Origin: an uncultured Prevotellaceae bacterium
Lineage (GTDB): Bacteria > Bacteroidota > Bacteroidia > Bacteroidales > Bacteroidaceae
DNA: 64,000 bases
Assembly: GCA_902774815.1 (NCBI GenBank)
Contig: CACYJV010000010.1
Coordinates: 1-64,000 of the forward strand
Direction: 5' to 3'
Part shown: positions 1 through 64,000 of the stretch, piece by piece
Numbering within the stretch: position 1 is the stretch's first letter
Layout: every line of letters starts with the position of its first letter
Made by a program: the position numbers and the translations under genes
The notes under the pieces: generated by a model
What the model saw: only the letters and a program-made list of their open reading frames with translations
What the model was told of the DNA's origin: nothing
The model's database searches: none

Positions 1-382
1 GTATTTGTTCGTAACTCTTTGATTATCACCTATAAAGTTACTAAAAATATTCCATTCCCACAACTTTTTTAACACTTTTCTTACGTCGAACTCACGTATT
101 GTTTAATATTTCTTTTGCGGGCAGACACGGGGGGCTGCCCCTACACGTGATGACATTCCCTCACGTCCTTGTGGGCTTTTCGGAAGTCATTGCGCTTACT
201 ACACGAGCATCGAGACCGAAGGGGTGGTGTTCAAAAAAGCTTGTCCCCCTGTCCCCTTGTCCCCTCGTCCCCATATCGTTAACCTCATCTACCTTGTAAA
301 CCTCTCTGTCACAATGACTTAGCGAATCATCAACCTTAAATGCAATAAGAAATGTAGGGGACAAAATCCTAAATTATTGCCT
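1..382. other. Non-coding left edge of the window
   Basis: I see no convincing gene here. The first 115 bases are AT-rich. They are followed by a GC-rich palindromic repeat at 119-149, a short run of near-identical GTCCCC(N)T heptamers at about 243-272, and the 3' flank of the minus-strand DUF4421 gene. Any gene to the left would end or start outside the window. Confidence 0.6.
119..149. repeat. REP-like palindromic repeat, copy 1
   Basis: A 31-base sequence with GGGCAG (119-124) and CTGCCC (135-140) arms around a G-rich loop, followed by CCTACACGTG. It recurs at 10588-10618 with one mismatch, and there the stem is longer and perfect. It looks like a small dispersed hairpin element; its function is unknown. 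Confidence 0.7.
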
Positions 383-1534
383 TCACTTATTCTTTTTCTT
401 GTGCTGGCGGTGGCGGTTACCGAAGTTGTAACCATAGTAGATATTGGCACTACCGAAGACACTATTGGTGGAGAACTGGCTCTTGTGGTAGTTGTAGGCA
501 TGGAGGATGGCACTGAACCCTGCATAGTGACGCGTGTTGTTCCATACCAGTCCGAATCGGCCCACACCATCGACGTTGAAGTTACTGAACGAGAAGTCGC
601 GCAGCCTCAGACGCTGGCTCCGCAGGTCACCAGTCGTACGCTTATAGCCCAGTGCCAGCGATAGCGATGCAGCAGCCAACCAGTTGCGTGCAAACACCCA
701 GTTGTAGGCATAGCCACCCGAGAACGACAGGTCGCTGTAGCCCACCTTGGCCGAAGGGAAGGAAATGTTGTCCCAGCCTTGTGCCTCGGTGTCGACATAG
801 GGAGCCAACGTCTCGACCAGGCGTTCCACATCGAGCGAAAGCGTGTGGCGCGTGAAGCCGATTCCCACCAGTGGCGAACCGCAGCTAATCTTCTGGCAAG
901 TGCTCTGGTTGAACGCCGCTGGATAAGAAAAGCGCTGGTGATTGATGATGTAGTAGATGTTGAACCCCTTGATACTGGCGCTGAATCCATCGAAAGGCAC
1001 GCCACGAATCTCCTTGGTCGTCGCGCCTCCCGCCGAAGAAGCATCGGTGAAGTCAAACCGGCGAATCTTGTAGTCGTTACCCGTCTTGCGATAGAAAAGG
1101 TCGATGCCTATCTGGTTGCTGTAGAGGCTGACGTCCCAGTCCTGCTTCTTATGTCCGTCGAAGATGTGGCGCACGTCAATGGTATAACCCAGCACGAGCC
1201 ATCGCCAACCAGCATAGGGACCCAGCTTGACGGTAGGTTCGGGCGAGAGCAACAGCTCGTTGCCAGCCTTGTCGCGCAGGGTGTAGCGCTCGTAGGTGTT
1301 GGTATTCATCAGCATCACGGTGTAGTTGTAGTGCTGAGATTCGATGTAGTCGTGGTCGATATGGCTGAACGAGCGCACCACGGCATAGACTTTCTCCCAG
1401 AACAACTCCTTCTTGGGCTGCACAGAGTCGGTAGTGGTTGCCGCCAACGTGTCGGTAACCACCTCCTGAGCATTCGTCGTCATAGTACAAACGAACAGCA
1501 GGCACCACAAGAGCAGAAGAAATCGTCGTCTCAT
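383..1534 (-). CDS. DUF4421 family secreted protein
   Basis: 383 residues with a Sec signal peptide (basic start, hydrophobic core to about residue 20, then NAQE). The remainder is rich in aromatic residues and alternating beta-strand-like segments and ends in a Lys-rich tail. It matches the Bacteroidota DUF4421 family, whose function is unknown; an outer-membrane or periplasmic beta-barrel-like protein is an inference. A paralogue at 39698-40693 shares the segment N-H-x-R-F-S-Y-P-A-A-F. The start lies only 3 bases after the stop of the oxidoreductase at 1538-2521, so the two are almost certainly cotranscribed and possibly translationally coupled. Confidence 0.8.
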   Translation of the reverse strand: MRRRFLLLLWCLLFVCTMTTNAQEVVTDTLAATTTDSVQPKKELFWEKVYAVVRSFSHIDHDYIESQHYNYTVMLMNTNTYERYTLRDKAGNELLLSPEPTVKLGPYAGWRWLVLGYTIDVRHIFDGHKKQDWDVSLYSNQIGIDLFYRKTGNDYKIRRFDFTDASSAGGATTKEIRGVPFDGFSASIKGFNIYYIINHQRFSYPAAFNQSTCQKISCGSPLVGIGFTRHTLSLDVERLVETLAPYVDTEAQGWDNISFPSAKVGYSDLSFSGGYAYNWVFARNWLAAASLSLALGYKRTTGDLRSQRLRLRDFSFSNFNVDGVGRFGLVWNNTRHYAGFSAILHAYNYHKSQFSTNSVFGSANIYYGYNFGNRHRQHKKKNK

Positions 1535-1537
1535 CGT

Positions 1538-2521
1538 TCAGAACTTACCAAGAATACGGTCCATCACCCAGTTCACAGGTGTAGCGCTGACGCTGGTGCA
1601 CCGGCACTTGCCAAAGCCCTGAAGGTCGTGGATGACCTCGCGGATGAGGGGCAGCTGCACATAGGAGGGATTGGGCACGTCGATGAGTTGCTGGCCGCTG
1701 CTGGTGATGAGTCGGATAGGCGCATAGTTGAACACCGAAAAAGAGACCATACCTTTCTCGCCCACTACGTCGATGCGGTCCTCCTTGGCACTCTCATGAC
1801 CAACGAAGCACCACGAGCCACTGCCCACGAGCCCGTTGTCGAAGCAGAAGCTTGCACTGACCGTGTCCTCGGCCTCGTAGAGATGGGCACGATTGGCACA
1901 GTAGCCATGGGCACGCACGATGACTCCGAAGAAGTCCTGCAGCAGGTCCAGCTGATGGGCAGCCAAGTCGTAGAAGTAGCCACCACCGGCAATTTCGGGC
2001 TGCAGTCGCCAGGGAAGGTTGTCGGGCGAGTTGTAGTCGAGTTCGCGTGGAGGCACGGAAAAGCGCACCTGCACATTGGTCAGATTGCCTATCTGGCCCT
2101 CGTCGATGATTTGCCGGACACGCTGGAAATAAGGCAGATAGCGACGATAGTAGGCCACGAAGCAGGGCACACCCGTCTCGGCGCTGATGCGATTGATGCG
2201 TGCACAGTCCTCATAGTTGGAAGCCAGCGGCTTCTCCACATAGACAGGCTTGCCGGCACGCATGGCCATGATGGCAAACAGGGCATGCGAACTGGGTGGT
2301 GTGGCCACGTAGATGGCGTTCACCTGTGGGTCGTCGATGAGTTTCTGGGCGTCGGTGTACCACTTCTTGATGCCATGGCGCTCGGCATACGAACGGGCAC
2401 GCGACTCCGTGCGGCTCATGACAGCCTCCACATGCGAACCCTCAACCTCGTCGAAGGCAGGTCCCGACTTCTTCTCGGTGACCTCGCCACATCCTATGAA
2501 TCCCCAACTGATCAGTTTCAT
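1538..2521 (-). CDS. Gfo/Idh/MocA family NAD(P)-dependent oxidoreductase
   Basis: 327 residues, a normal length for the family. The N-terminal Rossmann fold has the dinucleotide motif G-F-I-G-C-G near residues 7-12. The family EKP motif follows in the V-Y-V-E-K-P segment near residue 95. The C-terminal alpha/beta domain has the YYRR segment and the D-L-A-A-H-Q-L-D helix whose His is usually catalytic. Members oxidise or reduce sugars, inositols or related polyols; the substrate cannot be read from sequence. It is first in a two-gene operon with the DUF4421 gene, behind a Bacteroidota -7 box at 2551-2558. Confidence 0.88.
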   Translation of the reverse strand: MKLISWGFIGCGEVTEKKSGPAFDEVEGSHVEAVMSRTESRARSYAERHGIKKWYTDAQKLIDDPQVNAIYVATPPSSHALFAIMAMRAGKPVYVEKPLASNYEDCARINRISAETGVPCFVAYYRRYLPYFQRVRQIIDEGQIGNLTNVQVRFSVPPRELDYNSPDNLPWRLQPEIAGGGYFYDLAAHQLDLLQDFFGVIVRAHGYCANRAHLYEAEDTVSASFCFDNGLVGSGSWCFVGHESAKEDRIDVVGEKGMVSFSVFNYAPIRLITSSGQQLIDVPNPSYVQLPLIREVIHDLQGFGKCRCTSVSATPVNWVMDRILGKF

Positions 2522-2550
2522 AATACGTGTTCTAATCTTTTATTTGCCTG

Positions 2551-2558
2551 CAAAGTTA
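2551..2558 (-). promoter_or_regulatory. Probable promoter -7 box for the oxidoreductase operon
   Basis: Minus-strand TAACTTTG fits the Bacteroidota -7 consensus TAnnTTTG and lies 30 bases upstream of the start codon. No well-spaced -33 TTTG was found; CAAA at 2583-2586 is 24 bases away. Confidence 0.55.
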
Positions 2559-2664
2559 CAAAAAAGTTCATAGTTCATAGTGCAAAGTGCAAAGTTTTTT
2601 CGCATCTTTGACATTCGATGAAGCTACTTTCGTTCGGAAATGAAAAAGAAAAACGAGTTTTCTT

Positions 2665-2695
2665 TTTGCATTTCGCTCACTTATCCGTAACTTTG
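2665..2695 (+). promoter_or_regulatory. Promoter of engB
   Basis: TTTG at 2665-2668 and TAACTTTG at 2688-2695 are separated by exactly 19 bases, the Bacteroidota -33/-7 arrangement. The intervening sequence is nearly identical to that of the thrA promoter at 13901-13931. The engB start lies 22 bases downstream of the -7 box. Confidence 0.8.
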
Positions 2696-2716
2696 CAGCA
2701 AGAAAAGATTAAAACT

Positions 2717-3331
2717 ATGATTATCAAGAATTCGGAATTCAGCATCTCAGCACCCAACGTAAGCCTCTGCCCTGCCGACACGAAGCCTGAATATGCCTTC
2801 ATAGGCCGTTCGAATGTGGGCAAGTCGAGCCTCATCAACATGCTCTGCAACCACAAGGGACTGGCCAAGACGTCGGCCACTCCAGGCAAGACGCTGCTCA
2901 TCAACCACTTCCTGATCAATCGCGAGTGGTATCTGGTGGACCTGCCTGGCTACGGCTTTGCCAAGCGTCCGAAGACCGAACGGCAAAAGATTGACAACAT
3001 GATTCGCGGCTACATCCTGCAGCGCGAGCAGCTGTGCAACGTGTTCGTTCTCATCGACATACGCCATGACCCACAGGCCATCGACATGGAGTTCATCAAC
3101 TGGCTTGGTGTGAGCGGCATTCCCTTCAGCATCGTGTTCACCAAAGCCGACAAACTGGCACCCACAAAGGTGAAGTCAACGGCTGCGGCATGGATGAAGC
3201 ACTTGGAGGAGGAATGGGAGGAACTGCCCCCCTACTTCATCACCAGCTCGTCGAACAAGCTGGGACGCGAAGAAGTGTTGGACTACATCGGCAGCATCAA
3301 CGAAAGCCTGACGGCTGATGCAAATGCATAA
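2717..3331 (+). CDS. engB: Ribosome biogenesis GTP-binding protein EngB (YsxC/YihA)
   Basis: 204 residues from the ATG at 2717. An upstream in-frame ATG at 2618 would precede the promoter, so it is rejected. The G1 P-loop is G-R-S-N-V-G-K-S-S, followed by the switch region with T-P-G-K-T, G3 D-L-P-G-Y-G, and G4 T-K-A-D. The family is a TrmE-Era-Era-like GTPase needed for late assembly of the large ribosomal subunit in the cytoplasm. The ABC-F gene follows after 15 bases, so the two probably form a translation-related operon. Confidence 0.95.
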
Positions 3332-3346
3332 TAGCAACGAAAAAAG

Positions 3347-5188
3347 ATGGCCAATCCCTACGTTGACATACAGAATCTGACCAAATCGTTCGGCGCACAG
3401 GTGCTGTTCGAGAACATCTCGTTCTCCATTGCCGAGGGGCAGAAGATAGGACTCATTGCCAAAAACGGCACAGGAAAGTCCACGCTGCTGTCGATCATCA
3501 CCGGCAAGGAGGGCTACGACGACGGGCAAATCATCTTCCGCAACGACTTGCGAGTGGGCTATCTGGAGCAACGGCCACACTTCAACCCTGACGACACGGT
3601 GCTCGATGCCTGCTTCAACCACCAAGGCGAGGACGAGAAGGTGCTTCGTGCCAAGCAGATACTGACGCAACTGAAGATTCGCGACCTGAGCCAACGCATG
3701 GCGGAGCTCAGCGGCGGACAGCAGAAGCGAGTGGCTCTGGCCAACGTGCTCATCACGGAACCCGACCTGCTCATCCTCGACGAGCCTACCAACCACCTGG
3801 ACCTTGAGATGATTGAGTGGCTCGAGGGTTACCTCAGCCGTGGCAACAAGACGCTGCTCATGGTCACCCACGACCGCTACTTCCTCGACCGTGTGTGCAA
3901 CCTCATTCTGGAACTCGACAATCAGACCATCTACACCTACCGCGGCAACTACGCCTACTACTTGGAGAAGCGGCAGGAGCGCATCGACAACCTGCGTGCC
4001 GAGGTGGCACGGGCCAACAACCTGTACCGCACGGAATTGGAATGGATGCGCCGGATGCCACAGGCTCGTGGCCACAAGGCCAAGTATCGCGAAGATGCCT
4101 TCTACGAGTTGGAGCGTGTGGCCAAGCAACGCATAGAGGAACGACAGATCAGGCTGAAGGCTTCCAACGTCTACATCGGCTCGAAAATCTTTGAGTGCCA
4201 ATACGTTTCCAAGGCTTTCGGCGGCGACGGCAAGCCCGAGATCACCATCCTTCGCGACTTCTACTACAACTTTGCACGCTTCGAGAAGATGGGTGTCGTG
4301 GGCAGTAATGGCACGGGAAAGTCGACTTTCATCAAACTCCTGCTGGGCATTGAGAAGCCCGACAGTGGACGCTTCGACATTGGCGACACAGTTCGCTTTG
4401 GCTATTTCGCGCAAGAGGGACTCCACTTCAACGAGGACCAGAAGGTCATAGACGTCGTCCGCGACATTGCCGAGTACGTCGACATGGGCAGCGGGCGCCA
4501 TCTTTCGGCATCGCAGTTCCTGCAATACTTCCTCTTCACGCCCGAACAGCAGTACAACTACGTGCGCAAACTGAGTGGAGGCGAACTGCGAAAGCTCTAC
4601 CTCTGCACGGTGTTGATGCGCAATCCCAACTTCCTCGTGCTCGACGAGCCCACCAACGACCTCGACATCCAGACGCTGCAGGTGCTTGAGGAGTATCTGC
4701 AGGACTTCCCTGGCTGCGTCATCGTCATCAGCCACGACCGCTACTTCACCGACAAGGTGGTCGATCATTTGCTGGTGTTCCATGGCGAGGGAAAGATTCA
4801 GGACTTCCCAGGCAACTACACGCAGTACCGCGACTGGCTGAAAACCGACGAACGCGATGCCCGCTCCAGCGGCAAGGGCACTTCGGCAGACTCTTCCGGA
4901 AACAACAAGGCCGACAACAAGGCCGACAAGGAGGGCAAAGCAGGCAGGGCATCAAGCACCTCGGGCAACCACGCCCGCAAGATGACCTTCAAGGAGAAGC
5001 GAGAATTTGAACAACTGGAGCGCGACATCGAAGCCCTCGAACAGGAACAGAAGAGCATCGAGGAAGCCCTCAACAGCGGGACACTGAGTGTGGATGACCT
5101 TATAGAAAAGAGCAAGCGACTGCCCCAGCTCAAGGACGAGCTCGACGAGAAAAGCATGCGCTGGCTGGAACTCAGCGAAATCGAATAG
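3347..5188 (+). CDS. ABC-F family ATPase (Uup-like)
   Basis: 613 residues with two ABC domains in one chain and no membrane segments, as in ABC-F translation factors. Domain 1 has Walker A G-T-G-K-S-T, signature L-S-G-G-Q-Q and Walker B L-I-L-D-E-P-T-N-H-L-D. Domain 2 has G-T-G-K-S-T, L-S-G-G-E-L and L-V-L-D-E-P-T-N-D-L-D. An arginine-rich inter-domain linker (about residues 205-270) is followed after domain 2 by a low-complexity linker (about 505-545) and a C-terminal coiled coil, the layout of Uup. Such proteins bind ribosomes and resolve stalled or defective states. No antibiotic-resistance role can be deduced. It shares a direction with engB. Confidence 0.9.
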   Translation: MANPYVDIQNLTKSFGAQVLFENISFSIAEGQKIGLIAKNGTGKSTLLSIITGKEGYDDGQIIFRNDLRVGYLEQRPHFNPDDTVLDACFNHQGEDEKVLRAKQILTQLKIRDLSQRMAELSGGQQKRVALANVLITEPDLLILDEPTNHLDLEMIEWLEGYLSRGNKTLLMVTHDRYFLDRVCNLILELDNQTIYTYRGNYAYYLEKRQERIDNLRAEVARANNLYRTELEWMRRMPQARGHKAKYREDAFYELERVAKQRIEERQIRLKASNVYIGSKIFECQYVSKAFGGDGKPEITILRDFYYNFARFEKMGVVGSNGTGKSTFIKLLLGIEKPDSGRFDIGDTVRFGYFAQEGLHFNEDQKVIDVVRDIAEYVDMGSGRHLSASQFLQYFLFTPEQQYNYVRKLSGGELRKLYLCTVLMRNPNFLVLDEPTNDLDIQTLQVLEEYLQDFPGCVIVISHDRYFTDKVVDHLLVFHGEGKIQDFPGNYTQYRDWLKTDERDARSSGKGTSADSSGNNKADNKADKEGKAGRASSTSGNHARKMTFKEKREFEQLERDIEALEQEQKSIEEALNSGTLSVDDLIEKSKRLPQLKDELDEKSMRWLELSEIE

Positions 5189-5199
5189 GGTTTTGACGG

Positions 5200-5261
5200 G
5201 CTGTCATTGTTCAAAAGAAACAAAGAAATAGCTGCCATTGTTCAAAAGAGACAAAGAAATA
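5200..5261. repeat. 31-bp direct tandem repeat, two copies
   Basis: Two abutting 31-base units (5200-5230 and 5231-5261) differ at only two positions. Both begin GCTG(T/C)CATTGTTCAAAAGA and end ACAAAGAAATA. They lie between the ABC-F stop codon and the terminator at 5266. Confidence 0.85.
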
Positions 5262-5265
5262 AAAG

Positions 5266-5303
5266 AAAAGGGATAAGCGGCAAAAGCTACTTATCCCCTT
5301 TTT
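5266..5303. terminator. Bidirectional rho-independent terminator between convergent genes
   Basis: The arm AAAAGGGATAAG (5266-5277) pairs with CTTATCCCCTTTTT (5290-5303) around a 12-base loop. A T-run follows on the plus strand and a matching A-run lies on the other side. It sits between the plus-strand ABC-F gene and the minus-strand yebC-TSCPD operon. Confidence 0.8.
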
Positions 5304-5394
5304 GTGATGAGAGCACGCTAAACGGCTCCCATGAAAATGATTACCCAGAAAGCAGTTGGCTGAGTTGATCAGGGCAGCTGGAAGGCTAAGTCTC

Positions 5395-5646
5395 CTAAAG
5401 GAGCTGGCCAAGGGCTGTTGCCAACTGATCAGGACAGCTGGTGGGCTTGGTACCGCAACGAATGCCGATGAGCTTATCCCTCACTTCGGCAGCCTTCTGG
5501 CCCTTCACGAGTGCACAGATACCCTGCAGGTTGCCGTGGCAGCCACCCACGAACTGGACATCCTCAATGACGCCCTCGTCGCTGACGACGATGTCGATGA
5601 GACGGCTGCAAGTGCCCTGCGTCTGATACTGCAAGTGTCTGCTCAT
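5395..5646 (-). CDS. TSCPD domain protein (TIGR03905 family)
   Basis: 83 residues, the usual size for this small family. The diagnostic T-S-C-P-D-Q-L motif is near the C-terminus and a G-G-C-H-G-N-L motif lies mid-protein. The same domain occurs at the C-terminus of some vitamin B12-dependent ribonucleotide reductases; the role of the stand-alone form is unknown. Its ATG overlaps the yebC stop by one base (TAATG), so it is translationally coupled to yebC. Just downstream, 5356-5380 contains a degenerate copy of the gene's own 3' end. Confidence 0.85.
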   Translation of the reverse strand: MSRHLQYQTQGTCSRLIDIVVSDEGVIEDVQFVGGCHGNLQGICALVKGQKAAEVRDKLIGIRCGTKPTSCPDQLATALGQLL

Positions 5647-6371
5647 TACTCAGGCTTCATGTTGGTGTAGACGGTCTGCACGTCGTCGAAGTCCTCCAGG
5701 CGCTCCACCATCTTGTCGATGGTCTCACGCTGCTCAGGCGTAACGTCCTTCAGGTCGTTAGGAATGCGAGTGAACTCAGCACCCGTCACCTCGAAGCCGT
5801 TTTCCTCAAGATGCTTCTGGATGGCACCAAACGACGAGGGATCGCCATAGATGGTGATGGAGTTCTCCTCCTCATCCTCATCGAACTCGTCCTCCACACC
5901 ATAGTCGATCAGGTCGAGAATCATCTCGTCCATGTCCAGGCCATCCTTCTTCTTGAAGGTGAACACGGCCTTGTGGTCGAAAAGGAACGACAGCGAGCCC
6001 TGTGTGCCAAGGTTTCCGTTGAACTTGTTGAACACCGAGCGGACGTCGCCCACCGTGCGGGTGGTGTTGTCGGTCAGCGTCTCCACGAAAATGGCGATGC
6101 CATGAGGGCCGTAGCCTTCGTAGTTCACTTCCTTGTAGTCGCTCTGGTCCTTGCCCATGGCGTTCTTGATGGCACGCTCGATGTTGTCCTTCGGCATGTT
6201 CTCGCGCTTTGCATTGGCAATGATGGCACGGAGTGCAGGATTCATGTCGGGCTCCGGACCGCCAGCCTTCACGGCGATGGCGATCTGCTTTCCGATCTTG
6301 GTGAATGTCTTGGCCATGTGGCCCCATCTCTTCAGCTTTGCAGCTTTACGATATTCAAATGCTCTTCCCAT
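5646..6371 (-). CDS. yebC: YebC/PmpR family DNA-binding regulator
   Basis: 241 residues, matching family length. It begins M-G-R-A-F-E-Y-R-K-A-A-K and carries the hallmarks W-x-x-x-A-K-x-F-T-K and N-M-P-K-D-N-I-E-R-A-I-K, then Y-E-G-Y-G-P-H-G-I-A. An acidic insert (D-E-D-E-E-E) lies in domain 2 near residue 165. YebC-family proteins act as transcriptional regulators, and members are also reported to ease ribosome stalling at proline runs; sequence does not tell which applies here. It is first in a two-gene operon with the TSCPD gene. Confidence 0.92.
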   Translation of the reverse strand: MGRAFEYRKAAKLKRWGHMAKTFTKIGKQIAIAVKAGGPEPDMNPALRAIIANAKRENMPKDNIERAIKNAMGKDQSDYKEVNYEGYGPHGIAIFVETLTDNTTRTVGDVRSVFNKFNGNLGTQGSLSFLFDHKAVFTFKKKDGLDMDEMILDLIDYGVEDEFDEDEEENSITIYGDPSSFGAIQKHLEENGFEVTGAEFTRIPNDLKDVTPEQRETIDKMVERLEDFDDVQTVYTNMKPE

Positions 6372-6399
6372 AATTATATGTTTACGATTTTACTTAATT

Positions 6400-6588
6400 T
6401 TTCGGAAGTTAAGGAAGTTAAGGAAGATAAAGAAGTCAAAGGACATTTGTCGCACTAATGTGAACTGTCCCGCTACGGGGAATTAGTTTCTGAAGTCTCA
6501 GGAAGAAATGGTATTGTCTTTTAACTTCCCGAACGGTCGAAGACCGTAACTTCCCTTAACTTCTTTAACTTCTTCGACTTCTAAACCC
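6400..6588. repeat. GAAGTTAAG-type short repeats around the yebC-pheT gap
   Basis: Plus-strand GGAAGTTAAGGAAGTTAAGG starts near 6403, and the complement (CTTCCCTTAACTTCTTTAACTTC) appears near 6551-6573, so the two clusters can pair. Similar short purine-rich repeats occur at 21850-21865 and near 21923. There is no gene in this stretch. Confidence 0.55.
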
Positions 6589-9093
6589 TTATCTCAGTTC
6601 TGCTCCCAGCTTTTGCTTGAGCGTGCTGATGATCTTCTGCATGATGGCATCGATTTGCTTGTCGCCCATGGTCTTCTGCTCGTCCTGCAGGATGAAGTTC
6701 ACGGCATAGCTCTTCTTGCCCTCGGGCAGGTTCTTGCCTTCGTAGACGTCGAAGAGTTCCACACGCTTCAGCAACTTGCGCTCAGCCTGGCGGGCCATCT
6801 GCTCAACCTGGGCAAACTCAACCTGCTTGTCGATGAGCAGGGCCAAGTCGCGGCTGACGGCAGGATACTTCGAGATTTCCTTGTACTCGACCTTATTCTT
6901 GCGGATAGCCTTCATCAGGGCTGCCCAGTTCAGGTCGGCATAATAGACAGTGTTCTGGATACCGAACGTCTTCTGCAGCTTGTGGCTGACGATGCCCAGT
7001 TCGGCCATCACCTTGCCACCACGGTTCTTCAGCGTGAGGCCCGTCTGGAAGATGTTGTTCTGCGTCTTCTCGCTGACCAGCATACCCATGGGCAGGCCAA
7101 GGCGTGCAAAGACATTCTGCACAAATGCATTCAGCTCGTAGAACGACGTGTCCTCGTTGGCATGAATCCAGCTACCCTCGACGCGCTTGCCCGTCAGCCA
7201 GAGTGCGAGATGCATCTCCTCGGAGTATTGCTTGATGGGCAGCGGAGCCTCCTGCTGGTCGCCTTCAGCGGGTGCAGCAGCCTGTTTGAAGTGGTAGCAG
7301 TTGCCGAACTCGAAGAAGCGCAGGTTGGCATTCTTTCTGTTGGCATTGCGGACAATGCTCTCCAGACCACCGAACAGCAACGACTGGCGCATCACGCCAA
7401 GGTCGGCCGAGAGCGGGTTCATCACCTTCACGGTCGTCTCCTGCGTGTAGGCATTCAACTCTTCACCGCCGTTGATACTGCCATCGTAGTAGGCAGTCTT
7501 CGTCAGCGAGTTGTTCAATATTTCGTTGAATCCACTTCCGACAAGTTGCTCAGACACAAGGTTTTGCAGACGATGGTCTTTGTCCTGTTCGCCTGCCACG
7601 GTGAGCGACGACTTCAACTGTGTGGGTATCTCTACATTATTATATCCATAGATGCGCAGGATGTCCTCGACCACGTCGCAGGGGCGCTGCACGTCCACAC
7701 GATAGGCAGGTACCTCCAGCAGCAGTCCGTCCTCGCGTTCCTCGAGTACCTTCATCTCCAGCGACTCGACGATGCGGCGGATGGTGTCCTTGCCGATTTC
7801 CTTGCCGATAAGGCCATGCACATAGTCATATTTCAAGTCGACACGTGCATTCTCCATGGGCTCGGGATAGACGTCCTTCAGCTGCATGGACACCTTACCG
7901 CCAGCGAGTTCACGGCACAGGATGGCGGCCTGCTTCATGGCGTAGATGGCGCCATTGGGGTCGATGCCACGCTCGAAGCGATAGCTGGCATCGGTTGACA
8001 ATCCGTGACGACGGGCACTCTTGCGAATCCACGTGGGATGGAAATAGGCAGCCTCCAACACCACGTTGCGAGTGGTCTCGTAGGTGCCGCTGCCCTTGCC
8101 GCCGAAGATGCCAGCGATGCACATGGGTTCCTCGGCGTTACAGATGGACAAGTCGTGCTCGCCCAGTATGTGCTCCTCGCCGTCGAGGGTGACGAACTTC
8201 GTGCCTTCGGGCTGCGTGCGCACCACGATCTTGTGGCCCTTCACCATGTCAGCGTCGAAGCAGTGCATGGGCTGACCATAGGCCATCATCACGTAGTTGG
8301 TGATGTCGACGATGTTGTTGATGGGGCGCAGTCCGACGGCGTTGAGTTTCTTCTTCATCCAGTCTGGGCTCTCCTTGACATCGCAATCGGTGATGCTCAG
8401 GCAGACGTAGCGCTTGCAGGCCTCGCGGTTTTCAATCTCCACCTCGATGGGCAGGTCCTCGTTGTCGACCTTGAACTCGTCGCACGTGGGACGGTGCAGG
8501 CTGGTCTTGTAGCCGTTCTGGCAGAGCCATGCATAGAGGTCGCGAGCCACGCCCCAGTGCGAAAGGGCATCGGAGCGGTTGGCCGTGATGTCGATCTCGA
8601 TGACGTAGTCGCTCTCAACGTGGTAGTACTCGGCTGCAGGCGTTCCCACCACAGCGTCGTCGGGCAGCACGATGATTCCGTCGTGGCTGTTTCCGATGCC
8701 AATCTCGTCCTCGGCACAAATCATGCCCAGGCTCTCGTGGCCGCGAAGCTTGGCACGCTTGATCTGGAACTCCTTGTCGCCATCGTAGAGCACGCACCCC
8801 ACATCGGCAACAATCACCTTCTGGCCAGCCTTCACGTTGGGTGCTCCGCAGACAATCTGCTGCGGTCCCTCAGCCTTGCCCAGGTCGACAGTGGTCAGAT
8901 GCAGATGCGTGTCGGGGATGTCTTCGCAGGTCAACACCTGACCAACATAGAGCCCTTTCAGGCCACCGCGGATGCTCTGCACCTCTTCCACGCCACCAAC
9001 TTCAAGTCCTACCGACGTCAGGGCAGTAGCCACTTCCTCGGGGGTGAGGTCGAAGTCGACGTATTCTTTCAACCATTGATAAGAAATATTCAT
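6589..9093 (-). CDS. pheT: Phenylalanine--tRNA ligase beta subunit
   Basis: 834 residues with the full bacterial PheT domain order. An EMAP/OB tRNA-binding domain (about 40-155, with I-V-C-G-A-P-N-V) comes first. It is followed by B3/B4 editing domains (about 215-400), B5 (about 405-475), the catalytic-like core, and a C-terminal ferredoxin-fold anticodon-binding domain ending in K-L-G-A-E-L-R. It pairs with PheS, which is not in this window, to charge tRNA-Phe in the cytoplasm. Nothing is missing or truncated. It is monocistronic here, with yebC 217 bases downstream. Confidence 0.96.
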   Translation of the reverse strand: MNISYQWLKEYVDFDLTPEEVATALTSVGLEVGGVEEVQSIRGGLKGLYVGQVLTCEDIPDTHLHLTTVDLGKAEGPQQIVCGAPNVKAGQKVIVADVGCVLYDGDKEFQIKRAKLRGHESLGMICAEDEIGIGNSHDGIIVLPDDAVVGTPAAEYYHVESDYVIEIDITANRSDALSHWGVARDLYAWLCQNGYKTSLHRPTCDEFKVDNEDLPIEVEIENREACKRYVCLSITDCDVKESPDWMKKKLNAVGLRPINNIVDITNYVMMAYGQPMHCFDADMVKGHKIVVRTQPEGTKFVTLDGEEHILGEHDLSICNAEEPMCIAGIFGGKGSGTYETTRNVVLEAAYFHPTWIRKSARRHGLSTDASYRFERGIDPNGAIYAMKQAAILCRELAGGKVSMQLKDVYPEPMENARVDLKYDYVHGLIGKEIGKDTIRRIVESLEMKVLEEREDGLLLEVPAYRVDVQRPCDVVEDILRIYGYNNVEIPTQLKSSLTVAGEQDKDHRLQNLVSEQLVGSGFNEILNNSLTKTAYYDGSINGGEELNAYTQETTVKVMNPLSADLGVMRQSLLFGGLESIVRNANRKNANLRFFEFGNCYHFKQAAAPAEGDQQEAPLPIKQYSEEMHLALWLTGKRVEGSWIHANEDTSFYELNAFVQNVFARLGLPMGMLVSEKTQNNIFQTGLTLKNRGGKVMAELGIVSHKLQKTFGIQNTVYYADLNWAALMKAIRKNKVEYKEISKYPAVSRDLALLIDKQVEFAQVEQMARQAERKLLKRVELFDVYEGKNLPEGKKSYAVNFILQDEQKTMGDKQIDAIMQKIISTLKQKLGAELR

Positions 9094-9131
9094 AATGCTA
9101 ATCTTTTTACGCTTGTTGCAATTTCAGCCTG

Positions 9132-9139
9132 CAAAAGTA
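9132..9139 (-). promoter_or_regulatory. Probable -7 box for pheT
   Basis: Minus-strand TACTTTTG matches TAnnTTTG and lies 38 bases upstream of the pheT start. No -33 TTTG at standard spacing was seen. Confidence 0.5.
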
Positions 9140-9231
9140 CAAAAAAAAATTGAGTTTCGCCGCTATTCATTGAGATTTTTCTATTTGTAAGGAAAAAATA
9201 ATCGCCTCCGAGCAAGTTGAGCCGACAAAAG

Positions 9232-9263
9232 TTTGGCGGGAAAGAAGTTTTTTATTATCTTTG
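9232..9263 (+). promoter_or_regulatory. Promoter of the YpfJ-type peptidase gene
   Basis: TTTG (9232-9235), a 20-base spacer and TATCTTTG (9256-9263), 33 bases before the ATG. Confidence 0.65.
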
Positions 9264-9296
9264 CCGACAATAATATTCACTTAAACAAACATTAAC

Positions 9297-10172
9297 ATGA
9301 GATTAGACGGAAGAAGAGAAAGTCAGAATGTCGAGGATCGTCGCGGCATGTCGACAGTCACCAAGGCCGGCATCGGCGGCTTGGGCGGCCTCGTCATGAT
9401 TGCCCTGTTTACGCTGCTGAGCGGCGGCAGTCTGGGCGACGTAGTAGGAAACGTGATCCAGCAAGGCGGCCTCGGCCAGGTGCAAGAGGAGCAGGTGGAG
9501 GGTCAGCGCGAGTTCACCGAGGAAGAACAGGAGCTGGCCAAGTTCTCGCGCCAGGTGCTGGGAGCCACTGAAGACGTGTGGAGCGAGGTGTTCCAGCAGA
9601 TGGGACGCAAGTACACGCCCCCGACGCTGGTGCTCTTCACCAACCGCGTCAACTCAGCCTGCGGCACCGCATCGTCGGCCGTGGGTCCGTTCTATTGCTC
9701 TGGCGACCAGAAACTATACATCGACCTGAGCTTCTTCACCACCATGAAGAGGCAACTGGGTGCCGACGGCGACTTCTCCTATGCCTACGTCATCGCCCAT
9801 GAGGTGGGCCACCACGTGGAGAACCTGCTGGGCATACTGGGCAAGGCCCATCAGCAGATGAACCAGACCGACAAGGTTTCGGCCAACAAGATCAGCGTGC
9901 GCCTGGAACTCCTTGCCGACTATTATGCCGGCGTATGGGCTCACTACGACAACGAGGAGTATCAGTCGTTGGAACCAGGCGACATCGAGGAGGCTATCGA
10001 CTGCGCACAGAAGATTGGCGATAACTACCTGCAGAAGAAGGCTCAGGGCTACGTGCAGCCCGAGTCGTTCACCCACGGCACATCGGCTCAGCGCATGAGA
10101 TGGCTCAAGCAGGGCATCCAGACGGGCGACATGAGAACCACCACGTTCAACATCCCCGAGAGCCAGCTGTAA
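9297..10172 (+). CDS. Neutral zinc metallopeptidase, YpfJ family
   Basis: 291 residues, family-typical. It opens with the MRLDGRRES-x-N-V-E-D-R-R-G segment characteristic of YpfJ-like proteins and then one membrane helix (about residues 28-46, Gly-rich before it). The extracytoplasmic domain carries the zincin motif H-E-V-G-H-H near residue 165, with a third-ligand region around E-L-L-A-D-Y-Y-A-G. It is probably membrane-anchored with the catalytic domain in the periplasm. The physiological substrate is unknown for the family. It is transcribed alone. Confidence 0.9.
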   Translation: MRLDGRRESQNVEDRRGMSTVTKAGIGGLGGLVMIALFTLLSGGSLGDVVGNVIQQGGLGQVQEEQVEGQREFTEEEQELAKFSRQVLGATEDVWSEVFQQMGRKYTPPTLVLFTNRVNSACGTASSAVGPFYCSGDQKLYIDLSFFTTMKRQLGADGDFSYAYVIAHEVGHHVENLLGILGKAHQQMNQTDKVSANKISVRLELLADYYAGVWAHYDNEEYQSLEPGDIEEAIDCAQKIGDNYLQKKAQGYVQPESFTHGTSAQRMRWLKQGIQTGDMRTTTFNIPESQL

Positions 10173-10345
10173 ACGGCCAGGGACGCTCCTGAAGAGTTGC
10201 CGTGAGGTTGCCCTTGAAATAGTTTGCAGGGATGCCTTGAAAGCAGCTTTTGAGAGTTTTTTGAAACAAGTTTTGAAACAACTACGACCATCAGCCATTG
10301 GTACACATCGTATCAGTGGCTGATTTTTTTGTGCACTGCCGTTCG

Positions 10346-10540
10346 ACACAAAGCGATGCCTTGCACCCCATAAAGCATAGCTCTTGTACCTCATGGAGCA
10401 TGCTTCTGTGCTCTATAGAGCAATGCCCTACCGCCATAAAAGCACTGCACTGGCAGCATAAAAGCACTGCACTGGCAGCATAACAACATAGCGTCAGCAC
10501 CTCTACAGCACCGCTTTGCAGGCATAACAGCACAGCCACG
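10346..10540. repeat. 22-bp degenerate tandem array, locus A
   Basis: About nine abutting 21-23 base units, each with a core resembling AAAGCA(T/C)(A/T)GC and ending in CAT. Two consecutive 22-base units (about 10437-10481) are identical, starting AAAGCACTGCACTGGCAGCA. It belongs to the same family as the arrays at about 27870, 39434 and 48637, but is the most diverged. Confidence 0.75.
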
Positions 10541-10583
10541 TAACTTTTGGAACATCACCCTTGCGCCATTATCGCATCCCGCC

Positions 10584-10618
10584 GTAGGGGCAGACACGGG
10601 GGTCTGCCCCTACACGTG
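10584..10618. repeat. REP-like palindromic repeat, copy 2
   Basis: A perfect 12-bp stem, GTAGGGGCAGAC (10584-10595) with GTCTGCCCCTAC (10602-10613), and a six-base loop, followed by ACGTG. Positions 10588-10618 match 119-149 with one mismatch. The ISL3 insertion point is 24 bases beyond its end. Confidence 0.8.
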
Positions 10619-10633
10619 CCGGCCCGCAAAGGA

Positions 10634-10641
10634 TGAAATAA
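10634..10641. repeat. Left target-site duplication of the ISL3 element
   Basis: TGAAATAA, repeated exactly at 11936-11943. Eight-base duplications are the norm for the ISL3 family. Confidence 0.85.
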
Positions 10642-11935
10642 GGCTCATCCGACAAATGCGTAGTTTTTGTACCAAAAAGATGGATAGAAATGAAGATAGC
10701 TAAGATTTTATCACTACCTTTGGTTACCCCTAACTAAAGCGTAGAAATATGAATCCCAGCTATCTGTATCGGTGTCCGTCACCAAGAATGTACCAAAACC
10801 GAGTACAAAGGTAATCAAAATATTCATTATATTCAAACCCGCAAGGAGAATTTGTCCTGCCCTGAGTGTAAAAGTCGCAAGATAATCCGCTCAGGCAGCA
10901 TATATAGGGATATAAGAAGCGTTCCCGTGGGTCACAGGGAAACGATATTGCGAATGAAAGTGCAGCGTATAAAATGCAAGTCATGCGGATGCATCCGTCA
11001 GGAGGACATCCATTTTGTGACTGGCAAGCGGAGCTACACGAACAAGTTTGCCCGTTACGTTGTTGAGCTATCCCGTATAGGTACCATCAAGGACGTTGCA
11101 CGATTTCTCAACATCTCATGGGATACGGTCAAGGATATCCAGAAGAGATATCTTCAGCGTCACTACGGCAATCCGGACCTGAGCAGGCTTGAGTATATCG
11201 GGATAGACGAGTTTGCCGTACGCAAGGGCCATGCCTACAAGACAATCGTGGTGGATCTGCAGACAGGACACGTCGTGTACGTGGGCGACGGGAAAAGTGC
11301 TGATGCACTTGACAAGTTCTGGAAGAAGGCACGCAAGGCAAAGGCTGTGATAAAGGCTGTGGCAACGGACCTGTCCGCAGCCTTCATATCATCCGTAAGG
11401 GACAATGCCCCGGATGCGACGCTCGTCTTTGACCATTTCCACGTTGTCAAGCTGATGAACGACACGCTGGACAAACTCCGCAGGCAGGCATACAACCAGG
11501 AGGCCGACCTCATGAAGCGCAAGGTCCTCAAAGGAACCAGATGGCTGCTGCTCTGCAACGGTGAGGACATCTATGACTCATGCCACAGGAACAGGCTGGA
11601 GAATGCCCTTGAGATGAACGCACCCCTGATGAAGGGATACTATCTCAAGGAGTCGCTGCGGGAAATCTGGATGCAGGTCACAAAGGGACAAGCCCGGCAA
11701 GGACTCATGGACTGGGTAAAGCAGGCACAGGACTCAAAGGTGCCTTTGCTGCAGAAGTTTTCCATGACACTCATGGCGCATCAGAGTGGCATCCTTGCTT
11801 GGTACGACCATCATATCTCTACAGGAAAAATCGAGGGAATTAACAACAAAATCAAAACGATGAAACGGCAAGCATACGGATATAGAGACGAGAAGTTCTT
11901 TGAACTCAAAAAGCTACGCATTTGTCGGATGAGCC
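10642..11935 (+). mobile_element. Complete ISL3-family insertion sequence
   Basis: A 1294-bp element. The left end starts GGCTCATCCGACAAATGCGT (10642 on) and the right end is its exact complement ending at 11935. The inverted repeats are perfect for 22 bases and nearly so for about seven more. It is flanked by the 8-bp duplication TGAAATAA and encodes one transposase of DDE ISL3 type. Intact ends and flanking duplication point to a recent insertion. Confidence 0.93.
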
Positions 11936-11943
11936 TGAAATAA
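10852..11943 (+). CDS. ISL3 family transposase
   Basis: 363 residues from a TTG at 10852, the first usable start in this frame after the TGA at 10750. AAGGAG lies 3 bases before it. It has the N-terminal zinc ribbon (C-P-E-C near residue 3, C-K-S-C near 42), a helix-turn-helix region, and the DDE_Tnp_ISL3 core with G-I-D-E-F, F-D-H-F-H and the C-terminal G-K-I-E-G-I-N-N-K-I-K. ISL3 proteins catalyse cut-and-paste transposition. An ATG in another frame at 10749 opens a 21-codon stub, so the real N-terminus could require a frameshift. The stop codon and last codons lie in the host target duplication. Confidence 0.88.
   Translation: MSCPECKSRKIIRSGSIYRDIRSVPVGHRETILRMKVQRIKCKSCGCIRQEDIHFVTGKRSYTNKFARYVVELSRIGTIKDVARFLNISWDTVKDIQKRYLQRHYGNPDLSRLEYIGIDEFAVRKGHAYKTIVVDLQTGHVVYVGDGKSADALDKFWKKARKAKAVIKAVATDLSAAFISSVRDNAPDATLVFDHFHVVKLMNDTLDKLRRQAYNQEADLMKRKVLKGTRWLLLCNGEDIYDSCHRNRLENALEMNAPLMKGYYLKESLREIWMQVTKGQARQGLMDWVKQAQDSKVPLLQKFSMTLMAHQSGILAWYDHHISTGKIEGINNKIKTMKRQAYGYRDEKFFELKKLRICRMSLK
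11936..11943. repeat. Right target-site duplication of the ISL3 element
   Basis: TGAAATAA, identical to 10634-10641. Its last three bases are the TAA stop codon of the transposase. Confidence 0.85.
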
Positions 11944-12545
11944 TAGGATAATCGGGGAAGTAATTGCCTGAAATTGCCAGAAAATACCCTCAAAATAGGA
12001 TTATCTGATGGACGAATGGACCCTTTGCGCGTCCAACGGTTCTTCCATAGCGTTACAAACAAGAATAACAAGAAACACACAACTATCTTATTACCAACAT
12101 TTTACAATGTCAATTTCAAGTATTTCTTTAAGTCCTTCTCAGTCTCTTTCCCTCTCATTTATTACAACTGACAGTCTTACTTACAGTTAAAAAAAGGCCT
12201 ATGCATGCAATGTGGACGGAGAATGGTGAGAGGGTTGGATGGAGAATAGGAAGAGAATGAATAAGTAATAATACATAAATAATAGTAATAATAATAATGA
12301 TAATAATAATAAGAATAATACTATAATAATATTATATATTTATTAAATATTTATTATATTATTATATTTATACATATATATATATTATATATATACTATA
12401 TTTATTATATTTATTCATAAATATATAGTATTCTTCTATATTTTCTTACTCAGAGCATGCAAGCAGAGGTATAGGGGGTGCTGTTTTTTTAACTGTCATC
12501 TGTCATTGTAAGAATCGGCATTCCCCGCTCCGCCACGCCCCATCC
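11944..12545. other. Gene-free region with AT-rich segment
   Basis: About 600 bases without a gene. The first 200 are ordinary intergenic sequence. From 12162 to 12511 lies a segment with imperfect inverted ends and an interior made almost entirely of A and T. The remainder abuts the 3' end of the minus-strand hydrolase. Confidence 0.7.
12162..12511. mobile_element. Possible MITE-like element with extremely AT-rich interior
   Basis: The left end holds TTACAACTGACAG (12162-12174) and ACAGTTAAAAAAA (12183-12195). The right end holds TTTTTTTAACTGT (12484-12496) and CTGTCATTGTAA (12500-12511), which are the inverted complements with small gaps. Between about 12256 and 12444 the sequence is TAA/TAT microsatellite-like. 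It has no coding capacity. No target duplication is obvious, so the mobile-element reading is tentative. Confidence 0.4.
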
Positions 12546-13730
12546 TCAGAGATGTCGGTTCAGGAAGTCGAGGATGGCCTGCTGGTTCTGGCGGTTGCAC
12601 TCGTGGGGCTGGTCGAGAATCTCCGTGACCAATGCCCCGCCCTTGCCCCAGACGCCCTGCATCACGTCGTAGGCTTGGCGCACGCCAGGCACGGGGAACA
12701 GCTTGTCCTGACTGCCCGAGACGAACAGCATGGGCTTAGGAGCCGCCAGCGAGGCCACGTCGGGATAGTCCATGTAGTTGCGCAGCAGGGGGATGCAGTT
12801 GGCAAAGCCGCCGTTCTCCTTTCGGCCGTAGCGAGTGGTGAGCTGTGCCTCGGTGGTGACCATCCAGCAGATGGCGGCACCCGCCTTCACATAGTCGCTC
12901 AGGGCCGCGAGCATCCACGCCCGATAGCCTCCCATCGAACAGCCTGCACACCCCACACGGCTGGCATCCACATAGGGCAACTGCGCCAGGAACTCGGTCG
13001 AGCGAAGGTCGTCGAAGTGCATCTGTGCACAAAGGTTGCGGCCAAGCATCATCATGTTGCCTGCTATCAGGTCGTATTTCTGGCGGTCGACACCCTCCTT
13101 ACGCCCACGTTCGCCCCACAGCGGTGCATCGATGGAGAACACCACGTAGCCATGCTGCGCCAGATAATCGCCCAGGAACTGTCCTTCGTAGAGTTGGTCG
13201 GCCCACGCCCGGGCATCGTCAAGCACCTCCTGTGCATCGGCAAAGGGGCGAATCATCTTCTCCTTACCTATATATAAATGTGCACCATGGTCGTGCAACA
13301 GGTTGACGGCTGGCAGCCGCTGTCCCTCCGCGTGATCGGGTATCAGCACATAGGCCTTCACCCTGTACCAGCGCGACAGATTGAACGCCATACGGACCGC
13401 CTTGTAGCCCTCGCGCTGCTCCTCGGCCAGCACCTCGGCATCCCATCCTTGCGCACGCGGTGGCTCAGGTCCCATGAGCGAGAACACCAGTCGGCGGGCA
13501 GCACTTCGCCAGTCGGCCAGTGAGGTGCCTGCAGGCTGATTGCGCCAGGCCATGGGGTAAGTGAGCGAAGCCTGGATGGAGTCCACGTAGACGGGTATCT
13601 CGCCGGCAAACTCATACACCTCGCGCTTCTGCTGAGCCGTGGCCGTGGTGGACACAAAGAGCAGGGTGAACACCGCCAAAGCGATGCTTCTATTGATAGT
13701 TTTCAGTGTCATTCTTTCGTTCATCATCAT
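12546..13730 (-). CDS. Secreted alpha/beta hydrolase (dienelactone hydrolase / acetyl xylan esterase-like)
   Basis: 394 residues from the first of three consecutive ATGs (13730, 13727, 13724); a start at 13712 is also possible and the 13772 ATG seems too early. A Sec signal peptide ends near T-A-T-A-Q-Q. The hydrolase fold shows nucleophile elbow G-C-S-M-G-G, an acid candidate in S-G-S-Q-D-K-L-F-P and a His candidate in D-Q-P-H-E-C-N, so the triad looks complete. It is exported to the periplasm or beyond and probably hydrolyses esters, perhaps on plant polysaccharides; substrate unknown. It is a single gene behind its own -7 box. Confidence 0.8.
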   Translation of the reverse strand: MMMNERMTLKTINRSIALAVFTLLFVSTTATAQQKREVYEFAGEIPVYVDSIQASLTYPMAWRNQPAGTSLADWRSAARRLVFSLMGPEPPRAQGWDAEVLAEEQREGYKAVRMAFNLSRWYRVKAYVLIPDHAEGQRLPAVNLLHDHGAHLYIGKEKMIRPFADAQEVLDDARAWADQLYEGQFLGDYLAQHGYVVFSIDAPLWGERGRKEGVDRQKYDLIAGNMMMLGRNLCAQMHFDDLRSTEFLAQLPYVDASRVGCAGCSMGGYRAWMLAALSDYVKAGAAICWMVTTEAQLTTRYGRKENGGFANCIPLLRNYMDYPDVASLAAPKPMLFVSGSQDKLFPVPGVRQAYDVMQGVWGKGGALVTEILDQPHECNRQNQQAILDFLNRHL

Positions 13731-13751
13731 GATTACTAATTGATTTTGCCA

Positions 13752-13759
13752 CAAATGTA
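13752..13759 (-). promoter_or_regulatory. Probable -7 box for the secreted hydrolase
   Basis: Minus-strand TACATTTG, 21 bases upstream of the chosen start. Confidence 0.55.
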
Positions 13760-13900
13760 CAAAAAAACGCACACTCTGTCAGCGTCTTTAGTTTCTTTAA
13801 CTTCTCGAGAGGGAGGTTTTGGGGGGATGGTGAGATTTGTAGGGACACTGCCCACAACGGCCTCGAGGAGGTCTTTTCTACAAAAAAAATGCATTTTTGC

Positions 13901-13931
13901 TTTGCATTTCGCTCACTTATTCGTACCTTTG
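13901..13931 (+). promoter_or_regulatory. Promoter of the threonine operon
   Basis: TTTG (13901-13904), a 19-base spacer, TACCTTTG (13924-13931). The spacer CATTTCGCTCACTTAT is shared base for base with the engB promoter. The 70-base leader to thrA contains a small CCCCC/GGGGG hairpin (13950-13966) but no recognisable Thr/Ile leader peptide. Confidence 0.8.
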
Positions 13932-14001
13932 TCGGCAAGTTATGCGATTCCCCCGTTGTGTGGGGGCAGCAGTAATAGTAAAACCCAACACCAACAACCA
14001 A

Positions 14002-16437
14002 ATGAAAGTATTGAAATTTGGCGGAACATCTGTAGGTTCCGTTGACAGCATTCTGAGTGTAAGAAACATCGTTGAGAAGGAAGCAAAGCATGGACCCGTT
14101 GTCGTAGTGGTGAGTGCCCTGAGCGGCATTACAGACCAGCTGATCAACACTTCCCAGACAGCACTTAAAGGCAGCGACAAGTGGCGCACTGAGTTTCAGG
14201 ATATTATAGATCGCCATCATCGGCTCATCGACTCCATCATCACAGATACAACCCAATTGGAGCAGTTGGTCTACACCGTGGACTCGCTGTTCGACCAGTT
14301 GCGCTCCATCCTGTTCGGCGTGTACCTGGTGCACGACCTCAGTCGCAAGACACAGGAGGCCATCGTCAGCTATGGCGAACGCATCAGTTCGCACATCGTC
14401 ACGGCGCTTATCAAGGGCTCTGTACGCATGAATGCCCGCGACTTCATCAGAACCGAGCGCAAGAACGGCAAGAACTCGCTCGACACGGAACTGACCTACA
14501 AGCTGGTGCGCAAGTCGTTCAGCCGACAGCCTCGCATCAGCATCGTGCCTGGCTTCATCAGCCGCGACCGCGAGACGGGCGAAACCACCAACCTGGGGCG
14601 TGGCGGTAGCGACTACACGGCAGCCATCATCGCAGCAGCACTCGATGCCGAAATGCTGGAGATATGGACCGACGTGGATGGCTTCATGACCGCCGACCCA
14701 CGTGTCATCAAGACGGCCTATACCATCAACGAGCTGTCGTATGTGGAGGCCATGGAGCTGTGCAACTTCGGCGCAAAGGTGGTCTATCCGCCTACCATCT
14801 ACCCCGTATGCGTGAAGAACATCCCCATCCGTGTGAAGAACACGCTGAACCCGAAGCACCCCGGCACCCTCATCAAGCAGCAGATCGCCAACGACCAGAA
14901 ACCTATCAAGGGCATTTCGAGCATCAAGGGCACCGCCCTCATCACCGTGACTGGACTTTCGATGGTGGGCGTCATCGGTGTCAACCGTCGCATCTTCACC
15001 ACCTTGGCAAGCAAAGGCATCTCGGTGTTCATGGTCAGCCAGGCTTCGTCGGAGAACTCCACGAGTATTGGTGTCCGCCAGGAGGACGCTGAAGATGCGG
15101 CACGCGTGCTCAACGAGGAGTTTGCCAAGGAAATCAGCACGGGTGCCATGTTCCCGATGATTGTCGAAAGTGGACTTGCCACCATAGCCATCGTCGGCGA
15201 AAACATGAAGCACACGCCAGGCATAGCCGGTAAGCTGTTCGGAACCCTTGGCCGTAGCGGTGTCTCCGTGATAGCCTGTGCTCAGGGTGCATCGGAGACC
15301 AACATATCGTTTGTCGTCAAGGAGGCCTTGCTGCGCAAGTCGCTCAACGTGCTCCACGACTCGTTCTTCCTGTCGGAGTACAAGGTGCTGAACCTCTTCA
15401 TCTGCGGCGTAGGCACCGTTGGCAGCAAGCTCATCGAACAGATTCGATCGCAATACGAAGAACTGAAGGAACACTCGCGACTGAAACTGAACGTGGTGGG
15501 CATCGCCAGTTCAAAGTGCGCCATCTACTCGCGCGACGGACTCGACCTGACCAACTATCGCCAGCAACTGCAGGCCTCGGAACCTAGCAACGCACAGAAA
15601 CTGCGCGACAACGTCATCGGGATGAACATTTTCAATTCGGTCTTCGTCGACTGTACCGCCAGCAAGGAGATTTCCATGCTCTACCACGACTTCCTGAAGA
15701 ACAACATCAACGTCATCACAGCCAACAAGATAGCCGCTTCATCAGCCTACGATAACTACCTGCTGCTGAAGCAAACTGCCATGGAACGTGGCGTGAAGTT
15801 CCGCTTCGAGACAAATGTCGGTGCCGGACTGCCCATTATCGGAACCATCAACGACCTGCGCAATTCGGGCGACAAGATCCTGAAGATTGAAGCTATCCTC
15901 TCCGGAACGCTGAACTTCATCTTCAACGCACTCTCGGCCGACGTTCCTTTCTCTCAAACTGTACGCATGGCCAAGGAGCAAGGCTACAGCGAACCCGACC
16001 CGCGCATCGACCTCAGCGGCACAGATGTCGTGAGGAAGCTGGTCATCCTGACGCGTGAGGCTGGCTATCAGGTCGAACAGACCGACGTCGAGAAACAACT
16101 CTTCGTGCCCGACGAGTACTTTGAAGGTCCTGTTGAGGAGTTCTGGCGCAGGTTGCCCGAGCTGGATGCCGACTTCGAACGTCGTCGCCAGCAACTGGAA
16201 GCCGAAGGCAAGCACTGGCGCTTTGTGGCTACGATGGAGGGTGGCAAGACCCGCGTCGGCCTGCAGGAGGTGGCTCAGGGACATCCGTTCTACAACCTGC
16301 AAGGCTCCAACAACATCGTCATGCTGACCACCGAACGCTACAAGGAGTTCCCCATGCTCATCCAAGGCTATGGTGCTGGTGCCAGCGTGACGGCTGCAGG
16401 CGTGTTTGCCAACATCATGTCGATAGCCAACATCTGA
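14002..16437 (+). CDS. thrA: Bifunctional aspartate kinase / homoserine dehydrogenase
   Basis: 811 residues from the ATG at 14002. This start lies downstream of the promoter and gives the canonical K-V-L-K-F-G-G-T-S-V-G-S opening. The aspartokinase domain covers about 1-285. Two ACT regulatory domains follow to about 455. The homoserine dehydrogenase Rossmann motif G-V-G-T-V-G is near 468 and the catalytic domain has N-V-G-A-G-L-P. The protein catalyses the first and third steps of the aspartate-to-threonine/methionine branch. The ACT domains suggest allosteric feedback, by threonine in related enzymes. It is followed by apgM (33-base gap) and thrC, forming the threonine operon. Confidence 0.95.
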   Translation: MKVLKFGGTSVGSVDSILSVRNIVEKEAKHGPVVVVVSALSGITDQLINTSQTALKGSDKWRTEFQDIIDRHHRLIDSIITDTTQLEQLVYTVDSLFDQLRSILFGVYLVHDLSRKTQEAIVSYGERISSHIVTALIKGSVRMNARDFIRTERKNGKNSLDTELTYKLVRKSFSRQPRISIVPGFISRDRETGETTNLGRGGSDYTAAIIAAALDAEMLEIWTDVDGFMTADPRVIKTAYTINELSYVEAMELCNFGAKVVYPPTIYPVCVKNIPIRVKNTLNPKHPGTLIKQQIANDQKPIKGISSIKGTALITVTGLSMVGVIGVNRRIFTTLASKGISVFMVSQASSENSTSIGVRQEDAEDAARVLNEEFAKEISTGAMFPMIVESGLATIAIVGENMKHTPGIAGKLFGTLGRSGVSVIACAQGASETNISFVVKEALLRKSLNVLHDSFFLSEYKVLNLFICGVGTVGSKLIEQIRSQYEELKEHSRLKLNVVGIASSKCAIYSRDGLDLTNYRQQLQASEPSNAQKLRDNVIGMNIFNSVFVDCTASKEISMLYHDFLKNNINVITANKIAASSAYDNYLLLKQTAMERGVKFRFETNVGAGLPIIGTINDLRNSGDKILKIEAILSGTLNFIFNALSADVPFSQTVRMAKEQGYSEPDPRIDLSGTDVVRKLVILTREAGYQVEQTDVEKQLFVPDEYFEGPVEEFWRRLPELDADFERRRQQLEAEGKHWRFVATMEGGKTRVGLQEVAQGHPFYNLQGSNNIVMLTTERYKEFPMLIQGYGAGASVTAAGVFANIMSIANI

Positions 16438-16470
16438 TTCCGTCGAACCTTCAACAACACAGCCTACGGT

Positions 16471-17733
16471 ATGAAACACCTTATTATATTGGGCGACGGC
16501 ATGGCTGATCACCCCGTGGAACGATTGGGAGGAAAGACGCTGCTGCAACATGCCAACACACCCTACATGGACATGCTGGCCCGACAAGGCCGCACAGGCC
16601 GGCTCATCACCATTCCCGATGGGTTCCAACCAGGCTCGGAAGTGGCCAACACGGCCATTCTGGGCTACGACCTTAACAAGGTCTATGAAGGCCGAGGACC
16701 CCTCGAGGCGGCTTCCATTGGCTACGACATGCGCCCTGATGACCTGGCCCTGCGTTGCAACATCATCAGCGTTGCCGACGGAAAAATCATCACTCACAAC
16801 GGCGGAAACCTGGAAACGGAGGACGGCGGTGTGCTGATTGAGTACCTGAACCAGCATCTGAGCAACGATGCGGACATTGTCAGCCGTTTTGGAAAAGACC
16901 GTGTCTGCTTCATCAGGGGCATCCAGTATCGCCACCTGCTCATCGTCCGTGGCGGTAGCAAGTACGTGGCCTTTGCCCCACCCCACGACCATCCCGACGA
17001 GCAATGGCAAGAGTTGTTGCCCGTGGCCGAACAGGGTCCTGAGGAGCCAGGCAGGCTATCGCCCGAAGATACGGCTGAACTGCTGACCATGCTCATCGTG
17101 AAGTCGCAACGACTGCTGGCCGCACATCCCTTCAACAAAGCTCGCGCGGAGCGTGGCGAACGACAGGCCAATAGCATCTGGCCGTGGGGAGGTGGCTATC
17201 GCCCGCAAATGAAGACACTCATGCAGATGTTCCCACAGGTGAAGAGCGGTGCCGTCATCTCGGCCGTTGACCTGATTCGAGGCATTGGCTACTACGCCGG
17301 ACTGCGCAAAATCATCGTGGAAGGGGCTACGGGTTTGGCCGACACCAACTACGAAGGCAAGGCTCAGGCTGCCATCGATGCACTGCGGACCGACGACTTC
17401 GTCTTTCTGCACGTCGAAGCCAGCGACGAGGCTGGTCACGATGGCGACCTGCAATTGAAACTGCGCACCATCGAGAACCTCGACAGGCGTATCGTCGGCC
17501 CCATCTACGAGGAACTCAGCAAATGGGAGGAGCCCGTCTGCATTGCCGTCCTGCCCGACCACCCAACACCTATTGAAGTACGTACCCACGTCAATGAGCC
17601 TGTGCCATTCCTGATTTATTACAAAGGCATCACACCCGACGACGTTACGTGCTACGACGAGGTGGCATGCGTCAGGGGTGGCTACGGACTCCTGCGGCTG
17701 CAACAGTTCATGGAAACGTTGATGGAAGTATAG
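16471..17733 (+). CDS. apgM: ApgM-type alkaline-phosphatase-superfamily protein, presumed homoserine kinase
   Basis: 420 residues. It has the metal-binding N-terminal L-G-D-G-M-A-D, the phospho-acceptor serine in P-G-S-E-V-A-N-T-A-I-L-G-Y-D, and C-terminal D-E-A-G-H-D-G-D and P-D-H-P-T-P metal motifs of archaeal-type cofactor-independent phosphoglycerate mutase. Members lodged between thrA and thrC are annotated as proposed homoserine kinase (TIGR02535), because such genomes often lack ThrB. Here it fills exactly that slot, so O-phosphohomoserine formation is the better guess than glycolysis. Biochemical proof of that role is not visible in the sequence. Confidence 0.85.
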   Translation: MKHLIILGDGMADHPVERLGGKTLLQHANTPYMDMLARQGRTGRLITIPDGFQPGSEVANTAILGYDLNKVYEGRGPLEAASIGYDMRPDDLALRCNIISVADGKIITHNGGNLETEDGGVLIEYLNQHLSNDADIVSRFGKDRVCFIRGIQYRHLLIVRGGSKYVAFAPPHDHPDEQWQELLPVAEQGPEEPGRLSPEDTAELLTMLIVKSQRLLAAHPFNKARAERGERQANSIWPWGGGYRPQMKTLMQMFPQVKSGAVISAVDLIRGIGYYAGLRKIIVEGATGLADTNYEGKAQAAIDALRTDDFVFLHVEASDEAGHDGDLQLKLRTIENLDRRIVGPIYEELSKWEEPVCIAVLPDHPTPIEVRTHVNEPVPFLIYYKGITPDDVTCYDEVACVRGGYGLLRLQQFMETLMEV

Positions 17734-17783
17734 CAACAGCATATTTATCTAAAACAATTGAATATAAAGAAGTTATAGACCAC

Positions 17784-19124
17784 ATGAAATACTATTCCAC
17801 ACAAGACCAGGCTCCGCTGGCCACATTGCAGAAAGCCGTCGTCAAAGGACTCGCTGAAGACCGGGGACTCTACATGCCTGAGCACATCAAGCGCCTGCCT
17901 CAGGAGTTCTTCGAACAGATGCCGGAGATGTCGTTCCAGCAGATTGCATGCACCGTTGCTGATGCCTTCTTTGGCGAGGATGTCGAGGCTGAAGCCCTGA
18001 GACGTATTGTCTGCGATACACTCGCGTTCGACACGCCCCTGGTTCACGTCGACGACAACATCTACTCGCTGGAACTCTTCCACGGACCTACGCTCGCATT
18101 TAAGGACGTTGGTGCACGATTCATGGCCCGACTGCTGCAATATTTCATCGCCAAAGACGAGAAACAAGAAGCTGGACGCACCGTCAACGTGCTCGTGGCC
18201 ACAAGTGGCGATACGGGTTCGGCGGTGGCCAATGGATTTCTTGGCGTGGAAGGCATTCACGTCTATGTGCTCTACCCCAAAGGAAAAGTAAGCCAGATTC
18301 AGGAATGTCAGTTCACCACACTTGGACGAAACATCACCGCCATCGAGGTTGACGGCGTTTTCGACGACTGCCAGCGACTGGTGAAAAGTGCCTTTATGGA
18401 TGCCGAGCTGAACCAGCACATGCTCCTGACGTCAGCCAACAGCATCAACGTGGCCCGTTTCCTGCCCCAGGCTTTCTATTACTTCAATGCCGTGGCTCAA
18501 GCCATGAAGCAATCGCCAAGGCCCAAAAAGCTATGCATTTGCGTGCCAAGTGGCAACTTTGGCAACATCTGTGCAGCCCTTTTTGCCCACCAAATGGGTC
18601 TGCCCGTCGAGCGATTTATTGCTGCCAACAACGCCAACGACATTTTCTACAACTACCTTCTCACGGGCGTCTATTCGCCGAAGCCATCCGTTCAGACATT
18701 AGCCAACGCCATGGATGTGGGCGATCCGAGCAACTTTGCCCGCATCATCGACCTCTACTCTCAACACGGACGTCTCACCCCTAAGGAGACGCACCAGCAG
18801 GTGACGAGCCTCATCGGCGGAGCTACCTACAGCGACGACCAGATTCGCGAAACCATGCGCCAATGCTTCCGAGAAACAAACTACCTCCTCGACCCCCACG
18901 GAGCATGCGGTTACAGGGCATTAAAGGAACTGTTGAAGCCCGACGAGACAGGCATCTTCTGCGAAACGGCCCATCCTGCCAAGTTCAAGCAGACCGTCGA
19001 CGAAGTGCTTGGCATCGACCTCGCCATCCCCGAACGCCTTGAAGCCTTCATGAAAGGAACCAAGCAAAGCGTAGGCTTGAGCAACGACTATGAGGCCTTC
19101 AAGTCGTTCCTGCTCAGCCAGTAA
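17784..19124 (+). CDS. thrC: Threonine synthase
   Basis: 446 residues from the ATG at 17784. The in-frame start at 17649 would lie inside apgM and is rejected. PLP-dependent fold II enzyme: the Schiff-base lysine is in P-T-L-A-F-K-D-V-G-A and the phosphate-binding loop is A-T-S-G-D-T-G-S-A-V. The N-terminal Y-S-T-Q-D-Q-A-P-L-A-T-L-Q segment is typical of the bacterial class. It converts O-phosphohomoserine to threonine and is last in the operon, followed 58 bases later by a strong terminator. Confidence 0.95.
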   Translation: MKYYSTQDQAPLATLQKAVVKGLAEDRGLYMPEHIKRLPQEFFEQMPEMSFQQIACTVADAFFGEDVEAEALRRIVCDTLAFDTPLVHVDDNIYSLELFHGPTLAFKDVGARFMARLLQYFIAKDEKQEAGRTVNVLVATSGDTGSAVANGFLGVEGIHVYVLYPKGKVSQIQECQFTTLGRNITAIEVDGVFDDCQRLVKSAFMDAELNQHMLLTSANSINVARFLPQAFYYFNAVAQAMKQSPRPKKLCICVPSGNFGNICAALFAHQMGLPVERFIAANNANDIFYNYLLTGVYSPKPSVQTLANAMDVGDPSNFARIIDLYSQHGRLTPKETHQQVTSLIGGATYSDDQIRETMRQCFRETNYLLDPHGACGYRALKELLKPDETGIFCETAHPAKFKQTVDEVLGIDLAIPERLEAFMKGTKQSVGLSNDYEAFKSFLLSQ

Positions 19125-19182
19125 AGGATTGCGCCATACCTGACGACGTGCTCTCTTTTTTCTGAAGCAACATTATTTAATA

Positions 19183-19218
19183 TTTAGCCATCGTAAAAAA
19201 GATGGCTAAAGTTTTTTT
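19183..19218 (+). terminator. Terminator of the threonine operon
   Basis: Perfect 10-bp stem TTTAGCCATC/GATGGCTAAA (19183-19192, 19201-19210) with an 8-base loop, then G and seven T residues. Confidence 0.9.
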
Positions 19219-19235
19219 ATTCGCTGAATAATTCG

Positions 19236-19243
19236 TAAATTTG
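19236..19243 (+). promoter_or_regulatory. Promoter -7 box of the lplA-gcv operon
   Basis: TAAATTTG, 46 bases upstream of lplA and immediately beyond the thr terminator. No glycine riboswitch-like structure is evident in the short leader. Confidence 0.6.
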
Positions 19244-19289
19244 CAGACGAAGAAAGAGAACATGTCGTAGAAATACCTGAAAACTGACA

Positions 19290-20315
19290 ATGATCTACAT
19301 TGCGCTCCCCACGAGCGAAGCGAGGCGACTGAGCTTCTATCTTGCCATGGAAGAGTATACAGCCCGCCATCTAAACACAGGTGACGACTGTTTTTTCATG
19401 TGGCAAGTCAAGCCGAGTGTCATCTTCGGGCGCAATCAGCTCATCGAAGCTGAGGTCAACCTGGACTATTGCAGCCGGCATGGCATTGAGGTCTATCGCC
19501 GCAAAAGTGGTGGAGGCTGCGTCTATGCCGACATGTCGAACATCATGTTCTCGTACATCACGCAAGATGAACAAGTGAACTTCACCTTCAACCGCTACAT
19601 CAACCTGGTGGCGCTAATGCTGTGCAAACTGGGCGTTGACGCACGTGCAAGCCGTCGCAACGACATCCTCATTGCCACAGGCAACAACCCCGATACCGGC
19701 GAGATGGAACTAAGGAAGGTTTCTGGCAATGCGTTCTATCACATCCCGGGACACAGCATCGTTCATGGCACCATGCTCTACGACACCTGCATGGAAAACA
19801 TGGTTGGCGCCATCACCCCAAGCGACGAGAAACTGGTGAGCAAGGGCGTGAAGAGCGTACGCCAGCACATCGCCTTGTTGAAGGACTACATCGGCCTGTC
19901 GATCGATGAATTCAAGGACTTCGTGCGCCGCAACCTTTGCCAGGAAGAAATACTGTTGAACAGCGACGACATCGCAGCCATTGAAGCCATCGAAGAGGAA
20001 TACCTGAGCGATGCCTTCATATATGGTCGCAATCCTGCCTACTCCACCATCCACCGGAATCGTATCGAAGGTGTAGGCGAACTGGAGGTCCGCATGGAAG
20101 TGAAGGGAAACGTCATTCGCAACATCAACCTCGTGGGCGATTATTTCCTCGTGGGCGACCTCGACAACCAAGTATTGAAACCCCTGCGGGGCGTACCACT
20201 TCGTAAGAAAGACCTTGAGGAAGCCCTGCCTGACAGGCTTGACAACATCATCATGAATCTCCGCAAGGAGGATTTCGTACAGTTGATCATCAATAACAAA
20301 CCCTATAAACTTTAA
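19290..20315 (+). CDS. lplA: Lipoate--protein ligase
   Basis: 341 residues. It carries the biotin/lipoate ligase fold signatures R-R-K-S-G-G-G-C-V-Y (lipoyl-AMP loop) near residue 70 and K-V-S-G-N-A-F-Y near 145, plus the C-terminal accessory domain of two-domain ligases. It attaches lipoate, activated with ATP, to lipoyl domains. The adjacent gcvH product, with its lipoyl lysine, is the obvious acceptor. It is the first gene of the glycine cleavage cluster, with gcvT starting 4 bases after its stop, which suggests coordinated supply of lipoylated H protein. Confidence 0.92.
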   Translation: MIYIALPTSEARRLSFYLAMEEYTARHLNTGDDCFFMWQVKPSVIFGRNQLIEAEVNLDYCSRHGIEVYRRKSGGGCVYADMSNIMFSYITQDEQVNFTFNRYINLVALMLCKLGVDARASRRNDILIATGNNPDTGEMELRKVSGNAFYHIPGHSIVHGTMLYDTCMENMVGAITPSDEKLVSKGVKSVRQHIALLKDYIGLSIDEFKDFVRRNLCQEEILLNSDDIAAIEAIEEEYLSDAFIYGRNPAYSTIHRNRIEGVGELEVRMEVKGNVIRNINLVGDYFLVGDLDNQVLKPLRGVPLRKKDLEEALPDRLDNIIMNLRKEDFVQLIINNKPYKL

Positions 20316-20319
20316 ACCT

Positions 20320-21414
20320 ATGGAAGAAAAGAAAACCTGTCTCTATGACAAACATGTCGCAATGGGTGCCCTGATGTCGCCGTTCGCCGGCTACATCATG
20401 CCTATTCAGTACACGAACATTACCGACGAGCACCAAGCCGCGCGCCAAGCATGCGGCGTGTTCGACGTCAGCCACATGGGCGAAGTGCTCATCTCAGGTC
20501 CTGATGCCGAGCGCTACGTCAACCATATTTTCACCAACGACGTCAGAGGTGCTGCCGACGGACAAGTGTTCTACGGCATGATGTGCTATCCCGACGGAGG
20601 TACTGTCGACGACCTGCTTGTCTATAAGATGGCTGCTGAAGAATTCTTCCTCGTCATCAACGCTGCCAACATCGACAAGGATGTGGAGTGGATGCAACAG
20701 CAACTCGAAGGCTTCAACGTGAACTTCGAGCACCAGTCTGAATACTACGGACAGCTGGCTGTTCAGGGTCCAGAGGCCGAAGCCGTTTGTGAGGAGGTAC
20801 TTGGACTGGCCTGCAAGGACCTGAAGTTCTACACCGCCAAGAAGATGGACGTGGCCGACGAGCAGATCATCATCAGCCGCACAGGTTATACCGGCGAGGA
20901 CGGCTTCGAGATCTACGGTTCGCACTACTACATCCGCAACCAGTGGGACAAGCTCATGGCAAGCGGACGCTGTAAGCCCTGTGGACTGGGCTGCCGCGAC
21001 ACCCTTCGTTTCGAGGTGGGTCTGCCCCTCTATGGCGATGAGCTATCAGCCGAAATCTCGCCCGTCATGGCAGGTCTCTCCATGTTCTGCAAGCTTGACA
21101 AGCCTGAGTTCATCGGCAAGGAAGCCCTCGCCGAGCAAAAAGCCAATGGTGTGAGCAAGCGCGTCATCGGCATTGAGTTGAAAGACAAGGCTATTCCCCG
21201 ACATGGCTATGCCGTGCTGAAGGACGGCGTGCAAGTGGGTGAGGTAACCACGGGCTACCACTGCTTGTCGGTCGACAAGAGTGTTTGCATGGCTCTCGTC
21301 GAGACTCCTCACGCCAAGCTTGGCACCGAGTTGGAAGTACAAATCCGCAAGAAGACCTTCCCGGGTGTGGTGGTTAAGAAGCGTTTCTACGACAAGCACT
21401 ACAAGAAGGATTAA
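20320..21414 (+). CDS. gcvT: Glycine cleavage system aminomethyltransferase (T protein)
   Basis: 364 residues, standard length. GCV_T folate-binding domain: the catalytic aspartate region is N-D-V-R-G-A and the conserved S-R-T-G-Y-T-G-E-D-G-F-E segment is near residue 187. The C-terminal barrel has G-x-V-T-T-G. It transfers the methylene carbon from aminomethylated H protein to tetrahydrofolate and releases ammonia. It lies between lplA and gcvH in the same direction. Confidence 0.95.
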   Translation: MEEKKTCLYDKHVAMGALMSPFAGYIMPIQYTNITDEHQAARQACGVFDVSHMGEVLISGPDAERYVNHIFTNDVRGAADGQVFYGMMCYPDGGTVDDLLVYKMAAEEFFLVINAANIDKDVEWMQQQLEGFNVNFEHQSEYYGQLAVQGPEAEAVCEEVLGLACKDLKFYTAKKMDVADEQIIISRTGYTGEDGFEIYGSHYYIRNQWDKLMASGRCKPCGLGCRDTLRFEVGLPLYGDELSAEISPVMAGLSMFCKLDKPEFIGKEALAEQKANGVSKRVIGIELKDKAIPRHGYAVLKDGVQVGEVTTGYHCLSVDKSVCMALVETPHAKLGTELEVQIRKKTFPGVVVKKRFYDKHYKKD

Positions 21415-21461
21415 GAGAACAAAAACAATAAACATAAACATTCAAAAAACTATCAAGGATT

Positions 21462-21839
21462 ATGGCAAAAGTAATTGAAGGACTCTACTACAGCGAGTCT
21501 CATGAGTATGTACGCGTCGAAGGCGACTTCGGCTATGTTGGTATCACTGACTTTGCTCAGCATGCACTGGGTAACGTCGTCTACGTGGACATGCCCGACG
21601 TGGACGATGACGTGACTGCAGGCGAGGAGTTTGGTGCCGTTGAGAGCGTGAAGGCTGCCAGCGACCTCATCTCACCCGTCAGCGGAACAGTTGTCGAAGT
21701 GAACGAAGCCCTCGAGGACGAGCCTGAGCTCATCAACCAGGATGCTTTCGAAAACTGGATCATCAAGGTGCAGCTCTCCGACAAGGCCGAGCTCGACAAC
21801 CTCATGGATGCAGCAGCTTACGAGGCTATCTGTAAGTAA
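21462..21839 (+). CDS. gcvH: Glycine cleavage system H protein
   Basis: 125 residues. Lipoyl-domain protein with the attachment lysine at K64 in E-S-V-K-A-A-S-D-L. The flanking G-I-T-D-F-A-Q and S-G-T-V-V-E-V-N strands are typical. It shuttles the aminomethyl group between P, T and L proteins. A 111-base gap to gcvPA contains GAAGTTAAG-type repeats. Confidence 0.96.
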   Translation: MAKVIEGLYYSESHEYVRVEGDFGYVGITDFAQHALGNVVYVDMPDVDDDVTAGEEFGAVESVKAASDLISPVSGTVVEVNEALEDEPELINQDAFENWIIKVQLSDKAELDNLMDAAAYEAICK

Positions 21840-21950
21840 GTATTTCACGGGAAGTTAAGGAAGTCAGGAGCAACGCCCAAGCCTCCACGGAAGGTTCTTT
21901 GGCTGCCACGACCTCTTTAACTTCCTTCACTTTTTTAATCATTCCACAAA
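21840..21950. repeat. GAAGTTAAGGAAG inverted repeats between gcvH and gcvPA
   Basis: GGGAAGTTAAGGAAGT (near 21850) and CTTTAACTTCCTTCACTT (near 21923) can pair imperfectly across the gap. This is the same short-repeat class as at 6400-6588. It may attenuate or stabilise the operon transcript; that is inference. Confidence 0.45.
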
Positions 21951-23291
21951 ATGAACTACAAGTTTTTTCCACATACCGACGAAGACCTGCAGCAGATGCT
22001 CGAGAAGTCGGGCGTGAAGTCGCTCGACGACCTCTATGCCGACGTGCCTGAGAGCATTCGCTTCCGCAAGGAATACAATCTGCCCGAGGCCCAGTCGGAA
22101 ATTGAACTCCGCCAGCTCTTCAACTCCATGGCCGAGCTCAACGAGCCACTCACCTGCTTTGCCGGTGCTGGCATCTACGACCACTATGCTCCCTCTGTGG
22201 TTCAGAATCTGATTGAACGCTCTGAGTTCCTTACCTCCTACACACCGTATCAGGCCGAGATCTCGCAGGGAACACTCCACTACATCTTCGAATACCAGTC
22301 GATGATGACCGAGCTTACAGGCATGGACATCTCAAATGCCTCGATGTACGATGGTGCCACGGCTACGGCCGAGGCAGTGATGATGGCATTTGCCAACGCC
22401 AAGAAAGCCACGAAGGTGCTCGTATCGGAAACGGTGGACCCGAAGACGGTGCGCGTCATCAACACGTATGCCAAGTTCCACGGCATCGATATCGTGATGG
22501 TAGCTAAGAAAGAGGGTGTCACCGACCGCGACGACCTGCAGAAGAAACTCGCAGAAGGCGGTGTGGCTGGTGTGGTTGTCCAGGCGCCCAACTACTTTGG
22601 TATCATCGAGGACTTTACCGGATTCGCCGATGCTGCTCACGAACAGAAGGCCCTGTTCATCATCAACAGCATTGCTGCCGACCTGGCCATCCTGAAGACT
22701 CCAGCCGAATGGGGTGCTGACATTGCCGTTGGCGACGGACAGTCATTGGGTATTCCTATGACGTTCGGTGGCCCTGGCGTAGGCTATATGTGCTGCACCG
22801 AGAAGCTCATCCGCAAGATGCCAGGCCGCATTGTCGGTATGACACAGGACAATCGCGGACAGCGTGCTTTCGTGCTGACGCTGCAGGCACGTGAACAACA
22901 CATCCGCCGACAGAAGGCTACATCCAACATCTGCTCCAACCAAAGCCTTATGGCACTCTACGTGACCATCTACCTCTCCGTGACGGGACGACAGGGATTG
23001 CGCGATGTCGCTGAGCAGTCGTATGCCGCAGCCCACTATCTCTGCGACGAACTCACTGCCACAGGGCTTTGCCACCTCACTTACAATCAGCCGTTCTTCA
23101 ACGAGTTCTGCGTCACCTTCGACGATCTGACAGCAGACGAAATCCTTGAGACCTGTGCAGATTGGAATATTGCCGCTGGCGTGAAGATTGACGACCACAC
23201 ACTAATGCTGGCTGTCACCGAACAGCGTACGATGGACGAAATGAACGACTTAGTCAACATCATCAAACGAATGAAGGAGGACAAGGCATGA
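21951..23291 (+). CDS. gcvPA: Glycine dehydrogenase (decarboxylating) subunit 1
   Basis: 446 residues, the N-terminal half of the P protein in the split form. It begins with the conserved P-H-T-D-E-D-L-Q-Q-M-L and contains Y-T-P-Y-Q-A-E-I-S-Q-G and S-M-Y-D-G-A-T-A. With GcvPB it forms the decarboxylating enzyme. The stop overlaps the gcvPB start (shared ATGA at 23288-23291), implying coupled translation at a 1:1 ratio. Confidence 0.95.
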   Translation: MNYKFFPHTDEDLQQMLEKSGVKSLDDLYADVPESIRFRKEYNLPEAQSEIELRQLFNSMAELNEPLTCFAGAGIYDHYAPSVVQNLIERSEFLTSYTPYQAEISQGTLHYIFEYQSMMTELTGMDISNASMYDGATATAEAVMMAFANAKKATKVLVSETVDPKTVRVINTYAKFHGIDIVMVAKKEGVTDRDDLQKKLAEGGVAGVVVQAPNYFGIIEDFTGFADAAHEQKALFIINSIAADLAILKTPAEWGADIAVGDGQSLGIPMTFGGPGVGYMCCTEKLIRKMPGRIVGMTQDNRGQRAFVLTLQAREQHIRRQKATSNICSNQSLMALYVTIYLSVTGRQGLRDVAEQSYAAAHYLCDELTATGLCHLTYNQPFFNEFCVTFDDLTADEILETCADWNIAAGVKIDDHTLMLAVTEQRTMDEMNDLVNIIKRMKEDKA

Positions 23292-24790
23292 ACAACAAAC
23301 TCTATGGAAACCTGATTTTCGAACTCTCGAAAACCGGACGTCGCGGCTACTCGCTGCCTAAAACAAACTATCAGCATTCAACGAGTGAACTTCCTGCCGC
23401 CTTGTGCCGTGCAAAGGAAGCTGAGTTGCCTGAGTGTGACGAGCTGACTGTGGTGCGCCACTACACAAACCTGAGTCACAACAACTTCGGTGTGAACGAC
23501 GGCTTCTATCCTCTCGGCTCGTGTACGATGAAGTATAACCCCATCATCAACGAGGAAATCGCGGCCATGAAGACCTTTGCAGGACTTCATCCCCTGCAGC
23601 ATGCCGATACATGTCAGCATGCACTCGAGCTCTACTACGTGCTGCAAGAGTCGCTGGCCGAACTAACTGGTCTCAGCGAGTTCACGCTGAATCCCTGCGC
23701 CGGTGCACATGGTGAGCTCACAGGTCTGATGGTCATCCGTGCCTATCACATGAGCCGTGGCGACGAGAAGCGTACGAAAGTGCTCATTCCCGACTCCGCC
23801 CATGGCACCAACCCTGCCTCGGCAGCTGTCTGCGGACTGAATGTAGTCGAGGTGAAGAGCCTCGCCGATGGCACTGTCGACGTGGACGACCTGAAGCGCC
23901 TGATCGCTGAATGTGGTGAAGAGGTGGCAGCCATGATGATGACCAATCCCAACACGCTGGGTATCTTCGAGCATTCCATCCCCGAAATCACCAAACTCGT
24001 GCACGACTGCGGCGGTTTGATGTACTACGACGGAGCCAACCTGAACCCCATGCTTGGTGCCTGCCGTCCTGGCGACATGGGCTTCGACGTCTGCCACATC
24101 AACCTGCACAAGACATTCTCCACACCTCATGGTGGTGGCGGTCCTGGTAGTGGTCCCGTCGGTGTGCGTGAAGGACTCGAGCAGTTCCTCCCCACCCCAC
24201 GTGTCGTCATGCAGGAGGACGAGGAGAATGGCGTAATGTTCCATGTTGAGACAGGCGACTATGAGAAGTCACTCGGCAGCATTGGCAACTTCTTCGGCAA
24301 CTTCGGCGTCATGCTGAAAGCCTACACCTACATTCTCTCGCTGGGTCGTGAGAACATCAAGATGGTAGGTCCGTTGGCTACGCTCAATGCCACTTATATC
24401 AAAGAGGCTCTCAAGGATGTCTATGAACTGCCCATCGACGGACTCTGCAAGCACGAGTTTGTTTTCGATGGTCTGAAGGACAAGTCCACAGGCGTTACCA
24501 CGATGGACGTTGCCAAGCGTCTGCTTGACTACGGTTACCACGCTCCAACCATCTACTTCCCGTTGCTATTCCACGAGAGCCTGATGATTGAGCCTACCGA
24601 GAACGAGTCGAAAGAGACGCTCGATGCCTTCATTGACGTGATGCGTCGCATCGCTGAGGAAGCCAAGAACGATCCTGATCTGGTGAAGACAGCACCGCAC
24701 AACACGCCCATTGGACGCGTCGACGATGTGCTGGCTGCCAAGCATCCCATTGTTACATACCGCCAACTCGTCAACGATCAACAAGCTTAA
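23288..24790 (+). CDS. gcvPB: Glycine dehydrogenase (decarboxylating) subunit 2
   Basis: 500 residues, the PLP-bearing half of the split P protein. The Schiff-base lysine is K275 in H-I-N-L-H-K-T-F-S-T-P-H-G-G-G-G. The conserved G-S-C-T-M-K-Y-N-P and D-S-A-H-G-T-N-P-A-S motifs are present. It decarboxylates glycine and loads the aminomethyl group onto H protein. It overlaps gcvPA by four bases and is followed 10 bases later by the dihydrolipoyl dehydrogenase gene. Confidence 0.96.
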   Translation: MNNKLYGNLIFELSKTGRRGYSLPKTNYQHSTSELPAALCRAKEAELPECDELTVVRHYTNLSHNNFGVNDGFYPLGSCTMKYNPIINEEIAAMKTFAGLHPLQHADTCQHALELYYVLQESLAELTGLSEFTLNPCAGAHGELTGLMVIRAYHMSRGDEKRTKVLIPDSAHGTNPASAAVCGLNVVEVKSLADGTVDVDDLKRLIAECGEEVAAMMMTNPNTLGIFEHSIPEITKLVHDCGGLMYYDGANLNPMLGACRPGDMGFDVCHINLHKTFSTPHGGGGPGSGPVGVREGLEQFLPTPRVVMQEDEENGVMFHVETGDYEKSLGSIGNFFGNFGVMLKAYTYILSLGRENIKMVGPLATLNATYIKEALKDVYELPIDGLCKHEFVFDGLKDKSTGVTTMDVAKRLLDYGYHAPTIYFPLLFHESLMIEPTENESKETLDAFIDVMRRIAEEAKNDPDLVKTAPHNTPIGRVDDVLAAKHPIVTYRQLVNDQQA

Positions 24791-24800
24791 TGTCATCGTT

Positions 24801-26177
24801 ATGTCACAGAAAACCGATTTGTTAATCATCGGCAGCGGCCCTGGAGGCTATCGTGCTGCTGAGTATGCTGCCAAGAACGGCTTGCAAGTAGTCATCGTAG
24901 AGAGCGCTTTCGCCGGCGGAACCTGCCTGAACTGCGGGTGCATTCCCACGAAGGCATTCTGCCATGATGCCGAACTGGTCGAAGCCGGCCAGCCTCTTGA
25001 CTTCACCAAAGTCTTCGAGCGCAAGCAGGAGATAGTGGAACAGCTGCGTTCGGGTGTCGAACTGCTCATGAAGCAGCCGGGCATCACGTTCGTTCATGGT
25101 CATGCTCACTTCATAGATGAACAGACCGTTGAGGTGGTGAGCACGAAGATGCCTACCGCCGACGACGAAGGATGGGGCGAACCCGAAACCATCGTTCAGC
25201 AGTATGAGGCCGACAACATCATCATCGCTACAGGTTCACGCACGAAGATCCTGCCCATTCCAGGCATTACAGGACCTTGCTGCATCACCTCCACTGAGCT
25301 GCTTGACATTCAAGAAGTTCCCAAGACGCTCTGCATCATCGGTGCAGGCGTCATCGGCATGGAGTTTGCCAGCGTGTTCGCCAGCTTTGGTAGCGAGGTG
25401 ACAGTGGTTGAATACCTCAAGGAATGTCTGCCTGCCATGGACAGCGACATCGCCAAACGACTGCGCAAGCAACTCGAGAAACGCGGTGTGAAGTTCTTCA
25501 TGGGTGCCGGTGTGAAGCAAGTCGATGGCCGGATGGTGACCTTCGAGCGTAAGGGTAAGGAGGAAAGCGTGGAGGCAGATGTGATACTGGTGGCCACTGG
25601 CCGTACGCCGAACATCGAGAACCTGAACCTCGACCGGGCTGGCATTGCCTACGACCGTGCAGGCATCAAGGTCAATCCTGACACCTTCGAGGTGGAGATG
25701 GCTGAGGGCCACGAGGCTACTGCCACACACGTCTTTGCCATTGGCGACGTCAACGGCCGCCAGCTGCTTGCCCATGCTGCCACGATGCAAGGCCGACGGG
25801 TGGTGAACCGCATCATCGGTCGTTCCGACGGCATCCGTCTGGACATCATGCCAGCAGCAGTCTTTACCAATCCCGAGGCTGCCAGCGTTGGACCTACGGA
25901 GGACCAGCTGAAGGCTGACGGCTGCAACTACACCTGCCACAAAGGCTACTACCGCTCCAACGGCAAGGCACTCGCCATGAATGCCACGGAAGGTTTGGTG
26001 AAGTTGCTGACCGATGCCGACGACCGAATCATCGGTTGCCACATCCTCGGTGCCCATGCTGCCGACCTTGTCCAGGAAATCTCGGCCCTGATGTGCCGCG
26101 ATACCACGCTCCAACAGTTGCGCGACATCGTCCATATCCATCCCACACTCAGTGAGATTCTTCAGGACATCGCGTAA
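24801..26177 (+). CDS. lpdA: Dihydrolipoyl dehydrogenase (L protein)
   Basis: 458 residues from the ATG at 24801; a start at 24711 would lie inside gcvPB. FAD-binding G-S-G-P-G-G is at 11-16, the redox-active pair C42/C47 is in G-G-T-C-L-N-C-G-C-I-P, the NAD-binding motif is G-A-G-V-I-G, and the C-terminal dimerisation domain has H-I-H-P-T-L-S-E with the catalytic His. An extra Cys (C45) sits between the redox pair. It reoxidises dihydrolipoyl-H protein with NAD+, and its position makes the glycine system its main partner. It is last in the operon. Confidence 0.95.
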   Translation: MSQKTDLLIIGSGPGGYRAAEYAAKNGLQVVIVESAFAGGTCLNCGCIPTKAFCHDAELVEAGQPLDFTKVFERKQEIVEQLRSGVELLMKQPGITFVHGHAHFIDEQTVEVVSTKMPTADDEGWGEPETIVQQYEADNIIIATGSRTKILPIPGITGPCCITSTELLDIQEVPKTLCIIGAGVIGMEFASVFASFGSEVTVVEYLKECLPAMDSDIAKRLRKQLEKRGVKFFMGAGVKQVDGRMVTFERKGKEESVEADVILVATGRTPNIENLNLDRAGIAYDRAGIKVNPDTFEVEMAEGHEATATHVFAIGDVNGRQLLAHAATMQGRRVVNRIIGRSDGIRLDIMPAAVFTNPEAASVGPTEDQLKADGCNYTCHKGYYRSNGKALAMNATEGLVKLLTDADDRIIGCHILGAHAADLVQEISALMCRDTTLQQLRDIVHIHPTLSEILQDIA

Positions 26178-26191
26178 AGGCCACTAACAAC

Positions 26192-26236
26192 AATCCCTCT
26201 CAGGTGCTCTGCAGGCAGAGTCTTGAGAGGGATTTC
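26192..26236 (+). terminator. Terminator of the gcv operon
   Basis: 11-bp perfect stem AATCCCTCTCA (26192-26202) / TGAGAGGGATT (26224-26234) with a 21-base partly paired loop. Only a short T-stretch follows. Confidence 0.75.
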
Positions 26237-26267
26237 TATTTCAATCAACTATCATCCACACAAACAA

Positions 26268-26984
26268 ATGAACACTAAAGACTTTACAAAGGCATCGAAG
26301 ACAATACTCTTAATGCTGTTTCTTCTAATGGGTATTCAAACATCATGGGCACAGAAGCACGACTTTGCCAACTGGAACCGCTATGCCCAGCAGAACAAGG
26401 AACTGGGATTGCCTGCCAAGGGCGAGAAGCGTGTCGTGCTCCTGGGCAACTCCATCACCGACAACTGGGCCAGCATGCGCAAGGACTTCTTCCAAGAGAA
26501 CGCACTCATAGGCCGCGGCATCAGCGGACAAACCAGCTATCAATTCCTGCTACGCTTCCGTGAAGACGTCATCAACCTGCAACCTCGCATCGTCGTCATC
26601 AACTATGGCACCAACGATATTGCCGAAAACACAGGCCCTTACGACGAAGACCTGACCTTCGGCAACGTGCTTTCCATGGTTGAACTGGCACGTCAACACA
26701 AGATAAAGGTCATCCTGACCAGTTGCCTGCCTGCTTCAGGCTTCGGTTGGAGGCCTTCCATCACTAATGCCATGCAGAAGATCCGACATCTCAATGCACG
26801 CGTCGAGGCATGGGCTAAGGCCAACAAAATTCCCTATGTCGACTACTTCAGTGCCCTTGTAACAGCTGATGGCACCGAGATGAACCCCGCCTATGCCCAG
26901 GACAAGCCAGGCGTTCATCCCAACGATGCGGGTTATGCCGTTATGGAAAGCCTGCTCCTGCCAGTTATTAAGAAACTGAGATAG
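26268..26984 (+). CDS. Secreted GDSL/SGNH-family acylhydrolase
   Basis: 238 residues from the ATG at 26268; the earlier in-frame ATG at 26223 lies in the terminator. The signal peptide spans about 1-28, ending S-W-A-Q-K. SGNH blocks are visible: G-N-S-I-T-D (nucleophile Ser, block I), G-R-G-I-S-G-Q (block II Gly), Y-G-T-N-D (block III Asn) and the C-terminal G-V-H-P-N-D-A-G-Y (block V Asp-x-x-His equivalent region). Likely a periplasmic or surface esterase acting on acetylated glycans or lipids; the substrate is unknown. It is a single gene between two terminators. Confidence 0.88.
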   Translation: MNTKDFTKASKTILLMLFLLMGIQTSWAQKHDFANWNRYAQQNKELGLPAKGEKRVVLLGNSITDNWASMRKDFFQENALIGRGISGQTSYQFLLRFREDVINLQPRIVVINYGTNDIAENTGPYDEDLTFGNVLSMVELARQHKIKVILTSCLPASGFGWRPSITNAMQKIRHLNARVEAWAKANKIPYVDYFSALVTADGTEMNPAYAQDKPGVHPNDAGYAVMESLLLPVIKKLR

Positions 26985-27016
26985 CACAAGAAATAACACC
27001 CCCCAATATCACCACA

Positions 27017-27048
27017 GAAAAAGCGAAGCCTGATGGCCTCGCTTTTTT
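27017..27048. terminator. Terminator after the GDSL hydrolase
   Basis: AAAAAGCGA...TCGCTTTTTT with an inner AGCC/GGC(C)T extension around TGAT. Its symmetry suggests it also serves the minus-strand gene ending at 27075. Confidence 0.85.
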
Positions 27049-27074
27049 CGATCAATAAATTGGAGTTTACTTGA

Positions 27075-27791
27075 TTATCTCATCCATCCTTCAACGCGAT
27101 AGACTTTTTCCATGAGTTTGCTTTCTTTCTTGGTTTCGGCACTTCTGAACCATACTTCTATACGGGCAGCATAATAATCTTCCCAGTCTCCTTCATAGAT
27201 AGTAAACGACTGCTTATTCACAACCTTCCCGAACTGCTTCTGGGGAGAGATTTTCACTCGGCTTTGTTCAATAAGCCTGTCTTCTGAAAGAGGTATGTTA
27301 CTTGTGACTTCGAAACAGCGGAGAAACACTTCACCTGGTCCTAAACTGCCATAATAAAAGTCATATTTATACAAACCACCTTGAAAATCGTTCCAAATCT
27401 GCAAAAATGTTTTATTGTCCAAACTATCAACAACTTCAACCGTATCGGATTCTAAAGACAAAGGCAAGTTGTAGTCAAGTCCTTCTGGAATGGGGGGATC
27501 CTTGCCGAATCCATCAGGACCTGACATTGCGCTTAAAATAAGAGGTATCCATAGAATACAACCCACGACAACGGATACGATAAAAGATAAAAGGACCTCT
27601 AACCATTGTTTATTTATAAGCAATAATACCCATGAAGTCAGTAATGCTATAATAACTAAAAGAAATAAGACTCCAATAATTGTTTCTAATATAGACGGCG
27701 TTTTAGTGAATAATACAATTAAAGCAAGCATTGACAATGCCAACAGAATTGGAAACGCCCACCAATATTTTACTAAAAGCCTTTTAATCAT
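27075..27791 (-). CDS. Hypothetical three-helix membrane protein
   Basis: 238 residues, family not recognised. Three hydrophobic helices lie in the N-terminal third (about 11-30, 34-60 and 67-88). A soluble, charged domain of about 150 residues follows, ending K-V-Y-R-V-E-G-W-M-R. There is no signal peptide and no enzyme motif. Base composition is visibly more AT-rich than its neighbours, with many AAT/ATA codons, and it lies between a conserved chromosomal gene and tRNA-Arg. That fits a horizontally acquired gene, although no integrase is seen. Confidence 0.7.
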   Translation of the reverse strand: MIKRLLVKYWWAFPILLALSMLALIVLFTKTPSILETIIGVLFLLVIIALLTSWVLLLINKQWLEVLLSFIVSVVVGCILWIPLILSAMSGPDGFGKDPPIPEGLDYNLPLSLESDTVEVVDSLDNKTFLQIWNDFQGGLYKYDFYYGSLGPGEVFLRCFEVTSNIPLSEDRLIEQSRVKISPQKQFGKVVNKQSFTIYEGDWEDYYAARIEVWFRSAETKKESKLMEKVYRVEGWMR

Positions 27792-27823
27792 TATAACTAC
27801 TTAATTCTTGATTTTTCAGATTG

Positions 27824-27853
27824 CAAAGGTACACTTTTTTCATGAAAAACAAA
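27824..27853 (-). promoter_or_regulatory. Promoter of the membrane-protein gene
   Basis: Minus-strand TTTG (27850-27853), 18-base spacer, TACCTTTG (27824-27831), 32 bases before the ATG. Confidence 0.65.
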
Positions 27854-27869
27854 ACGTTTTGATGCAATA

Positions 27870-28018
27870 AAACTATGCTTTGCAGGTTGCATCTCATTGC
27901 TTTGTAGCTTGCAAAGCAATGCCTTTAAGGCTCTATAGCATAGCTCTATACCCCTACAAAGCATAGTTCCTTAGCGTACGAAGCTATGGTGTTTAGCTTA
28001 TAAAGCGATGCTTTGTTT
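27870..28018. repeat. 22-bp degenerate tandem array, locus B
   Basis: Seven units of 22-23 bases. Examples begin AAAGCAATGCCTTTAAGGCT, ATAGCATAGCTCTATACCCC and AAAGCATAGTTCCTTAGCGT. The stretch 27872-27970 aligns unit by unit with 39503-39603 and 48706-48807. The function is unknown. Confidence 0.8.
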
Positions 28019-28020
28019 CG

Positions 28021-28504
28021 TGATTCCGTCTACTCGACTTAGTGATTCGTTGGGATTCGAACCCAAGGCACAGTGCGTTTTGGTCGGGGAATGAAAAAGA
28101 GAGCTCCCTTGTTAGGAAACTCTCTTGCGTAATTTCATTGACTTGAATTGGTGATTCCGTTGGGATTCGAACCCAAGGACCAGTGCGTTTTGGTCGGGGA
28201 ATGAAAAAGAGAGCTCCTATTGCAGGAACTCTCTTCCAGGTGATTCCGTTGGGATTCGAACCCAAGGCCCAGTGCGTTTTGGTCGGGGAAAGAAAAAAGA
28301 GAGTTCCATTAGCGGGAACTCCCTTTTGTGATTCCGTTGTGATTCGAACCCAAAGACCAGTGCGTTTTGGTCGGGTAAAGAAAAAGAGAGCTCCCTAAAA
28401 GAAACTCTCCCTTTTGTGATTCCGTTGGGATTCGAACCCAAAGACCAGTGCGTTTTGGTCGGGGAAAGAAAAAGAGAGCTCCCTAAAAGAAACTCTCCCT
28501 TTCG
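28021..28504 (-). repeat. 88-bp tandem array of tRNA-Arg 3' end plus terminator
   Basis: Five copies of the last about 27 bases of the adjacent tRNA-Arg (T arm and 3' acceptor strand) start at 28043, 28152, 28241, 28329 and 28417. A 9-base remnant lies at 28021. Spacings are 109, 89, 88, 88, and 88 to the tRNA itself. Each unit carries a hairpin with a T-run in minus-strand sense and a conserved GACCAAAACGCACTGG segment. Hairpin arms vary with compensation between units. Confidence 0.9.
28474..28497 (-). terminator. Terminator of tRNA-Arg (first unit of the array)
   Basis: On the minus strand GAGAGTTTC pairs with GGAGCTCTC (9 bp, with G-T pairs) and is followed by TTTTTC. The same hairpin recurs in each downstream unit, for example at 28386-28409, 28209-28233 and 28099-28124. 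Confidence 0.8.
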
Positions 28505-28578
28505 TGATTCCGTTGGGATTCGAACCCAAGGCCCACAGCTTAGAAGGCTGTTGCTCTATCCAACTGAGCTACGGAACC
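28505..28578 (-). tRNA. tRNA-Arg (anticodon UCU)
   Basis: A 74-base cloverleaf. The acceptor GGTTCCG pairs with CGGAATC (one G-U), the D arm is AGCTCAGTTGGATAGAGC, the anticodon stem ACAGC/GCTGT encloses CTTCTAA, and the T arm is TTGGGTTCGAATCCCAA. The discriminator is A and CCA is not encoded. It reads AGA codons. Its 3' end is duplicated in the downstream 88-bp array. Confidence 0.95.
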
Positions 28579-28627
28579 AACACTCTTAGCGCAGGGGCAC
28601 AAATGGCGACATAACGCTAAGCGCCTG

Positions 28628-28635
28628 CAAAATTA
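28628..28635 (-). promoter_or_regulatory. Probable -7 box of tRNA-Arg
   Basis: Minus-strand TAATTTTG, 49 bases before the mature tRNA 5' end. Confidence 0.5.
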
Positions 28636-28667
28636 CAAAAAAGATTGTAGATACAAAAACTTTTTCT

Positions 28668-30347
28668 TCACTTTTTGTATTTTTCCAATAAGCCGTCGGC
28701 GCGTTCATCACCCAACTCTTTGGCTTTTGTTAGGGCTTGTTGAGCCTCAGCGACCTGTTTCAGTTCACCATGAGCGATGCCCTTCACGATGTAAAGATCG
28801 GCATATTCAGGCTCCAACTGGATGCCTAAGTCGGCTGTACGGATAGCATCTTCGAGCTGATTGACGCGCAACTGTAGCGCAGCCATCTCGGCATAGTAGG
28901 TAGGCTCCAAGCGGTCGAGCACAATAGCGTGGGCAATATCGTTGAGTGCCTGCTGGAATTGTCGTACGCGCGACTCAGCTTTGAACTTGATATAGTAGAA
29001 GTCGGCACTGCCACGTCCCAACATCAGCGTATCATATTTGTTGTAGTCGGCAATGGCCTTGCGAACTTGTTCTGCCTGATCATACATGCGCCCGCGCGCT
29101 AAATAATAAGGTGCAGAGATGCTTTGATCTGGGTTCACTGCAATAGCACTATCGAGCAAGCTGATCACCTCGTCGGTGGTAGCTCCCAGATGCGTGCGGC
29201 TCTGAGCAGCCTCGTAGAACAATTCACCATTGCGAATGCTCGACTTGGTAAGTTCCATGAATCGTTTGTAGGCTTCTTCATAGTTGCCCAAGGCATAGAT
29301 GATCTGTGCCTGCTGATGCTGATAGATAGGTTGCGGGTTGATGCCATAGGCTGTGTTAGCCTCGTCAAGAGCACGCTGCAGGCTCCATGCCGTGTAGGTG
29401 CTATCGGCAAGGTAGAGTTCTTTCTGGTAGATAAGCGTGGAGTAAGCCGAATGGGCCTCATCCTTAGCAGCACAACGACTGATGGCTTCGGCCATAGTAG
29501 CATCGACATCGGCATAGCGGCGTTGGCCAAGTTGTTGCTGGGCACGTGCCGTATAGCCGTCGATGGCGGTGGGGAACTGGTTGATGAAGTCGGCAACGTA
29601 GCCCGCATAGGCCGCAGAGTCGTTCTTCTCGCCGGCCATCATCAGGGTAAGGCGGGCCTCATTGATCTCGTCAGGCAATGCAACACGAATATCAGTCTGG
29701 CGCAACACGGCGTCGTTGATGCTCAGTCCACGTGTGACGAAGCTGTTGGCAAAGCGCGCATCCACAACGTGTGCCTCGTCGGCTGTCTTAGCCAGCTGGC
29801 ACAAACCTATCACCTCGCCATTCTGATTGACCACGGGGCAATCGGCATTGTTTTCTGCCGCCTTTCCGTTAAGGATGTAGTAGCCATATTGTTCCATAAA
29901 GGTTTCCACACTCTTCACGTCGTATTGCTTGCTGGGAGCCTTCTTCAGCGAATAGCCAACCAACCACACCTTCTGTCCGTTTGCCGCCTTTGACTTTGCC
30001 AATGGTGCAGCAGTCGTAGTACCACCGACACGGAAACGACATACATCGTACAGTTCGTTGGCGCCATAGATGGCCTCGACTTCATGCTGCTGACCATCTG
30101 CATCGATGGCAACGGCGCGAACTGCCCCAACAAATGGTTTCCATGAGCTCACGGCCTGACCGTCTGTACTGGTGAAGAAGCCATGGGTGGAGGCCAGCAA
30201 TGCTCCGTCAGCACCAAAAGTGGTCAGCGTGAAGACAGACCGTCCTGCCTTCTGTATGGCAGTGGGTTGTGCAAAGGTAATGGTTGCCATCATGATGCCG
30301 ATGGCGAGCAATATGTTTCTTTTCATTCTGATAATTTCACGTTTCAT
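28668..30347 (-). CDS. Periplasmic TPR protein with a degenerate trypsin-like domain
   Basis: 559 residues from the ATG at 30347 (10 bases after recN); 30326 is an alternative start. A signal peptide (M-K-R-N-I-L-L-A-I-G) ends T-F-A-Q. About residues 25-210 resemble a chymotrypsin-fold serine protease, but the usual catalytic positions are altered. The expected N-A-H segment reads S-S-W-K, and the G-N-S-G-G-P loop reads N-A-D-C-P. About residues 225-555 are tetratricopeptide repeats. It is likely a non-catalytic periplasmic scaffold. It is last gene of the dnaN-recN operon. The pseudoprotease label is inference from motif absence. Confidence 0.75.
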   Translation of the reverse strand: MKREIIRMKRNILLAIGIMMATITFAQPTAIQKAGRSVFTLTTFGADGALLASTHGFFTSTDGQAVSSWKPFVGAVRAVAIDADGQQHEVEAIYGANELYDVCRFRVGGTTTAAPLAKSKAANGQKVWLVGYSLKKAPSKQYDVKSVETFMEQYGYYILNGKAAENNADCPVVNQNGEVIGLCQLAKTADEAHVVDARFANSFVTRGLSINDAVLRQTDIRVALPDEINEARLTLMMAGEKNDSAAYAGYVADFINQFPTAIDGYTARAQQQLGQRRYADVDATMAEAISRCAAKDEAHSAYSTLIYQKELYLADSTYTAWSLQRALDEANTAYGINPQPIYQHQQAQIIYALGNYEEAYKRFMELTKSSIRNGELFYEAAQSRTHLGATTDEVISLLDSAIAVNPDQSISAPYYLARGRMYDQAEQVRKAIADYNKYDTLMLGRGSADFYYIKFKAESRVRQFQQALNDIAHAIVLDRLEPTYYAEMAALQLRVNQLEDAIRTADLGIQLEPEYADLYIVKGIAHGELKQVAEAQQALTKAKELGDERADGLLEKYKK

Positions 30348-30357
30348 TGTTGTTGAG

Positions 30358-32019
30358 TCATTTAACTTTGAGCAACTCCTTGGCGTTGTCAATGGCAGCC
30401 TCGGTGATGTTGCTTCCACTGAGCATTTGGGCAATTTCGCGGACTCGCTCGTTGTCATCCAACTGCTGCATGTGGCTGATCGTGCCTGAAGGACTCTCCT
30501 CCTTGCTGACACGGTAGTGTGTAGTGCCCAAGGCAGCAATCTGCGGCAAGTGGGTGATGCTGATAACCTGCCGGTCGGCGGCTCCCATCTCACGCATAAT
30601 CTCGGCCATCTGCTCGGCAACACGACCACTGACACCAGTGTCTATTTCGTCGAACACGATGGTTGGCAGTTTGACAGCACCACTGATCATGGCTTTCAAC
30701 GAAAGCATGACACGGGCTATCTCACCACCCGATGCAACCTCACTGACAGGCATGAGAGCCGTACTCTTGTTGGCACTGAACAGGAACGCGACAGTGTCGA
30801 TGCCATCGGCAGAGAGGGGCTTGGTCCCGAGCGACACCTCGAAGCGTACATTGGGGATTCCCAGCGGAACCAGACGCGTGTGCATCTCCTGTTCAATCTT
30901 CTTGGCAGCCTTTTCGCGAGTGGTCGTAAGCTTCTTTGCCAGCTGTTCACATTTCTGACGGAGTTCCTCCACACGAGCCTCTTGCTGTCGGAGTTCCTCA
31001 TCACTATTGTCAATCTGCGAAAGCTGGTGGTTTATGTTGTCGAGTTGCTGAAGCAGTTCGTCAATACTGCTCACGTGGAACTTCTGCTGCAAGGTATAGA
31101 TGAGGTCAAGCCGGCTGTTCACTTCTTCAAGTTGACGTGGGTCAAAATCGGTCTGTTCAAGCTTGTCGGCAATCTCCTCGCTGATGTCTTTCAGTTCGAT
31201 GAATGCTGAGTCAGCACGTTCTGCCAGTTCGCCCATAGCGGGGAAGATACGCTCAAGTGAACGCATCTGACTGCTGAATGTACGTAGTTGCTGCACAATT
31301 CCTGTATTCTCAGCCGTCAGCAGACAGTCAGCCTCGTAGAGCGACGACTTGATTTCCTCTGCATGGCTCATCAGTTCGCTTTGTTGTTCAAGTTCTTCCT
31401 GCTCACCAGCAGTCAGGCGTGCCTCGCTGAGTTCTTTCTGTTGGAAACGCAAAAAGTCTTCGTTGTCGCGACTCTCCTGCAACGATTGCCGCAACTGTTC
31501 CAATTGTTGACGGGCCTGTATGTAGGCTTTGAAGGCATCGCCATAAGCCTTTCGCTGATCATCGTTGCCGGCTATGATATCGACTACACTCAGTTGGAAG
31601 TCCTCTTTGCGCAGCAGCAGATTTTGATGCTGGCTGTGTATGTCAATGAGACGGTCACCTAACTCGCGCATCTGCGTCAGGGTGACAGGACTGTCGTTGA
31701 TGAAGGCACGACTCTTGCCACTTGCCGTGATCTCACGACGCACGATACAATCGCTCTCGTCGTAGTCAAGGTCATGTTCGATGAAGAAAGGTTTGAAATC
31801 GTAGTGCTTCAGGTCGAAGTGGGCTTCTACAACACAGCGGTCGGCACCAGCACGTAGTTGCCTCACGTCGGCACGGTTGCCAAGCAGCAACCCCAAAGCA
31901 CCGAGGATGATGCTCTTGCCCGCACCGGTTTCGCCCGTAATGACCGAGAACCCTGGTTGGAAGGCAATATCGAGTTCCTCAATAAGCGTAAAGTTCTTGA
32001 TGTATAGTTGTTTCAGCAT
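30358..32019 (-). CDS. recN: DNA repair protein RecN
   Basis: 553 residues, normal for RecN. The SMC-like ATPase head has the N-terminal F-T-L-I-E-E-L-D-I-A-F and Walker A G-E-T-G-A-G-K-S. Two long coiled-coil segments (about 160-360) flank a central region. The C-terminal head half has the signature V-A-S-G-G-E-I-A-R and Walker B I-V-F-D-E-I-D-T-G-V-S-G. It acts in the cytoplasm on double-strand break ends to promote recombination. It is cotranscribed with dnaN and porD upstream. Confidence 0.95.
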   Translation of the reverse strand: MLKQLYIKNFTLIEELDIAFQPGFSVITGETGAGKSIILGALGLLLGNRADVRQLRAGADRCVVEAHFDLKHYDFKPFFIEHDLDYDESDCIVRREITASGKSRAFINDSPVTLTQMRELGDRLIDIHSQHQNLLLRKEDFQLSVVDIIAGNDDQRKAYGDAFKAYIQARQQLEQLRQSLQESRDNEDFLRFQQKELSEARLTAGEQEELEQQSELMSHAEEIKSSLYEADCLLTAENTGIVQQLRTFSSQMRSLERIFPAMGELAERADSAFIELKDISEEIADKLEQTDFDPRQLEEVNSRLDLIYTLQQKFHVSSIDELLQQLDNINHQLSQIDNSDEELRQQEARVEELRQKCEQLAKKLTTTREKAAKKIEQEMHTRLVPLGIPNVRFEVSLGTKPLSADGIDTVAFLFSANKSTALMPVSEVASGGEIARVMLSLKAMISGAVKLPTIVFDEIDTGVSGRVAEQMAEIMREMGAADRQVISITHLPQIAALGTTHYRVSKEESPSGTISHMQQLDDNERVREIAQMLSGSNITEAAIDNAKELLKVK

Positions 32020-32037
32020 GATGTTGTCGTAGCAAGA

Positions 32038-32946
32038 CTATTCCTTGATTTTCTCCCAGGCGTTGTTCTGGCTGGCATTGATGCCGAAAAGGATGTCGTA
32101 AACGCTTTCTTTCTCTTTCTGAGTGCCCTTGCCTTTGTAGATATTGGCCAGCTCATCGCGCTTGTAGTCGGTCCATATCTGGGGGAGCATGCTCAGCGGC
32201 TTGTCCTCATGGCACTTCTTCAGCTGCTCCTGAAGGGCTGTAGTGATGGCTGTACGTCCGCGTTCAGCATTGTTCACCATCTCGTCGAGACCTAACCGAT
32301 AATAGTCATACTGCAACTGGCGGAACGGTTTCATGGCACCATCGAGATAGTCGTTGATGATGGCAAAGCGGTTACGGTCGTTGTCGAAGGCCTTCCATCC
32401 TGTGAAACTCAAGTTCTGGGCGTTGTTGGCCAAGTTCATGCAGCGCTGCAGCACGTCCTCACCTCCCATAGGTGAGAAACTGTCGAGGTCGAGTCCTATG
32501 ATGAGGAATGCATAGTAGGCAATGAGTGCCGTCAGCTGGTTATCGATGGTTTCCTCGTTGAATTCCAGTTGATCGAACTGACTGAATGCGAAGTTGAAGT
32601 CAGCATCGCGGTTGTTATAGAGCGTAGTGGTGTAAGCCGAGTTATAGACAGGCCGGTTAGCCTGGATGAGGGCCGTACAGGTAAAGAGGTTGTTGTCCTT
32701 GTCGTATTTAGTCACGGTGACATTGAAGTTGCAGACGATACGCTCGTTCTTCTGGAACTGCAAGTTGGTCCACTGCCTATCGTTGATGAACTGTTCGAGC
32801 GTCTGTTGCAGACTCTCAAACACGCTCACGTCGGTACCTTGTATCTGGTTGTGGTTGATGTTCACCTTGGCCTGCAGTTCCTGGGCCATCATTTGCCCTG
32901 TACAGAGCAGCGCGACCATCAACACGAACGTTCTCAGTTTCTTCAT
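32038..32946 (-). CDS. porD: PorD/DUF4835 family periplasmic protein
   Basis: 302 residues with a signal peptide (to about Q-M-M-A-Q-E). The family features are visible: Q-I-Q-G-T-D-x-S-V-F-E-S-L near the start, then F-N-E-E-T-I-D-N-Q-L-T-A-L-I-A-Y-Y-A-F-L-I-I-G-L-D-L-D-S-F-S-P-M-G-G in the middle. DUF4835 members are named PorD in type IX secretion, although their mechanistic role is not well defined. A type IX plug-like gene sits nearby at 38083. It lies between the exonuclease gene and recN with short gaps. Confidence 0.85.
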   Translation of the reverse strand: MKKLRTFVLMVALLCTGQMMAQELQAKVNINHNQIQGTDVSVFESLQQTLEQFINDRQWTNLQFQKNERIVCNFNVTVTKYDKDNNLFTCTALIQANRPVYNSAYTTTLYNNRDADFNFAFSQFDQLEFNEETIDNQLTALIAYYAFLIIGLDLDSFSPMGGEDVLQRCMNLANNAQNLSFTGWKAFDNDRNRFAIINDYLDGAMKPFRQLQYDYYRLGLDEMVNNAERGRTAITTALQEQLKKCHEDKPLSMLPQIWTDYKRDELANIYKGKGTQKEKESVYDILFGINASQNNAWEKIKE

Positions 32947-32973
32947 TTGTCAGTAACCTTAATTATATATTGG

Positions 32974-33831
32974 TCAACTCTTACCGAAATTCTTCAGCCG
33001 GATGCGTGTGAGCACCTGCTTGGTGTTGCCCGTGAAGTCACTCGTCATAATCCAGTTGTAGTAGCCGGGATCACGATTGAGCACGTCGACGACGGCCTGT
33101 CCCTTGTACTTGCCGAAGTTGAAATATTCCTGTCGGCGCGGTTTACCTTCCTCATCGAGGAGTACATTGCCCTTTGCATCGGTCAAAGTACGCCAGACGA
33201 TGCGTCCGGCAAAGTCAACGTTGTCATTAGTCTTCGAGAAAGCAGCCAGTTCACTCATGTCGTTATGAAGCACGCGGTCAGGTTCTTCCTGCACGCCAGG
33301 TGCATAGCGCTCAAGTTCACCCATAAGCACACGATAGGTGGCTTCGGTATCTTGGTCAGCACGATGGGCTTCGAAGTCATCCTCCATCTTTCGTCCACAG
33401 TAGAACTTGTAGGCGGCAGCCAAATTGCGACGCTCCATCTTGTGGAAGATGGTCTGCACATCGACGAGGTTGCACTTGCCAAAGTCGAAGTCAATACCTG
33501 CACGCAGGAACTCCTCAGCCAGCATCGGTACATCGAAGTGATTGCTGTTGAATCCGGCGAAGTCACAACCATCAAAGGCCTCGTTCAGTCGTGGAGCCAG
33601 CTCCTTGAAGGTGGGAGCACTGGCTACATCTTCGTTGGTTATGCCAGTGAGCTGCACCACTTCATCGGGAATGGTGCACATGGGATTGACGAAGATGTTC
33701 TGCCGTTCTTCTTTCCCGTCGGGATAAACCTTGATATATGAGATTTGAATGATCCTGTCTTTAACAAGATCAAGCCCCGTTGTCTCCAAGTCGAAGACAA
33801 CGAGGGGCTTAGTCAGATTGAGTTGCATCAT
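32974..33831 (-). CDS. DEDDh 3'-5' exonuclease (DNA polymerase III epsilon-like)
   Basis: 285 residues. Exonuclease motif I is F-D-L-E-T-T-G (D14, E16), motif II lies in the N-S-N-H-F-D region, and motif III H-R-A-D-Q-D fits the DEDDh subclass. The C-terminal extension (about 200-285) includes F-N-F-G-K-Y-K-G-Q. It could be the proofreading subunit or a separate repair or RNA exonuclease; position immediately after dnaN supports a replication role. It starts 8 bases after the dnaN stop. Confidence 0.88.
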   Translation of the reverse strand: MMQLNLTKPLVVFDLETTGLDLVKDRIIQISYIKVYPDGKEERQNIFVNPMCTIPDEVVQLTGITNEDVASAPTFKELAPRLNEAFDGCDFAGFNSNHFDVPMLAEEFLRAGIDFDFGKCNLVDVQTIFHKMERRNLAAAYKFYCGRKMEDDFEAHRADQDTEATYRVLMGELERYAPGVQEEPDRVLHNDMSELAAFSKTNDNVDFAGRIVWRTLTDAKGNVLLDEEGKPRRQEYFNFGKYKGQAVVDVLNRDPGYYNWIMTSDFTGNTKQVLTRIRLKNFGKS

Positions 33832-33839
33832 AATGGGGA

Positions 33840-34964
33840 TTAGTCGTTGAGCAGCATGGGCATGATCAGCATGAGCACATCCTCGTTCTCAGGCTGCGTG
33901 ACGGGGATGATGAGGCCTGCACGACTAGGATCGGCCAGTTCCATCTGCACTTCTTCGCTCTGCAGATTGTTCAGGATTTCCGAGAGCGAGGTGCCCTTGA
34001 AGCCGATGCTCATTGACTGACCTGTATACTCGCAGTTGACGACTTCCTTGGCGCTGGTGGCGAAGTCGATGTCTTCCGACGACACTTCCAACCTACCTGC
34101 ATCCAGACGGAGGCGCACGAGTTGACTGCTCTCGCTGGCGAAGGGAAGCACACGCTTCAGTGCACCGATGAACGAGCGACGGTCAATGGTCAGCTGGTTG
34201 GGGTTATTCTGCGGAATCACCGAGTTGTAGTTGGGATAACGACCCTCGATGAGCCGGCAGGTAAGCACACCGTCGGCAAAGCTGATTTCAGCAGAACGGT
34301 CGTCGAACTTGATGACCACATCGCCACCATCTTTGCCCAATACGTTTTTCAGCAACGTAGCCGGCTTCTTCGGAAGGATGAATGCAGCGGGAGCTTCGCT
34401 CTTGATAGCGTAGTCCTTGTTGCGCACCAGCTTGTGGCCGTCGCTGGCAACCACGTTCAGGCAGTCCTGCGTGAGGTCGAAGTAGATGCCATTCATCACG
34501 GGGCGCAACTCGTCCTGTGCAGTTGCAAACAGCGAACGCGAGATGTTGTCGGCCAGTACCGACGAATTGATGGTGATGACAGTAGCGCCATCGGGCATCT
34601 GCTGTGTGCGGGGATATTCGTCAGCGTTCTGAGCGGTGAAGTTATACAGACCATTCTGATACAGAATCTTGATGGTGTAGTTCTCTGTGTTCACCTCGAA
34701 GGTAAGGGGCTGCTCAGGCAATTCCTTCATGGTGTCGAGCAGTTTGCGGTTGGGAACGGCAAAACTGCCTTCGCCATCAACTTCGTCGAGTGCCAGTACC
34801 GAACGCATGACGTTCTCGCTGTCGCTGGCTGTAATGAAGAGCTGCTGGTTTCTTACTTCGAACAGAAAACTGTCGAGGATAGGCAGAGAGTTCTTGCTAT
34901 TGATGACTCGTGCCAAGGTCTGTAGACGGCTGCTCAGGGCAGTGCTTGATAATGTAAATCTCAT
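33840..34964 (-). CDS. dnaN: DNA polymerase III beta subunit (sliding clamp)
   Basis: 374 residues, with three repeated clamp domains of about 120 residues and the typical N-terminal M-R-F-T-L-S-S-T-A-L-S-S-R-L-Q and C-terminal P-V-T-Q-P-E-N-E-D-V-L-M-L-I-M-P-M. Forms the dimeric ring that tethers replicative polymerase. It heads a five-gene minus-strand operon with the exonuclease, porD, recN and the TPR protein. dnaA is not nearby, so this is not an obvious origin region. Confidence 0.96.
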   Translation of the reverse strand: MRFTLSSTALSSRLQTLARVINSKNSLPILDSFLFEVRNQQLFITASDSENVMRSVLALDEVDGEGSFAVPNRKLLDTMKELPEQPLTFEVNTENYTIKILYQNGLYNFTAQNADEYPRTQQMPDGATVITINSSVLADNISRSLFATAQDELRPVMNGIYFDLTQDCLNVVASDGHKLVRNKDYAIKSEAPAAFILPKKPATLLKNVLGKDGGDVVIKFDDRSAEISFADGVLTCRLIEGRYPNYNSVIPQNNPNQLTIDRRSFIGALKRVLPFASESSQLVRLRLDAGRLEVSSEDIDFATSAKEVVNCEYTGQSMSIGFKGTSLSEILNNLQSEEVQMELADPSRAGLIIPVTQPENEDVLMLIMPMLLND

Positions 34965-35005
34965 TGGTATACGGTTTTGTTGTTATTATTTCGCTAATAT
35001 CCCAC

Positions 35006-35037
35006 AAAATTACAAAAATCAATTGGTCAAAACAAAA
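35006..35037 (-). promoter_or_regulatory. Promoter of the dnaN operon
   Basis: Minus-strand TTTG (35034-35037), a 20-base spacer and TAATTTTG (35006-35013), 41 bases before the start codon. Confidence 0.65.
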
Positions 35038-35130
35038 AAATAGCCGAAAAAGTTTCTCGATTTAGAACAATTTTAGTAATTTCGCAAGCGAATTCAACAA
35101 AAACAACATTTTTTACAAATAGAAAAAGAT

Positions 35131-35550
35131 ATGGAATTACAAGGAAGAGTGATTGCTGAGACTCCCGAGAGAAGTGGTACATCGGCAAGAGGAGAATGGA
35201 AAGCGAAAGATTATGTAATAGAAACTCACGAGCAATATCCGAAAAAGATGGTTTTCTCTGTGTTTGGTTCTGATCGTTTGGCTCGTTTCAACGTTCAGGT
35301 AGGCCAAGAGGTGCTCGTCTCATTCGATATTGATGCCCATGAATATAATGGCCGTTGGTTCAACAGCATCCGCGCCTATGACGTACGCCAGGTAGATCCT
35401 GCTCAGTATGGCACAGTTCCGCCAGCTCAGCCTGCACCGTTTACACAGGCTCCCGTTGCGGGGACCGCTCCAGCTGCTCAGCCTGCAGCACCATTCCCAC
35501 CAGCTCCGGCTCCTGCCGAAGGTGATAGTGCCGACGACCTGCCCTTCTAA
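35131..35550 (+). CDS. DUF3127 domain protein
   Basis: 139 residues. The OB-like DUF3127 domain occupies about 1-90 (M-E-L-Q-G-R-V-I, then W-K-A-K-D-Y-V-I-E-T and F-D-I-D-A-H-E-Y-N-G-R-W-F-N). A Pro/Ala/Gln-rich flexible tail follows and ends in D-D-L-P-F. That acidic D-D-L-P-F tip resembles the single-stranded-DNA-binding protein C-terminus, so a nucleic-acid-related role is plausible but unproven. It is a single gene, divergent from dnaN and followed by a strong hairpin. Confidence 0.88.
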   Translation: MELQGRVIAETPERSGTSARGEWKAKDYVIETHEQYPKKMVFSVFGSDRLARFNVQVGQEVLVSFDIDAHEYNGRWFNSIRAYDVRQVDPAQYGTVPPAQPAPFTQAPVAGTAPAAQPAAPFPPAPAPAEGDSADDLPF

Positions 35551-35579
35551 GGCATACATCCCGATGTGGAGAACATAAT

Positions 35580-35614
35580 TTACGGCTCGTTTTGCAATGC
35601 AAAGCGGGCCGTAA
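35580..35614. terminator. Hairpin between DUF3127 gene and rpsP
   Basis: TTACGGC...GCCGTAA extends inward to a 16-bp stem with G-T pairs and a three-base loop. The following CCTTATTC is only weakly T-rich, so terminator efficiency is uncertain. It lies between convergent genes. Confidence 0.6.
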
Positions 35615-35736
35615 CCTTATTCAATACTCAAAAAAAAAGAATGTCACGAACATTGTCGCAACATTCCCATCGTTTCATGCTGTAGCCGTTCTCACCACAG
35701 AGGTGATGCAGCCATCAGCCATAGCTTCCAGCTTCT

Positions 35737-36258
35737 TTATGCCTCGGCGGGAGCTTCCTCTGCGGGAGCAGCCTGTGCCTCAGCCTCTGCCATAGCGGCA
35801 GCAGCCTTCTTCTCGGCCACCTTCTTAGCGATAGCCTCGTTCACCTGCTTCTCAGCTTCAAGACTCTTGGCGGCAGCTTCTTTCTTGGCCTTGGCCTCGC
35901 CCTGACGGACAGCTTCAAGACCCTTCTCCTTTGCCTGCTTCCAAGCGTCGAACTTTGCCTGACATGCAGCCTCGTCGAAAGCGCCCTTCTTCACACCACC
36001 ACGGAGGTGCTTCATCAGGTAAACGCCCTCACGACTGAGGATGTTGCGAACGGTGTCGGTGGGCTGAGCGCCAACCTCTACCCAGTAGAGGGCACGCTCG
36101 AAATTCAAATCTACGGTAGCGGGATTGGTATTAGGATTGTACATACCAATCTTCTCAGTGAAACGACCATCACGTGGTGCACGAGCGTCAGCGATCACGA
36201 TACGATAAACGGCGTAGCCTTTGCGACCACCGCGCTGCAATCTGATTTTTGTTGCCAT
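35737..36258 (-). CDS. rpsP: 30S ribosomal protein S16
   Basis: 173 residues. The conserved S16 core is in the first about 80 residues ([17 protein letters not shown], then G-x-Y-N-P). It is followed by a Lys/Ala/Glu-rich tail ending [10 protein letters not shown]. The proteobacterial protein is about 80-90 residues; such long tails are usual in Bacteroidota. It has its own promoter (-7 box at 36321-36328). Confidence 0.95.
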
Positions 36259-36320
36259 TTTTTTGTTGTTTTGTTTGTTAAATTTTTGAATTTCATGCTA
36301 CTATCTCGTAATAGCGGCTG

Positions 36321-36328
36321 CAAAGGTA
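36321..36328 (-). promoter_or_regulatory. -7 box of rpsP
   Basis: Minus-strand TACCTTTG, 62 bases before the start. No -33 at ideal spacing. Confidence 0.55.
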
Positions 36329-36429
36329 CAAAAAAGATGAGAGATGAAGACTGAAGGACAAAAGTTTTTCTTCGAAAGGGAGTCTGCTTTAGTCTTTTTT
36401 AACTGTTTTCGACTTTTTAACTATAATCT

Positions 36430-36461
36430 TTTGCTTGTTTCACGCTATTCTATTACATTTG
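36430..36461 (+). promoter_or_regulatory. Promoter of the HD-domain gene
   Basis: TTTG (36430-36433), a 20-base spacer and TACATTTG (36454-36461), 26 bases before the ATG at 36488. Confidence 0.65.
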
Positions 36462-36487
36462 CAGAAAATTATTTGCAGCTATCGCCA

Positions 36488-37135
36488 ATGGAAACCAACG
36501 TGAGTCTCGACCTGATGCAGTTTGTTGAAACCAACATCCTGCCAAAATATGTTGACTTCGGGCGCAGTCATGGACTTGCCCACGTCCAGCGCGTCATTGA
36601 GCGCAGCCTGAAACTGGCACGTCAGACAGGCGTCGACATGAACATGGCATACACCGTGGCGGCCTATCACGACATCGGAATGAGCGGCCCACGCGCCATC
36701 CATCACATCACGGGCGGCAAGATTCTGGCTGCTGACCAGCGACTACGCCGATGGTTCAGTGCCGACCAAATGCGTGTCATGCGCGAAGCTATTGAGGATC
36801 ACCGCGCATCATTGAGCCATGCACCGCGAAGCATTTATGGAAAAATCGTGGCCGAGGCCGATCGCGACCTGTTGCCCGAGGTGGTGTTCCGCCGCACGGT
36901 ACAGTTTGGACTCGAAAACTATCCCGAGAAGACACGCGAGGAGCATTGGCAGCGGTTCCATGAGCATATGCTGAGCAAGTATTCGACCCATGGCTACATC
37001 ACCCTCTGGATTCCCAACTCGCCCAACGAACAGTACCTCAAACAGATACGCTCTACCATTGCCGACGTAAACGCACTGAAGGCCGAGTTCGACAAGTACT
37101 ACGACGAAGAGACTCAAGCTAAAGCAGAACACTAA
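36488..37135 (+). CDS. HD-domain phosphohydrolase
   Basis: 215 residues from the ATG at 36488. The earlier in-frame ATG at 36344 precedes the promoter and is rejected. It contains the HD-superfamily metal ligands: H-G-L-A-H-V-Q-R-V near residue 25, A-A-Y-H-D-I-G near 57, and further His residues in I-H-H-I-T-G-G. Members hydrolyse nucleotides or other phosphates; the substrate is not predictable. The C-terminal half is helical and charged. The GYF-domain gene follows 23 bases later in the same direction. Confidence 0.85.
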   Translation: METNVSLDLMQFVETNILPKYVDFGRSHGLAHVQRVIERSLKLARQTGVDMNMAYTVAAYHDIGMSGPRAIHHITGGKILAADQRLRRWFSADQMRVMREAIEDHRASLSHAPRSIYGKIVAEADRDLLPEVVFRRTVQFGLENYPEKTREEHWQRFHEHMLSKYSTHGYITLWIPNSPNEQYLKQIRSTIADVNALKAEFDKYYDEETQAKAEH

Positions 37136-37158
37136 AACCGAAACAAACAATCAACAAT

Positions 37159-38028
37159 ATGAAATATTTCATTGTAGAAAACAACAAACAGGCCGGCCCC
37201 TTCAGCATCTATGAACTGAAGGACAAGGGCATCGGCAGTGAAACTTTGGTGTGGGCTGAAGGAATGACCGACTGGACGCCGGCATGGAAAGTGGAGGAAC
37301 TTCGCAACTTCCTCTTCAACACGAAGGACACGTCGACACCACCTCCTCTGCCCGAGGACACACCCGTCGAAGCAGAACCCCTTCCTAATGATGCTTCACC
37401 GCTCACAACAGAGCGTCCTGCCAAAGGTTCTTCATGCTTGAAGCGACTCTTCATTGCATTCTTGGGACTCCTTGTGTGTCTGGCCGTTGCGATGGCTGTG
37501 TCATGTCCATCCAAACAAGATCATAAGGACCGCATTCGCGAGAAGATTTCGCTTGCTTTGGAAAAGCAACAAGCCAAGAATGCCAACCTGTTTGGCGTGG
37601 GTGTTGGCATGGTTCGCCACCTTTTGACCGACCAGATTCTCGACCGCGTGCTTGAAGAGATGGTGGACTTCCACAACTACTACGTCTATTCAAAGTGCAC
37701 CATCAACACCGGAGGCAAGGACAAGAACATCTCCTATGGTGCGTTGGGACATGTCTTCACCATGAACGAGGACGATATCTCACGCTACATCGATGAGCAC
37801 AATCCCCTTTCGGGTTTTGAACCAGCCCCGTCTGCCAGCATTGGTAACGACACGACGGCAACTCGTCCCAATGCCGATTTGATAGACGACATCCAGGAAG
37901 AACTCATCGGTTCGGTAGGGCGCATCGTGAAAAAGCAAATAGGCGAGCGCACCGACAGCACTACCAGCGATGCGCTGGAAAAGATTATCGATGGTGTGAC
38001 CGACATGCTGCGTAATCAGGTAAAATAA
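37159..38028 (+). CDS. GYF-like (DUF4339) domain membrane protein of unknown function
   Basis: 289 residues. Residues 1-55 form a GYF_2/DUF4339 module (Y-F-I-V-E-N-N-K-Q-A-G-P-F-S-I-Y-E-L and W-A-E-G-M-T-D-W-T-P). A Pro-rich linker and one membrane helix (about 97-112) follow. The remainder is an extracytoplasmic domain with S-Y-G-A-L-G-H-V-F-T, somewhat like DUF4359. GYF modules bind proline-rich peptides, so it may connect a cytoplasmic partner to an envelope domain. No enzymatic motif is seen. It is probably in an operon with the HD gene. Confidence 0.75.
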   Translation: MKYFIVENNKQAGPFSIYELKDKGIGSETLVWAEGMTDWTPAWKVEELRNFLFNTKDTSTPPPLPEDTPVEAEPLPNDASPLTTERPAKGSSCLKRLFIAFLGLLVCLAVAMAVSCPSKQDHKDRIREKISLALEKQQAKNANLFGVGVGMVRHLLTDQILDRVLEEMVDFHNYYVYSKCTINTGGKDKNISYGALGHVFTMNEDDISRYIDEHNPLSGFEPAPSASIGNDTTATRPNADLIDDIQEELIGSVGRIVKKQIGERTDSTTSDALEKIIDGVTDMLRNQVK

Positions 38029-38082
38029 TGGAGGCTGCCTCCCCCACCCTCTTCAAATGTTGGGCTGAATAAGGAATAGTGT

Positions 38083-39351
38083 ATGCAGTTGAGAAAAGAA
38101 AGTATGAGAGTATTGCAGATGTTGCTGCTGATGGACATGCTGTTGTTGGGCAAGACTCAGGCTGAGGCACAACGCCACGAGGTACTCAGCGATCGCATCG
38201 CATCGCTACAGGTAGTGGCCGGTGGCGACTGGATGTCGTTGCCAGTGCTTACCATGGGCAGTGGCGAACGATTGAGCATCGACTTCGACGACCTTACCCA
38301 CGAATACCACCGCTATGTCTATAAGGTGGAGCATTGCGAGGCCGACTGGACCGTTTCGGAGGACATCTTCGTCAGCGACTACATTGCCGGTTTCAACGAC
38401 GGACAGCCCATCGACGACCTGGAAGAGTCGCTCAACACCAACGTGCTCTACACCCACTACCGACTGAAACTACCCAATGCCCAGTGCCGCATGAAGCTAA
38501 GTGGCAACTACCAGGTAACCATCTACGACGAGGGCGACGACGACGAACCCGTTTTGCGCGTTTGCTTCATGATGGTGGAACCGCTGATGGGAGTCGCCAT
38601 GGGCGTCACCACCAACACAGACATCGACATCAACAATGCCCACCAACAAGTGGAAATGCAACTGAGCTACGGCAAACTGCTCGTTACCGACCAACAGCGA
38701 CAACTGAAGATCGTGGTCATGCAGAATGGGCGGTGGGACAATGCTGTGTGGAACCCGACGCCCCAGTTTGCCATGTCCGACGGCCTGCGTTGGCAGCATT
38801 GCCGCGACCTGATTTTTGCCGGTGGCAACGAATACCGCAAGTTCGAGATGCTCGACGTCACCCATACCACCATGGGACTGGAGTCGGTCCATTGGGACGG
38901 GCAGGCCTATCACGCCTATATCTGGCCCGACGAGCCACGCCCCAGCTACGTCTACGACGAGGATGCCAACGGTGCCTTCCTCATTCGCAACAGCGATAAC
39001 TTCGAGATTGACCGCACCAGCGAGTACATGCTTGCCCACTTCACATTGCCTTCGCCCGAGGTTGAGGGCACTGTCTACCTGAACGGCAACTGGACCAACG
39101 ACCGTTTCTTGCCGGAGTATGCCATGGAGTACAATCCTGAGCGCCATGCCTATGAGGCCGTCATACCCCTGAAGCAGGGCTATTACTCGTACCAATACCT
39201 CCTTATGCGCGATGATGGCACGCTGGAGCCGTTCCCCACCGAGGGCTGTTTCTATCAGACGGAGAACGTCTACCAAGCCTTGGTCTACTATCGTGGCATT
39301 GGCGAGCGCACCGATCGCCTTGTTGGCTACGGCCGTGTTTCCACCCGTTGA
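38083..39351 (+). CDS. Type IX secretion plug-like protein (DUF5103 family)
   Basis: 422 residues. A hydrophobic signal segment follows M-R-V-L-Q-M-L-L-L, so the ATG at 38104 is an alternative start. Mature sequence carries the DUF5103 N-terminal domain (L-S-I-D-F-D-D-L, Y-K-V-E-H-C-E-A-D-W, H-Y-R-L-K-L-P) and C-terminal immunoglobulin-like strands (G-T-V-Y-L-N-G-N-W-T-N-D-R). In characterised type IX systems, members of this family close the periplasmic side of the SprA pore. It is not linked to other por genes except porD, about 5 kb away. A hairpin follows at 39405. Confidence 0.85.
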   Translation: MQLRKESMRVLQMLLLMDMLLLGKTQAEAQRHEVLSDRIASLQVVAGGDWMSLPVLTMGSGERLSIDFDDLTHEYHRYVYKVEHCEADWTVSEDIFVSDYIAGFNDGQPIDDLEESLNTNVLYTHYRLKLPNAQCRMKLSGNYQVTIYDEGDDDEPVLRVCFMMVEPLMGVAMGVTTNTDIDINNAHQQVEMQLSYGKLLVTDQQRQLKIVVMQNGRWDNAVWNPTPQFAMSDGLRWQHCRDLIFAGGNEYRKFEMLDVTHTTMGLESVHWDGQAYHAYIWPDEPRPSYVYDEDANGAFLIRNSDNFEIDRTSEYMLAHFTLPSPEVEGTVYLNGNWTNDRFLPEYAMEYNPERHAYEAVIPLKQGYYSYQYLLMRDDGTLEPFPTEGCFYQTENVYQALVYYRGIGERTDRLVGYGRVSTR

Positions 39352-39404
39352 GGTCAATAGGTGTTTCTTTTTTAATCCTTTGAGATTATCATAATTATGA
39401 CCTT

Positions 39405-39438
39405 CTTTTGGTGCCGAGAACCTGCTCAGCACCAAAAG
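39405..39438. terminator. Hairpin downstream of the type IX plug gene
   Basis: Perfect 10-bp stem CTTTTGGTGC (39405-39414) / GCACCAAAAG (39429-39438) with a 14-base loop. The 3' arm runs directly into the first array unit. No long T-run follows, so it may be a processing or stability hairpin instead. Confidence 0.5.
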
Positions 39439-39649
39439 CATTGATTGATGCCCACCACCTCAATGCCTTATTGATGACGAAGCATTGATCCTTTGCCTAA
39501 AGAGCATTGCTTTTCAGGCTACAACTCATTGCTTTGTCAGTTAAAAAGCATTACTTTTAAGGCTCCAAAGCATAGCTTTATACCCCTACAAAGCATAACT
39601 CTGTACACTACAAAGTAATGAGTTGTAGCCTACGAATCGATGCTTTGTC
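39434..39649. repeat. 22-bp degenerate tandem array, locus C
   Basis: About ten units of 22-23 bases. Typical units begin AGAGCATTGCTTTTCAGGCT, AAAGCATTACTTTTAAGGCT and AAAGCATAGCTTTATACCCC. 39503-39603 shares unit order with loci B and D. Confidence 0.85.
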
Positions 39650-39697
39650 CGCCACGTGGCAAACTTCTTTCAAAATAATGGAGTTGATGGGCTTGCA

Positions 39698-40693
39698 TCA
39701 CAGCCTAAAGCCTACAAACAGACGGGTGCGCCACTTGATGTTATGGACAGCCAGTTGGGAACGGTCACCGATATTTGTGAAATTGAAAACCATCGATGTG
39801 CCAACGAACATATTGCCAAATTCGCGGACCACAGCCCCACGAGCAGTGATAATGACCTCGGGGAAGTGATAGTGAAGTGGGATGCGTTCGTCATTGACCT
39901 TGAGCGACGTGTTGCTATAGACGGTAAACGTGGGAAGTCCGGAAAGGTGTAACAGCCAATGCTGGCGAGGAACCCAGTTATAGCCATAGCCGCCGCCGAT
40001 GCCGATGTTGGTCACCCTGAGCACCGACTCGTACTGCGCCTTCGTCTCTGCCTTTTGCCCTTGCCCAGAAACGGCAAGCAAGAAACTACCGGCCGAACGG
40101 CGTTGGATGTAGCTCTGCATGAAGGCTGCCGGATAGGAGAAGCGGCGGTGGTTGAAGGCATAGTAGGCATTTACATTCAGTGACTTTAGCTTCAGTACTT
40201 CAGGCGGCAACACGATCCGTTCGGCTCCTTCAGCCTCATGCCAACCCTTGAAGTTGTGGGCATTCTGATAGATAAAGTCAAAACCCCAGCGGTTGCTGTA
40301 TGAGTTGAGATTCAGTTCGAAGTCTTTATACTTGCCCAACAGCTTGGCAGGGTTCAAAGCAAAGCTGAGTGCCACGCCAAGGTAGTTAACGCCCAGGCTG
40401 ACTGTTGATTTGTAGTCGGCAGTCATCTCCGACCGAAACGGCGTGCCCAGCTCCACACCCTCCACCTCGAGTTTGGCTCCAGATACATTCAGTCGACCCC
40501 TAACCGTCCACTTCGTCTGCGGACGTGTGATGTACGCCGTATCAATGTTGCCACTGCGATAGCGGGCAGTCATCAGGCTATCGTTGTGACGCAACATGCC
40601 CCACAAGCCCTGTGCATAGACATCTGTGGTGAAACCTGCACAAAGCAAGACCTCAAGCACGGCAAACAAGAGTAGTTTCATCAAGGTTTTCAT
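39698..40693 (-). CDS. DUF4421 family secreted protein, second paralogue
   Basis: 331 residues with a signal peptide (to about D-V-Y-A-Q). It shares N-H-R-R-F-S-Y-P-A-A-F and the overall strand pattern with the 383-residue protein at 383-1534, but is otherwise divergent. It ends with an aromatic residue-rich strand, L-F-V-G-F-R-L, which could fit an outer-membrane barrel; that is inference. Its ATG overlaps the antiporter stop (ATGA at 40690-40693), so translation is coupled. Confidence 0.8.
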   Translation of the reverse strand: MKTLMKLLLFAVLEVLLCAGFTTDVYAQGLWGMLRHNDSLMTARYRSGNIDTAYITRPQTKWTVRGRLNVSGAKLEVEGVELGTPFRSEMTADYKSTVSLGVNYLGVALSFALNPAKLLGKYKDFELNLNSYSNRWGFDFIYQNAHNFKGWHEAEGAERIVLPPEVLKLKSLNVNAYYAFNHRRFSYPAAFMQSYIQRRSAGSFLLAVSGQGQKAETKAQYESVLRVTNIGIGGGYGYNWVPRQHWLLHLSGLPTFTVYSNTSLKVNDERIPLHYHFPEVIITARGAVVREFGNMFVGTSMVFNFTNIGDRSQLAVHNIKWRTRLFVGFRL

Positions 40694-42414
40694 TCTTCCT
40701 CCTTTTCTCGTTGTGAAAGATTTTCGTTGAATGTCTGGCTCATCCGCTCGCTCTGTTTGCGAAGACTGGGCGAGAAGACGATGCTAAAGACAACGGCCAA
40801 GACGGCAAAGATGCCTAACATACCTCCCCAATGGACTGTCCGGCCAAGGATATAGCTGACAAAGGCAGCGCCAAGTACAAAGCGCAACAACTGGAAAGCC
40901 AAGAGTTTAACCCGGCTGATACGGCCGCTGTTCCATAGTGCTACAACAGTGTCGCTACGAGTGCCGTAGTGCATCAGTGCCCACAAGAAGGGAGCACAAA
41001 TGGCAGTGGTGATTAAAGCCGTTACGATGTTTGCCCATGGAGATGGCAACATTCCTGCGATGTAAGGCTTTCCGAAATAAAGCATCAAACCGATGATGGC
41101 CATACAGAGAACGCTGTAAATCAGCATGATAGCGCCAACCTGCTTGAGAAAAGCACGCCAATAGCTGTGCTGCTCTTCGGTCTCAACCTCTTCTTCGTCT
41201 GATGCGTTGCTCTCCAACTTAGCTTGGAACCGCTGCGGAAGGACGCGCGCTATGACAGAATAGGCAGGTTCAGCCAGACGAATCATGTAGGGTGTAGTGA
41301 ACGTCGTGAACACCGATACGGCCACAACAATGGGATAGAGGAAATCGCTGGTGACTCCGAGCGACGTTCCCAGAGTGGCAAGGATAAAAGCGAACTCGCC
41401 AATCTGCGTCAACGAGAACGAACACTGCATGGCAGTCTTCAACGGCTGTCCTGCCAATAGGAATCCACCCGTGCTCAGCAACGTGTGGCCCAACATAATG
41501 GCAGCAATGATGCAGAGGATGGGTACGATGTACTGTGCAATCAGTGCCACATCGACCATCATGCCGACTGAGACGAAGAAGATGGCACCAAAGAGGTCTT
41601 TGACGGGAGCCACCAGGTGCTCTATCTGCTCGGCTTCAACTGTCTCGGCCAAGATACTGCCCATGATGAAGGCACCGAATGCTGCGGAGAAACCTACAGC
41701 CGATGCTATGACAACCATTCCGAAACACATCGCAAGAGCCGTGATGAGCATCGTTTCGGGCGTCAAAAGCGACCTGACCTTACGCAGGAACCGTGGAATG
41801 AGATAGATGCCCACCACAAACCAGAGGACAAGGAAGAAGGCGAGTTTCAGGATTGACATGAGCATTTGAGTGCCTTCGAACTCTTTGCTGACTGCAAGCG
41901 TAGAGAGCATCACCATCAGCACGATGGCCAGGATGTCCTCGATGATGAGCACGCTGAGCACAATACCGGCGAAACGCTTCTCGCGCAGCCCCATGTCATC
42001 GAAGGCTTTGAAGATGATGGTGGTCGACGACATGGCGAGCATACCTCCCAGATAGATGCAGTCCATCTTACTCCAACCGAAGAGCTGTCCTGTGAACATG
42101 CCGACGAGCATCATACACATGATGACGGCACAGGCAGCGATGATGGGGGTTGCACCCATGCGGAGAATCTTGCGAAAAGAAAACTCCAAACCTAAGGAGA
42201 AGAGAAGGAAAATGACACCTATCTCGCTCCATATATGGACTCCATGCAGGTCGGTGACACTCGGCATATAGGACATGTTTGGCGAAGCAAGGAAACCCGC
42301 TACGATATATCCTAAAACTACGGGCTGCTTCAACCGCTTGAAGAGTAGCGTCATGGCACCGGCGCAAATCAGGATGAGCGCAAGGTCGGCTATCAGTGGT
42401 TCAAGTTCTGACAT
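40690..42414 (-). CDS. CPA2-family cation:proton antiporter
   Basis: 574 residues. It has about 12-13 membrane helices of the Na+/H+ exchanger fold, with a conserved Kef-like core (V-L-G-Y-I-V-A-G-F-L-A-S-P, then F-S-L-G-L-E-F-S and S-S-T-T-I-I-F-K-A). A second cluster of helices follows a charged cytoplasmic stretch (about 395-415, E-E-V-E-T-E-E). There is no C-terminal TrkA_N domain, so it is not a full-length KefB/C. It likely exchanges K+ or Na+ for H+ in the inner membrane. The ion is not determined by sequence. Confidence 0.85.
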   Translation of the reverse strand: MSELEPLIADLALILICAGAMTLLFKRLKQPVVLGYIVAGFLASPNMSYMPSVTDLHGVHIWSEIGVIFLLFSLGLEFSFRKILRMGATPIIAACAVIMCMMLVGMFTGQLFGWSKMDCIYLGGMLAMSSTTIIFKAFDDMGLREKRFAGIVLSVLIIEDILAIVLMVMLSTLAVSKEFEGTQMLMSILKLAFFLVLWFVVGIYLIPRFLRKVRSLLTPETMLITALAMCFGMVVIASAVGFSAAFGAFIMGSILAETVEAEQIEHLVAPVKDLFGAIFFVSVGMMVDVALIAQYIVPILCIIAAIMLGHTLLSTGGFLLAGQPLKTAMQCSFSLTQIGEFAFILATLGTSLGVTSDFLYPIVVAVSVFTTFTTPYMIRLAEPAYSVIARVLPQRFQAKLESNASDEEEVETEEQHSYWRAFLKQVGAIMLIYSVLCMAIIGLMLYFGKPYIAGMLPSPWANIVTALITTAICAPFLWALMHYGTRSDTVVALWNSGRISRVKLLAFQLLRFVLGAAFVSYILGRTVHWGGMLGIFAVLAVVFSIVFSPSLRKQSERMSQTFNENLSQREKEEE

Positions 42415-42522
42415 TACGAATAACTATTAACAATTAAAAACTCATATCCGAGGTTATGGCTTCTTCGTACGGTTGCTGTAACCGGGCATAGCACCTACAG
42501 GACCAAATATAGGTATGATTAC

Positions 42523-43959
42523 TTACTTCGTACCACCGCCTAAGGCTATGTAAAGTGCAATGACGGCCTGTGCACCATGATACATGTTCATGGCCTCGCT
42601 AAGCTGGGCATTGAGGAGCGTTTCCTGAGCAGTAAGCACTTCGAGATAGTTTGACTTACCATTGTCCATCAACTCGTGGGTGCCCATATAGGCTTCGTGC
42701 AGCACTTCTACCTGCCTACGATAGTAGGAATACTTCTCACGGGCGGCCTGACAATCTGCCAGTGCCTCATTCACCTGATTACCGGCATCGATGACGGTTT
42801 GAACGTACTTGCGTTGCAAGTCTTCTTCCGTGAGTTGGGCTATCTTATAGCTGCCTTTAATTGTACCGCGGGCAAAGATGGGCTGTGTGAGGGAACCTAC
42901 CGCATTGAGCAATATCTTACCGGGATTCACCACCATGCTTCCTGCACTGTTGGTCCATCCCGCAATGCCCTGCAACGTGATGCTGGGAAAGAATGCTGCA
43001 CGAGCAGCCTGCGTGTTGTAGAAAGCTTCTTCCAAGGCGTGGTTGGCCATTCGGACATCGGAACGGTACTGAAGCATCGTGGCAGGAACACCTATTTGTA
43101 TGAATTTTCGGTCGAACATTCGCTGCCCAGTGGTGGAATCGGGATGCTCTGGCAGTTCGGAACTGCCCCACTTGCTGCGCTCTATGTGCTGGGGAGTATT
43201 GGCCAATAGACGGCTGATGGCATTCTCGACGCTGCGTATGTTGCGACGTGTGTCAACAATCTGCGTCTTCACGTTCAAATATGACGACTCCATCTGATTG
43301 ACTGCAGTGGAATAGATTTTTCCATTATCCCACAGCGTCTTCTCAGTTTCGAGAGATGCGTTCCACAAACTGTCGGTAGCGGTAAGTATATCCAACTGCC
43401 GATCGAGCAGTTGCAGCATGAAATACTGCTGAGCTACGGTGGAGACGAGATTGGCGCGCACAGCCTCCTCACGTATCTGAGCCTGCATAAGCACTGCACG
43501 GGCAGCACGCTTCTTGTTGGTAATAGAGCCGAAAACATCGACATTCATCTGCATTTGCAACGGCAGGTTATAGGTCTTTGACCATGGGTTGTCGTCAAAC
43601 TTTGCCAACGTACCCTGTGGCGAGAAATAGAGCGACGGCAAGTAAGCCATCTTTGCCATTTTCAGTGAGGCCTCGCTCTTCTCCACAGCTATGCGGGCTG
43701 AGTTCAAATCTGTATTGCTTGCCAATACTTGCTCGATGAGTTGCTGCAACAATGGGTCGGTAAAGAACTCGCGCCAGGACATCTGAGCTAGTGAAGCACC
43801 CGAGTCCGCAGCCGCAGTGCCTGATGCCAATTCGTTCGCATCTGCGCCGAACAGATTATCCGGCACTATGGTCTTCTGCTCATATTTATTGTATAGGCCG
43901 CAGCCGGTGAACAACAGGCAAATGGCCACGACAGCGATGATATTGCTTAGTCTTTTCAT
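42523..43959 (-). CDS. RND efflux outer-membrane lipoprotein (TolC/NodT family)
   Basis: 478 residues from the ATG at 43959 (M-K-R-L-S-N), giving a clean lipoprotein signal with L-F-T-G-C; an upstream ATG at 43986 is possible. Two outer_membrane_efflux repeats follow (about 65-250 and 270-470), with the long alpha-helical and short beta segments of TolC-like channels. It is the exit duct of the tripartite pump encoded with the permease (31 bases upstream) and adaptor. Confidence 0.92.
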   Translation of the reverse strand: MKRLSNIIAVVAICLLFTGCGLYNKYEQKTIVPDNLFGADANELASGTAAADSGASLAQMSWREFFTDPLLQQLIEQVLASNTDLNSARIAVEKSEASLKMAKMAYLPSLYFSPQGTLAKFDDNPWSKTYNLPLQMQMNVDVFGSITNKKRAARAVLMQAQIREEAVRANLVSTVAQQYFMLQLLDRQLDILTATDSLWNASLETEKTLWDNGKIYSTAVNQMESSYLNVKTQIVDTRRNIRSVENAISRLLANTPQHIERSKWGSSELPEHPDSTTGQRMFDRKFIQIGVPATMLQYRSDVRMANHALEEAFYNTQAARAAFFPSITLQGIAGWTNSAGSMVVNPGKILLNAVGSLTQPIFARGTIKGSYKIAQLTEEDLQRKYVQTVIDAGNQVNEALADCQAAREKYSYYRRQVEVLHEAYMGTHELMDNGKSNYLEVLTAQETLLNAQLSEAMNMYHGAQAVIALYIALGGGTK

Positions 43960-43990
43960 GATTGTCACTATTCTCTGTTTATTCACTTAT

Positions 43991-46900
43991 TCACTTTTCA
44001 CCAGCACCTTGAACCCTTTCATGAAGTTTCTGGAACACAATGAAGAAGGCAGGGACGACAAATAGCAGAGCCAACGTACCCACAGCCATACCAGCAGTGA
44101 CGCCGAGCGCAAGTACACGGTTGCCATTGGCACCTGCTCCACCGGCGATGATAAGCGGAATCATACCTGCTATCATCGTGACGACAGTCATCAAAATGGG
44201 ACGCAGACGCTCTTCGCAGGCAGCAAAGGCTGCATCGCGAATACTCATGCCCTGAGCTCGTCGCTCAGAGGCGAACTCTGTAATCAGGATGGCCGTCTTT
44301 GCCAACAGACCAATAAGCATGATGACACCTGTCTGCAGATAGATGTTGTTCTCCATGCCAGGCAGATGGAGCAACGAAACGAGCCATATGGCACCGAACG
44401 AGCCCATCAATCCGAAGGGCACACTCAACAACACGGCCCATGGAGTGAACCAAGAGTTGTAGAGCGAAGCGAGGATGAGATAGATGAGAATGACGCATAT
44501 TACATAGATGAGTGCAGTGGCGTTGGATCCTGCTGCCTCCTCCACCTCGCGCGACATGCCACCATACTCATAACCGTAGCCGTTGGGCATCGTTTCCTTG
44601 AACACCTCGGCTATAGCCTTGTGGGCATCACCCTCAGAGAAACCACTGGCAGTCATCACGCCGCAGGTGATGCTTTGGAACAGATTGAAGTGATCGACAG
44701 ATGCCGAACCGACGATTTCTTTCAGCGTGACGAACTCGGAGATTGGCGACATCCTGCCTCCACGCACACGGACGAAAATATTGTTTAACGAAGAAGGATC
44801 AAGGCGATACTCCGGTGCAGCGTTGGCCATGATGCGATACACCTTACCGAACTGATTGAAATTTCCCACATACGAACCACCGCAATAGGAACCTAAAGTC
44901 CTGAGTACGGCAGCTGGTGAGATGCCTGCACGGTCGCATTGTGGTGCATCGATTTCGACTTGATACTTCGGGAAACGCTCAGAGTAGGTCGACATAGCCA
45001 TCATAATCTCCGGTCGCTCATTCAACTTAGCAAGGAACTTCGTGGCATCGGCATTAAACTCTGACATAGATCGGTCCTGCATGTCCTGCAAGACAAGGTT
45101 CACACTGCTATTCGAACCGTAACCCGGAACCTGAGGCATTTGGAATGGGATGACTTTCGCATTCTTTATGTCCTTGCAGTCAAAGGCAAAGCGTCCATAG
45201 ACGAGCATGATGTTGTGGTTCATGCCAGGGCGATCGTCCCAATTCTTCAGGCGGATGATGAGCGTGGCATAGCAACTGCCCGAGCGTCCTGCCATCATTC
45301 CGTAACCGGCAATGACGGCATAGCTCTCCAACTCGGGAATCTTCTTTACCTTTTCCTCCACCTTCTTCACAATCTCCTGCGTCTCATGCAGGGTACAGCC
45401 TTCCGGCGCACGTACCTCGGCGAAGAACACGCCTTGGTCCTCTTGTGGTACAAGACCGCTGGGCAAACTACGCATGAAGAATATGAGCAACAGGGCAGTA
45501 ACGGCCAACAATATGCCGGAAAGAACAGGGCGCTTGATGAACTTGCTCACGCTCTTGCTGTACTTCTTCAGTATGGCGTTGTAGCTGGCAGTATAGGCCT
45601 TGGTGACATAATAGTTCAGGTCTTTCTTTTCCTTACCATCCTTCGAATAGCGCATCATGATGGCACAGAGGGCGGGACACAAAGTCAAGGCCGACACACA
45701 CGACAAACCTACTGCAGAAGCAAGCGTGACACCGAACTGGGTGAAGAACGAACCTGATGTGCCAGGCATGAAGGCCACGGGGATGAACACGGCCATGAAA
45801 ACCAATGTACACGAGATAACGGCTATCGAAACATCGCTCATGGCCTGACGGGTTGCCTCCCTGGCATCCGATATGCCACCCTCCATCTTCGCCATTACCG
45901 CCTCGACCACCACAATGGCATCATCGACCACCGTACCGATGGCCAACACTAATGCAAACAGCGTCAGGATGTTCAGCGAGAAGCCTGCCAGCGAAACGAT
46001 GGCAAAGGTGCCCAGCAGTGACACGATAATCGATAGCGAAGGAATGACCGTTGCCTTGAAACTCTGCAGGAAAAAATATACCACCAGAATCACAAGGATG
46101 ATGGCTATGATGAGTGTCTCTACCACATTATGGATGGCGGCAAAGAGGAAGTCATCGCTGGTTTCCAGTATCTCGAACTCAAGCCCGGCGGGCATCGTAG
46201 GCTTCAGGTCCTCGTAAAGCTTATTGATGCGGGCGTTCACTTCCGTAGCATTGGCCCCAGGAGCTTGGAACACCATGTATATAGTACCAGGTTTGCCATC
46301 GATGTTCGACGTGAAGTTGTAGCTCACGGCACCAATCTCGACATCGGCCACATCGCTCAAGTGCAGCAAGTGGCCACCTTCGCTGGTACGTAGCACAATG
46401 TCGTTGAACTCCTCGACCGTCTTCAACGTTCCTTTGTACTCCATCGAATACTGATAGGCGTTCTCACTTTGCTCGCCTAAAGAGCCGGTTGCAGCAACGA
46501 AACTTTGTCCACCGATAGCCGCAAACACATCGTTCGGCTCTAAACCGTATTGTGCCATCACGTCGGGCTTCAGCCAAATACGCAAGGCGTAGGTGTTACC
46601 CAATGCCATCACATCGCCTACACCAGTGATACGCATCAGTCGGGGGCGCACGTTGATGTCTATATAGTTAGCTATGAAGTCGGCATCGTACTTGCCATCA
46701 ATACTCTTCAGGGCGCCGATGTGCAGGATGTTGCTCTGCTGTTTCATCACCTGCACGCCCACTTTCGTCACCTCAGAGGGCAAAAGGGCAGTAGCACGGC
46801 TGACACGGTTCTGCACGTTCACGGCAGCAAGGTCGGGATCGGTGCCCTGCTCGAAATAGACCTGAATCGAGACGTCGCCCGATGCAGACGCCGAACTGGT

Positions 46901-47137
46901 GATATAGGTCATGCCGGGCACACCGTTGATGTTCTCCTCCAACGGCTGTACCACCGACTTCATGATGGTATTTGCATCTGCACCAGTATACGACGTGGAG
47001 ACACGCACCGTTGGCGGTGCAATGTTGGGATACTGCTCGATGGGCAGCGTCGACATACAGATGAAGCCTACCAACGTGATGACAATCGCTATGGCACACG
47101 CCATCACGTATCTGTTGATGAAAATATTATTCTTCAT
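43991..47137 (-). CDS. RND multidrug efflux permease (HAE1/AcrB-like)
   Basis: 1048 residues, AcrB length. N-terminal M-K-N-N-I-F-I-N-R-Y and P-I-E-Q-Y-P-N-I-A-P-P are typical. Two periplasmic loops alternate with two sets of six helices, and the proton-relay Asp pair is in G-T-V-V-D-D-A-I-V-V-V. It is predicted to use proton-motive force to export hydrophobic or amphiphilic compounds. Substrates are unknown. The adaptor gene ends 2 bases before it, and the outer-membrane gene follows. Confidence 0.95.
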   Translation of the reverse strand: MKNNIFINRYVMACAIAIVITLVGFICMSTLPIEQYPNIAPPTVRVSTSYTGADANTIMKSVVQPLEENINGVPGMTYITSSASASGDVSIQVYFEQGTDPDLAAVNVQNRVSRATALLPSEVTKVGVQVMKQQSNILHIGALKSIDGKYDADFIANYIDINVRPRLMRITGVGDVMALGNTYALRIWLKPDVMAQYGLEPNDVFAAIGGQSFVAATGSLGEQSENAYQYSMEYKGTLKTVEEFNDIVLRTSEGGHLLHLSDVADVEIGAVSYNFTSNIDGKPGTIYMVFQAPGANATEVNARINKLYEDLKPTMPAGLEFEILETSDDFLFAAIHNVVETLIIAIILVILVVYFFLQSFKATVIPSLSIIVSLLGTFAIVSLAGFSLNILTLFALVLAIGTVVDDAIVVVEAVMAKMEGGISDAREATRQAMSDVSIAVISCTLVFMAVFIPVAFMPGTSGSFFTQFGVTLASAVGLSCVSALTLCPALCAIMMRYSKDGKEKKDLNYYVTKAYTASYNAILKKYSKSVSKFIKRPVLSGILLAVTALLLIFFMRSLPSGLVPQEDQGVFFAEVRAPEGCTLHETQEIVKKVEEKVKKIPELESYAVIAGYGMMAGRSGSCYATLIIRLKNWDDRPGMNHNIMLVYGRFAFDCKDIKNAKVIPFQMPQVPGYGSNSSVNLVLQDMQDRSMSEFNADATKFLAKLNERPEIMMAMSTYSERFPKYQVEIDAPQCDRAGISPAAVLRTLGSYCGGSYVGNFNQFGKVYRIMANAAPEYRLDPSSLNNIFVRVRGGRMSPISEFVTLKEIVGSASVDHFNLFQSITCGVMTASGFSEGDAHKAIAEVFKETMPNGYGYEYGGMSREVEEAAGSNATALIYVICVILIYLILASLYNSWFTPWAVLLSVPFGLMGSFGAIWLVSLLHLPGMENNIYLQTGVIMLIGLLAKTAILITEFASERRAQGMSIRDAAFAACEERLRPILMTVVTMIAGMIPLIIAGGAGANGNRVLALGVTAGMAVGTLALLFVVPAFFIVFQKLHERVQGAGEK

Positions 47138-47139
47138 GA

Positions 47140-48309
47140 CTACTTACTTTTCGCTTCCGCTGGGAAAAGTACCCGTTCTCCTTCCTGTACATTATTGGCA
47201 CCGACTGTCACAATTCTGTCACCGACGTTCAAGCCACTCGTCACAATGAAATCCTGTCCGTTTCCTGCATCTTGCGTTGTGACGGTGACGGCAGTGGCTG
47301 TGCTATCGGCCTTTATTTTATAGACTAACGACTTGTCCTGAAGACGCAGCACGGCCGCCTGCGGTATCACCATCACGTCTTTCTTTGACGACGGCATCAC
47401 CACAGTGCCCTGAATGCCCGAGTAGAGCAATCCATTGGGGTTCGGGAAAGTAGCCTTACAGGCAATGGTTCCGGTCGTAGCGTTCACTATACCCGTGGCG
47501 CTACTGATTCGCCCCTTGTGTTCGTACTCCGTTCCATTCTTCAACACAAACGACACGTCGGGGAACAACTTCAATGCATCCTCAACCTTTGTGCTGTAGC
47601 CTGCAGCGAGGGCCTTTTCCAGTATCGACTCCGGCAGCGAGAACTCAGCTTCCATGTTGGTATTGCCGCTGACGATGGTCAAATGAGAGGCTGGCGACAC
47701 CTGATCTCCTGAGCGTACGGGTATTTCACCGATTACACCTGTGACAGGTGCCGTTATGGTGCAGAAACCGAGATTCACCTTGGCGCGATTCACTGCCGAC
47801 TGTGCCTGTGTGATAGAAGCCCTGGCCTGACTGACAGCCGCTTGTGCCTGCTTGTAACTATTCGAGGAATTCTCCAACATATAGTTACTCACAATCTTCT
47901 TCTCAAACAGGTTCTTATTGCTTTCATACTCTAGCTTCGCGCTGTTTTCCTGAGCCTGGGCTGCTTGCAAGTTGGCCCGGGCTGCCTGCAGGTTGGCCTG
48001 AGCAGCTTCCAACTCATGCTGGGCATTGCGTGAGTCGATAACAAAAAGGACCTGACCTTTTCGCACTTGCTGGCCCTCGCTCACACGAATCTGCAACAAC
48101 TGCCCGCTTACCTGTGGCGTAATCGTCACATCAGCCTGTCCCTTCAGCTTTGCGCTGAACTTTACTGGCACCGTAAGATCTTGCTTCTTCACGGTCATCG
48201 TTTCGTAAGACGTCTTCGTTTCCTTGGGCATGTCCAATCCACAAGACATAAGACAGCCGACAGCCGTGCAAACGACCACTGCCCACACCAAAGTTTTTTT
48301 GTTTTTCAT
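47140..48309 (-). CDS. RND efflux periplasmic adaptor (HlyD/AcrA family)
   Basis: 389 residues, lipoprotein signal with L-M-S-C. It has a beta-barrel and lipoyl half (V-T-I-T-P-Q-V-S-G-Q-L-L-Q-I) and an Ala/Gln-rich coiled-coil hairpin (about 90-165). The second lipoyl half (T-I-T-A-P-V-T-G-V-I-G) and the membrane-proximal domain complete it. It links the permease to the TolC-like channel. It is first gene of the three-gene operon; no local TetR- or AraC-type regulator is seen. Confidence 0.94.
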   Translation of the reverse strand: MKNKKTLVWAVVVCTAVGCLMSCGLDMPKETKTSYETMTVKKQDLTVPVKFSAKLKGQADVTITPQVSGQLLQIRVSEGQQVRKGQVLFVIDSRNAQHELEAAQANLQAARANLQAAQAQENSAKLEYESNKNLFEKKIVSNYMLENSSNSYKQAQAAVSQARASITQAQSAVNRAKVNLGFCTITAPVTGVIGEIPVRSGDQVSPASHLTIVSGNTNMEAEFSLPESILEKALAAGYSTKVEDALKLFPDVSFVLKNGTEYEHKGRISSATGIVNATTGTIACKATFPNPNGLLYSGIQGTVVMPSSKKDVMVIPQAAVLRLQDKSLVYKIKADSTATAVTVTTQDAGNGQDFIVTSGLNVGDRIVTVGANNVQEGERVLFPAEAKSK

Positions 48310-49002
48310 TACGTTGTAATTTCTTATAGTAAATATTCTTCCACGTCGTGAACGCCATCACATAGAGATAGAGTACGCAAACCATGATCATCGCAAAAGA
48401 CAATAGATCGCATTATTCGCAGCCTCATCTCTTGATACGTCCGATTTTCGGTGTAAAATTAAAAAAAAATGACGAAAAAAAGAACATCTGCTTGATTTTT
48501 TTTTCAAAAGCAAGCATAAAAGTGTTGTCATAGCCTCCATCTTCTCTTTTTAAGCATGAACATAACTACTTGTTGGTTGTTCATGTGAGTTCGGTGCCGC
48601 GAAGCTAAACAATCACCAAATTGCTGATTCTTACCATAAAGCACTACTTCGCTGCCTATAGCCCATTACTATCTCACTTAAAGACCATTGACTTTACATC
48701 TCTCAAGCATTGCTTTGCAGGCTACATCTCATTGCTTTGTCACTTACAGAGCAATGCTTTTAAGGCTTCAAAGCATAGCTCTATACCCCTATAAAGCATA
48801 GCTTTATATTGTAGAAAGCAATGCTCCATGATGTAGAAAGCATTGCTTTGTTTGGCAGTAAAGGAGTAAGGAGATGTTGAGTAAGGTACTGCCACCTCTT
48901 CCGTTTGCATTGAACCTATTGACTGACAAGGCATTGCGGTTCTGTAGAAAAGCGAAAGAGGCGGCAGCAAATACCGATCTTCAACTATAAAAATGCGAAA
49001 AA
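48310..49002. other. Gene-free region upstream of the RND operon
   Basis: About 690 bases. AT-rich leader (48310-48540), an inverted repeat CATGAACA/TGTTCATG (48555-48562, 48579-48586), the longest 22-bp array (about 48637-48860), then the 3' flank of the kelch-symporter gene. A long minus-strand frame across the array (48740-49411) is a shadow of the symporter gene. Confidence 0.7.
48637..48860. repeat. 22-bp degenerate tandem array, locus D
   Basis: About ten units of 22-23 bases with period kept through the whole tract. Units begin AAAGCATAGCTCTATACCCC, AAAGCATAGCTTTATATTGT and AAAGCAATGCTCCATGATGT, with near-palindromic AAAGCATTGCTTT cores. 48706-48807 is colinear with loci B and C. Confidence 0.85.
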
Positions 49003-51690
49003 CTATTCCAACGTCTTCCAAGTGAAGCCCTTCAAGGGGCGACGTTCGGGCCAAACGAGCGAGAGTAGCAGTGCAACGAGTGTGCTGACAACGATAGCGG
49101 TGAAGCCAAAGAGCAGGAAGTTGGCCGTGGTGCAGAAGTTCATCCAGAACACCGTTAGCGTTCCTGCCACAAACCCTACGAAGGCTGCGCGGGCACCGAT
49201 ACGCGGGAAGAAGATGCCCATGATGAACAGGGCACCTACAGCACCAGAGAGCAGACCGAGAATGGTGTTGAAATAGTCGAGCAGCGACTGGATGTTCATC
49301 GTGGCCATAAGGATGGCGATGAGCATGCCGATAAGTCCGCTGACGATGCCTGTCAGACGTGCCGTCTGCACAGTAGCCTTGTCGCTCAGCTGCGGGCGGT
49401 GCTTCTTCCAAATGTCAACAGTAAATGCTGTAGAGATGCTGTTGATATTCGATGAAATGGTCGACATTGTGGCAGCAAACACGGCAGCAATGAGCAGCCC
49501 TGCCACACCGGCAGGCAGTTGGCTCATCATGAAGAACGGGAAGATGGCGTCGGTCTTCTGCATAGTCAGGTCGGTGGCCATGGGATGGGTTTGGTAGAAG
49601 GTGTAGAGACCCGTGCCGATGGTGAAGAAAGCAATGGTTACGACGACCGACATCATACCGTTGGTGAGGATGCTGCGTGCTGCCGACCGCTCGTCCTTTG
49701 TGGTGAGATAGCGTTGGATGACGGTCTGGTCGCTGGTATAGGAGATGATGTTGTTGGCCAATCCACCGAGTATGACAACCCAGAACGTTGCCGTGCGATA
49801 GTCGAACGACCAGTCGAAGAGTCGGAACTTATCGTTGTCGCTGGCTATCTGGAAGAAGTCGGCAGGACCATTGCCCGTGTTGAAGATGAGGTAGGCGGCA
49901 GCAAGGAAGGCACCTCCCACGAGTATGATGCCCTGTACGACATCGCCCCAGACCACAGCTTCGACACCGCCCATGGTACAATAGATAATCGTTACCACAG
50001 CCATGACGACGATGCAAACATAGATGTCGATACCCGTAACGGCTGTCATGGCGAGCGACGGCAAGAAAAGCACAAGTGCCATGCGTGCCACCATGAACAC
50101 GATGAACAGAACCGATGCCATGAGCCGGATGGCATACGAGAAGCGATGCTCCAGATACTCATAAGCTGTTGTGACATTCAGCCGGCGGAAGAAAGGCAGG
50201 AAGTAGCGGATGACGGGGAACGACACGATGAGAATACAGATCTGCATGGGATAGTAGGTCCAATCGGTCATGTAGGCCTTGGCTGGTATCGACATATAGG
50301 TAATGGCCGAAAGCATGGTGGCAAAGATACTGATGCCTGCTGCCCACCACGGAATGCGATTGCCACCCTTGAAGAAATCTTCAGATCCCGACTCGCGTTG
50401 CATGAAGTAGTAGCCCAACAGGAGCATGGCGATGAGGTAGACTATGAGCACCAAGTAGTTGAGCCATCCGAATTGAGCCGTATAAGAGATGGTGAAACGG
50501 GTGGCATCGGCAGAGCGAACGCCCGGTTTCAGTTCGCCATTGACAATATAATAGGTATTAGCCGAATTGCCTTTCACCACAGCTGCGCCCGCACGGGCCA
50601 ACCGCTTGTCGGCATAGACATTCGACCAAGCACCAGTGATGGTGTTGTATACCAACAGTGAATCGTGGAAATGATACCACTCTACAGGGTGCATCAGGTA
50701 GTCGGGCTGTGGGTGTTGCAGGGCATTGTCGAACGTTTGTTTGTCGACACCACCGAAGAACAGCACATTGTCGGCACCGCAAGGCATGGCCGTGGCACCA
50801 ACAAGGGCAAACAGCCGCGAGGCGTCATCGTATTTGAGTTGGTTGTCATCCGTTGTAGTTGTGCTACGTTTGGGTTGGCCTAAACAAAGGTCGAAGGTAC
50901 GCAAGGCCTTCGTCTTCAGGTTCCAGGCGTAGCCTTGGGAACAAGACTCCTTCTCCACGGGATTGAAACCGCCAAAGAGTAGCAACTCCGGTCCATTGCA
51001 ACCATTCTGTACAGCCAGACAAGGTTGCAGGCAACCATGCCACGATGGGACTTCCTCGGCTGCGGCAAAAGTGGTCCACTTGCGGCTGGCCATATCGAAG
51101 GCATAGACAGAGGTGTTCAACTCGCCATCGGTCTGTCCGCCAGCCACATAGACGATACCTGCGGCAAAGGCTGCCGCCATCTGGTCAAGTCCTTTGGGAA
51201 GGCTGGGCAGAGGCTCACAACGACTACCGCCATCCTTCAGCATGAACACGTCACGCAGGGATGTCTTTCCATCGGAAGTTCCACCCATGCAGACGATACC
51301 ATCGGGCGTGACCACACTGGCTCCATAGGCCAAGGGACGAGGCAGCTGTCCCACGGAAACCCAACCGTGCGGATTGGCTGTAGAGAGCACAAAGACATCG
51401 GCATAGAAACGCTTCTCCCCTCCGCTGGCAGCAGAGGTATCGGGAAAGTTGCACCCACCTGCCACGATGAGCCACTCGCCATCCATGCCTGCAAAGGGAG
51501 CCGCCACACCCTGCAGACTGTCACCTACAGCCAACTGTGGCAGTTCCTCTGTTAGAAAACTATTGAAAAGCTTTTCATCATTCTTGTTTCCGCATCCTGC
51601 AACGATGAGCGTAATAAAGGAAATAACCAACAAAGAAATGCCTTTCAGACACGCCCTGTATATTTTACCGTATTCAGCCATTCTCACCAT
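49003..51690 (-). CDS. Kelch mutarotase-like / sodium:solute symporter fusion
   Basis: 895 residues. A lipobox-like V-A-G-C (C33) ends a hydrophobic N-terminus. Residues about 45-400 form a kelch beta-propeller of the cyclically permuted mutarotase family (I-V-A-G-G-C, V-C-M-G-G-T, Y-V-A-G-G-Q, L-F-G-G-F, F-F-G-G-V). About 405-890 is a complete SSS-family transporter (Y-F-M-Q-R, G-G-N-R-I-P-W-W-A-A-G-I-S). Related propellers epimerise sialic acid and SSS carriers import it, so uptake of a sialic acid or similar sugar is plausible. The exact substrate is inference. It starts 6 bases from the stop of the MFS gene upstream. Confidence 0.85.
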   Translation of the reverse strand: MVRMAEYGKIYRACLKGISLLVISFITLIVAGCGNKNDEKLFNSFLTEELPQLAVGDSLQGVAAPFAGMDGEWLIVAGGCNFPDTSAASGGEKRFYADVFVLSTANPHGWVSVGQLPRPLAYGASVVTPDGIVCMGGTSDGKTSLRDVFMLKDGGSRCEPLPSLPKGLDQMAAAFAAGIVYVAGGQTDGELNTSVYAFDMASRKWTTFAAAEEVPSWHGCLQPCLAVQNGCNGPELLLFGGFNPVEKESCSQGYAWNLKTKALRTFDLCLGQPKRSTTTTDDNQLKYDDASRLFALVGATAMPCGADNVLFFGGVDKQTFDNALQHPQPDYLMHPVEWYHFHDSLLVYNTITGAWSNVYADKRLARAGAAVVKGNSANTYYIVNGELKPGVRSADATRFTISYTAQFGWLNYLVLIVYLIAMLLLGYYFMQRESGSEDFFKGGNRIPWWAAGISIFATMLSAITYMSIPAKAYMTDWTYYPMQICILIVSFPVIRYFLPFFRRLNVTTAYEYLEHRFSYAIRLMASVLFIVFMVARMALVLFLPSLAMTAVTGIDIYVCIVVMAVVTIIYCTMGGVEAVVWGDVVQGIILVGGAFLAAAYLIFNTGNGPADFFQIASDNDKFRLFDWSFDYRTATFWVVILGGLANNIISYTSDQTVIQRYLTTKDERSAARSILTNGMMSVVVTIAFFTIGTGLYTFYQTHPMATDLTMQKTDAIFPFFMMSQLPAGVAGLLIAAVFAATMSTISSNINSISTAFTVDIWKKHRPQLSDKATVQTARLTGIVSGLIGMLIAILMATMNIQSLLDYFNTILGLLSGAVGALFIMGIFFPRIGARAAFVGFVAGTLTVFWMNFCTTANFLLFGFTAIVVSTLVALLLSLVWPERRPLKGFTWKTLE

Positions 51691-51696
51691 AAATAG

Positions 51697-53124
51697 TCAC
51701 TTTGTCTTGATGTTAGCTTGTTCCAATCCATAATGATGGCGTTTGTCCATGAAAAGCAACAGGGCTGCCGTGAGCGTAGCAGCAAGTGCGAGCAAGGCAA
51801 ATACCGACATCGGCATCGTGAAGTCAACGTGCCCGTCGGCAAAGGTATGCTGATCAATGATGTTGCCAATGAACATAGGTGCAAGCATGAGACCAATGTT
51901 CTGCACGTAGTAGATGATGCTATAGGAAGTTCCAAGCAAACTCATGGGAACAAGTTTCGGTACGCTTGGCCACATGGCACTGGGCACCAATGAAAACGCC
52001 ACGCCCAACAGTACCATGACCACTGTTGCCACCCATGTGGCATTAACGACGGGCAAAGCCAATACGACGTGGCATCCAAAAACCAACGCGCAACCTATCA
52101 GCATGAGTGTGGCACCACGCCCGATGCGGTCGTAGACACTCCCGAAGAATGGCGTGAGCACGATGGTTCCGTAGGGTAATAGCGAAACAATCCATCCTGC
52201 CGTGACGGGATCAACTCCATATTTATTGATAAGTACGTCGGTGGCAAACTTCAGGAACGGTCGAAGGCTGGTGTAGAACAATACGCAGAGCAAGGCAATG
52301 AGCCAGAAACCGGGATTCTTCAGGAGCAAAGGAATATAAGAGCGCAGGAGTGGCGACTTGTGTTGAGTCTCTACAGTATCTTGCTCAGCATGACGATTGC
52401 CTTGGGTAGTCCCTTCCTTTTCGTCTTTCATCCTATCCATAAACGTATAGACCACGAACATTAGGAATCCGATGAGAAGGAGCAAAGAACCAACAAGCAA
52501 AGGAGCCGAAAGCCCGAACGATTGAGCGATGACGGGACTCAAGCTGATAGCAGAAGCTGTTCCCAGACGAGCCATTGCCACCTGTATGCCCATGGCAGAC
52601 GCCAGTTCATGTCCCGTGAACCATTTCGTGACAACCTTCGATACGGTAATTCCAGTGATGTCGCAACCAACGCCGAACATGCCAAAGCCTATGGCTGATA
52701 CCAAAACCTGTGTCTTCATATGTTCAGGAATCAGGCCGAAAAGCGTGAAAGGCATATTGACATAGGTCGTCGGCACTATGCGAACGAGTGCCCACCAATT
52801 GACAAAAGCACCGGCGAGCATCATACCCGTTGCCAAAAGACCTGTAAAACGGATGCCACACTTGTCAAGGATGACACCACCCAGGAAGAGCATCAACAGG
52901 AAAATGTTGAAAATGCTGTAGGAACCTGCATAGAATCCATACTCCCGGGCCGTCCATGCCATGCCTCCTTCACCAAGAGGTGCCTTCAACGTAGTGGAAA
53001 GAGGCGACACAACGTCCCAAAACACATACCCCATCATCATGGCTACGGCCACGATGAACAACACGGTCCACCGACGTGTGGGGCTGTCGGCAGCGTCATG
53101 TATGGATGTCATAGTATTTTTCAT
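51697..53124 (-). CDS. Major facilitator superfamily transporter
   Basis: 475 residues with 12 predicted helices and a central charged cytoplasmic loop (about residues 228-250, Glu/Lys/His-rich). MFS-type motifs include G-x-x-x-D-K-C-G-I-R after helix 2 and G-S-V-Y-D-R-I-G-R-G in the second half. Sugar-phosphate or sialate-type carriers resemble it. Adjacency to the mutarotase-symporter fusion suggests a sugar acid, but this is inference. It begins 18 bases after rnfA and may be transcribed from the Rnf operon. Confidence 0.82.
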   Translation of the reverse strand: MKNTMTSIHDAADSPTRRWTVLFIVAVAMMMGYVFWDVVSPLSTTLKAPLGEGGMAWTAREYGFYAGSYSIFNIFLLMLFLGGVILDKCGIRFTGLLATGMMLAGAFVNWWALVRIVPTTYVNMPFTLFGLIPEHMKTQVLVSAIGFGMFGVGCDITGITVSKVVTKWFTGHELASAMGIQVAMARLGTASAISLSPVIAQSFGLSAPLLVGSLLLLIGFLMFVVYTFMDRMKDEKEGTTQGNRHAEQDTVETQHKSPLLRSYIPLLLKNPGFWLIALLCVLFYTSLRPFLKFATDVLINKYGVDPVTAGWIVSLLPYGTIVLTPFFGSVYDRIGRGATLMLIGCALVFGCHVVLALPVVNATWVATVVMVLLGVAFSLVPSAMWPSVPKLVPMSLLGTSYSIIYYVQNIGLMLAPMFIGNIIDQHTFADGHVDFTMPMSVFALLALAATLTAALLLFMDKRHHYGLEQANIKTK

Positions 53125-53142
53125 GACTGATAGAAGGAAAGA

Positions 53143-53742
53143 TTATGTGCCGAAGAGCGAGCGCAAGCCCATGTCGACGCCACTGAATCCCATGAATGCC
53201 AGCGACAGCAGACCTGCCGTGATGAGCACGATGGCAATGCCACTCATACCCTTTGGTACATCGGCGAGTTCCAATTGCTCACGCAGACCTGCAAACACCA
53301 CCAATGCCAAGGCAAAACCAATGGCCGTTGACAATGCATAGACAACACTCTCAAGCAACGTAAAGTCCTTCTGTATGACGAGCAAAGCCACGCCTAACAC
53401 GGCACAGTTGGTCGTGATGAGTGGCAGGAAGATGCCCAAAGCCTGATAGAGAGCTGGCGAAACCGACTTCAACACGATCTCGACCAATTGTACCAACGAG
53501 GCAATGACAAGAATAAATGCCAGCGTCTGCAGGTACTGAAGGCCGAGCACGTTGAGCACATAGTGCTGGATGAGCCACGTAACGATGGTGGCAAGCGTCA
53601 TGACAAAGGCCACAGCGGCTCCCATACCCAATGAGGTGTCGATGCGTCGCGACACGCCCAGGAACGGGCAGATGCCCAAAAACTGCGACAGGATGATATT
53701 GTTGACGAATATCGCCGATACAAAAATGAGAATATATTCCAT
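53143..53742 (-). CDS. rnfA: Rnf complex subunit RnfA
   Basis: 199 residues, six membrane helices with the RnfA/NqrE signatures N-N-I-I-L-S-Q-F-L-G-I-C-P-F-L-G and T-N-C-A-V-L-G. These half-channel segments cross the membrane in opposite topology to RnfE. It is last gene of the rnf cluster, 27 bases after rnfE. Confidence 0.96.
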   Translation of the reverse strand: MEYILIFVSAIFVNNIILSQFLGICPFLGVSRRIDTSLGMGAAVAFVMTLATIVTWLIQHYVLNVLGLQYLQTLAFILVIASLVQLVEIVLKSVSPALYQALGIFLPLITTNCAVLGVALLVIQKDFTLLESVVYALSTAIGFALALVVFAGLREQLELADVPKGMSGIAIVLITAGLLSLAFMGFSGVDMGLRSLFGT

Positions 53743-53769
53743 AGGGTTAAATGTTGAGAGTTCTTATGA

Positions 53770-54360
53770 TTATTTCTTGCCGAGATGCCCCATAAGGGCA
53801 GTAAGAAGGCCTAACGTGATAAAAGCGCCCGGAGGCAACACAAAGAGAAGGATGTTACCGCTCTCGGGCAGGATGGTGGCTCCAAACAGGGAACCTGTTC
53901 CCAGCAGTTCACGTACCATGCCAAGCATAGTCAACGCAAGGGTGAAGCCAAGGCCAATGCCGATGCCATCGAAGATGCTGGCCACGGGCGACTGCTTGCA
54001 AGCAAATGCCTCTGCACGACCAAGGATGATGCAGTTGACCACAATGAGTGGAATGAAGATGCCAAGACTCTTATCGATGTCTGGCAGATAGGCTTTCACG
54101 ATGAGTTGCAGCACCGTGACAAATGCCGCAATGACCACCACGAAGACAGGGATGCGCACCTTGTCTGGCGTGACGCTCTTAATGCATGAGATAACGAAGT
54201 TGGTGCAAATGAGTACTGCCATCGTGGCAACTCCCATCGACAAGCCATTGAGGGCACTCGTTGTGGTAGCCAGTGTGGGACACATACCAAGGAGTAGTAC
54301 AAATGTAGGGTTCTCCTTGACGATACCGTTATTTAATATTTTAATGTAGTTCATGAGCAA
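53770..54360 (-). CDS. rnfE: Rnf complex subunit RnfE
   Basis: 196 residues, six helices and the RnfE/NqrD motifs N-P-T-F-V-L-L-L-G-M-C-P-T-L-A and V-N-C-I-I-L-G-R-A-E-A. Partner of RnfA in the membrane core of the ferredoxin:NAD+ oxidoreductase. Confidence 0.96.
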   Translation of the reverse strand: MLMNYIKILNNGIVKENPTFVLLLGMCPTLATTTSALNGLSMGVATMAVLICTNFVISCIKSVTPDKVRIPVFVVVIAAFVTVLQLIVKAYLPDIDKSLGIFIPLIVVNCIILGRAEAFACKQSPVASIFDGIGIGLGFTLALTMLGMVRELLGTGSLFGATILPESGNILLFVLPPGAFITLGLLTALMGHLGKK

Positions 54361-54407
54361 TAGGGACTTATGAGGGTTGAATGATTAGAGTTGAATGACG
54401 AGTGTTG

Positions 54408-55001
54408 CTATTGGTCTGCCTTAAGATTCATGGCATAGGCATCATAAGCAGCGTTGACCGCATTGAGGAAGGCACGGCTGGTAATAGTCGATGCCGTGAT
54501 GGCATCGACATCGCCTCCATCCTTGGTCACTTGCAAAGGCTTTTGAGAAGGACTCTTCCCTATGATATTTCCTTTGCTTCCCTCTTGAAACCACTTGTCG
54601 GCTTTAGCACCGAGTCCAGGCGTCTCTGTATGTTGGAGAATGGTGTAACCCACTATGGTTCCTTCAGTGTCAAAACCAACCAACACCTTCAAATCGCCGC
54701 CAAAACCCAAGGTGGTCGATTCAATGGCTACGCCAAGCGGACGCTTATGGCTGTCTTGCGTCTTATGAACGATGAAAGTCTGTGGCTTACCGTCGTTATA
54801 TGTGATGGTATCGGTGCCTATCACAGTGAGTTTCTCGCCACCCATCACCTTCTTGATACCGGCAGCCAGCGTCTGTTGTTCCTGTAGGGCGATGGGGCCT
54901 TCAGTGATGTGGTTGACCCAAGCCAAGATGCCACCCATGACGAGCGATACGGCAACTAATACAAGGATCATATTGCTGAGCGATGACCGAAGTTTCTTCA
55001 T
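54408..55001 (-). CDS. rnfG: Rnf complex subunit RnfG (flavoprotein)
   Basis: 197 residues with one N-terminal membrane helix (about 10-30) and a periplasmic FMN-binding domain. The covalent flavin site, usually S-G-A-T-x-T, here reads T-A-S-T-I-T in D-A-I-T-A-S-T-I-T-S. The acceptor Thr is retained but the preceding Gly is Ser. It transfers electrons between RnfD and the rest of the complex. Confidence 0.93.
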   Translation of the reverse strand: MKKLRSSLSNMILVLVAVSLVMGGILAWVNHITEGPIALQEQQTLAAGIKKVMGGEKLTVIGTDTITYNDGKPQTFIVHKTQDSHKRPLGVAIESTTLGFGGDLKVLVGFDTEGTIVGYTILQHTETPGLGAKADKWFQEGSKGNIIGKSPSQKPLQVTKDGGDVDAITASTITSRAFLNAVNAAYDAYAMNLKADQ

Positions 55002-55057
55002 ATCTTGCTATGTTTGTTTCGTACTTTATAATATAATAATGTGTAAACTATCACTTG

Positions 55058-56068
55058 CTATTTTGCAGGAGCAGGCTGAGGTGTCTCACCAAAGCGGTGG
55101 GGCTTACAGTAGTTGTTAATGAGCGGCGTGAATGCATTCATTATGAGAATGGCAAATGACATACCCTCAGGATAGCTGCCCCAGTTGCGAATGACGACTG
55201 TCAACAGACCAATGGACACACCATAGATGAGTTGACCGCGTGTAGTCATCGGCGAGGTCACATAGTCGGTAGCCATGAAGATGGCACCCAGCATGAGACC
55301 ACCACTAAGAATCACTTGAAAAGGATTGGCATAGACAGGACTTGCCAAATGCAGAACCGTACTGAACAGGAAAACCGTGGCGATGATGCTCACAGGAATA
55401 TGCCACGTGATAATCTTCTGCCAGAGCATGAATGCCAATCCTGCAAGCAATGCCAAGGCACACACCTCACCAATAGTGCCAGCACCAAAGCCGTTGCTGA
55501 CGTTTCCAAGTAACATATCAAGAGAGTTGGGCAGACGATCCAAAATGGAGGTATCGCCAGTCTTAATGGCTGTCTTCATGAGAGCCAGCGGAGTGGCTCC
55601 TGTTGTGGCATCGGTATAGTTGAAGAACTGTCCGATAACCGGCCAAGAAGTCATAGCAGCAGGAAAGCTCACCAACAGGAAACAACGTCCAACGATAGCG
55701 GGATTGAAAAGGTTTTGGCCAAGGCCACCATAGCACATCTTACCGATGCCAATGGCAACCAAGGCGCCCAGAATGACCATCCAAATGGGTAGGTTGCTTG
55801 GCAGGTTGAGGCCGAGAAGGATTCCCGTAATGATGGCAGAGCCGTCGGTCAGGGTTGGCCGGCGATGGAGCATGTATTTGGCGATGGCCCACTCAAAGAG
55901 CATACAGGCAACTACACTGGTTGAACATACAACGACACTACCGATGCCGAAGTAGAGGAACGATACCAGTAGTGTTGGAATCAGCGCAATGATGACACCA
56001 TACATGTTCTTCTCGACAGACTCACTGCCATGGGCATGTGGCGATAGCGATACAATCAGTTTACTCAT
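55058..56068 (-). CDS. rnfD: Rnf complex subunit RnfD
   Basis: 336 residues from the ATG at 56068 (M-S-K-L-I-V-S-L-S-P-H). The in-frame 56116 start would overlap rnfC. About eight to nine membrane helices; RnfD/NqrB motif F-M-A-T-D-Y-V-T-S-P includes the Thr that carries FMN by phosphoester bond. The C-terminus is Pro/Ala-rich. It lies 37 bases after rnfC. Confidence 0.94.
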   Translation of the reverse strand: MSKLIVSLSPHAHGSESVEKNMYGVIIALIPTLLVSFLYFGIGSVVVCSTSVVACMLFEWAIAKYMLHRRPTLTDGSAIITGILLGLNLPSNLPIWMVILGALVAIGIGKMCYGGLGQNLFNPAIVGRCFLLVSFPAAMTSWPVIGQFFNYTDATTGATPLALMKTAIKTGDTSILDRLPNSLDMLLGNVSNGFGAGTIGEVCALALLAGLAFMLWQKIITWHIPVSIIATVFLFSTVLHLASPVYANPFQVILSGGLMLGAIFMATDYVTSPMTTRGQLIYGVSIGLLTVVIRNWGSYPEGMSFAILIMNAFTPLINNYCKPHRFGETPQPAPAK

Positions 56069-56105
56069 ATATTTCTTGTTCTTTTCGTTCGGTAATAAAG
56101 ATGGT

Positions 56106-57455
56106 TTACTTCGCATTCCTGGCGCGTATGATGCCCATCACGGCTGCCTTACCAAGGGAAATATTGTCGAGCAGCGGACGATGCGACGGGCAAGTGAACT
56201 GACAGGAACCGCAGGAGATACACGACGTGATGTCCTCATGCTCTGCACGATCATAGAGCTTATGGGCTGAAAGCTTAGCCAACAGATAGGGCTCAAGACC
56301 CATGGGACATACGCTGACACACTTAGCGCAACGGATGCAAGGTTGCACAGGCTTGCGTTTGGCATCATCGTCAGACAAAATGGTCACTGCATTGGTTCCT
56401 TTGCAGATAGGCACATCGGTCGTCATCAACGACCTACCCATCATCGGACCTCCTGCCAACACTTTGTTGTCGCCTTCTGGCATTCCGCCGCAAAGATCGA
56501 TCAATTGCGACATGGGAGTACCCATGCGAACGAGGAAGTTGGCAGGATGTGCAAGGCGTTTGCCACTCACCGTGGTGTAGCGTTCGAACAGAGGTTTGTG
56601 CTTCATCACTGCCTGATAGACGGCAAAAGCGGTACCGACGTTCTGCACAATGGCTCCAACGTTGACGGGAATGGCTGGCGGAGCAGGAACCTGTCGGCCG
56701 GTGACAGCATCGACAAGTTGCTTTTCGCCGCCTTGCGGGTACTTCGTTTTGAGTGCAACCACCTCAATTCCCGGTATGTTGGCCGTCTTCTCACTCAGCA
56801 GGTCAATGGCCTTGGGCTTGTTTTGTTCAATACCAATGTAACCACGGCTGACCTTTGCAGCCTTCATCAGTAGTTGCAAACCTACGACAATCTCGTCAGG
56901 GTGCTCCATCATCAAACGATAGTCGGAAGTGATATAAGGTTCACATTCCACAGCGTTGATGATGACGCACTCTGCCTTGGCGGTTGGTGGCGGACAAAGT
57001 TTCACATGGGTTGGGAAACCAGCACCGCCCATACCAGTTATGCCTCCACGCTTCACACGCTCAACAATTTCCTCGGGTGTCAACTCGGGATGATCTTCCA
57101 GACGTTCCAGTTTGTCACTGCGGTCAATGCTCTCTTCCCATTCGTCGCCTTCGGTAGTGATGACAATCACAGGCTTACGATAGCCAGTCGCATCGATAGC
57201 GGTATCTATTTTCAGAACTGTGCCTGATACAGATGAGTAGATGGGTGCCGAAACGAAACCACCAGCCTCAGCAATGAGCGTTCCAACCTTTACCTTGTCG
57301 CCCTTAGCAACGACTGGTTTTGCTGGTGCACCGATATGCTGCGAAAGTGGAAACACGGCTTGTGCGGGCAGAGGCGCCACCTGCGTTGCTACTTCGGCCG
57401 TCAGTTTGTTCTCTTCGGGGTGAATACCACCTATTTTGAATGTCTTCATTTTCAT
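56106..57455 (-). CDS. rnfC: Rnf complex subunit RnfC
   Basis: 449 residues. The N-terminal Rnf/Nqr domain contains G-I-H-P and a flavin/NADH-binding G-I-T-G-M-G-G-A-G-F-P-T-H segment. Two C-terminal [4Fe-4S] motifs C-I-R-C-A-K-C-V-S-V-C-P and C-I-S-C-G-S-C-Q-F-T-C-P are present. It is the NAD-side cytoplasmic module. Its ATG overlaps the rnfB stop (ATGA) and is preceded by AAGGAGG, an unusually strong Shine-Dalgarno for this phylum. Confidence 0.95.
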   Translation of the reverse strand: MKMKTFKIGGIHPEENKLTAEVATQVAPLPAQAVFPLSQHIGAPAKPVVAKGDKVKVGTLIAEAGGFVSAPIYSSVSGTVLKIDTAIDATGYRKPVIVITTEGDEWEESIDRSDKLERLEDHPELTPEEIVERVKRGGITGMGGAGFPTHVKLCPPPTAKAECVIINAVECEPYITSDYRLMMEHPDEIVVGLQLLMKAAKVSRGYIGIEQNKPKAIDLLSEKTANIPGIEVVALKTKYPQGGEKQLVDAVTGRQVPAPPAIPVNVGAIVQNVGTAFAVYQAVMKHKPLFERYTTVSGKRLAHPANFLVRMGTPMSQLIDLCGGMPEGDNKVLAGGPMMGRSLMTTDVPICKGTNAVTILSDDDAKRKPVQPCIRCAKCVSVCPMGLEPYLLAKLSAHKLYDRAEHEDITSCISCGSCQFTCPSHRPLLDNISLGKAAVMGIIRARNAK

Positions 57456-58339
57456 GCCTGATCCTCCTTTTTGGGTTCAACATTAGTTTGCGGTAGCTCA
57501 ACGGCAGGCTTCGGAGCAGGGAAATTAACTGCCACAATAGCTCCTGTGGGACAGGCTGCCACACACTTCTTGCATAAACGACACTTCTGCCAATCGATGT
57601 AGGAAAGATTATCGGCAATGGTAATGGCCTCAAACTTACACTCTTTCAGGCACTTGCTGCAACCAATACAAGCCGACATGCATGCCTTTCGTGCAACTGC
57701 TCCCTTGTCTTTGTTGACACAGCTCACGTAGACACGACGTCCGCGGATGCCCTTCTTTCGCAATTCAATGATGTGGCGTGGGCACTGCTTCACACAAGCA
57801 CCACAAGCGGTACACTTTTCTTCGTCAACCTTCGGAAGCCTCGTCTCGTCATCAATGACAATAGCGCCAAACTTGCAGGCTGATACGCAGTCACCGCAAC
57901 CTAAACAACCATAGCCACAACCTGATTCGCCGGCACTACACATGTTCATGGCAGCGCAGGTCGGCATACCGTCATATTGAGCAATGGTGGGACGATGTTC
58001 CTTGCATCCATTGCATCTGACCACTGCCACCTTTGGTTCGGTTTCTGCGACAGAAATACCAAGGATGTCGGCCACTTGCCCCATGACCTTCGAACCGCCT
58101 GCAGGACAATTGAGTCCTTCGAGCGATCCTTTGTCTGCAGCTTTCACAAGAGCTTCGGCCATGGCACTACACCCAGGAAATCCGCAACCTCCACAGTTGG
58201 CTCCAGGAAGAGCCTCACCCACATTGGTTATACGTGGGTCTTCTTCGACATAGAACTTCTTAGCCGCAACATACAGTCCTATTGCGGCAATAAGAGCGAT
58301 GGTTCCTAAAACTAATACGGCTGTAATCATGAAATCCAT
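57452..58339 (-). CDS. rnfB: Rnf complex subunit RnfB
   Basis: 295 residues. One N-terminal helix, then the Fe-S domain G-A-N-C-G-G-C-G-F-P-G-C. A Cys-rich segment (C-S-A-G-E-S-G-C-G-Y-G-C) and further ferredoxin-type motifs follow (C-T-A-C-G-A-C-V-K-Q-C-P, C-I-G-C-S-K-C, C-R-L-C-K-K-C-V-A-A-C-P). It receives electrons from reduced ferredoxin. It is first rnf gene, 44 bases after rseC. Confidence 0.95.
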   Translation of the reverse strand: MDFMITAVLVLGTIALIAAIGLYVAAKKFYVEEDPRITNVGEALPGANCGGCGFPGCSAMAEALVKAADKGSLEGLNCPAGGSKVMGQVADILGISVAETEPKVAVVRCNGCKEHRPTIAQYDGMPTCAAMNMCSAGESGCGYGCLGCGDCVSACKFGAIVIDDETRLPKVDEEKCTACGACVKQCPRHIIELRKKGIRGRRVYVSCVNKDKGAVARKACMSACIGCSKCLKECKFEAITIADNLSYIDWQKCRLCKKCVAACPTGAIVAVNFPAPKPAVELPQTNVEPKKEDQA

Positions 58340-58383
58340 CTGTACTTCTTTCTTATTAAATAATGAATAATCTTAATGATAAC

Positions 58384-58806
58384 TTAAATCAACTTGGTCA
58401 CCCGAAACTGCAGTTGGTGTTCTATACGACCACTTATCATCCGCATACACAGGAAGCATACCACCAAAGCAGCAAGCGAAGCCAACGCCCCAAGCCCTTC
58501 ATTCCCTGTCAGTGCGGTAACGATGGCAAGTGTAGCCACTATTACCACCAACGGAATGACAAAAGCCATAACCAGGGCACGTACAGCCACCTGCTTTGTC
58601 TCAACGATGCGAACTCGTTCGCCCACCGTGTAATTTGCAACATCAGCATTGGCAATATCGACTGTCATGGGCTTACCTTCTGCTGCAATGCAATGTGTGG
58701 CAACCTTGCATGCCTCACAAGCCGATTGCCGGGTAATGCTGACCTGCATGTGGCCATCGTCGATGCTGACGACTGTTCCTTCGTGACTAATCTCGTTATG
58801 CTTCAT
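58384..58806 (-). CDS. rseC: RseC/MucC family positive regulator or redox protein
   Basis: 140 residues: a Cys-containing N-terminal domain (C-E-A-C-K-V-A-T-H-C) followed by two membrane helices (about 76-95 and 100-118). This family is found beside rnf/rsx genes in many bacteria and is linked to SoxR reduction or sigma-E control in enterobacteria. Here it probably assists the Rnf complex. Its start overlaps the ansA stop by 11 bases. Confidence 0.88.
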   Translation of the reverse strand: MKHNEISHEGTVVSIDDGHMQVSITRQSACEACKVATHCIAAEGKPMTVDIANADVANYTVGERVRIVETKQVAVRALVMAFVIPLVVIVATLAIVTALTGNEGLGALASLAALVVCFLCMRMISGRIEHQLQFRVTKLI

Positions 58807-59839
58807 GAACCGTGGTTATTTCGCCTGCGATACTAGTCGTCATGAGTTGCCGAATGAGTTGATGGTCATTGGGATAGAGTGCGTGCAGGTACATGAGTTT
58901 CGTGATGGCTGCTTCTACTGTACTGTCAAGGCCGCTGATGATGCCAGCGCTCATCAGTTGATAACCAGCATCATAACGTTGCATGGCCACTTGTCCTTCC
59001 ACGCATTGACTGATGTTCACAATGATGACGCCACGCTCTGTGGCTTGGCGAAGTGCATCTATGAGCCAAGGTTGTTCGGGTGCGTTGCCACTGCCAAAGC
59101 TGCGCATAACGATGGAGTGAAGTCCTTCTATGTTGAGCATGTCACGCACAATGCGTTCCTGAATACCAGGGAATAGCGAGAACACCATCACGCCAGGATC
59201 CATATCGGTATGTGGCGTCATTGGCCGATTGTAGTCGGGTTGCAGTATGTTGTGGCGATGGAAATTGAAAGTGACGCCTGCATCGCACAAGTGTGGATAG
59301 TTAAAGGAGTCAAAGGCGTCGAAACCGTCGGCATTCTGCTTTGTTGCCCGATTGCCACGCAAGAGTCGACCACTGAAATAAATTCCCACCTCAGGAACCA
59401 TGGCACGCCCATCGCTTCTATGAGCAGCAGCCAATTCAATGCTTGTGAGCAGGTTCTCCTTGCCATCAGTACGTAGTTGCGCTATAGGAAGTTGAGAACC
59501 AGTCAGTATGACAGGCTTCGTCAGGTTCTCCAACATAAACGACAGAGCCGATGCCGTGTAGGCCATGGTATCAGTACCATGCAGTACGACGAAACCATCG
59601 TATTCGTCGTAACGATCATTGATGATGCTTACAAGTTGTGCCCAGGTAGCTGGATCCATGTTACTCGAGTCGATGGGCGTTGGAAACTGGCATACATCAA
59701 TGCCCGTCTGAATCAGTTTCATTTCAGGCATATTGTCCAAAAGATGGGCAAAGTCAAGAGGTTCGAGGGCTCCAGTGACCGGGTTGAGACCCATACCAAT
59801 AGTTCCTCCCGTATAGATGATCAATACTTTGTTTTGCAT
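58796..59839 (-). CDS. ansA: Type I L-asparaginase
   Basis: 347 residues without a signal peptide, so cytoplasmic type I. Catalytic motifs are Y-T-G-G-T-I-G-M near residue 10 and H-G-T-D-T-M-A-Y-T-A-S near 90. The Lys of the second triad lies in R-T-D-G-K-E-N. It hydrolyses asparagine to aspartate and ammonia. It is first gene of the minus-strand run ansA-rseC-rnfBCDGEA. The link to Rnf is transcriptional coupling rather than known biochemistry. Confidence 0.93.
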   Translation of the reverse strand: MQNKVLIIYTGGTIGMGLNPVTGALEPLDFAHLLDNMPEMKLIQTGIDVCQFPTPIDSSNMDPATWAQLVSIINDRYDEYDGFVVLHGTDTMAYTASALSFMLENLTKPVILTGSQLPIAQLRTDGKENLLTSIELAAAHRSDGRAMVPEVGIYFSGRLLRGNRATKQNADGFDAFDSFNYPHLCDAGVTFNFHRHNILQPDYNRPMTPHTDMDPGVMVFSLFPGIQERIVRDMLNIEGLHSIVMRSFGSGNAPEQPWLIDALRQATERGVIIVNISQCVEGQVAMQRYDAGYQLMSAGIISGLDSTVEAAITKLMYLHALYPNDHQLIRQLMTTSIAGEITTVHEA

Positions 59840-59860
59840 GACATAAACAGGTTTTGGTGC

Positions 59861-59868
59861 AAAGATAC
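59861..59868 (-). promoter_or_regulatory. Probable -7 box of the ansA-rnf operon
   Basis: Minus-strand TATCTTTG, 21 bases before ansA. A clear -33 TTTG is not seen at 19 bases. Confidence 0.5.
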
Positions 59869-59890
59869 GAAAAAGATTCGACTTTCAAGT

Positions 59891-59921
59891 TTTGAGTTTC
59901 GAGTTTTTTTTTGTACCTTTG
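59891..59921 (+). promoter_or_regulatory. Promoter of uxaC
   Basis: TTTG (59891-59894), a 19-base spacer and TACCTTTG (59914-59921), 46 bases before the start codon. Confidence 0.75.
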
Positions 59922-59967
59922 CGGAAAATATAGTATTCATACAGTAAAACCTAAGCAAACCAAAACA

Positions 59968-61371
<1,404 letters not shown>

Positions 61372-61397
61372 TACTTAGGCATTTACAATTAAGATGA

Positions 61398-61446
61398 GGG
61401 TAAAAAGGTAAAAAATGACGATTTGTCTTTACTTTTTTACCCTTTT
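61398..61446 (+). terminator. Terminator of uxaC
   Basis: GGGTAAAAAGGTAAA (61398-61412) pairs with TTTACTTTTTTACCC (61428-61442, one G-T pair), followed by TTTT. Confidence 0.75.
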
Positions 61447-61471
61447 GCTTTTTTAGCTATGATTTTTTTTG

Positions 61472-61479
61472 TAATTTTG
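61472..61479 (+). promoter_or_regulatory. -7 box of the polysaccharide export gene
   Basis: TAATTTTG, 34 bases before the ATG. TTTG at 61444-61447 is 24 bases upstream and lies within the uxaC terminator tail. Confidence 0.5.
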
Positions 61480-61513
61480 CACCGAATTTAACGAAATCAT
61501 TTTAGAAAAGAAT

Positions 61514-62314
61514 ATGAAGAAGATTCTCATCCCGTTTGTCGTGCTGGCCATGATCGTACTCATGGGCAGCTGCACAGGTAGTAAGGAAGTGGCCTACTTC
61601 CAGAACATCGACTCGCTGAGTTTGGCTGCATCGAAGGGACTTTACGATGCCCGTATCATGCCGAAGGACATGCTTACCATCACCGTGAGCGCATCCGATC
61701 CAAAGGCTGTGAGCCACTTCAACCTCTCGGTGTCTAACACGCTGAACCCAACTGGCAGTCTTTCAACAGGCGCCGGTACACTGCAGGGCTATCTCGTCGA
61801 CAACGACGGCTACATCAACTTCCCCATCATCGGTCGTCTGCATGTGGTTGGCAAGACAAAGTCGGAGTGCGAACAGATGATCCACGATAAAGTGAAGCCT
61901 TATCTGGCAGCTACTGAGGATCCTATCGTGACGGTGCGCATGGCCAGTTACCGCGTGACCGTGATCGGTGAGGTCAGCGGCCCGAAAGTGGTGCCCGTGT
62001 CGACCGAGAAGATGAGCATCATCGAAGCCCTTGCGCAGGCTGGCGACCTCTCAATCTACGGTAAGCGCGACAACGTGCTGCTGATTCGCGAGGATGCCAC
62101 GGGCCAGAAGACCCACGTGCGCCTGAACCTGAATGATGCCAATATTTTCAACTCGCCGTATTATTACCTGCAGCAGAACGACATTATCTACGTGGAGCCC
62201 AACCGCGTGAAAGCCAAGAACTCTGCCATCGGCCAATCTACGACCATTTGGTTCTCCTTCATCGGTATCGTAACGTCGGTTGCTTCGCTGCTGGTAAACA
62301 TCCTGAGAAATTAA
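61514..62314 (+). CDS. Polysaccharide biosynthesis/export lipoprotein (Wza-like OPX)
   Basis: 266 residues. The lipoprotein signal ends L-M-G-S-C. The Poly_export domain (about 45-140, I-M-P-K-D-M-L-T-I-T-V-S) and a SLBB domain (about 150-230, V-T-V-I-G-E-V-S-G-P) are followed by a C-terminal hydrophobic helix (I-W-F-S-F-I-G-I-V-T-S-V-A-S-L-L-V). It fits an outer-membrane export channel for capsule or exopolysaccharide. No Wzc-like co-polymerase or glycosyltransferase is adjacent. Confidence 0.88.
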   Translation: MKKILIPFVVLAMIVLMGSCTGSKEVAYFQNIDSLSLAASKGLYDARIMPKDMLTITVSASDPKAVSHFNLSVSNTLNPTGSLSTGAGTLQGYLVDNDGYINFPIIGRLHVVGKTKSECEQMIHDKVKPYLAATEDPIVTVRMASYRVTVIGEVSGPKVVPVSTEKMSIIEALAQAGDLSIYGKRDNVLLIREDATGQKTHVRLNLNDANIFNSPYYYLQQNDIIYVEPNRVKAKNSAIGQSTTIWFSFIGIVTSVASLLVNILRN

Positions 62315-62327
62315 GCTAACAGTAAAG

Positions 62328-62373
62328 AAAGAAGAATGAACATGACGAACGCCCTGTTCATTCTTCTTTTTTT
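62328..62373 (+). terminator. Terminator of the polysaccharide export gene
   Basis: 15-bp stem AAAGAAGAATGAACA (62328-62342) / TGTTCATTCTTCTTT (62355-62369), a 12-base loop and a T-run. Confidence 0.9.
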
Positions 62374-62440
62374 ATTCCATATCTTCAATACAATAGTTTT
62401 CAGAACGACACTCTTTTAGCACACAACTCATCCTCCCATA

Positions 62441-64000
62441 ATGGAACAACTCAAACACGAATGTGGCGTTGCCATGATACGCCTCTTGAAGCCACTCGAA
62501 TACTATGAACAGAAGTATGGCACATGGAAGTATGGCTTGAACAAACTCTATCTGATGATGGAGAAAGAGCACAACAGGGGACAAGAAGGCGCAGGCATAG
62601 CCAGTGTGAAACTAGATACAGAACCAGGTCACGAATATATGTTCCGTGAACGTGCAGAGGGCAAAGATGCCATTGATAAGATTTTTGCCACCGACGTCAA
62701 CAAGTTCAAAGGTGAACTCTACATGGGACATCTGCGCTATTCGACGACTGGAAAAAGCGGCATGTCATATGTCCACCCATTCCTGCGGCGCAACAACTGG
62801 AAGGCAAAGAACCTCTGTCTGTGTGGTAATTTCAACATGACCAACATCGACGAGATCTTCGAAAAGCTTACTCGCCAGGGCCAATGCCCACGCATCTACA
62901 GCGATTCCTACATCATGCTTGAATTCATGGGACACCGTCTCGACCGCGAAGTGGAACGCAATTTCACTGCTGCTCAAGCTATGGAGCTCGTCGATACCGA
63001 CATCACCCGCTACATAGAGGATCATGTGAAGATGAGCAACGTGCTGAAGACGGCAATGGCCGACTTCGATGGAGGCTATGTGGTATGTGGTATGACAGGC
63101 TCAGGCGAGATGTTTTCCATGCGCGACCCATGGGGTATTCGTCCAGCATTCTACTACATCAACGACGAAGTGGCTGTGCTCGCCAGTGAGCGTCCGGTAC
63201 TTCAGACTTGCTTCGACCTGGAGTGTGACGAAATCAAAGAACTCGAACCCGGCACTGCTTTGCTCATTAAGCGCAACGGACAGTGCTCCATTGAGCGCAT
63301 ACTTGAACAGAAAGGCGATTCAAAGTGCTCGTTTGAGCGCATCTACTTCAGCCGAGGTAACGACCGCGACATCTATAAGGAGCGTAAGCAACTGGGCGAA
63401 CAGCTCACTCAGCCCGTGCTCCGTGCCATTGATTACGACACCGAACACACTGTATTCTCATTCATTCCCAATACTGCCGAAGTAGCTTTCTATGGTATGC
63501 TCGACGGTTTCAAGCACTACGTGAACGAGAAGAAGGTGGACAAGATTCAAGAGATAATCGGTAAAAATCCCTCACGCGAAGAACTCGAAGCTATCCTTGC
63601 CGAGTATGTTCGCACTGAGAAAGTGGCCTGGAAAGACATCAAACTGCGTACTTTCATCACTGAAGACTCGTCGCGAAACGACCTTGCTTCGCATGTCTAC
63701 GACATCACTTACGAGAGCTTACGCACTGGTGTCGACAACCTTGTGGTCATCGATGACAGTATCGTCAGGGGAACAACGCTGAAAGAAAGCATCTTCCGCA
63801 TTCTCGATCGCCTGCATCCGAAGAAGATAGTCATGGTCAGCAGCGCGCCACAAATACGCTATCCCGACTACTATGGCATAGACATGGCCCGTCTGGAGGA
63901 GTTCTGTGCCTTCCGTGCAGCTATCGATCTGCTGAAGGAACGCAATTTGCACGACATCATCGACACGACCTATCGCCGTTGCCTTGAGGAACTTCGCAAG
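62441..64000 (+). CDS. purF: Amidophosphoribosyltransferase-like protein, 3' end beyond window
   Basis: 520 codons from the ATG at 62441, open to the last base, so the gene continues past the window. It begins M-E-Q-L-K-H-E-C-G-V-A-M with Cys8 as the likely N-terminal-nucleophile of a class II glutamine amidotransferase. Y-M-G-H-L-R-Y-S-T-T-G, G-N-F-N and M-R-D-P-W-G-I-R-P follow. The C-terminal phosphoribosyltransferase motif is V-V-I-D-D-S-I-V-R-G-T-T. It makes 5-phosphoribosylamine, the first step in purine synthesis. It is longer than the E. coli enzyme, as usual for the longer Bacteroidota form. Confidence 0.9.
   Translation, partial: MEQLKHECGVAMIRLLKPLEYYEQKYGTWKYGLNKLYLMMEKEHNRGQEGAGIASVKLDTEPGHEYMFRERAEGKDAIDKIFATDVNKFKGELYMGHLRYSTTGKSGMSYVHPFLRRNNWKAKNLCLCGNFNMTNIDEIFEKLTRQGQCPRIYSDSYIMLEFMGHRLDREVERNFTAAQAMELVDTDITRYIEDHVKMSNVLKTAMADFDGGYVVCGMTGSGEMFSMRDPWGIRPAFYYINDEVAVLASERPVLQTCFDLECDEIKELEPGTALLIKRNGQCSIERILEQKGDSKCSFERIYFSRGNDRDIYKERKQLGEQLTQPVLRAIDYDTEHTVFSFIPNTAEVAFYGMLDGFKHYVNEKKVDKIQEIIGKNPSREELEAILAEYVRTEKVAWKDIKLRTFITEDSSRNDLASHVYDITYESLRTGVDNLVVIDDSIVRGTTLKESIFRILDRLHPKKIVMVSSAPQIRYPDYYGIDMARLEEFCAFRAAIDLLKERNLHDIIDTTYRRCLEELRK

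What the first reader, a model, noticed from the sequence alone, without database searches (positions are those of the whole stretch)
39434..39649. Dispersed family of 22-23 bp degenerate tandem arrays (locus C as the type copy)
Ten abutting units keep a 22-23 base period while their sequence drifts. Each has a near-palindromic AAAGCAT(T/A)GCTTT core followed by a variable part often ending CTAC. The same kind of array occurs at three other intergenic sites in only 64 kb (about 10346, 27870, 48637). The period is two helical turns, which would place the cores on one DNA face, as in a multimeric protein-binding array. It does not look like CRISPR (no exact repeats) or an IS. I know of no described system with this design; that it is undescribed is my impression, not a search result.
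Basis: partly seen in the sequence, partly recalled or inferred. Interest (0 to 1): 0.8.

Follow-up and report, generated by a model that had tools for sequence, protein, structure and literature searches.

The report
Tandem palindrome arrays capping bacterial genes
This gut-bacterium relative carries about forty short DNA arrays, each built of palindromic pieces repeated almost exactly every 22 bases near the ends of genes; they most likely act as two-way stop or end signals for gene copying, and we found no published description of them.

Summary
The window has four such arrays and its genome at least 41; 37 of these follow one plan: units at 22 bp, nearly always one 23-bp step at the same unit, conservation peaking there and fading outwards, almost no indels at 65% mean identity. 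Arrays of AAAGC-N3-GCTTT at 22 bp occur patchily in Prevotella, Bacteroides and related genera (90 of 398 genomes of the genus match), hardly in viral contigs. No called gene spans any of 194 arrays examined (15 overlap a gene end). In this genome they favour convergent gaps and avoid divergent ones. At one orthologous Bacteroides gap, 7 of 30 genomes have an array; 21 of the other 23 have a strong single hairpin there. In six of the seven, two neighbouring units pair into an uninterrupted 16-19-bp stem, and in five the pairing is full and survives changes on both sides. In the window's genome the most conserved block is a hairpin on one strand (94.8% of cells paired, variation mostly wobble). 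Best reading: tandem-hairpin, two-way 3'-end/terminator elements (inferred). No partner protein was found. New variant of the REP/BIME-like class.

The parts
39434..39649 (+). Type array C, ten units, between convergent genes (T9SS plug-domain protein and DUF4421 protein)
39567..39602 (-). Most conserved block of array C (units U0 and U+1 round the 23-bp step, TATACCCCTA); forms the conserved hairpin when read on the minus strand
10345..10520 (-). Array A, degenerate, weak match to the common plan (67.7 bits), between a Zn-peptidase gene and an ISL3-type transposase gene
27868..28015 (+). Array B, about seven units, next to a tRNA-derived tandem repeat
27935..27970 (-). Central hairpin block of array B
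48637..48850 (+). Array D, about ten units, downstream of the 49003-51690 minus-strand ORF (SSF/NANM) and upstream of the 47140-48309 minus-strand ORF (HlyD-like)
48770..48805 (-). Central hairpin block of array D

Best explanation
The arrays are tandem-hairpin 3'-end elements: two-way transcription terminators or transcript-end caps placed after stop codons, above all between convergent genes. Each unit is a 13-nt palindromic arm and a 9-nt loop, so any two neighbouring units can pair into a hairpin (5 + 3 + 5 pairs, plus one or two in the spacer). The period of 22 is arm plus loop. Shown: the location, the hairpin potential on both strands, the exchange with single hairpins at an orthologous Bacteroides gap, and the hairpin kept on one strand in the window's genome. 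Inferred: that the hairpins form in RNA and end or protect transcripts, and that extra units are spare hairpins. Not explained: why loop length is held so strictly.
For: Own genome: 15 of 38 array-bearing gaps are convergent against 8 of 87 other gaps (odds 6.4, p = 2e-4); 2 of 38 are divergent against 21 of 87 (p = 0.012). No called gene spans any of 194 arrays. Gap after a DUF4293-like gene (name recalled) in 30 Bacteroides loci: 7 have an array; 21 of the 23 others hold a 70-nt window folding at -23 kcal/mol or lower. L367 (array) and L369 (hairpin) share the stretch from the stop codon to the swap letter by letter. Units 1 and 2 are fully complementary in L363, L364 (ATA/TAT) and L366-L368 (ACC/GGT); uninterrupted stems are 16-19 bp in six of seven. 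16 of 26 Bacteroides-type arrays have exactly one neighbour pair with complementary middles, against 4.3 expected from pooled middles (0 of 2000; weaker by within-array shuffle, see against). Best 44-nt hairpin: median about -19 kcal/mol in 23 Bacteroides-type and 101 Prevotella-type arrays, shuffled -7.5 and -8.7. Own arrays fold better than dinucleotide shuffles, mean z -2.2 to -3.9. The own U+1/U0 hairpin on the minus strand has 94.8% of 481 cells paired; four much-varying pairs vary mostly as A/G opposite U.
Against: Shuffling unit order within Bacteroides-type arrays reaches the observed number of complementary pairs in 194 of 3000 (arrays with one: 47 of 3000); in Prevotella-type arrays shuffling gives more than observed (2994 of 3000), and neighbouring middles are more often the same than complementary (186 against 84 of 373). 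A strict rule (hairpin plus T-rich tail) rang in 0 of 7 array loci and only 6 of the 23 others; in own convergent gaps it rang in 4 of 12 with an array and 1 of 7 without. L361 has an interrupted stem. A consensus fold of 33 own arrays has 6 pairs on the plus strand (-1.85 kcal/mol) and, for 37, 6 on the minus strand (-4.38), none compensatory. Pair counts do not exceed column shuffles (485 of 500 at least as high), and the structure was drawn from these sequences. Own hairpins (-15.4, -16.7) exceed mono-shuffled (-11.2) only moderately. Fold z does not differ between strands (p = 0.12, 0.70). RNA hairpins would tolerate loop-length changes, yet there are almost none. Palindromic repeats fold well on both strands whatever their use.
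Confidence: 0.45

Rival explanations
1. A DNA-level nucleoprotein array: a dimeric, sequence-specific protein binds each AAAGC-N3-GCTTT palindrome; units two turns apart line the copies up on one face, nucleating at the conserved centre, and the filament blocks or insulates convergent transcription.
For: Spacing is held at 22/23 bp while sequence falls to 65% mean pairwise identity, with one visible indel in the 33 rows of A2. Conservation peaks at one unit pair and fades on both sides. Five of six within-unit arm pairs show no covariation in the own genome (5/9 slightly above shuffles, 4 of 500). A/T-tracts recur at 11 bp in four sets: own, Bacteroides, Prevotella, second family.
Against: No partner protein found among two families tested: Y1_Tnp is often absent; HU-HIG is in 36 of 36 genomes, though that model also rings in E. 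coli and so cannot separate. In Bacteroides the units pair with changes on both sides, which a binding site does not need. The four least alike own loci of 41 and four more rows were left out of the indel count. Periodicity follows partly from any 22-bp palindrome array.
Confidence: 0.3
2. A supercoil-handling site of the BIME-2 type: phased A-tracts about 11 bp apart wrap DNA gyrase (or another topoisomerase), which removes positive supercoils between convergent genes.
For: Convergent location; 11-bp phasing; a conserved centre with periodic arms resembles the 130-bp gyrase motif reported for E. coli (central part -16 to 19, 10.75-bp periodic sides; passages of PMC6379681). A universal enzyme would explain why no partner gene tracks the arrays.
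Against: G+C periodicity at 11 bp in the own genome is weak (2.2 times shuffled) beside 5.5 and 7.33 bp (5.3, 6.2), though 6.6 and 5.3 in Bacteroides and Prevotella. Strict AAAGC/GCTTT arms do not fit a degenerate wrapping motif.
Confidence: 0.1
3. Selfish or neutral dispersed repeats (MITE-like or mosaic), kept at gene ends only because insertion elsewhere is harmful.
For: Some own copies share a short stretch right of the last unit. A second 22-bp array family in two other genomes has inverted-repeat flanks by eye. Patchy distribution.
Against: Apart from that short stretch, no flanking homology round the own arrays. Near absence of indels at 65% identity argues for constraint. Y1 transposase absent in 11 of 18 array-rich genomes.
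Confidence: 0.15

Closest known systems
REP / BIME repeats (GTAG- and CGTC-tagged palindromic repeats, PMC3733652, passages read)
   Same: Short palindromic extragenic repeats, dispersed, mostly between convergent or co-directional genes, close to gene 3' ends; possible terminators, RNA stabilisers or supercoiling sites.
   Different: [quoted passage not shown] no constant GTAG or CGTC tag; Y1_Tnp absent in 11 of 18 array-rich genomes.
Intrinsic (Rho-independent) bidirectional terminators
   Same: At an orthologous Bacteroides gap the array stands where most others have one strong hairpin; two units form a 16-19-bp stem, in five loci with A's before and T's after.
   Different: Several tandem arms instead of one hairpin; fixed period; in Prevotella the neighbouring middles often do not match; a strict T-tail rule is not met; termination untested.
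CRISPR arrays
   Same: Palindromic repeats with variable spacers of constant length.
   Different: 13-bp degenerate repeat, 9-bp spacer, dozens of loci; cas genes were not searched for.
E. coli BIME-2 and gyrase sites (PMC6379681, passages read)
   Same: Periodic near 11 bp, near the ends of transcription units.
   Different: Strict sequence arms; weak G+C periodicity in the own genome; binding untested.

Membership tests
REP/RAYT (GTAG or CGTC repeats) | Tetranucleotide tag GTAG or CGTC at one end of the palindrome | tested here: not met
   No constant tag in the per-position profile of 680 units from other genomes or in the own-genome consensus; CTAC/GTAG is frequent only at some own units.
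REP/RAYT (GTAG or CGTC repeats) | Associated Y1 tyrosine transposase (RAYT) | tested here: not met
   PF01797 absent in 11 of 18 array-rich genomes (7 of these 11 at least 90% complete) and present in 9 of 18 array-free ones.
REP/RAYT (GTAG or CGTC repeats) | Extragenic, at gene 3' ends, convergent or co-directional | tested here: met
Intrinsic bidirectional terminator | Stable hairpin with A-run before and U-run after | tested here: inconclusive
   Long stems with A's and T's in Bacteroides L363, L364, L366-L368, but the strict T-tail rule rang in 0 of 7 array loci and 6 of 23 others. Own genome: hairpin yes, runs short.
Intrinsic bidirectional terminator | Ends transcription in vivo | not testable with these tools
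   No RNA data.
CRISPR array | Near-identical repeats of about 24-48 bp (range as given in PMC3733652) | tested here: not met
   13-bp degenerate cores at 22 bp
MITE | Terminal inverted repeats and sharp ends | tested here: inconclusive
   Own genome: almost no homology beyond the array, conservation fades instead of stopping. Prevotella illustrans copies do show end-like inverted repeats by eye. Target-site duplications not tested.
Known RNA family | Match to an Rfam model at the gathering score | tested here: not met
   Only a tRNA in the window.
Gyrase-type wrapping site | Phased 10-11-bp G+C variation over about 130 bp | tested here: inconclusive
   AAA/TTT strong at 11 bp; G+C weak in the own genome (2.2), stronger in Bacteroides and Prevotella (6.6, 5.3), absent in the second family (0.2).

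The most novel reading that the evidence does not exclude
A widespread but patchy chromatin-like system of Bacteroides, Prevotella and their relatives: a still unknown dimeric protein polymerises from a central high-affinity pair along rigid 22-bp palindrome arrays at the ends of transcription units, insulating neighbouring genes, with lineage-specific array sequences.
Probability: 0.25. Interest if true: 0.85.

Novelty: new variant of a known kind. Interest (0 to 1): 0.55.

Why it matters
Transcript ends in Bacteroidota are, to my knowledge, poorly charted compared with E. coli. If the arrays end transcripts in both directions, genomes of common gut, rumen and oral bacteria carry a repeated terminator design that annotation and genetic engineering in these bacteria should know. 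If instead a protein reads the 22-bp period, it would be a new insulating or chromosome-organising system. Both are testable in commensals such as Bacteroides xylanisolvens and Prevotella ruminicola.

Tried and rejected
REP/RAYT membership: no constant tag, Y1_Tnp often absent. HU-HIG as partner: genes of this family lie beside arrays in a Bacteroides module (four loci) and two prophage-type loci, but it is in 36 of 36 genomes. Gene-class association: 77 of 79 listed neighbours scanned (two short ones left out), no Pfam family in more than 3. Hairpin inside one unit: five of six arm pairs without covariation in the own genome; in 680 units of other genomes several pairs do exceed shuffles, but related arrays share variants and the units were chosen by their arms. 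Wobble asymmetry of left and right halves: strong count, but copies share ancestry and it does not follow gene orientation, so I give it no statistical weight. Replication-linked placing: 28 array places of G273 (rounded) are uniform round the chromosome, KS p = 0.63 and 0.78 (dnaA at base 609). Arrays with other arms in array-free genomes: none at 22 bp in 400 kb of three genomes, but that scan is weak (it caught 7 of 37 own loci and none in the window). Mobile carriers: array D has no match in plasmids or phages; four viral stretches, one of them (L096) inside a coding gene. Empty-site comparison in close relatives: none close enough; matches in the genus are mostly at 64-74% DNA identity. 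Strand difference of fold z-scores: none.

Rows dropped before counts: of 41 own loci, 39 passed 30 bits for the profile and 37 passed 100 bits for pair tests; L031, L043, L044 and array A fell below. A2 used 33 of the 37 (L027, L039, L040 and L042 left out by eye as most divergent); A3 used all 37. Of 96 Bacteroides genomes with a match, the 30 that had loci were compared; one of these (L360) is the genome the query came from. One more own-genome place seen (C12:4415-4557) was not fetched, so 41 is a lower bound. Gene calls are from a simple codon score of my own, not a full gene finder.

Full report
WHAT IS THERE. The array at 39434-39649 has ten abutting units with cores like AAAGCATTGCTTT, eight steps of 22 bp and one of 23. 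Three more arrays lie at about 10350, 27869 and 48638. BLAST against the window's own genome gives 48 matches, the query itself included. I fetched 37 further loci, 41 with those of the window; one search shows at least one more. A position weight matrix aligns 39 of the 41 above 30 bits and 37 above 100 bits.

A COMMON PLAN. Units recur in the same order, with position-specific sequence. The 23-bp step nearly always follows the same unit, AAAGCATAGCTYTATACCCCTAY. Information content peaks there and fades over about six units to the left and three to the right. Outside there is almost none; some copies share a short stretch just right of the last unit. In own loci, which were not chosen by spacing, neighbouring cores (at least 8 of 10 arm matches) lie 22 bp (116), 23 bp (36) or 21 bp (3) apart, with multiples at 44 and 66. 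In 33 aligned copies mean pairwise identity is 64.8%, yet only one copy shows an inserted base. Four of the 37 copies were dropped by eye as most divergent before that alignment, and four of the 41 loci were too unlike to enter it.

DISTRIBUTION. The pattern AAAGC-N3-GC, repeated at 22 bp, matches in 90 of 398 genomes of the genus. The own genome has 133 matches (both strands), G063 303, G327 227 and many none; the reversed control is near zero except in a few genomes, such as G291 with 26. By title all are Bacteroidia (Prevotella, Bacteroides, Mediterranea, Segatella, Hoylesella, Xylanibacter, Caecibacteroides and similar) except two contigs of one Kiritimatiellae assembly, which I did not check further. 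Viral contigs gave four stretches, one of them inside a coding gene; plasmid and phage records gave none with array D. A second 22-bp palindrome array family of other sequence exists in 2 of 60 genomes of another genus (Phocaeicola by my guess).

PLACE IN THE GENOME. No called gene spans any of 194 arrays; 15 overlap the end of one. Genes were called by a simple codon score. In own loci and the window 15 of 38 array-bearing gaps are convergent against 8 of 87 other gaps (p = 2e-4), and 2 of 38 are divergent against 21 of 87 (p = 0.012). In own co-directional gaps arrays lie nearer to the stop (median 71 bp) than to the next start (263 bp). Neighbouring genes are of no common class.

THE TURN TO HAIRPINS. 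Downstream of one Bacteroides gene (DUF4293-like, recalled; the gap is convergent by the rough gene call of L183), I compared 30 loci from 96 genomes with a match. Seven have an array. The other 23 have none; in 21 of these a 70-nt window of the same gap folds at -23 kcal/mol or lower, while L374 and L375 reach only -11.5; the array loci range from -20.7 to -35.1. A stricter rule with a T-rich tail rang in 6 of the 23 and 0 of the 7. Two genomes share the stretch from the stop codon letter by letter up to the point where one has a hairpin and the other the array (L369, L367). In six of the seven array loci two units pair into an uninterrupted stem of 16 to 19 bp; in L361 the stem is interrupted. 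Middle triplets are fully complementary in L363 and L364 (ATA/TAT) and L366-L368 (ACC/GGT), pair with a wobble in L360 (ATC/GGT) and with a mismatch in L361; the loop is inverted between L363 and L364. At a second gap (after gcvP, name recalled) the query species and 1 of 30 fetched loci have the array; the 29 others do not.

HOW GENERAL IS IT. 16 of 26 Bacteroides-type arrays hold exactly one perfectly complementary neighbour pair of middles (expected 4.3 from pooled middles, 0 of 2000; within-array order shuffle 194 of 3000 for pairs, 47 of 3000 for arrays). In 68 Prevotella-type arrays neighbour order gives fewer than shuffles do. The outermost spacer bases covary in the direction of a neighbour-unit hairpin: z = 3.7 in Bacteroides-type and 7.4 in Prevotella-type at positions 14/22; 5.1 in genus loci and 6.1 in the own genome at 15/21. 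The inner spacer positions do not, and each set shows it at one of the two outer positions only (related copies, so the z-values are not probabilities). Best 44-nt hairpins are about -19 kcal/mol in both groups against -7.5 and -8.7 shuffled, and -15.4 and -16.7 against -11.2 in the own genome. Own arrays fold better than dinucleotide shuffles (mean z -2.2 to -3.9), without a strand difference.

THE WINDOW'S OWN HAIRPIN. On the plus strand the consensus fold is almost empty. On the minus strand the central block forms a hairpin of 6 consensus pairs, none compensatory. Counted over 37 copies, a 13-pair structure that I drew from them has 94.8% of 481 cells paired, against 28 to 53% when slid. 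The four most variable pairs vary mostly as A/G opposite U, which is wobble on that strand and mismatch on the other. Observed pairing does not exceed column shuffles (485 of 500 as high). In 30 of the 39 own arrays with a called right-hand gene that gene is transcribed towards the array, on that strand (four of the 41 have uncertain orientation). The copies share ancestry, so this is suggestive only.

WHAT ARGUES FOR A PROTEIN ARRAY INSTEAD. RNA hairpins do not need a loop of fixed length, yet the spacing hardly varies. A/T-tracts recur every 11 bp (7.6 times shuffled in the own genome, 11.6 in Bacteroides, 21.1 in Prevotella, 6.5 in the second family). The E. coli gyrase motif has a central part and 10.75-bp periodic sides (passages of PMC6379681), but our G+C periodicity is weak in the own genome. 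Two candidate partners were tested: Y1_Tnp is absent in 11 of 18 array-rich genomes and HU-HIG is in all 36 genomes tested.

COMPARISON WITH THE LITERATURE. The nearest class is REP/BIME. PMC3733652 (passages read) reports such repeats between convergent and co-directional genes, near 3' ends, and CGTC repeats in Bacteroidetes among other phyla. [quoted passage not shown] Nine full-text searches listed no paper that describes 22-bp palindrome arrays in this group; most listed papers were seen as listings only, and papers outside that library were not seen. PMC7366714 (passages) predicts intrinsic terminators in B. thetaiotaomicron, also between convergent genes; the passages seen mention no such arrays.

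VERDICT. A real, patchy, undescribed (as far as searched) family of gene-end arrays. Terminator-like tandem hairpins are the best reading, fairly strong for the Bacteroides gap, moderate for the window's genome. The rigid period remains the unexplained part and keeps a phased protein array possible.

Noticed in passing
window 28151-28529: Tandem array of 4.3 copies of an 88-bp unit that repeats part of the adjacent tRNA gene (28505-28578, minus strand), close to array B.
   Followed up: no
window 10852-11943: ISL3-type transposase gene beside array A.
   Followed up: partly
window 12260-12426: AT-rich microsatellite-like stretch (AAT and TATATTTAT units).
   Followed up: no
L340-L359 (G584, G710): A second dispersed 22-bp palindrome array family of other sequence (CGGTTTCCATATCRAGAACGTA units) in two genomes of another genus, with inverted-repeat flanks by eye; of 13 distinct arrays 5 lie in divergent and 1 in convergent gaps.
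   Followed up: partly
   Followed up: partly
L363 and L364: The 9-bp loop between two complementary units is inverted between two Bacteroides genomes, a hint of inversion at small inverted repeats.
   Followed up: no
L097, L099 (one viral contig) and L082: Prophage-like loci with four-unit arrays that begin at or overlap a stop codon; two of the three next to an HU-HIG-like gene.
   Followed up: partly
window 39411-39443: Inverted repeat TTTTGGTGC...GCACCAAAA just before and into array C, with T-run first and A-run last, the reverse of a terminator.
   Followed up: no
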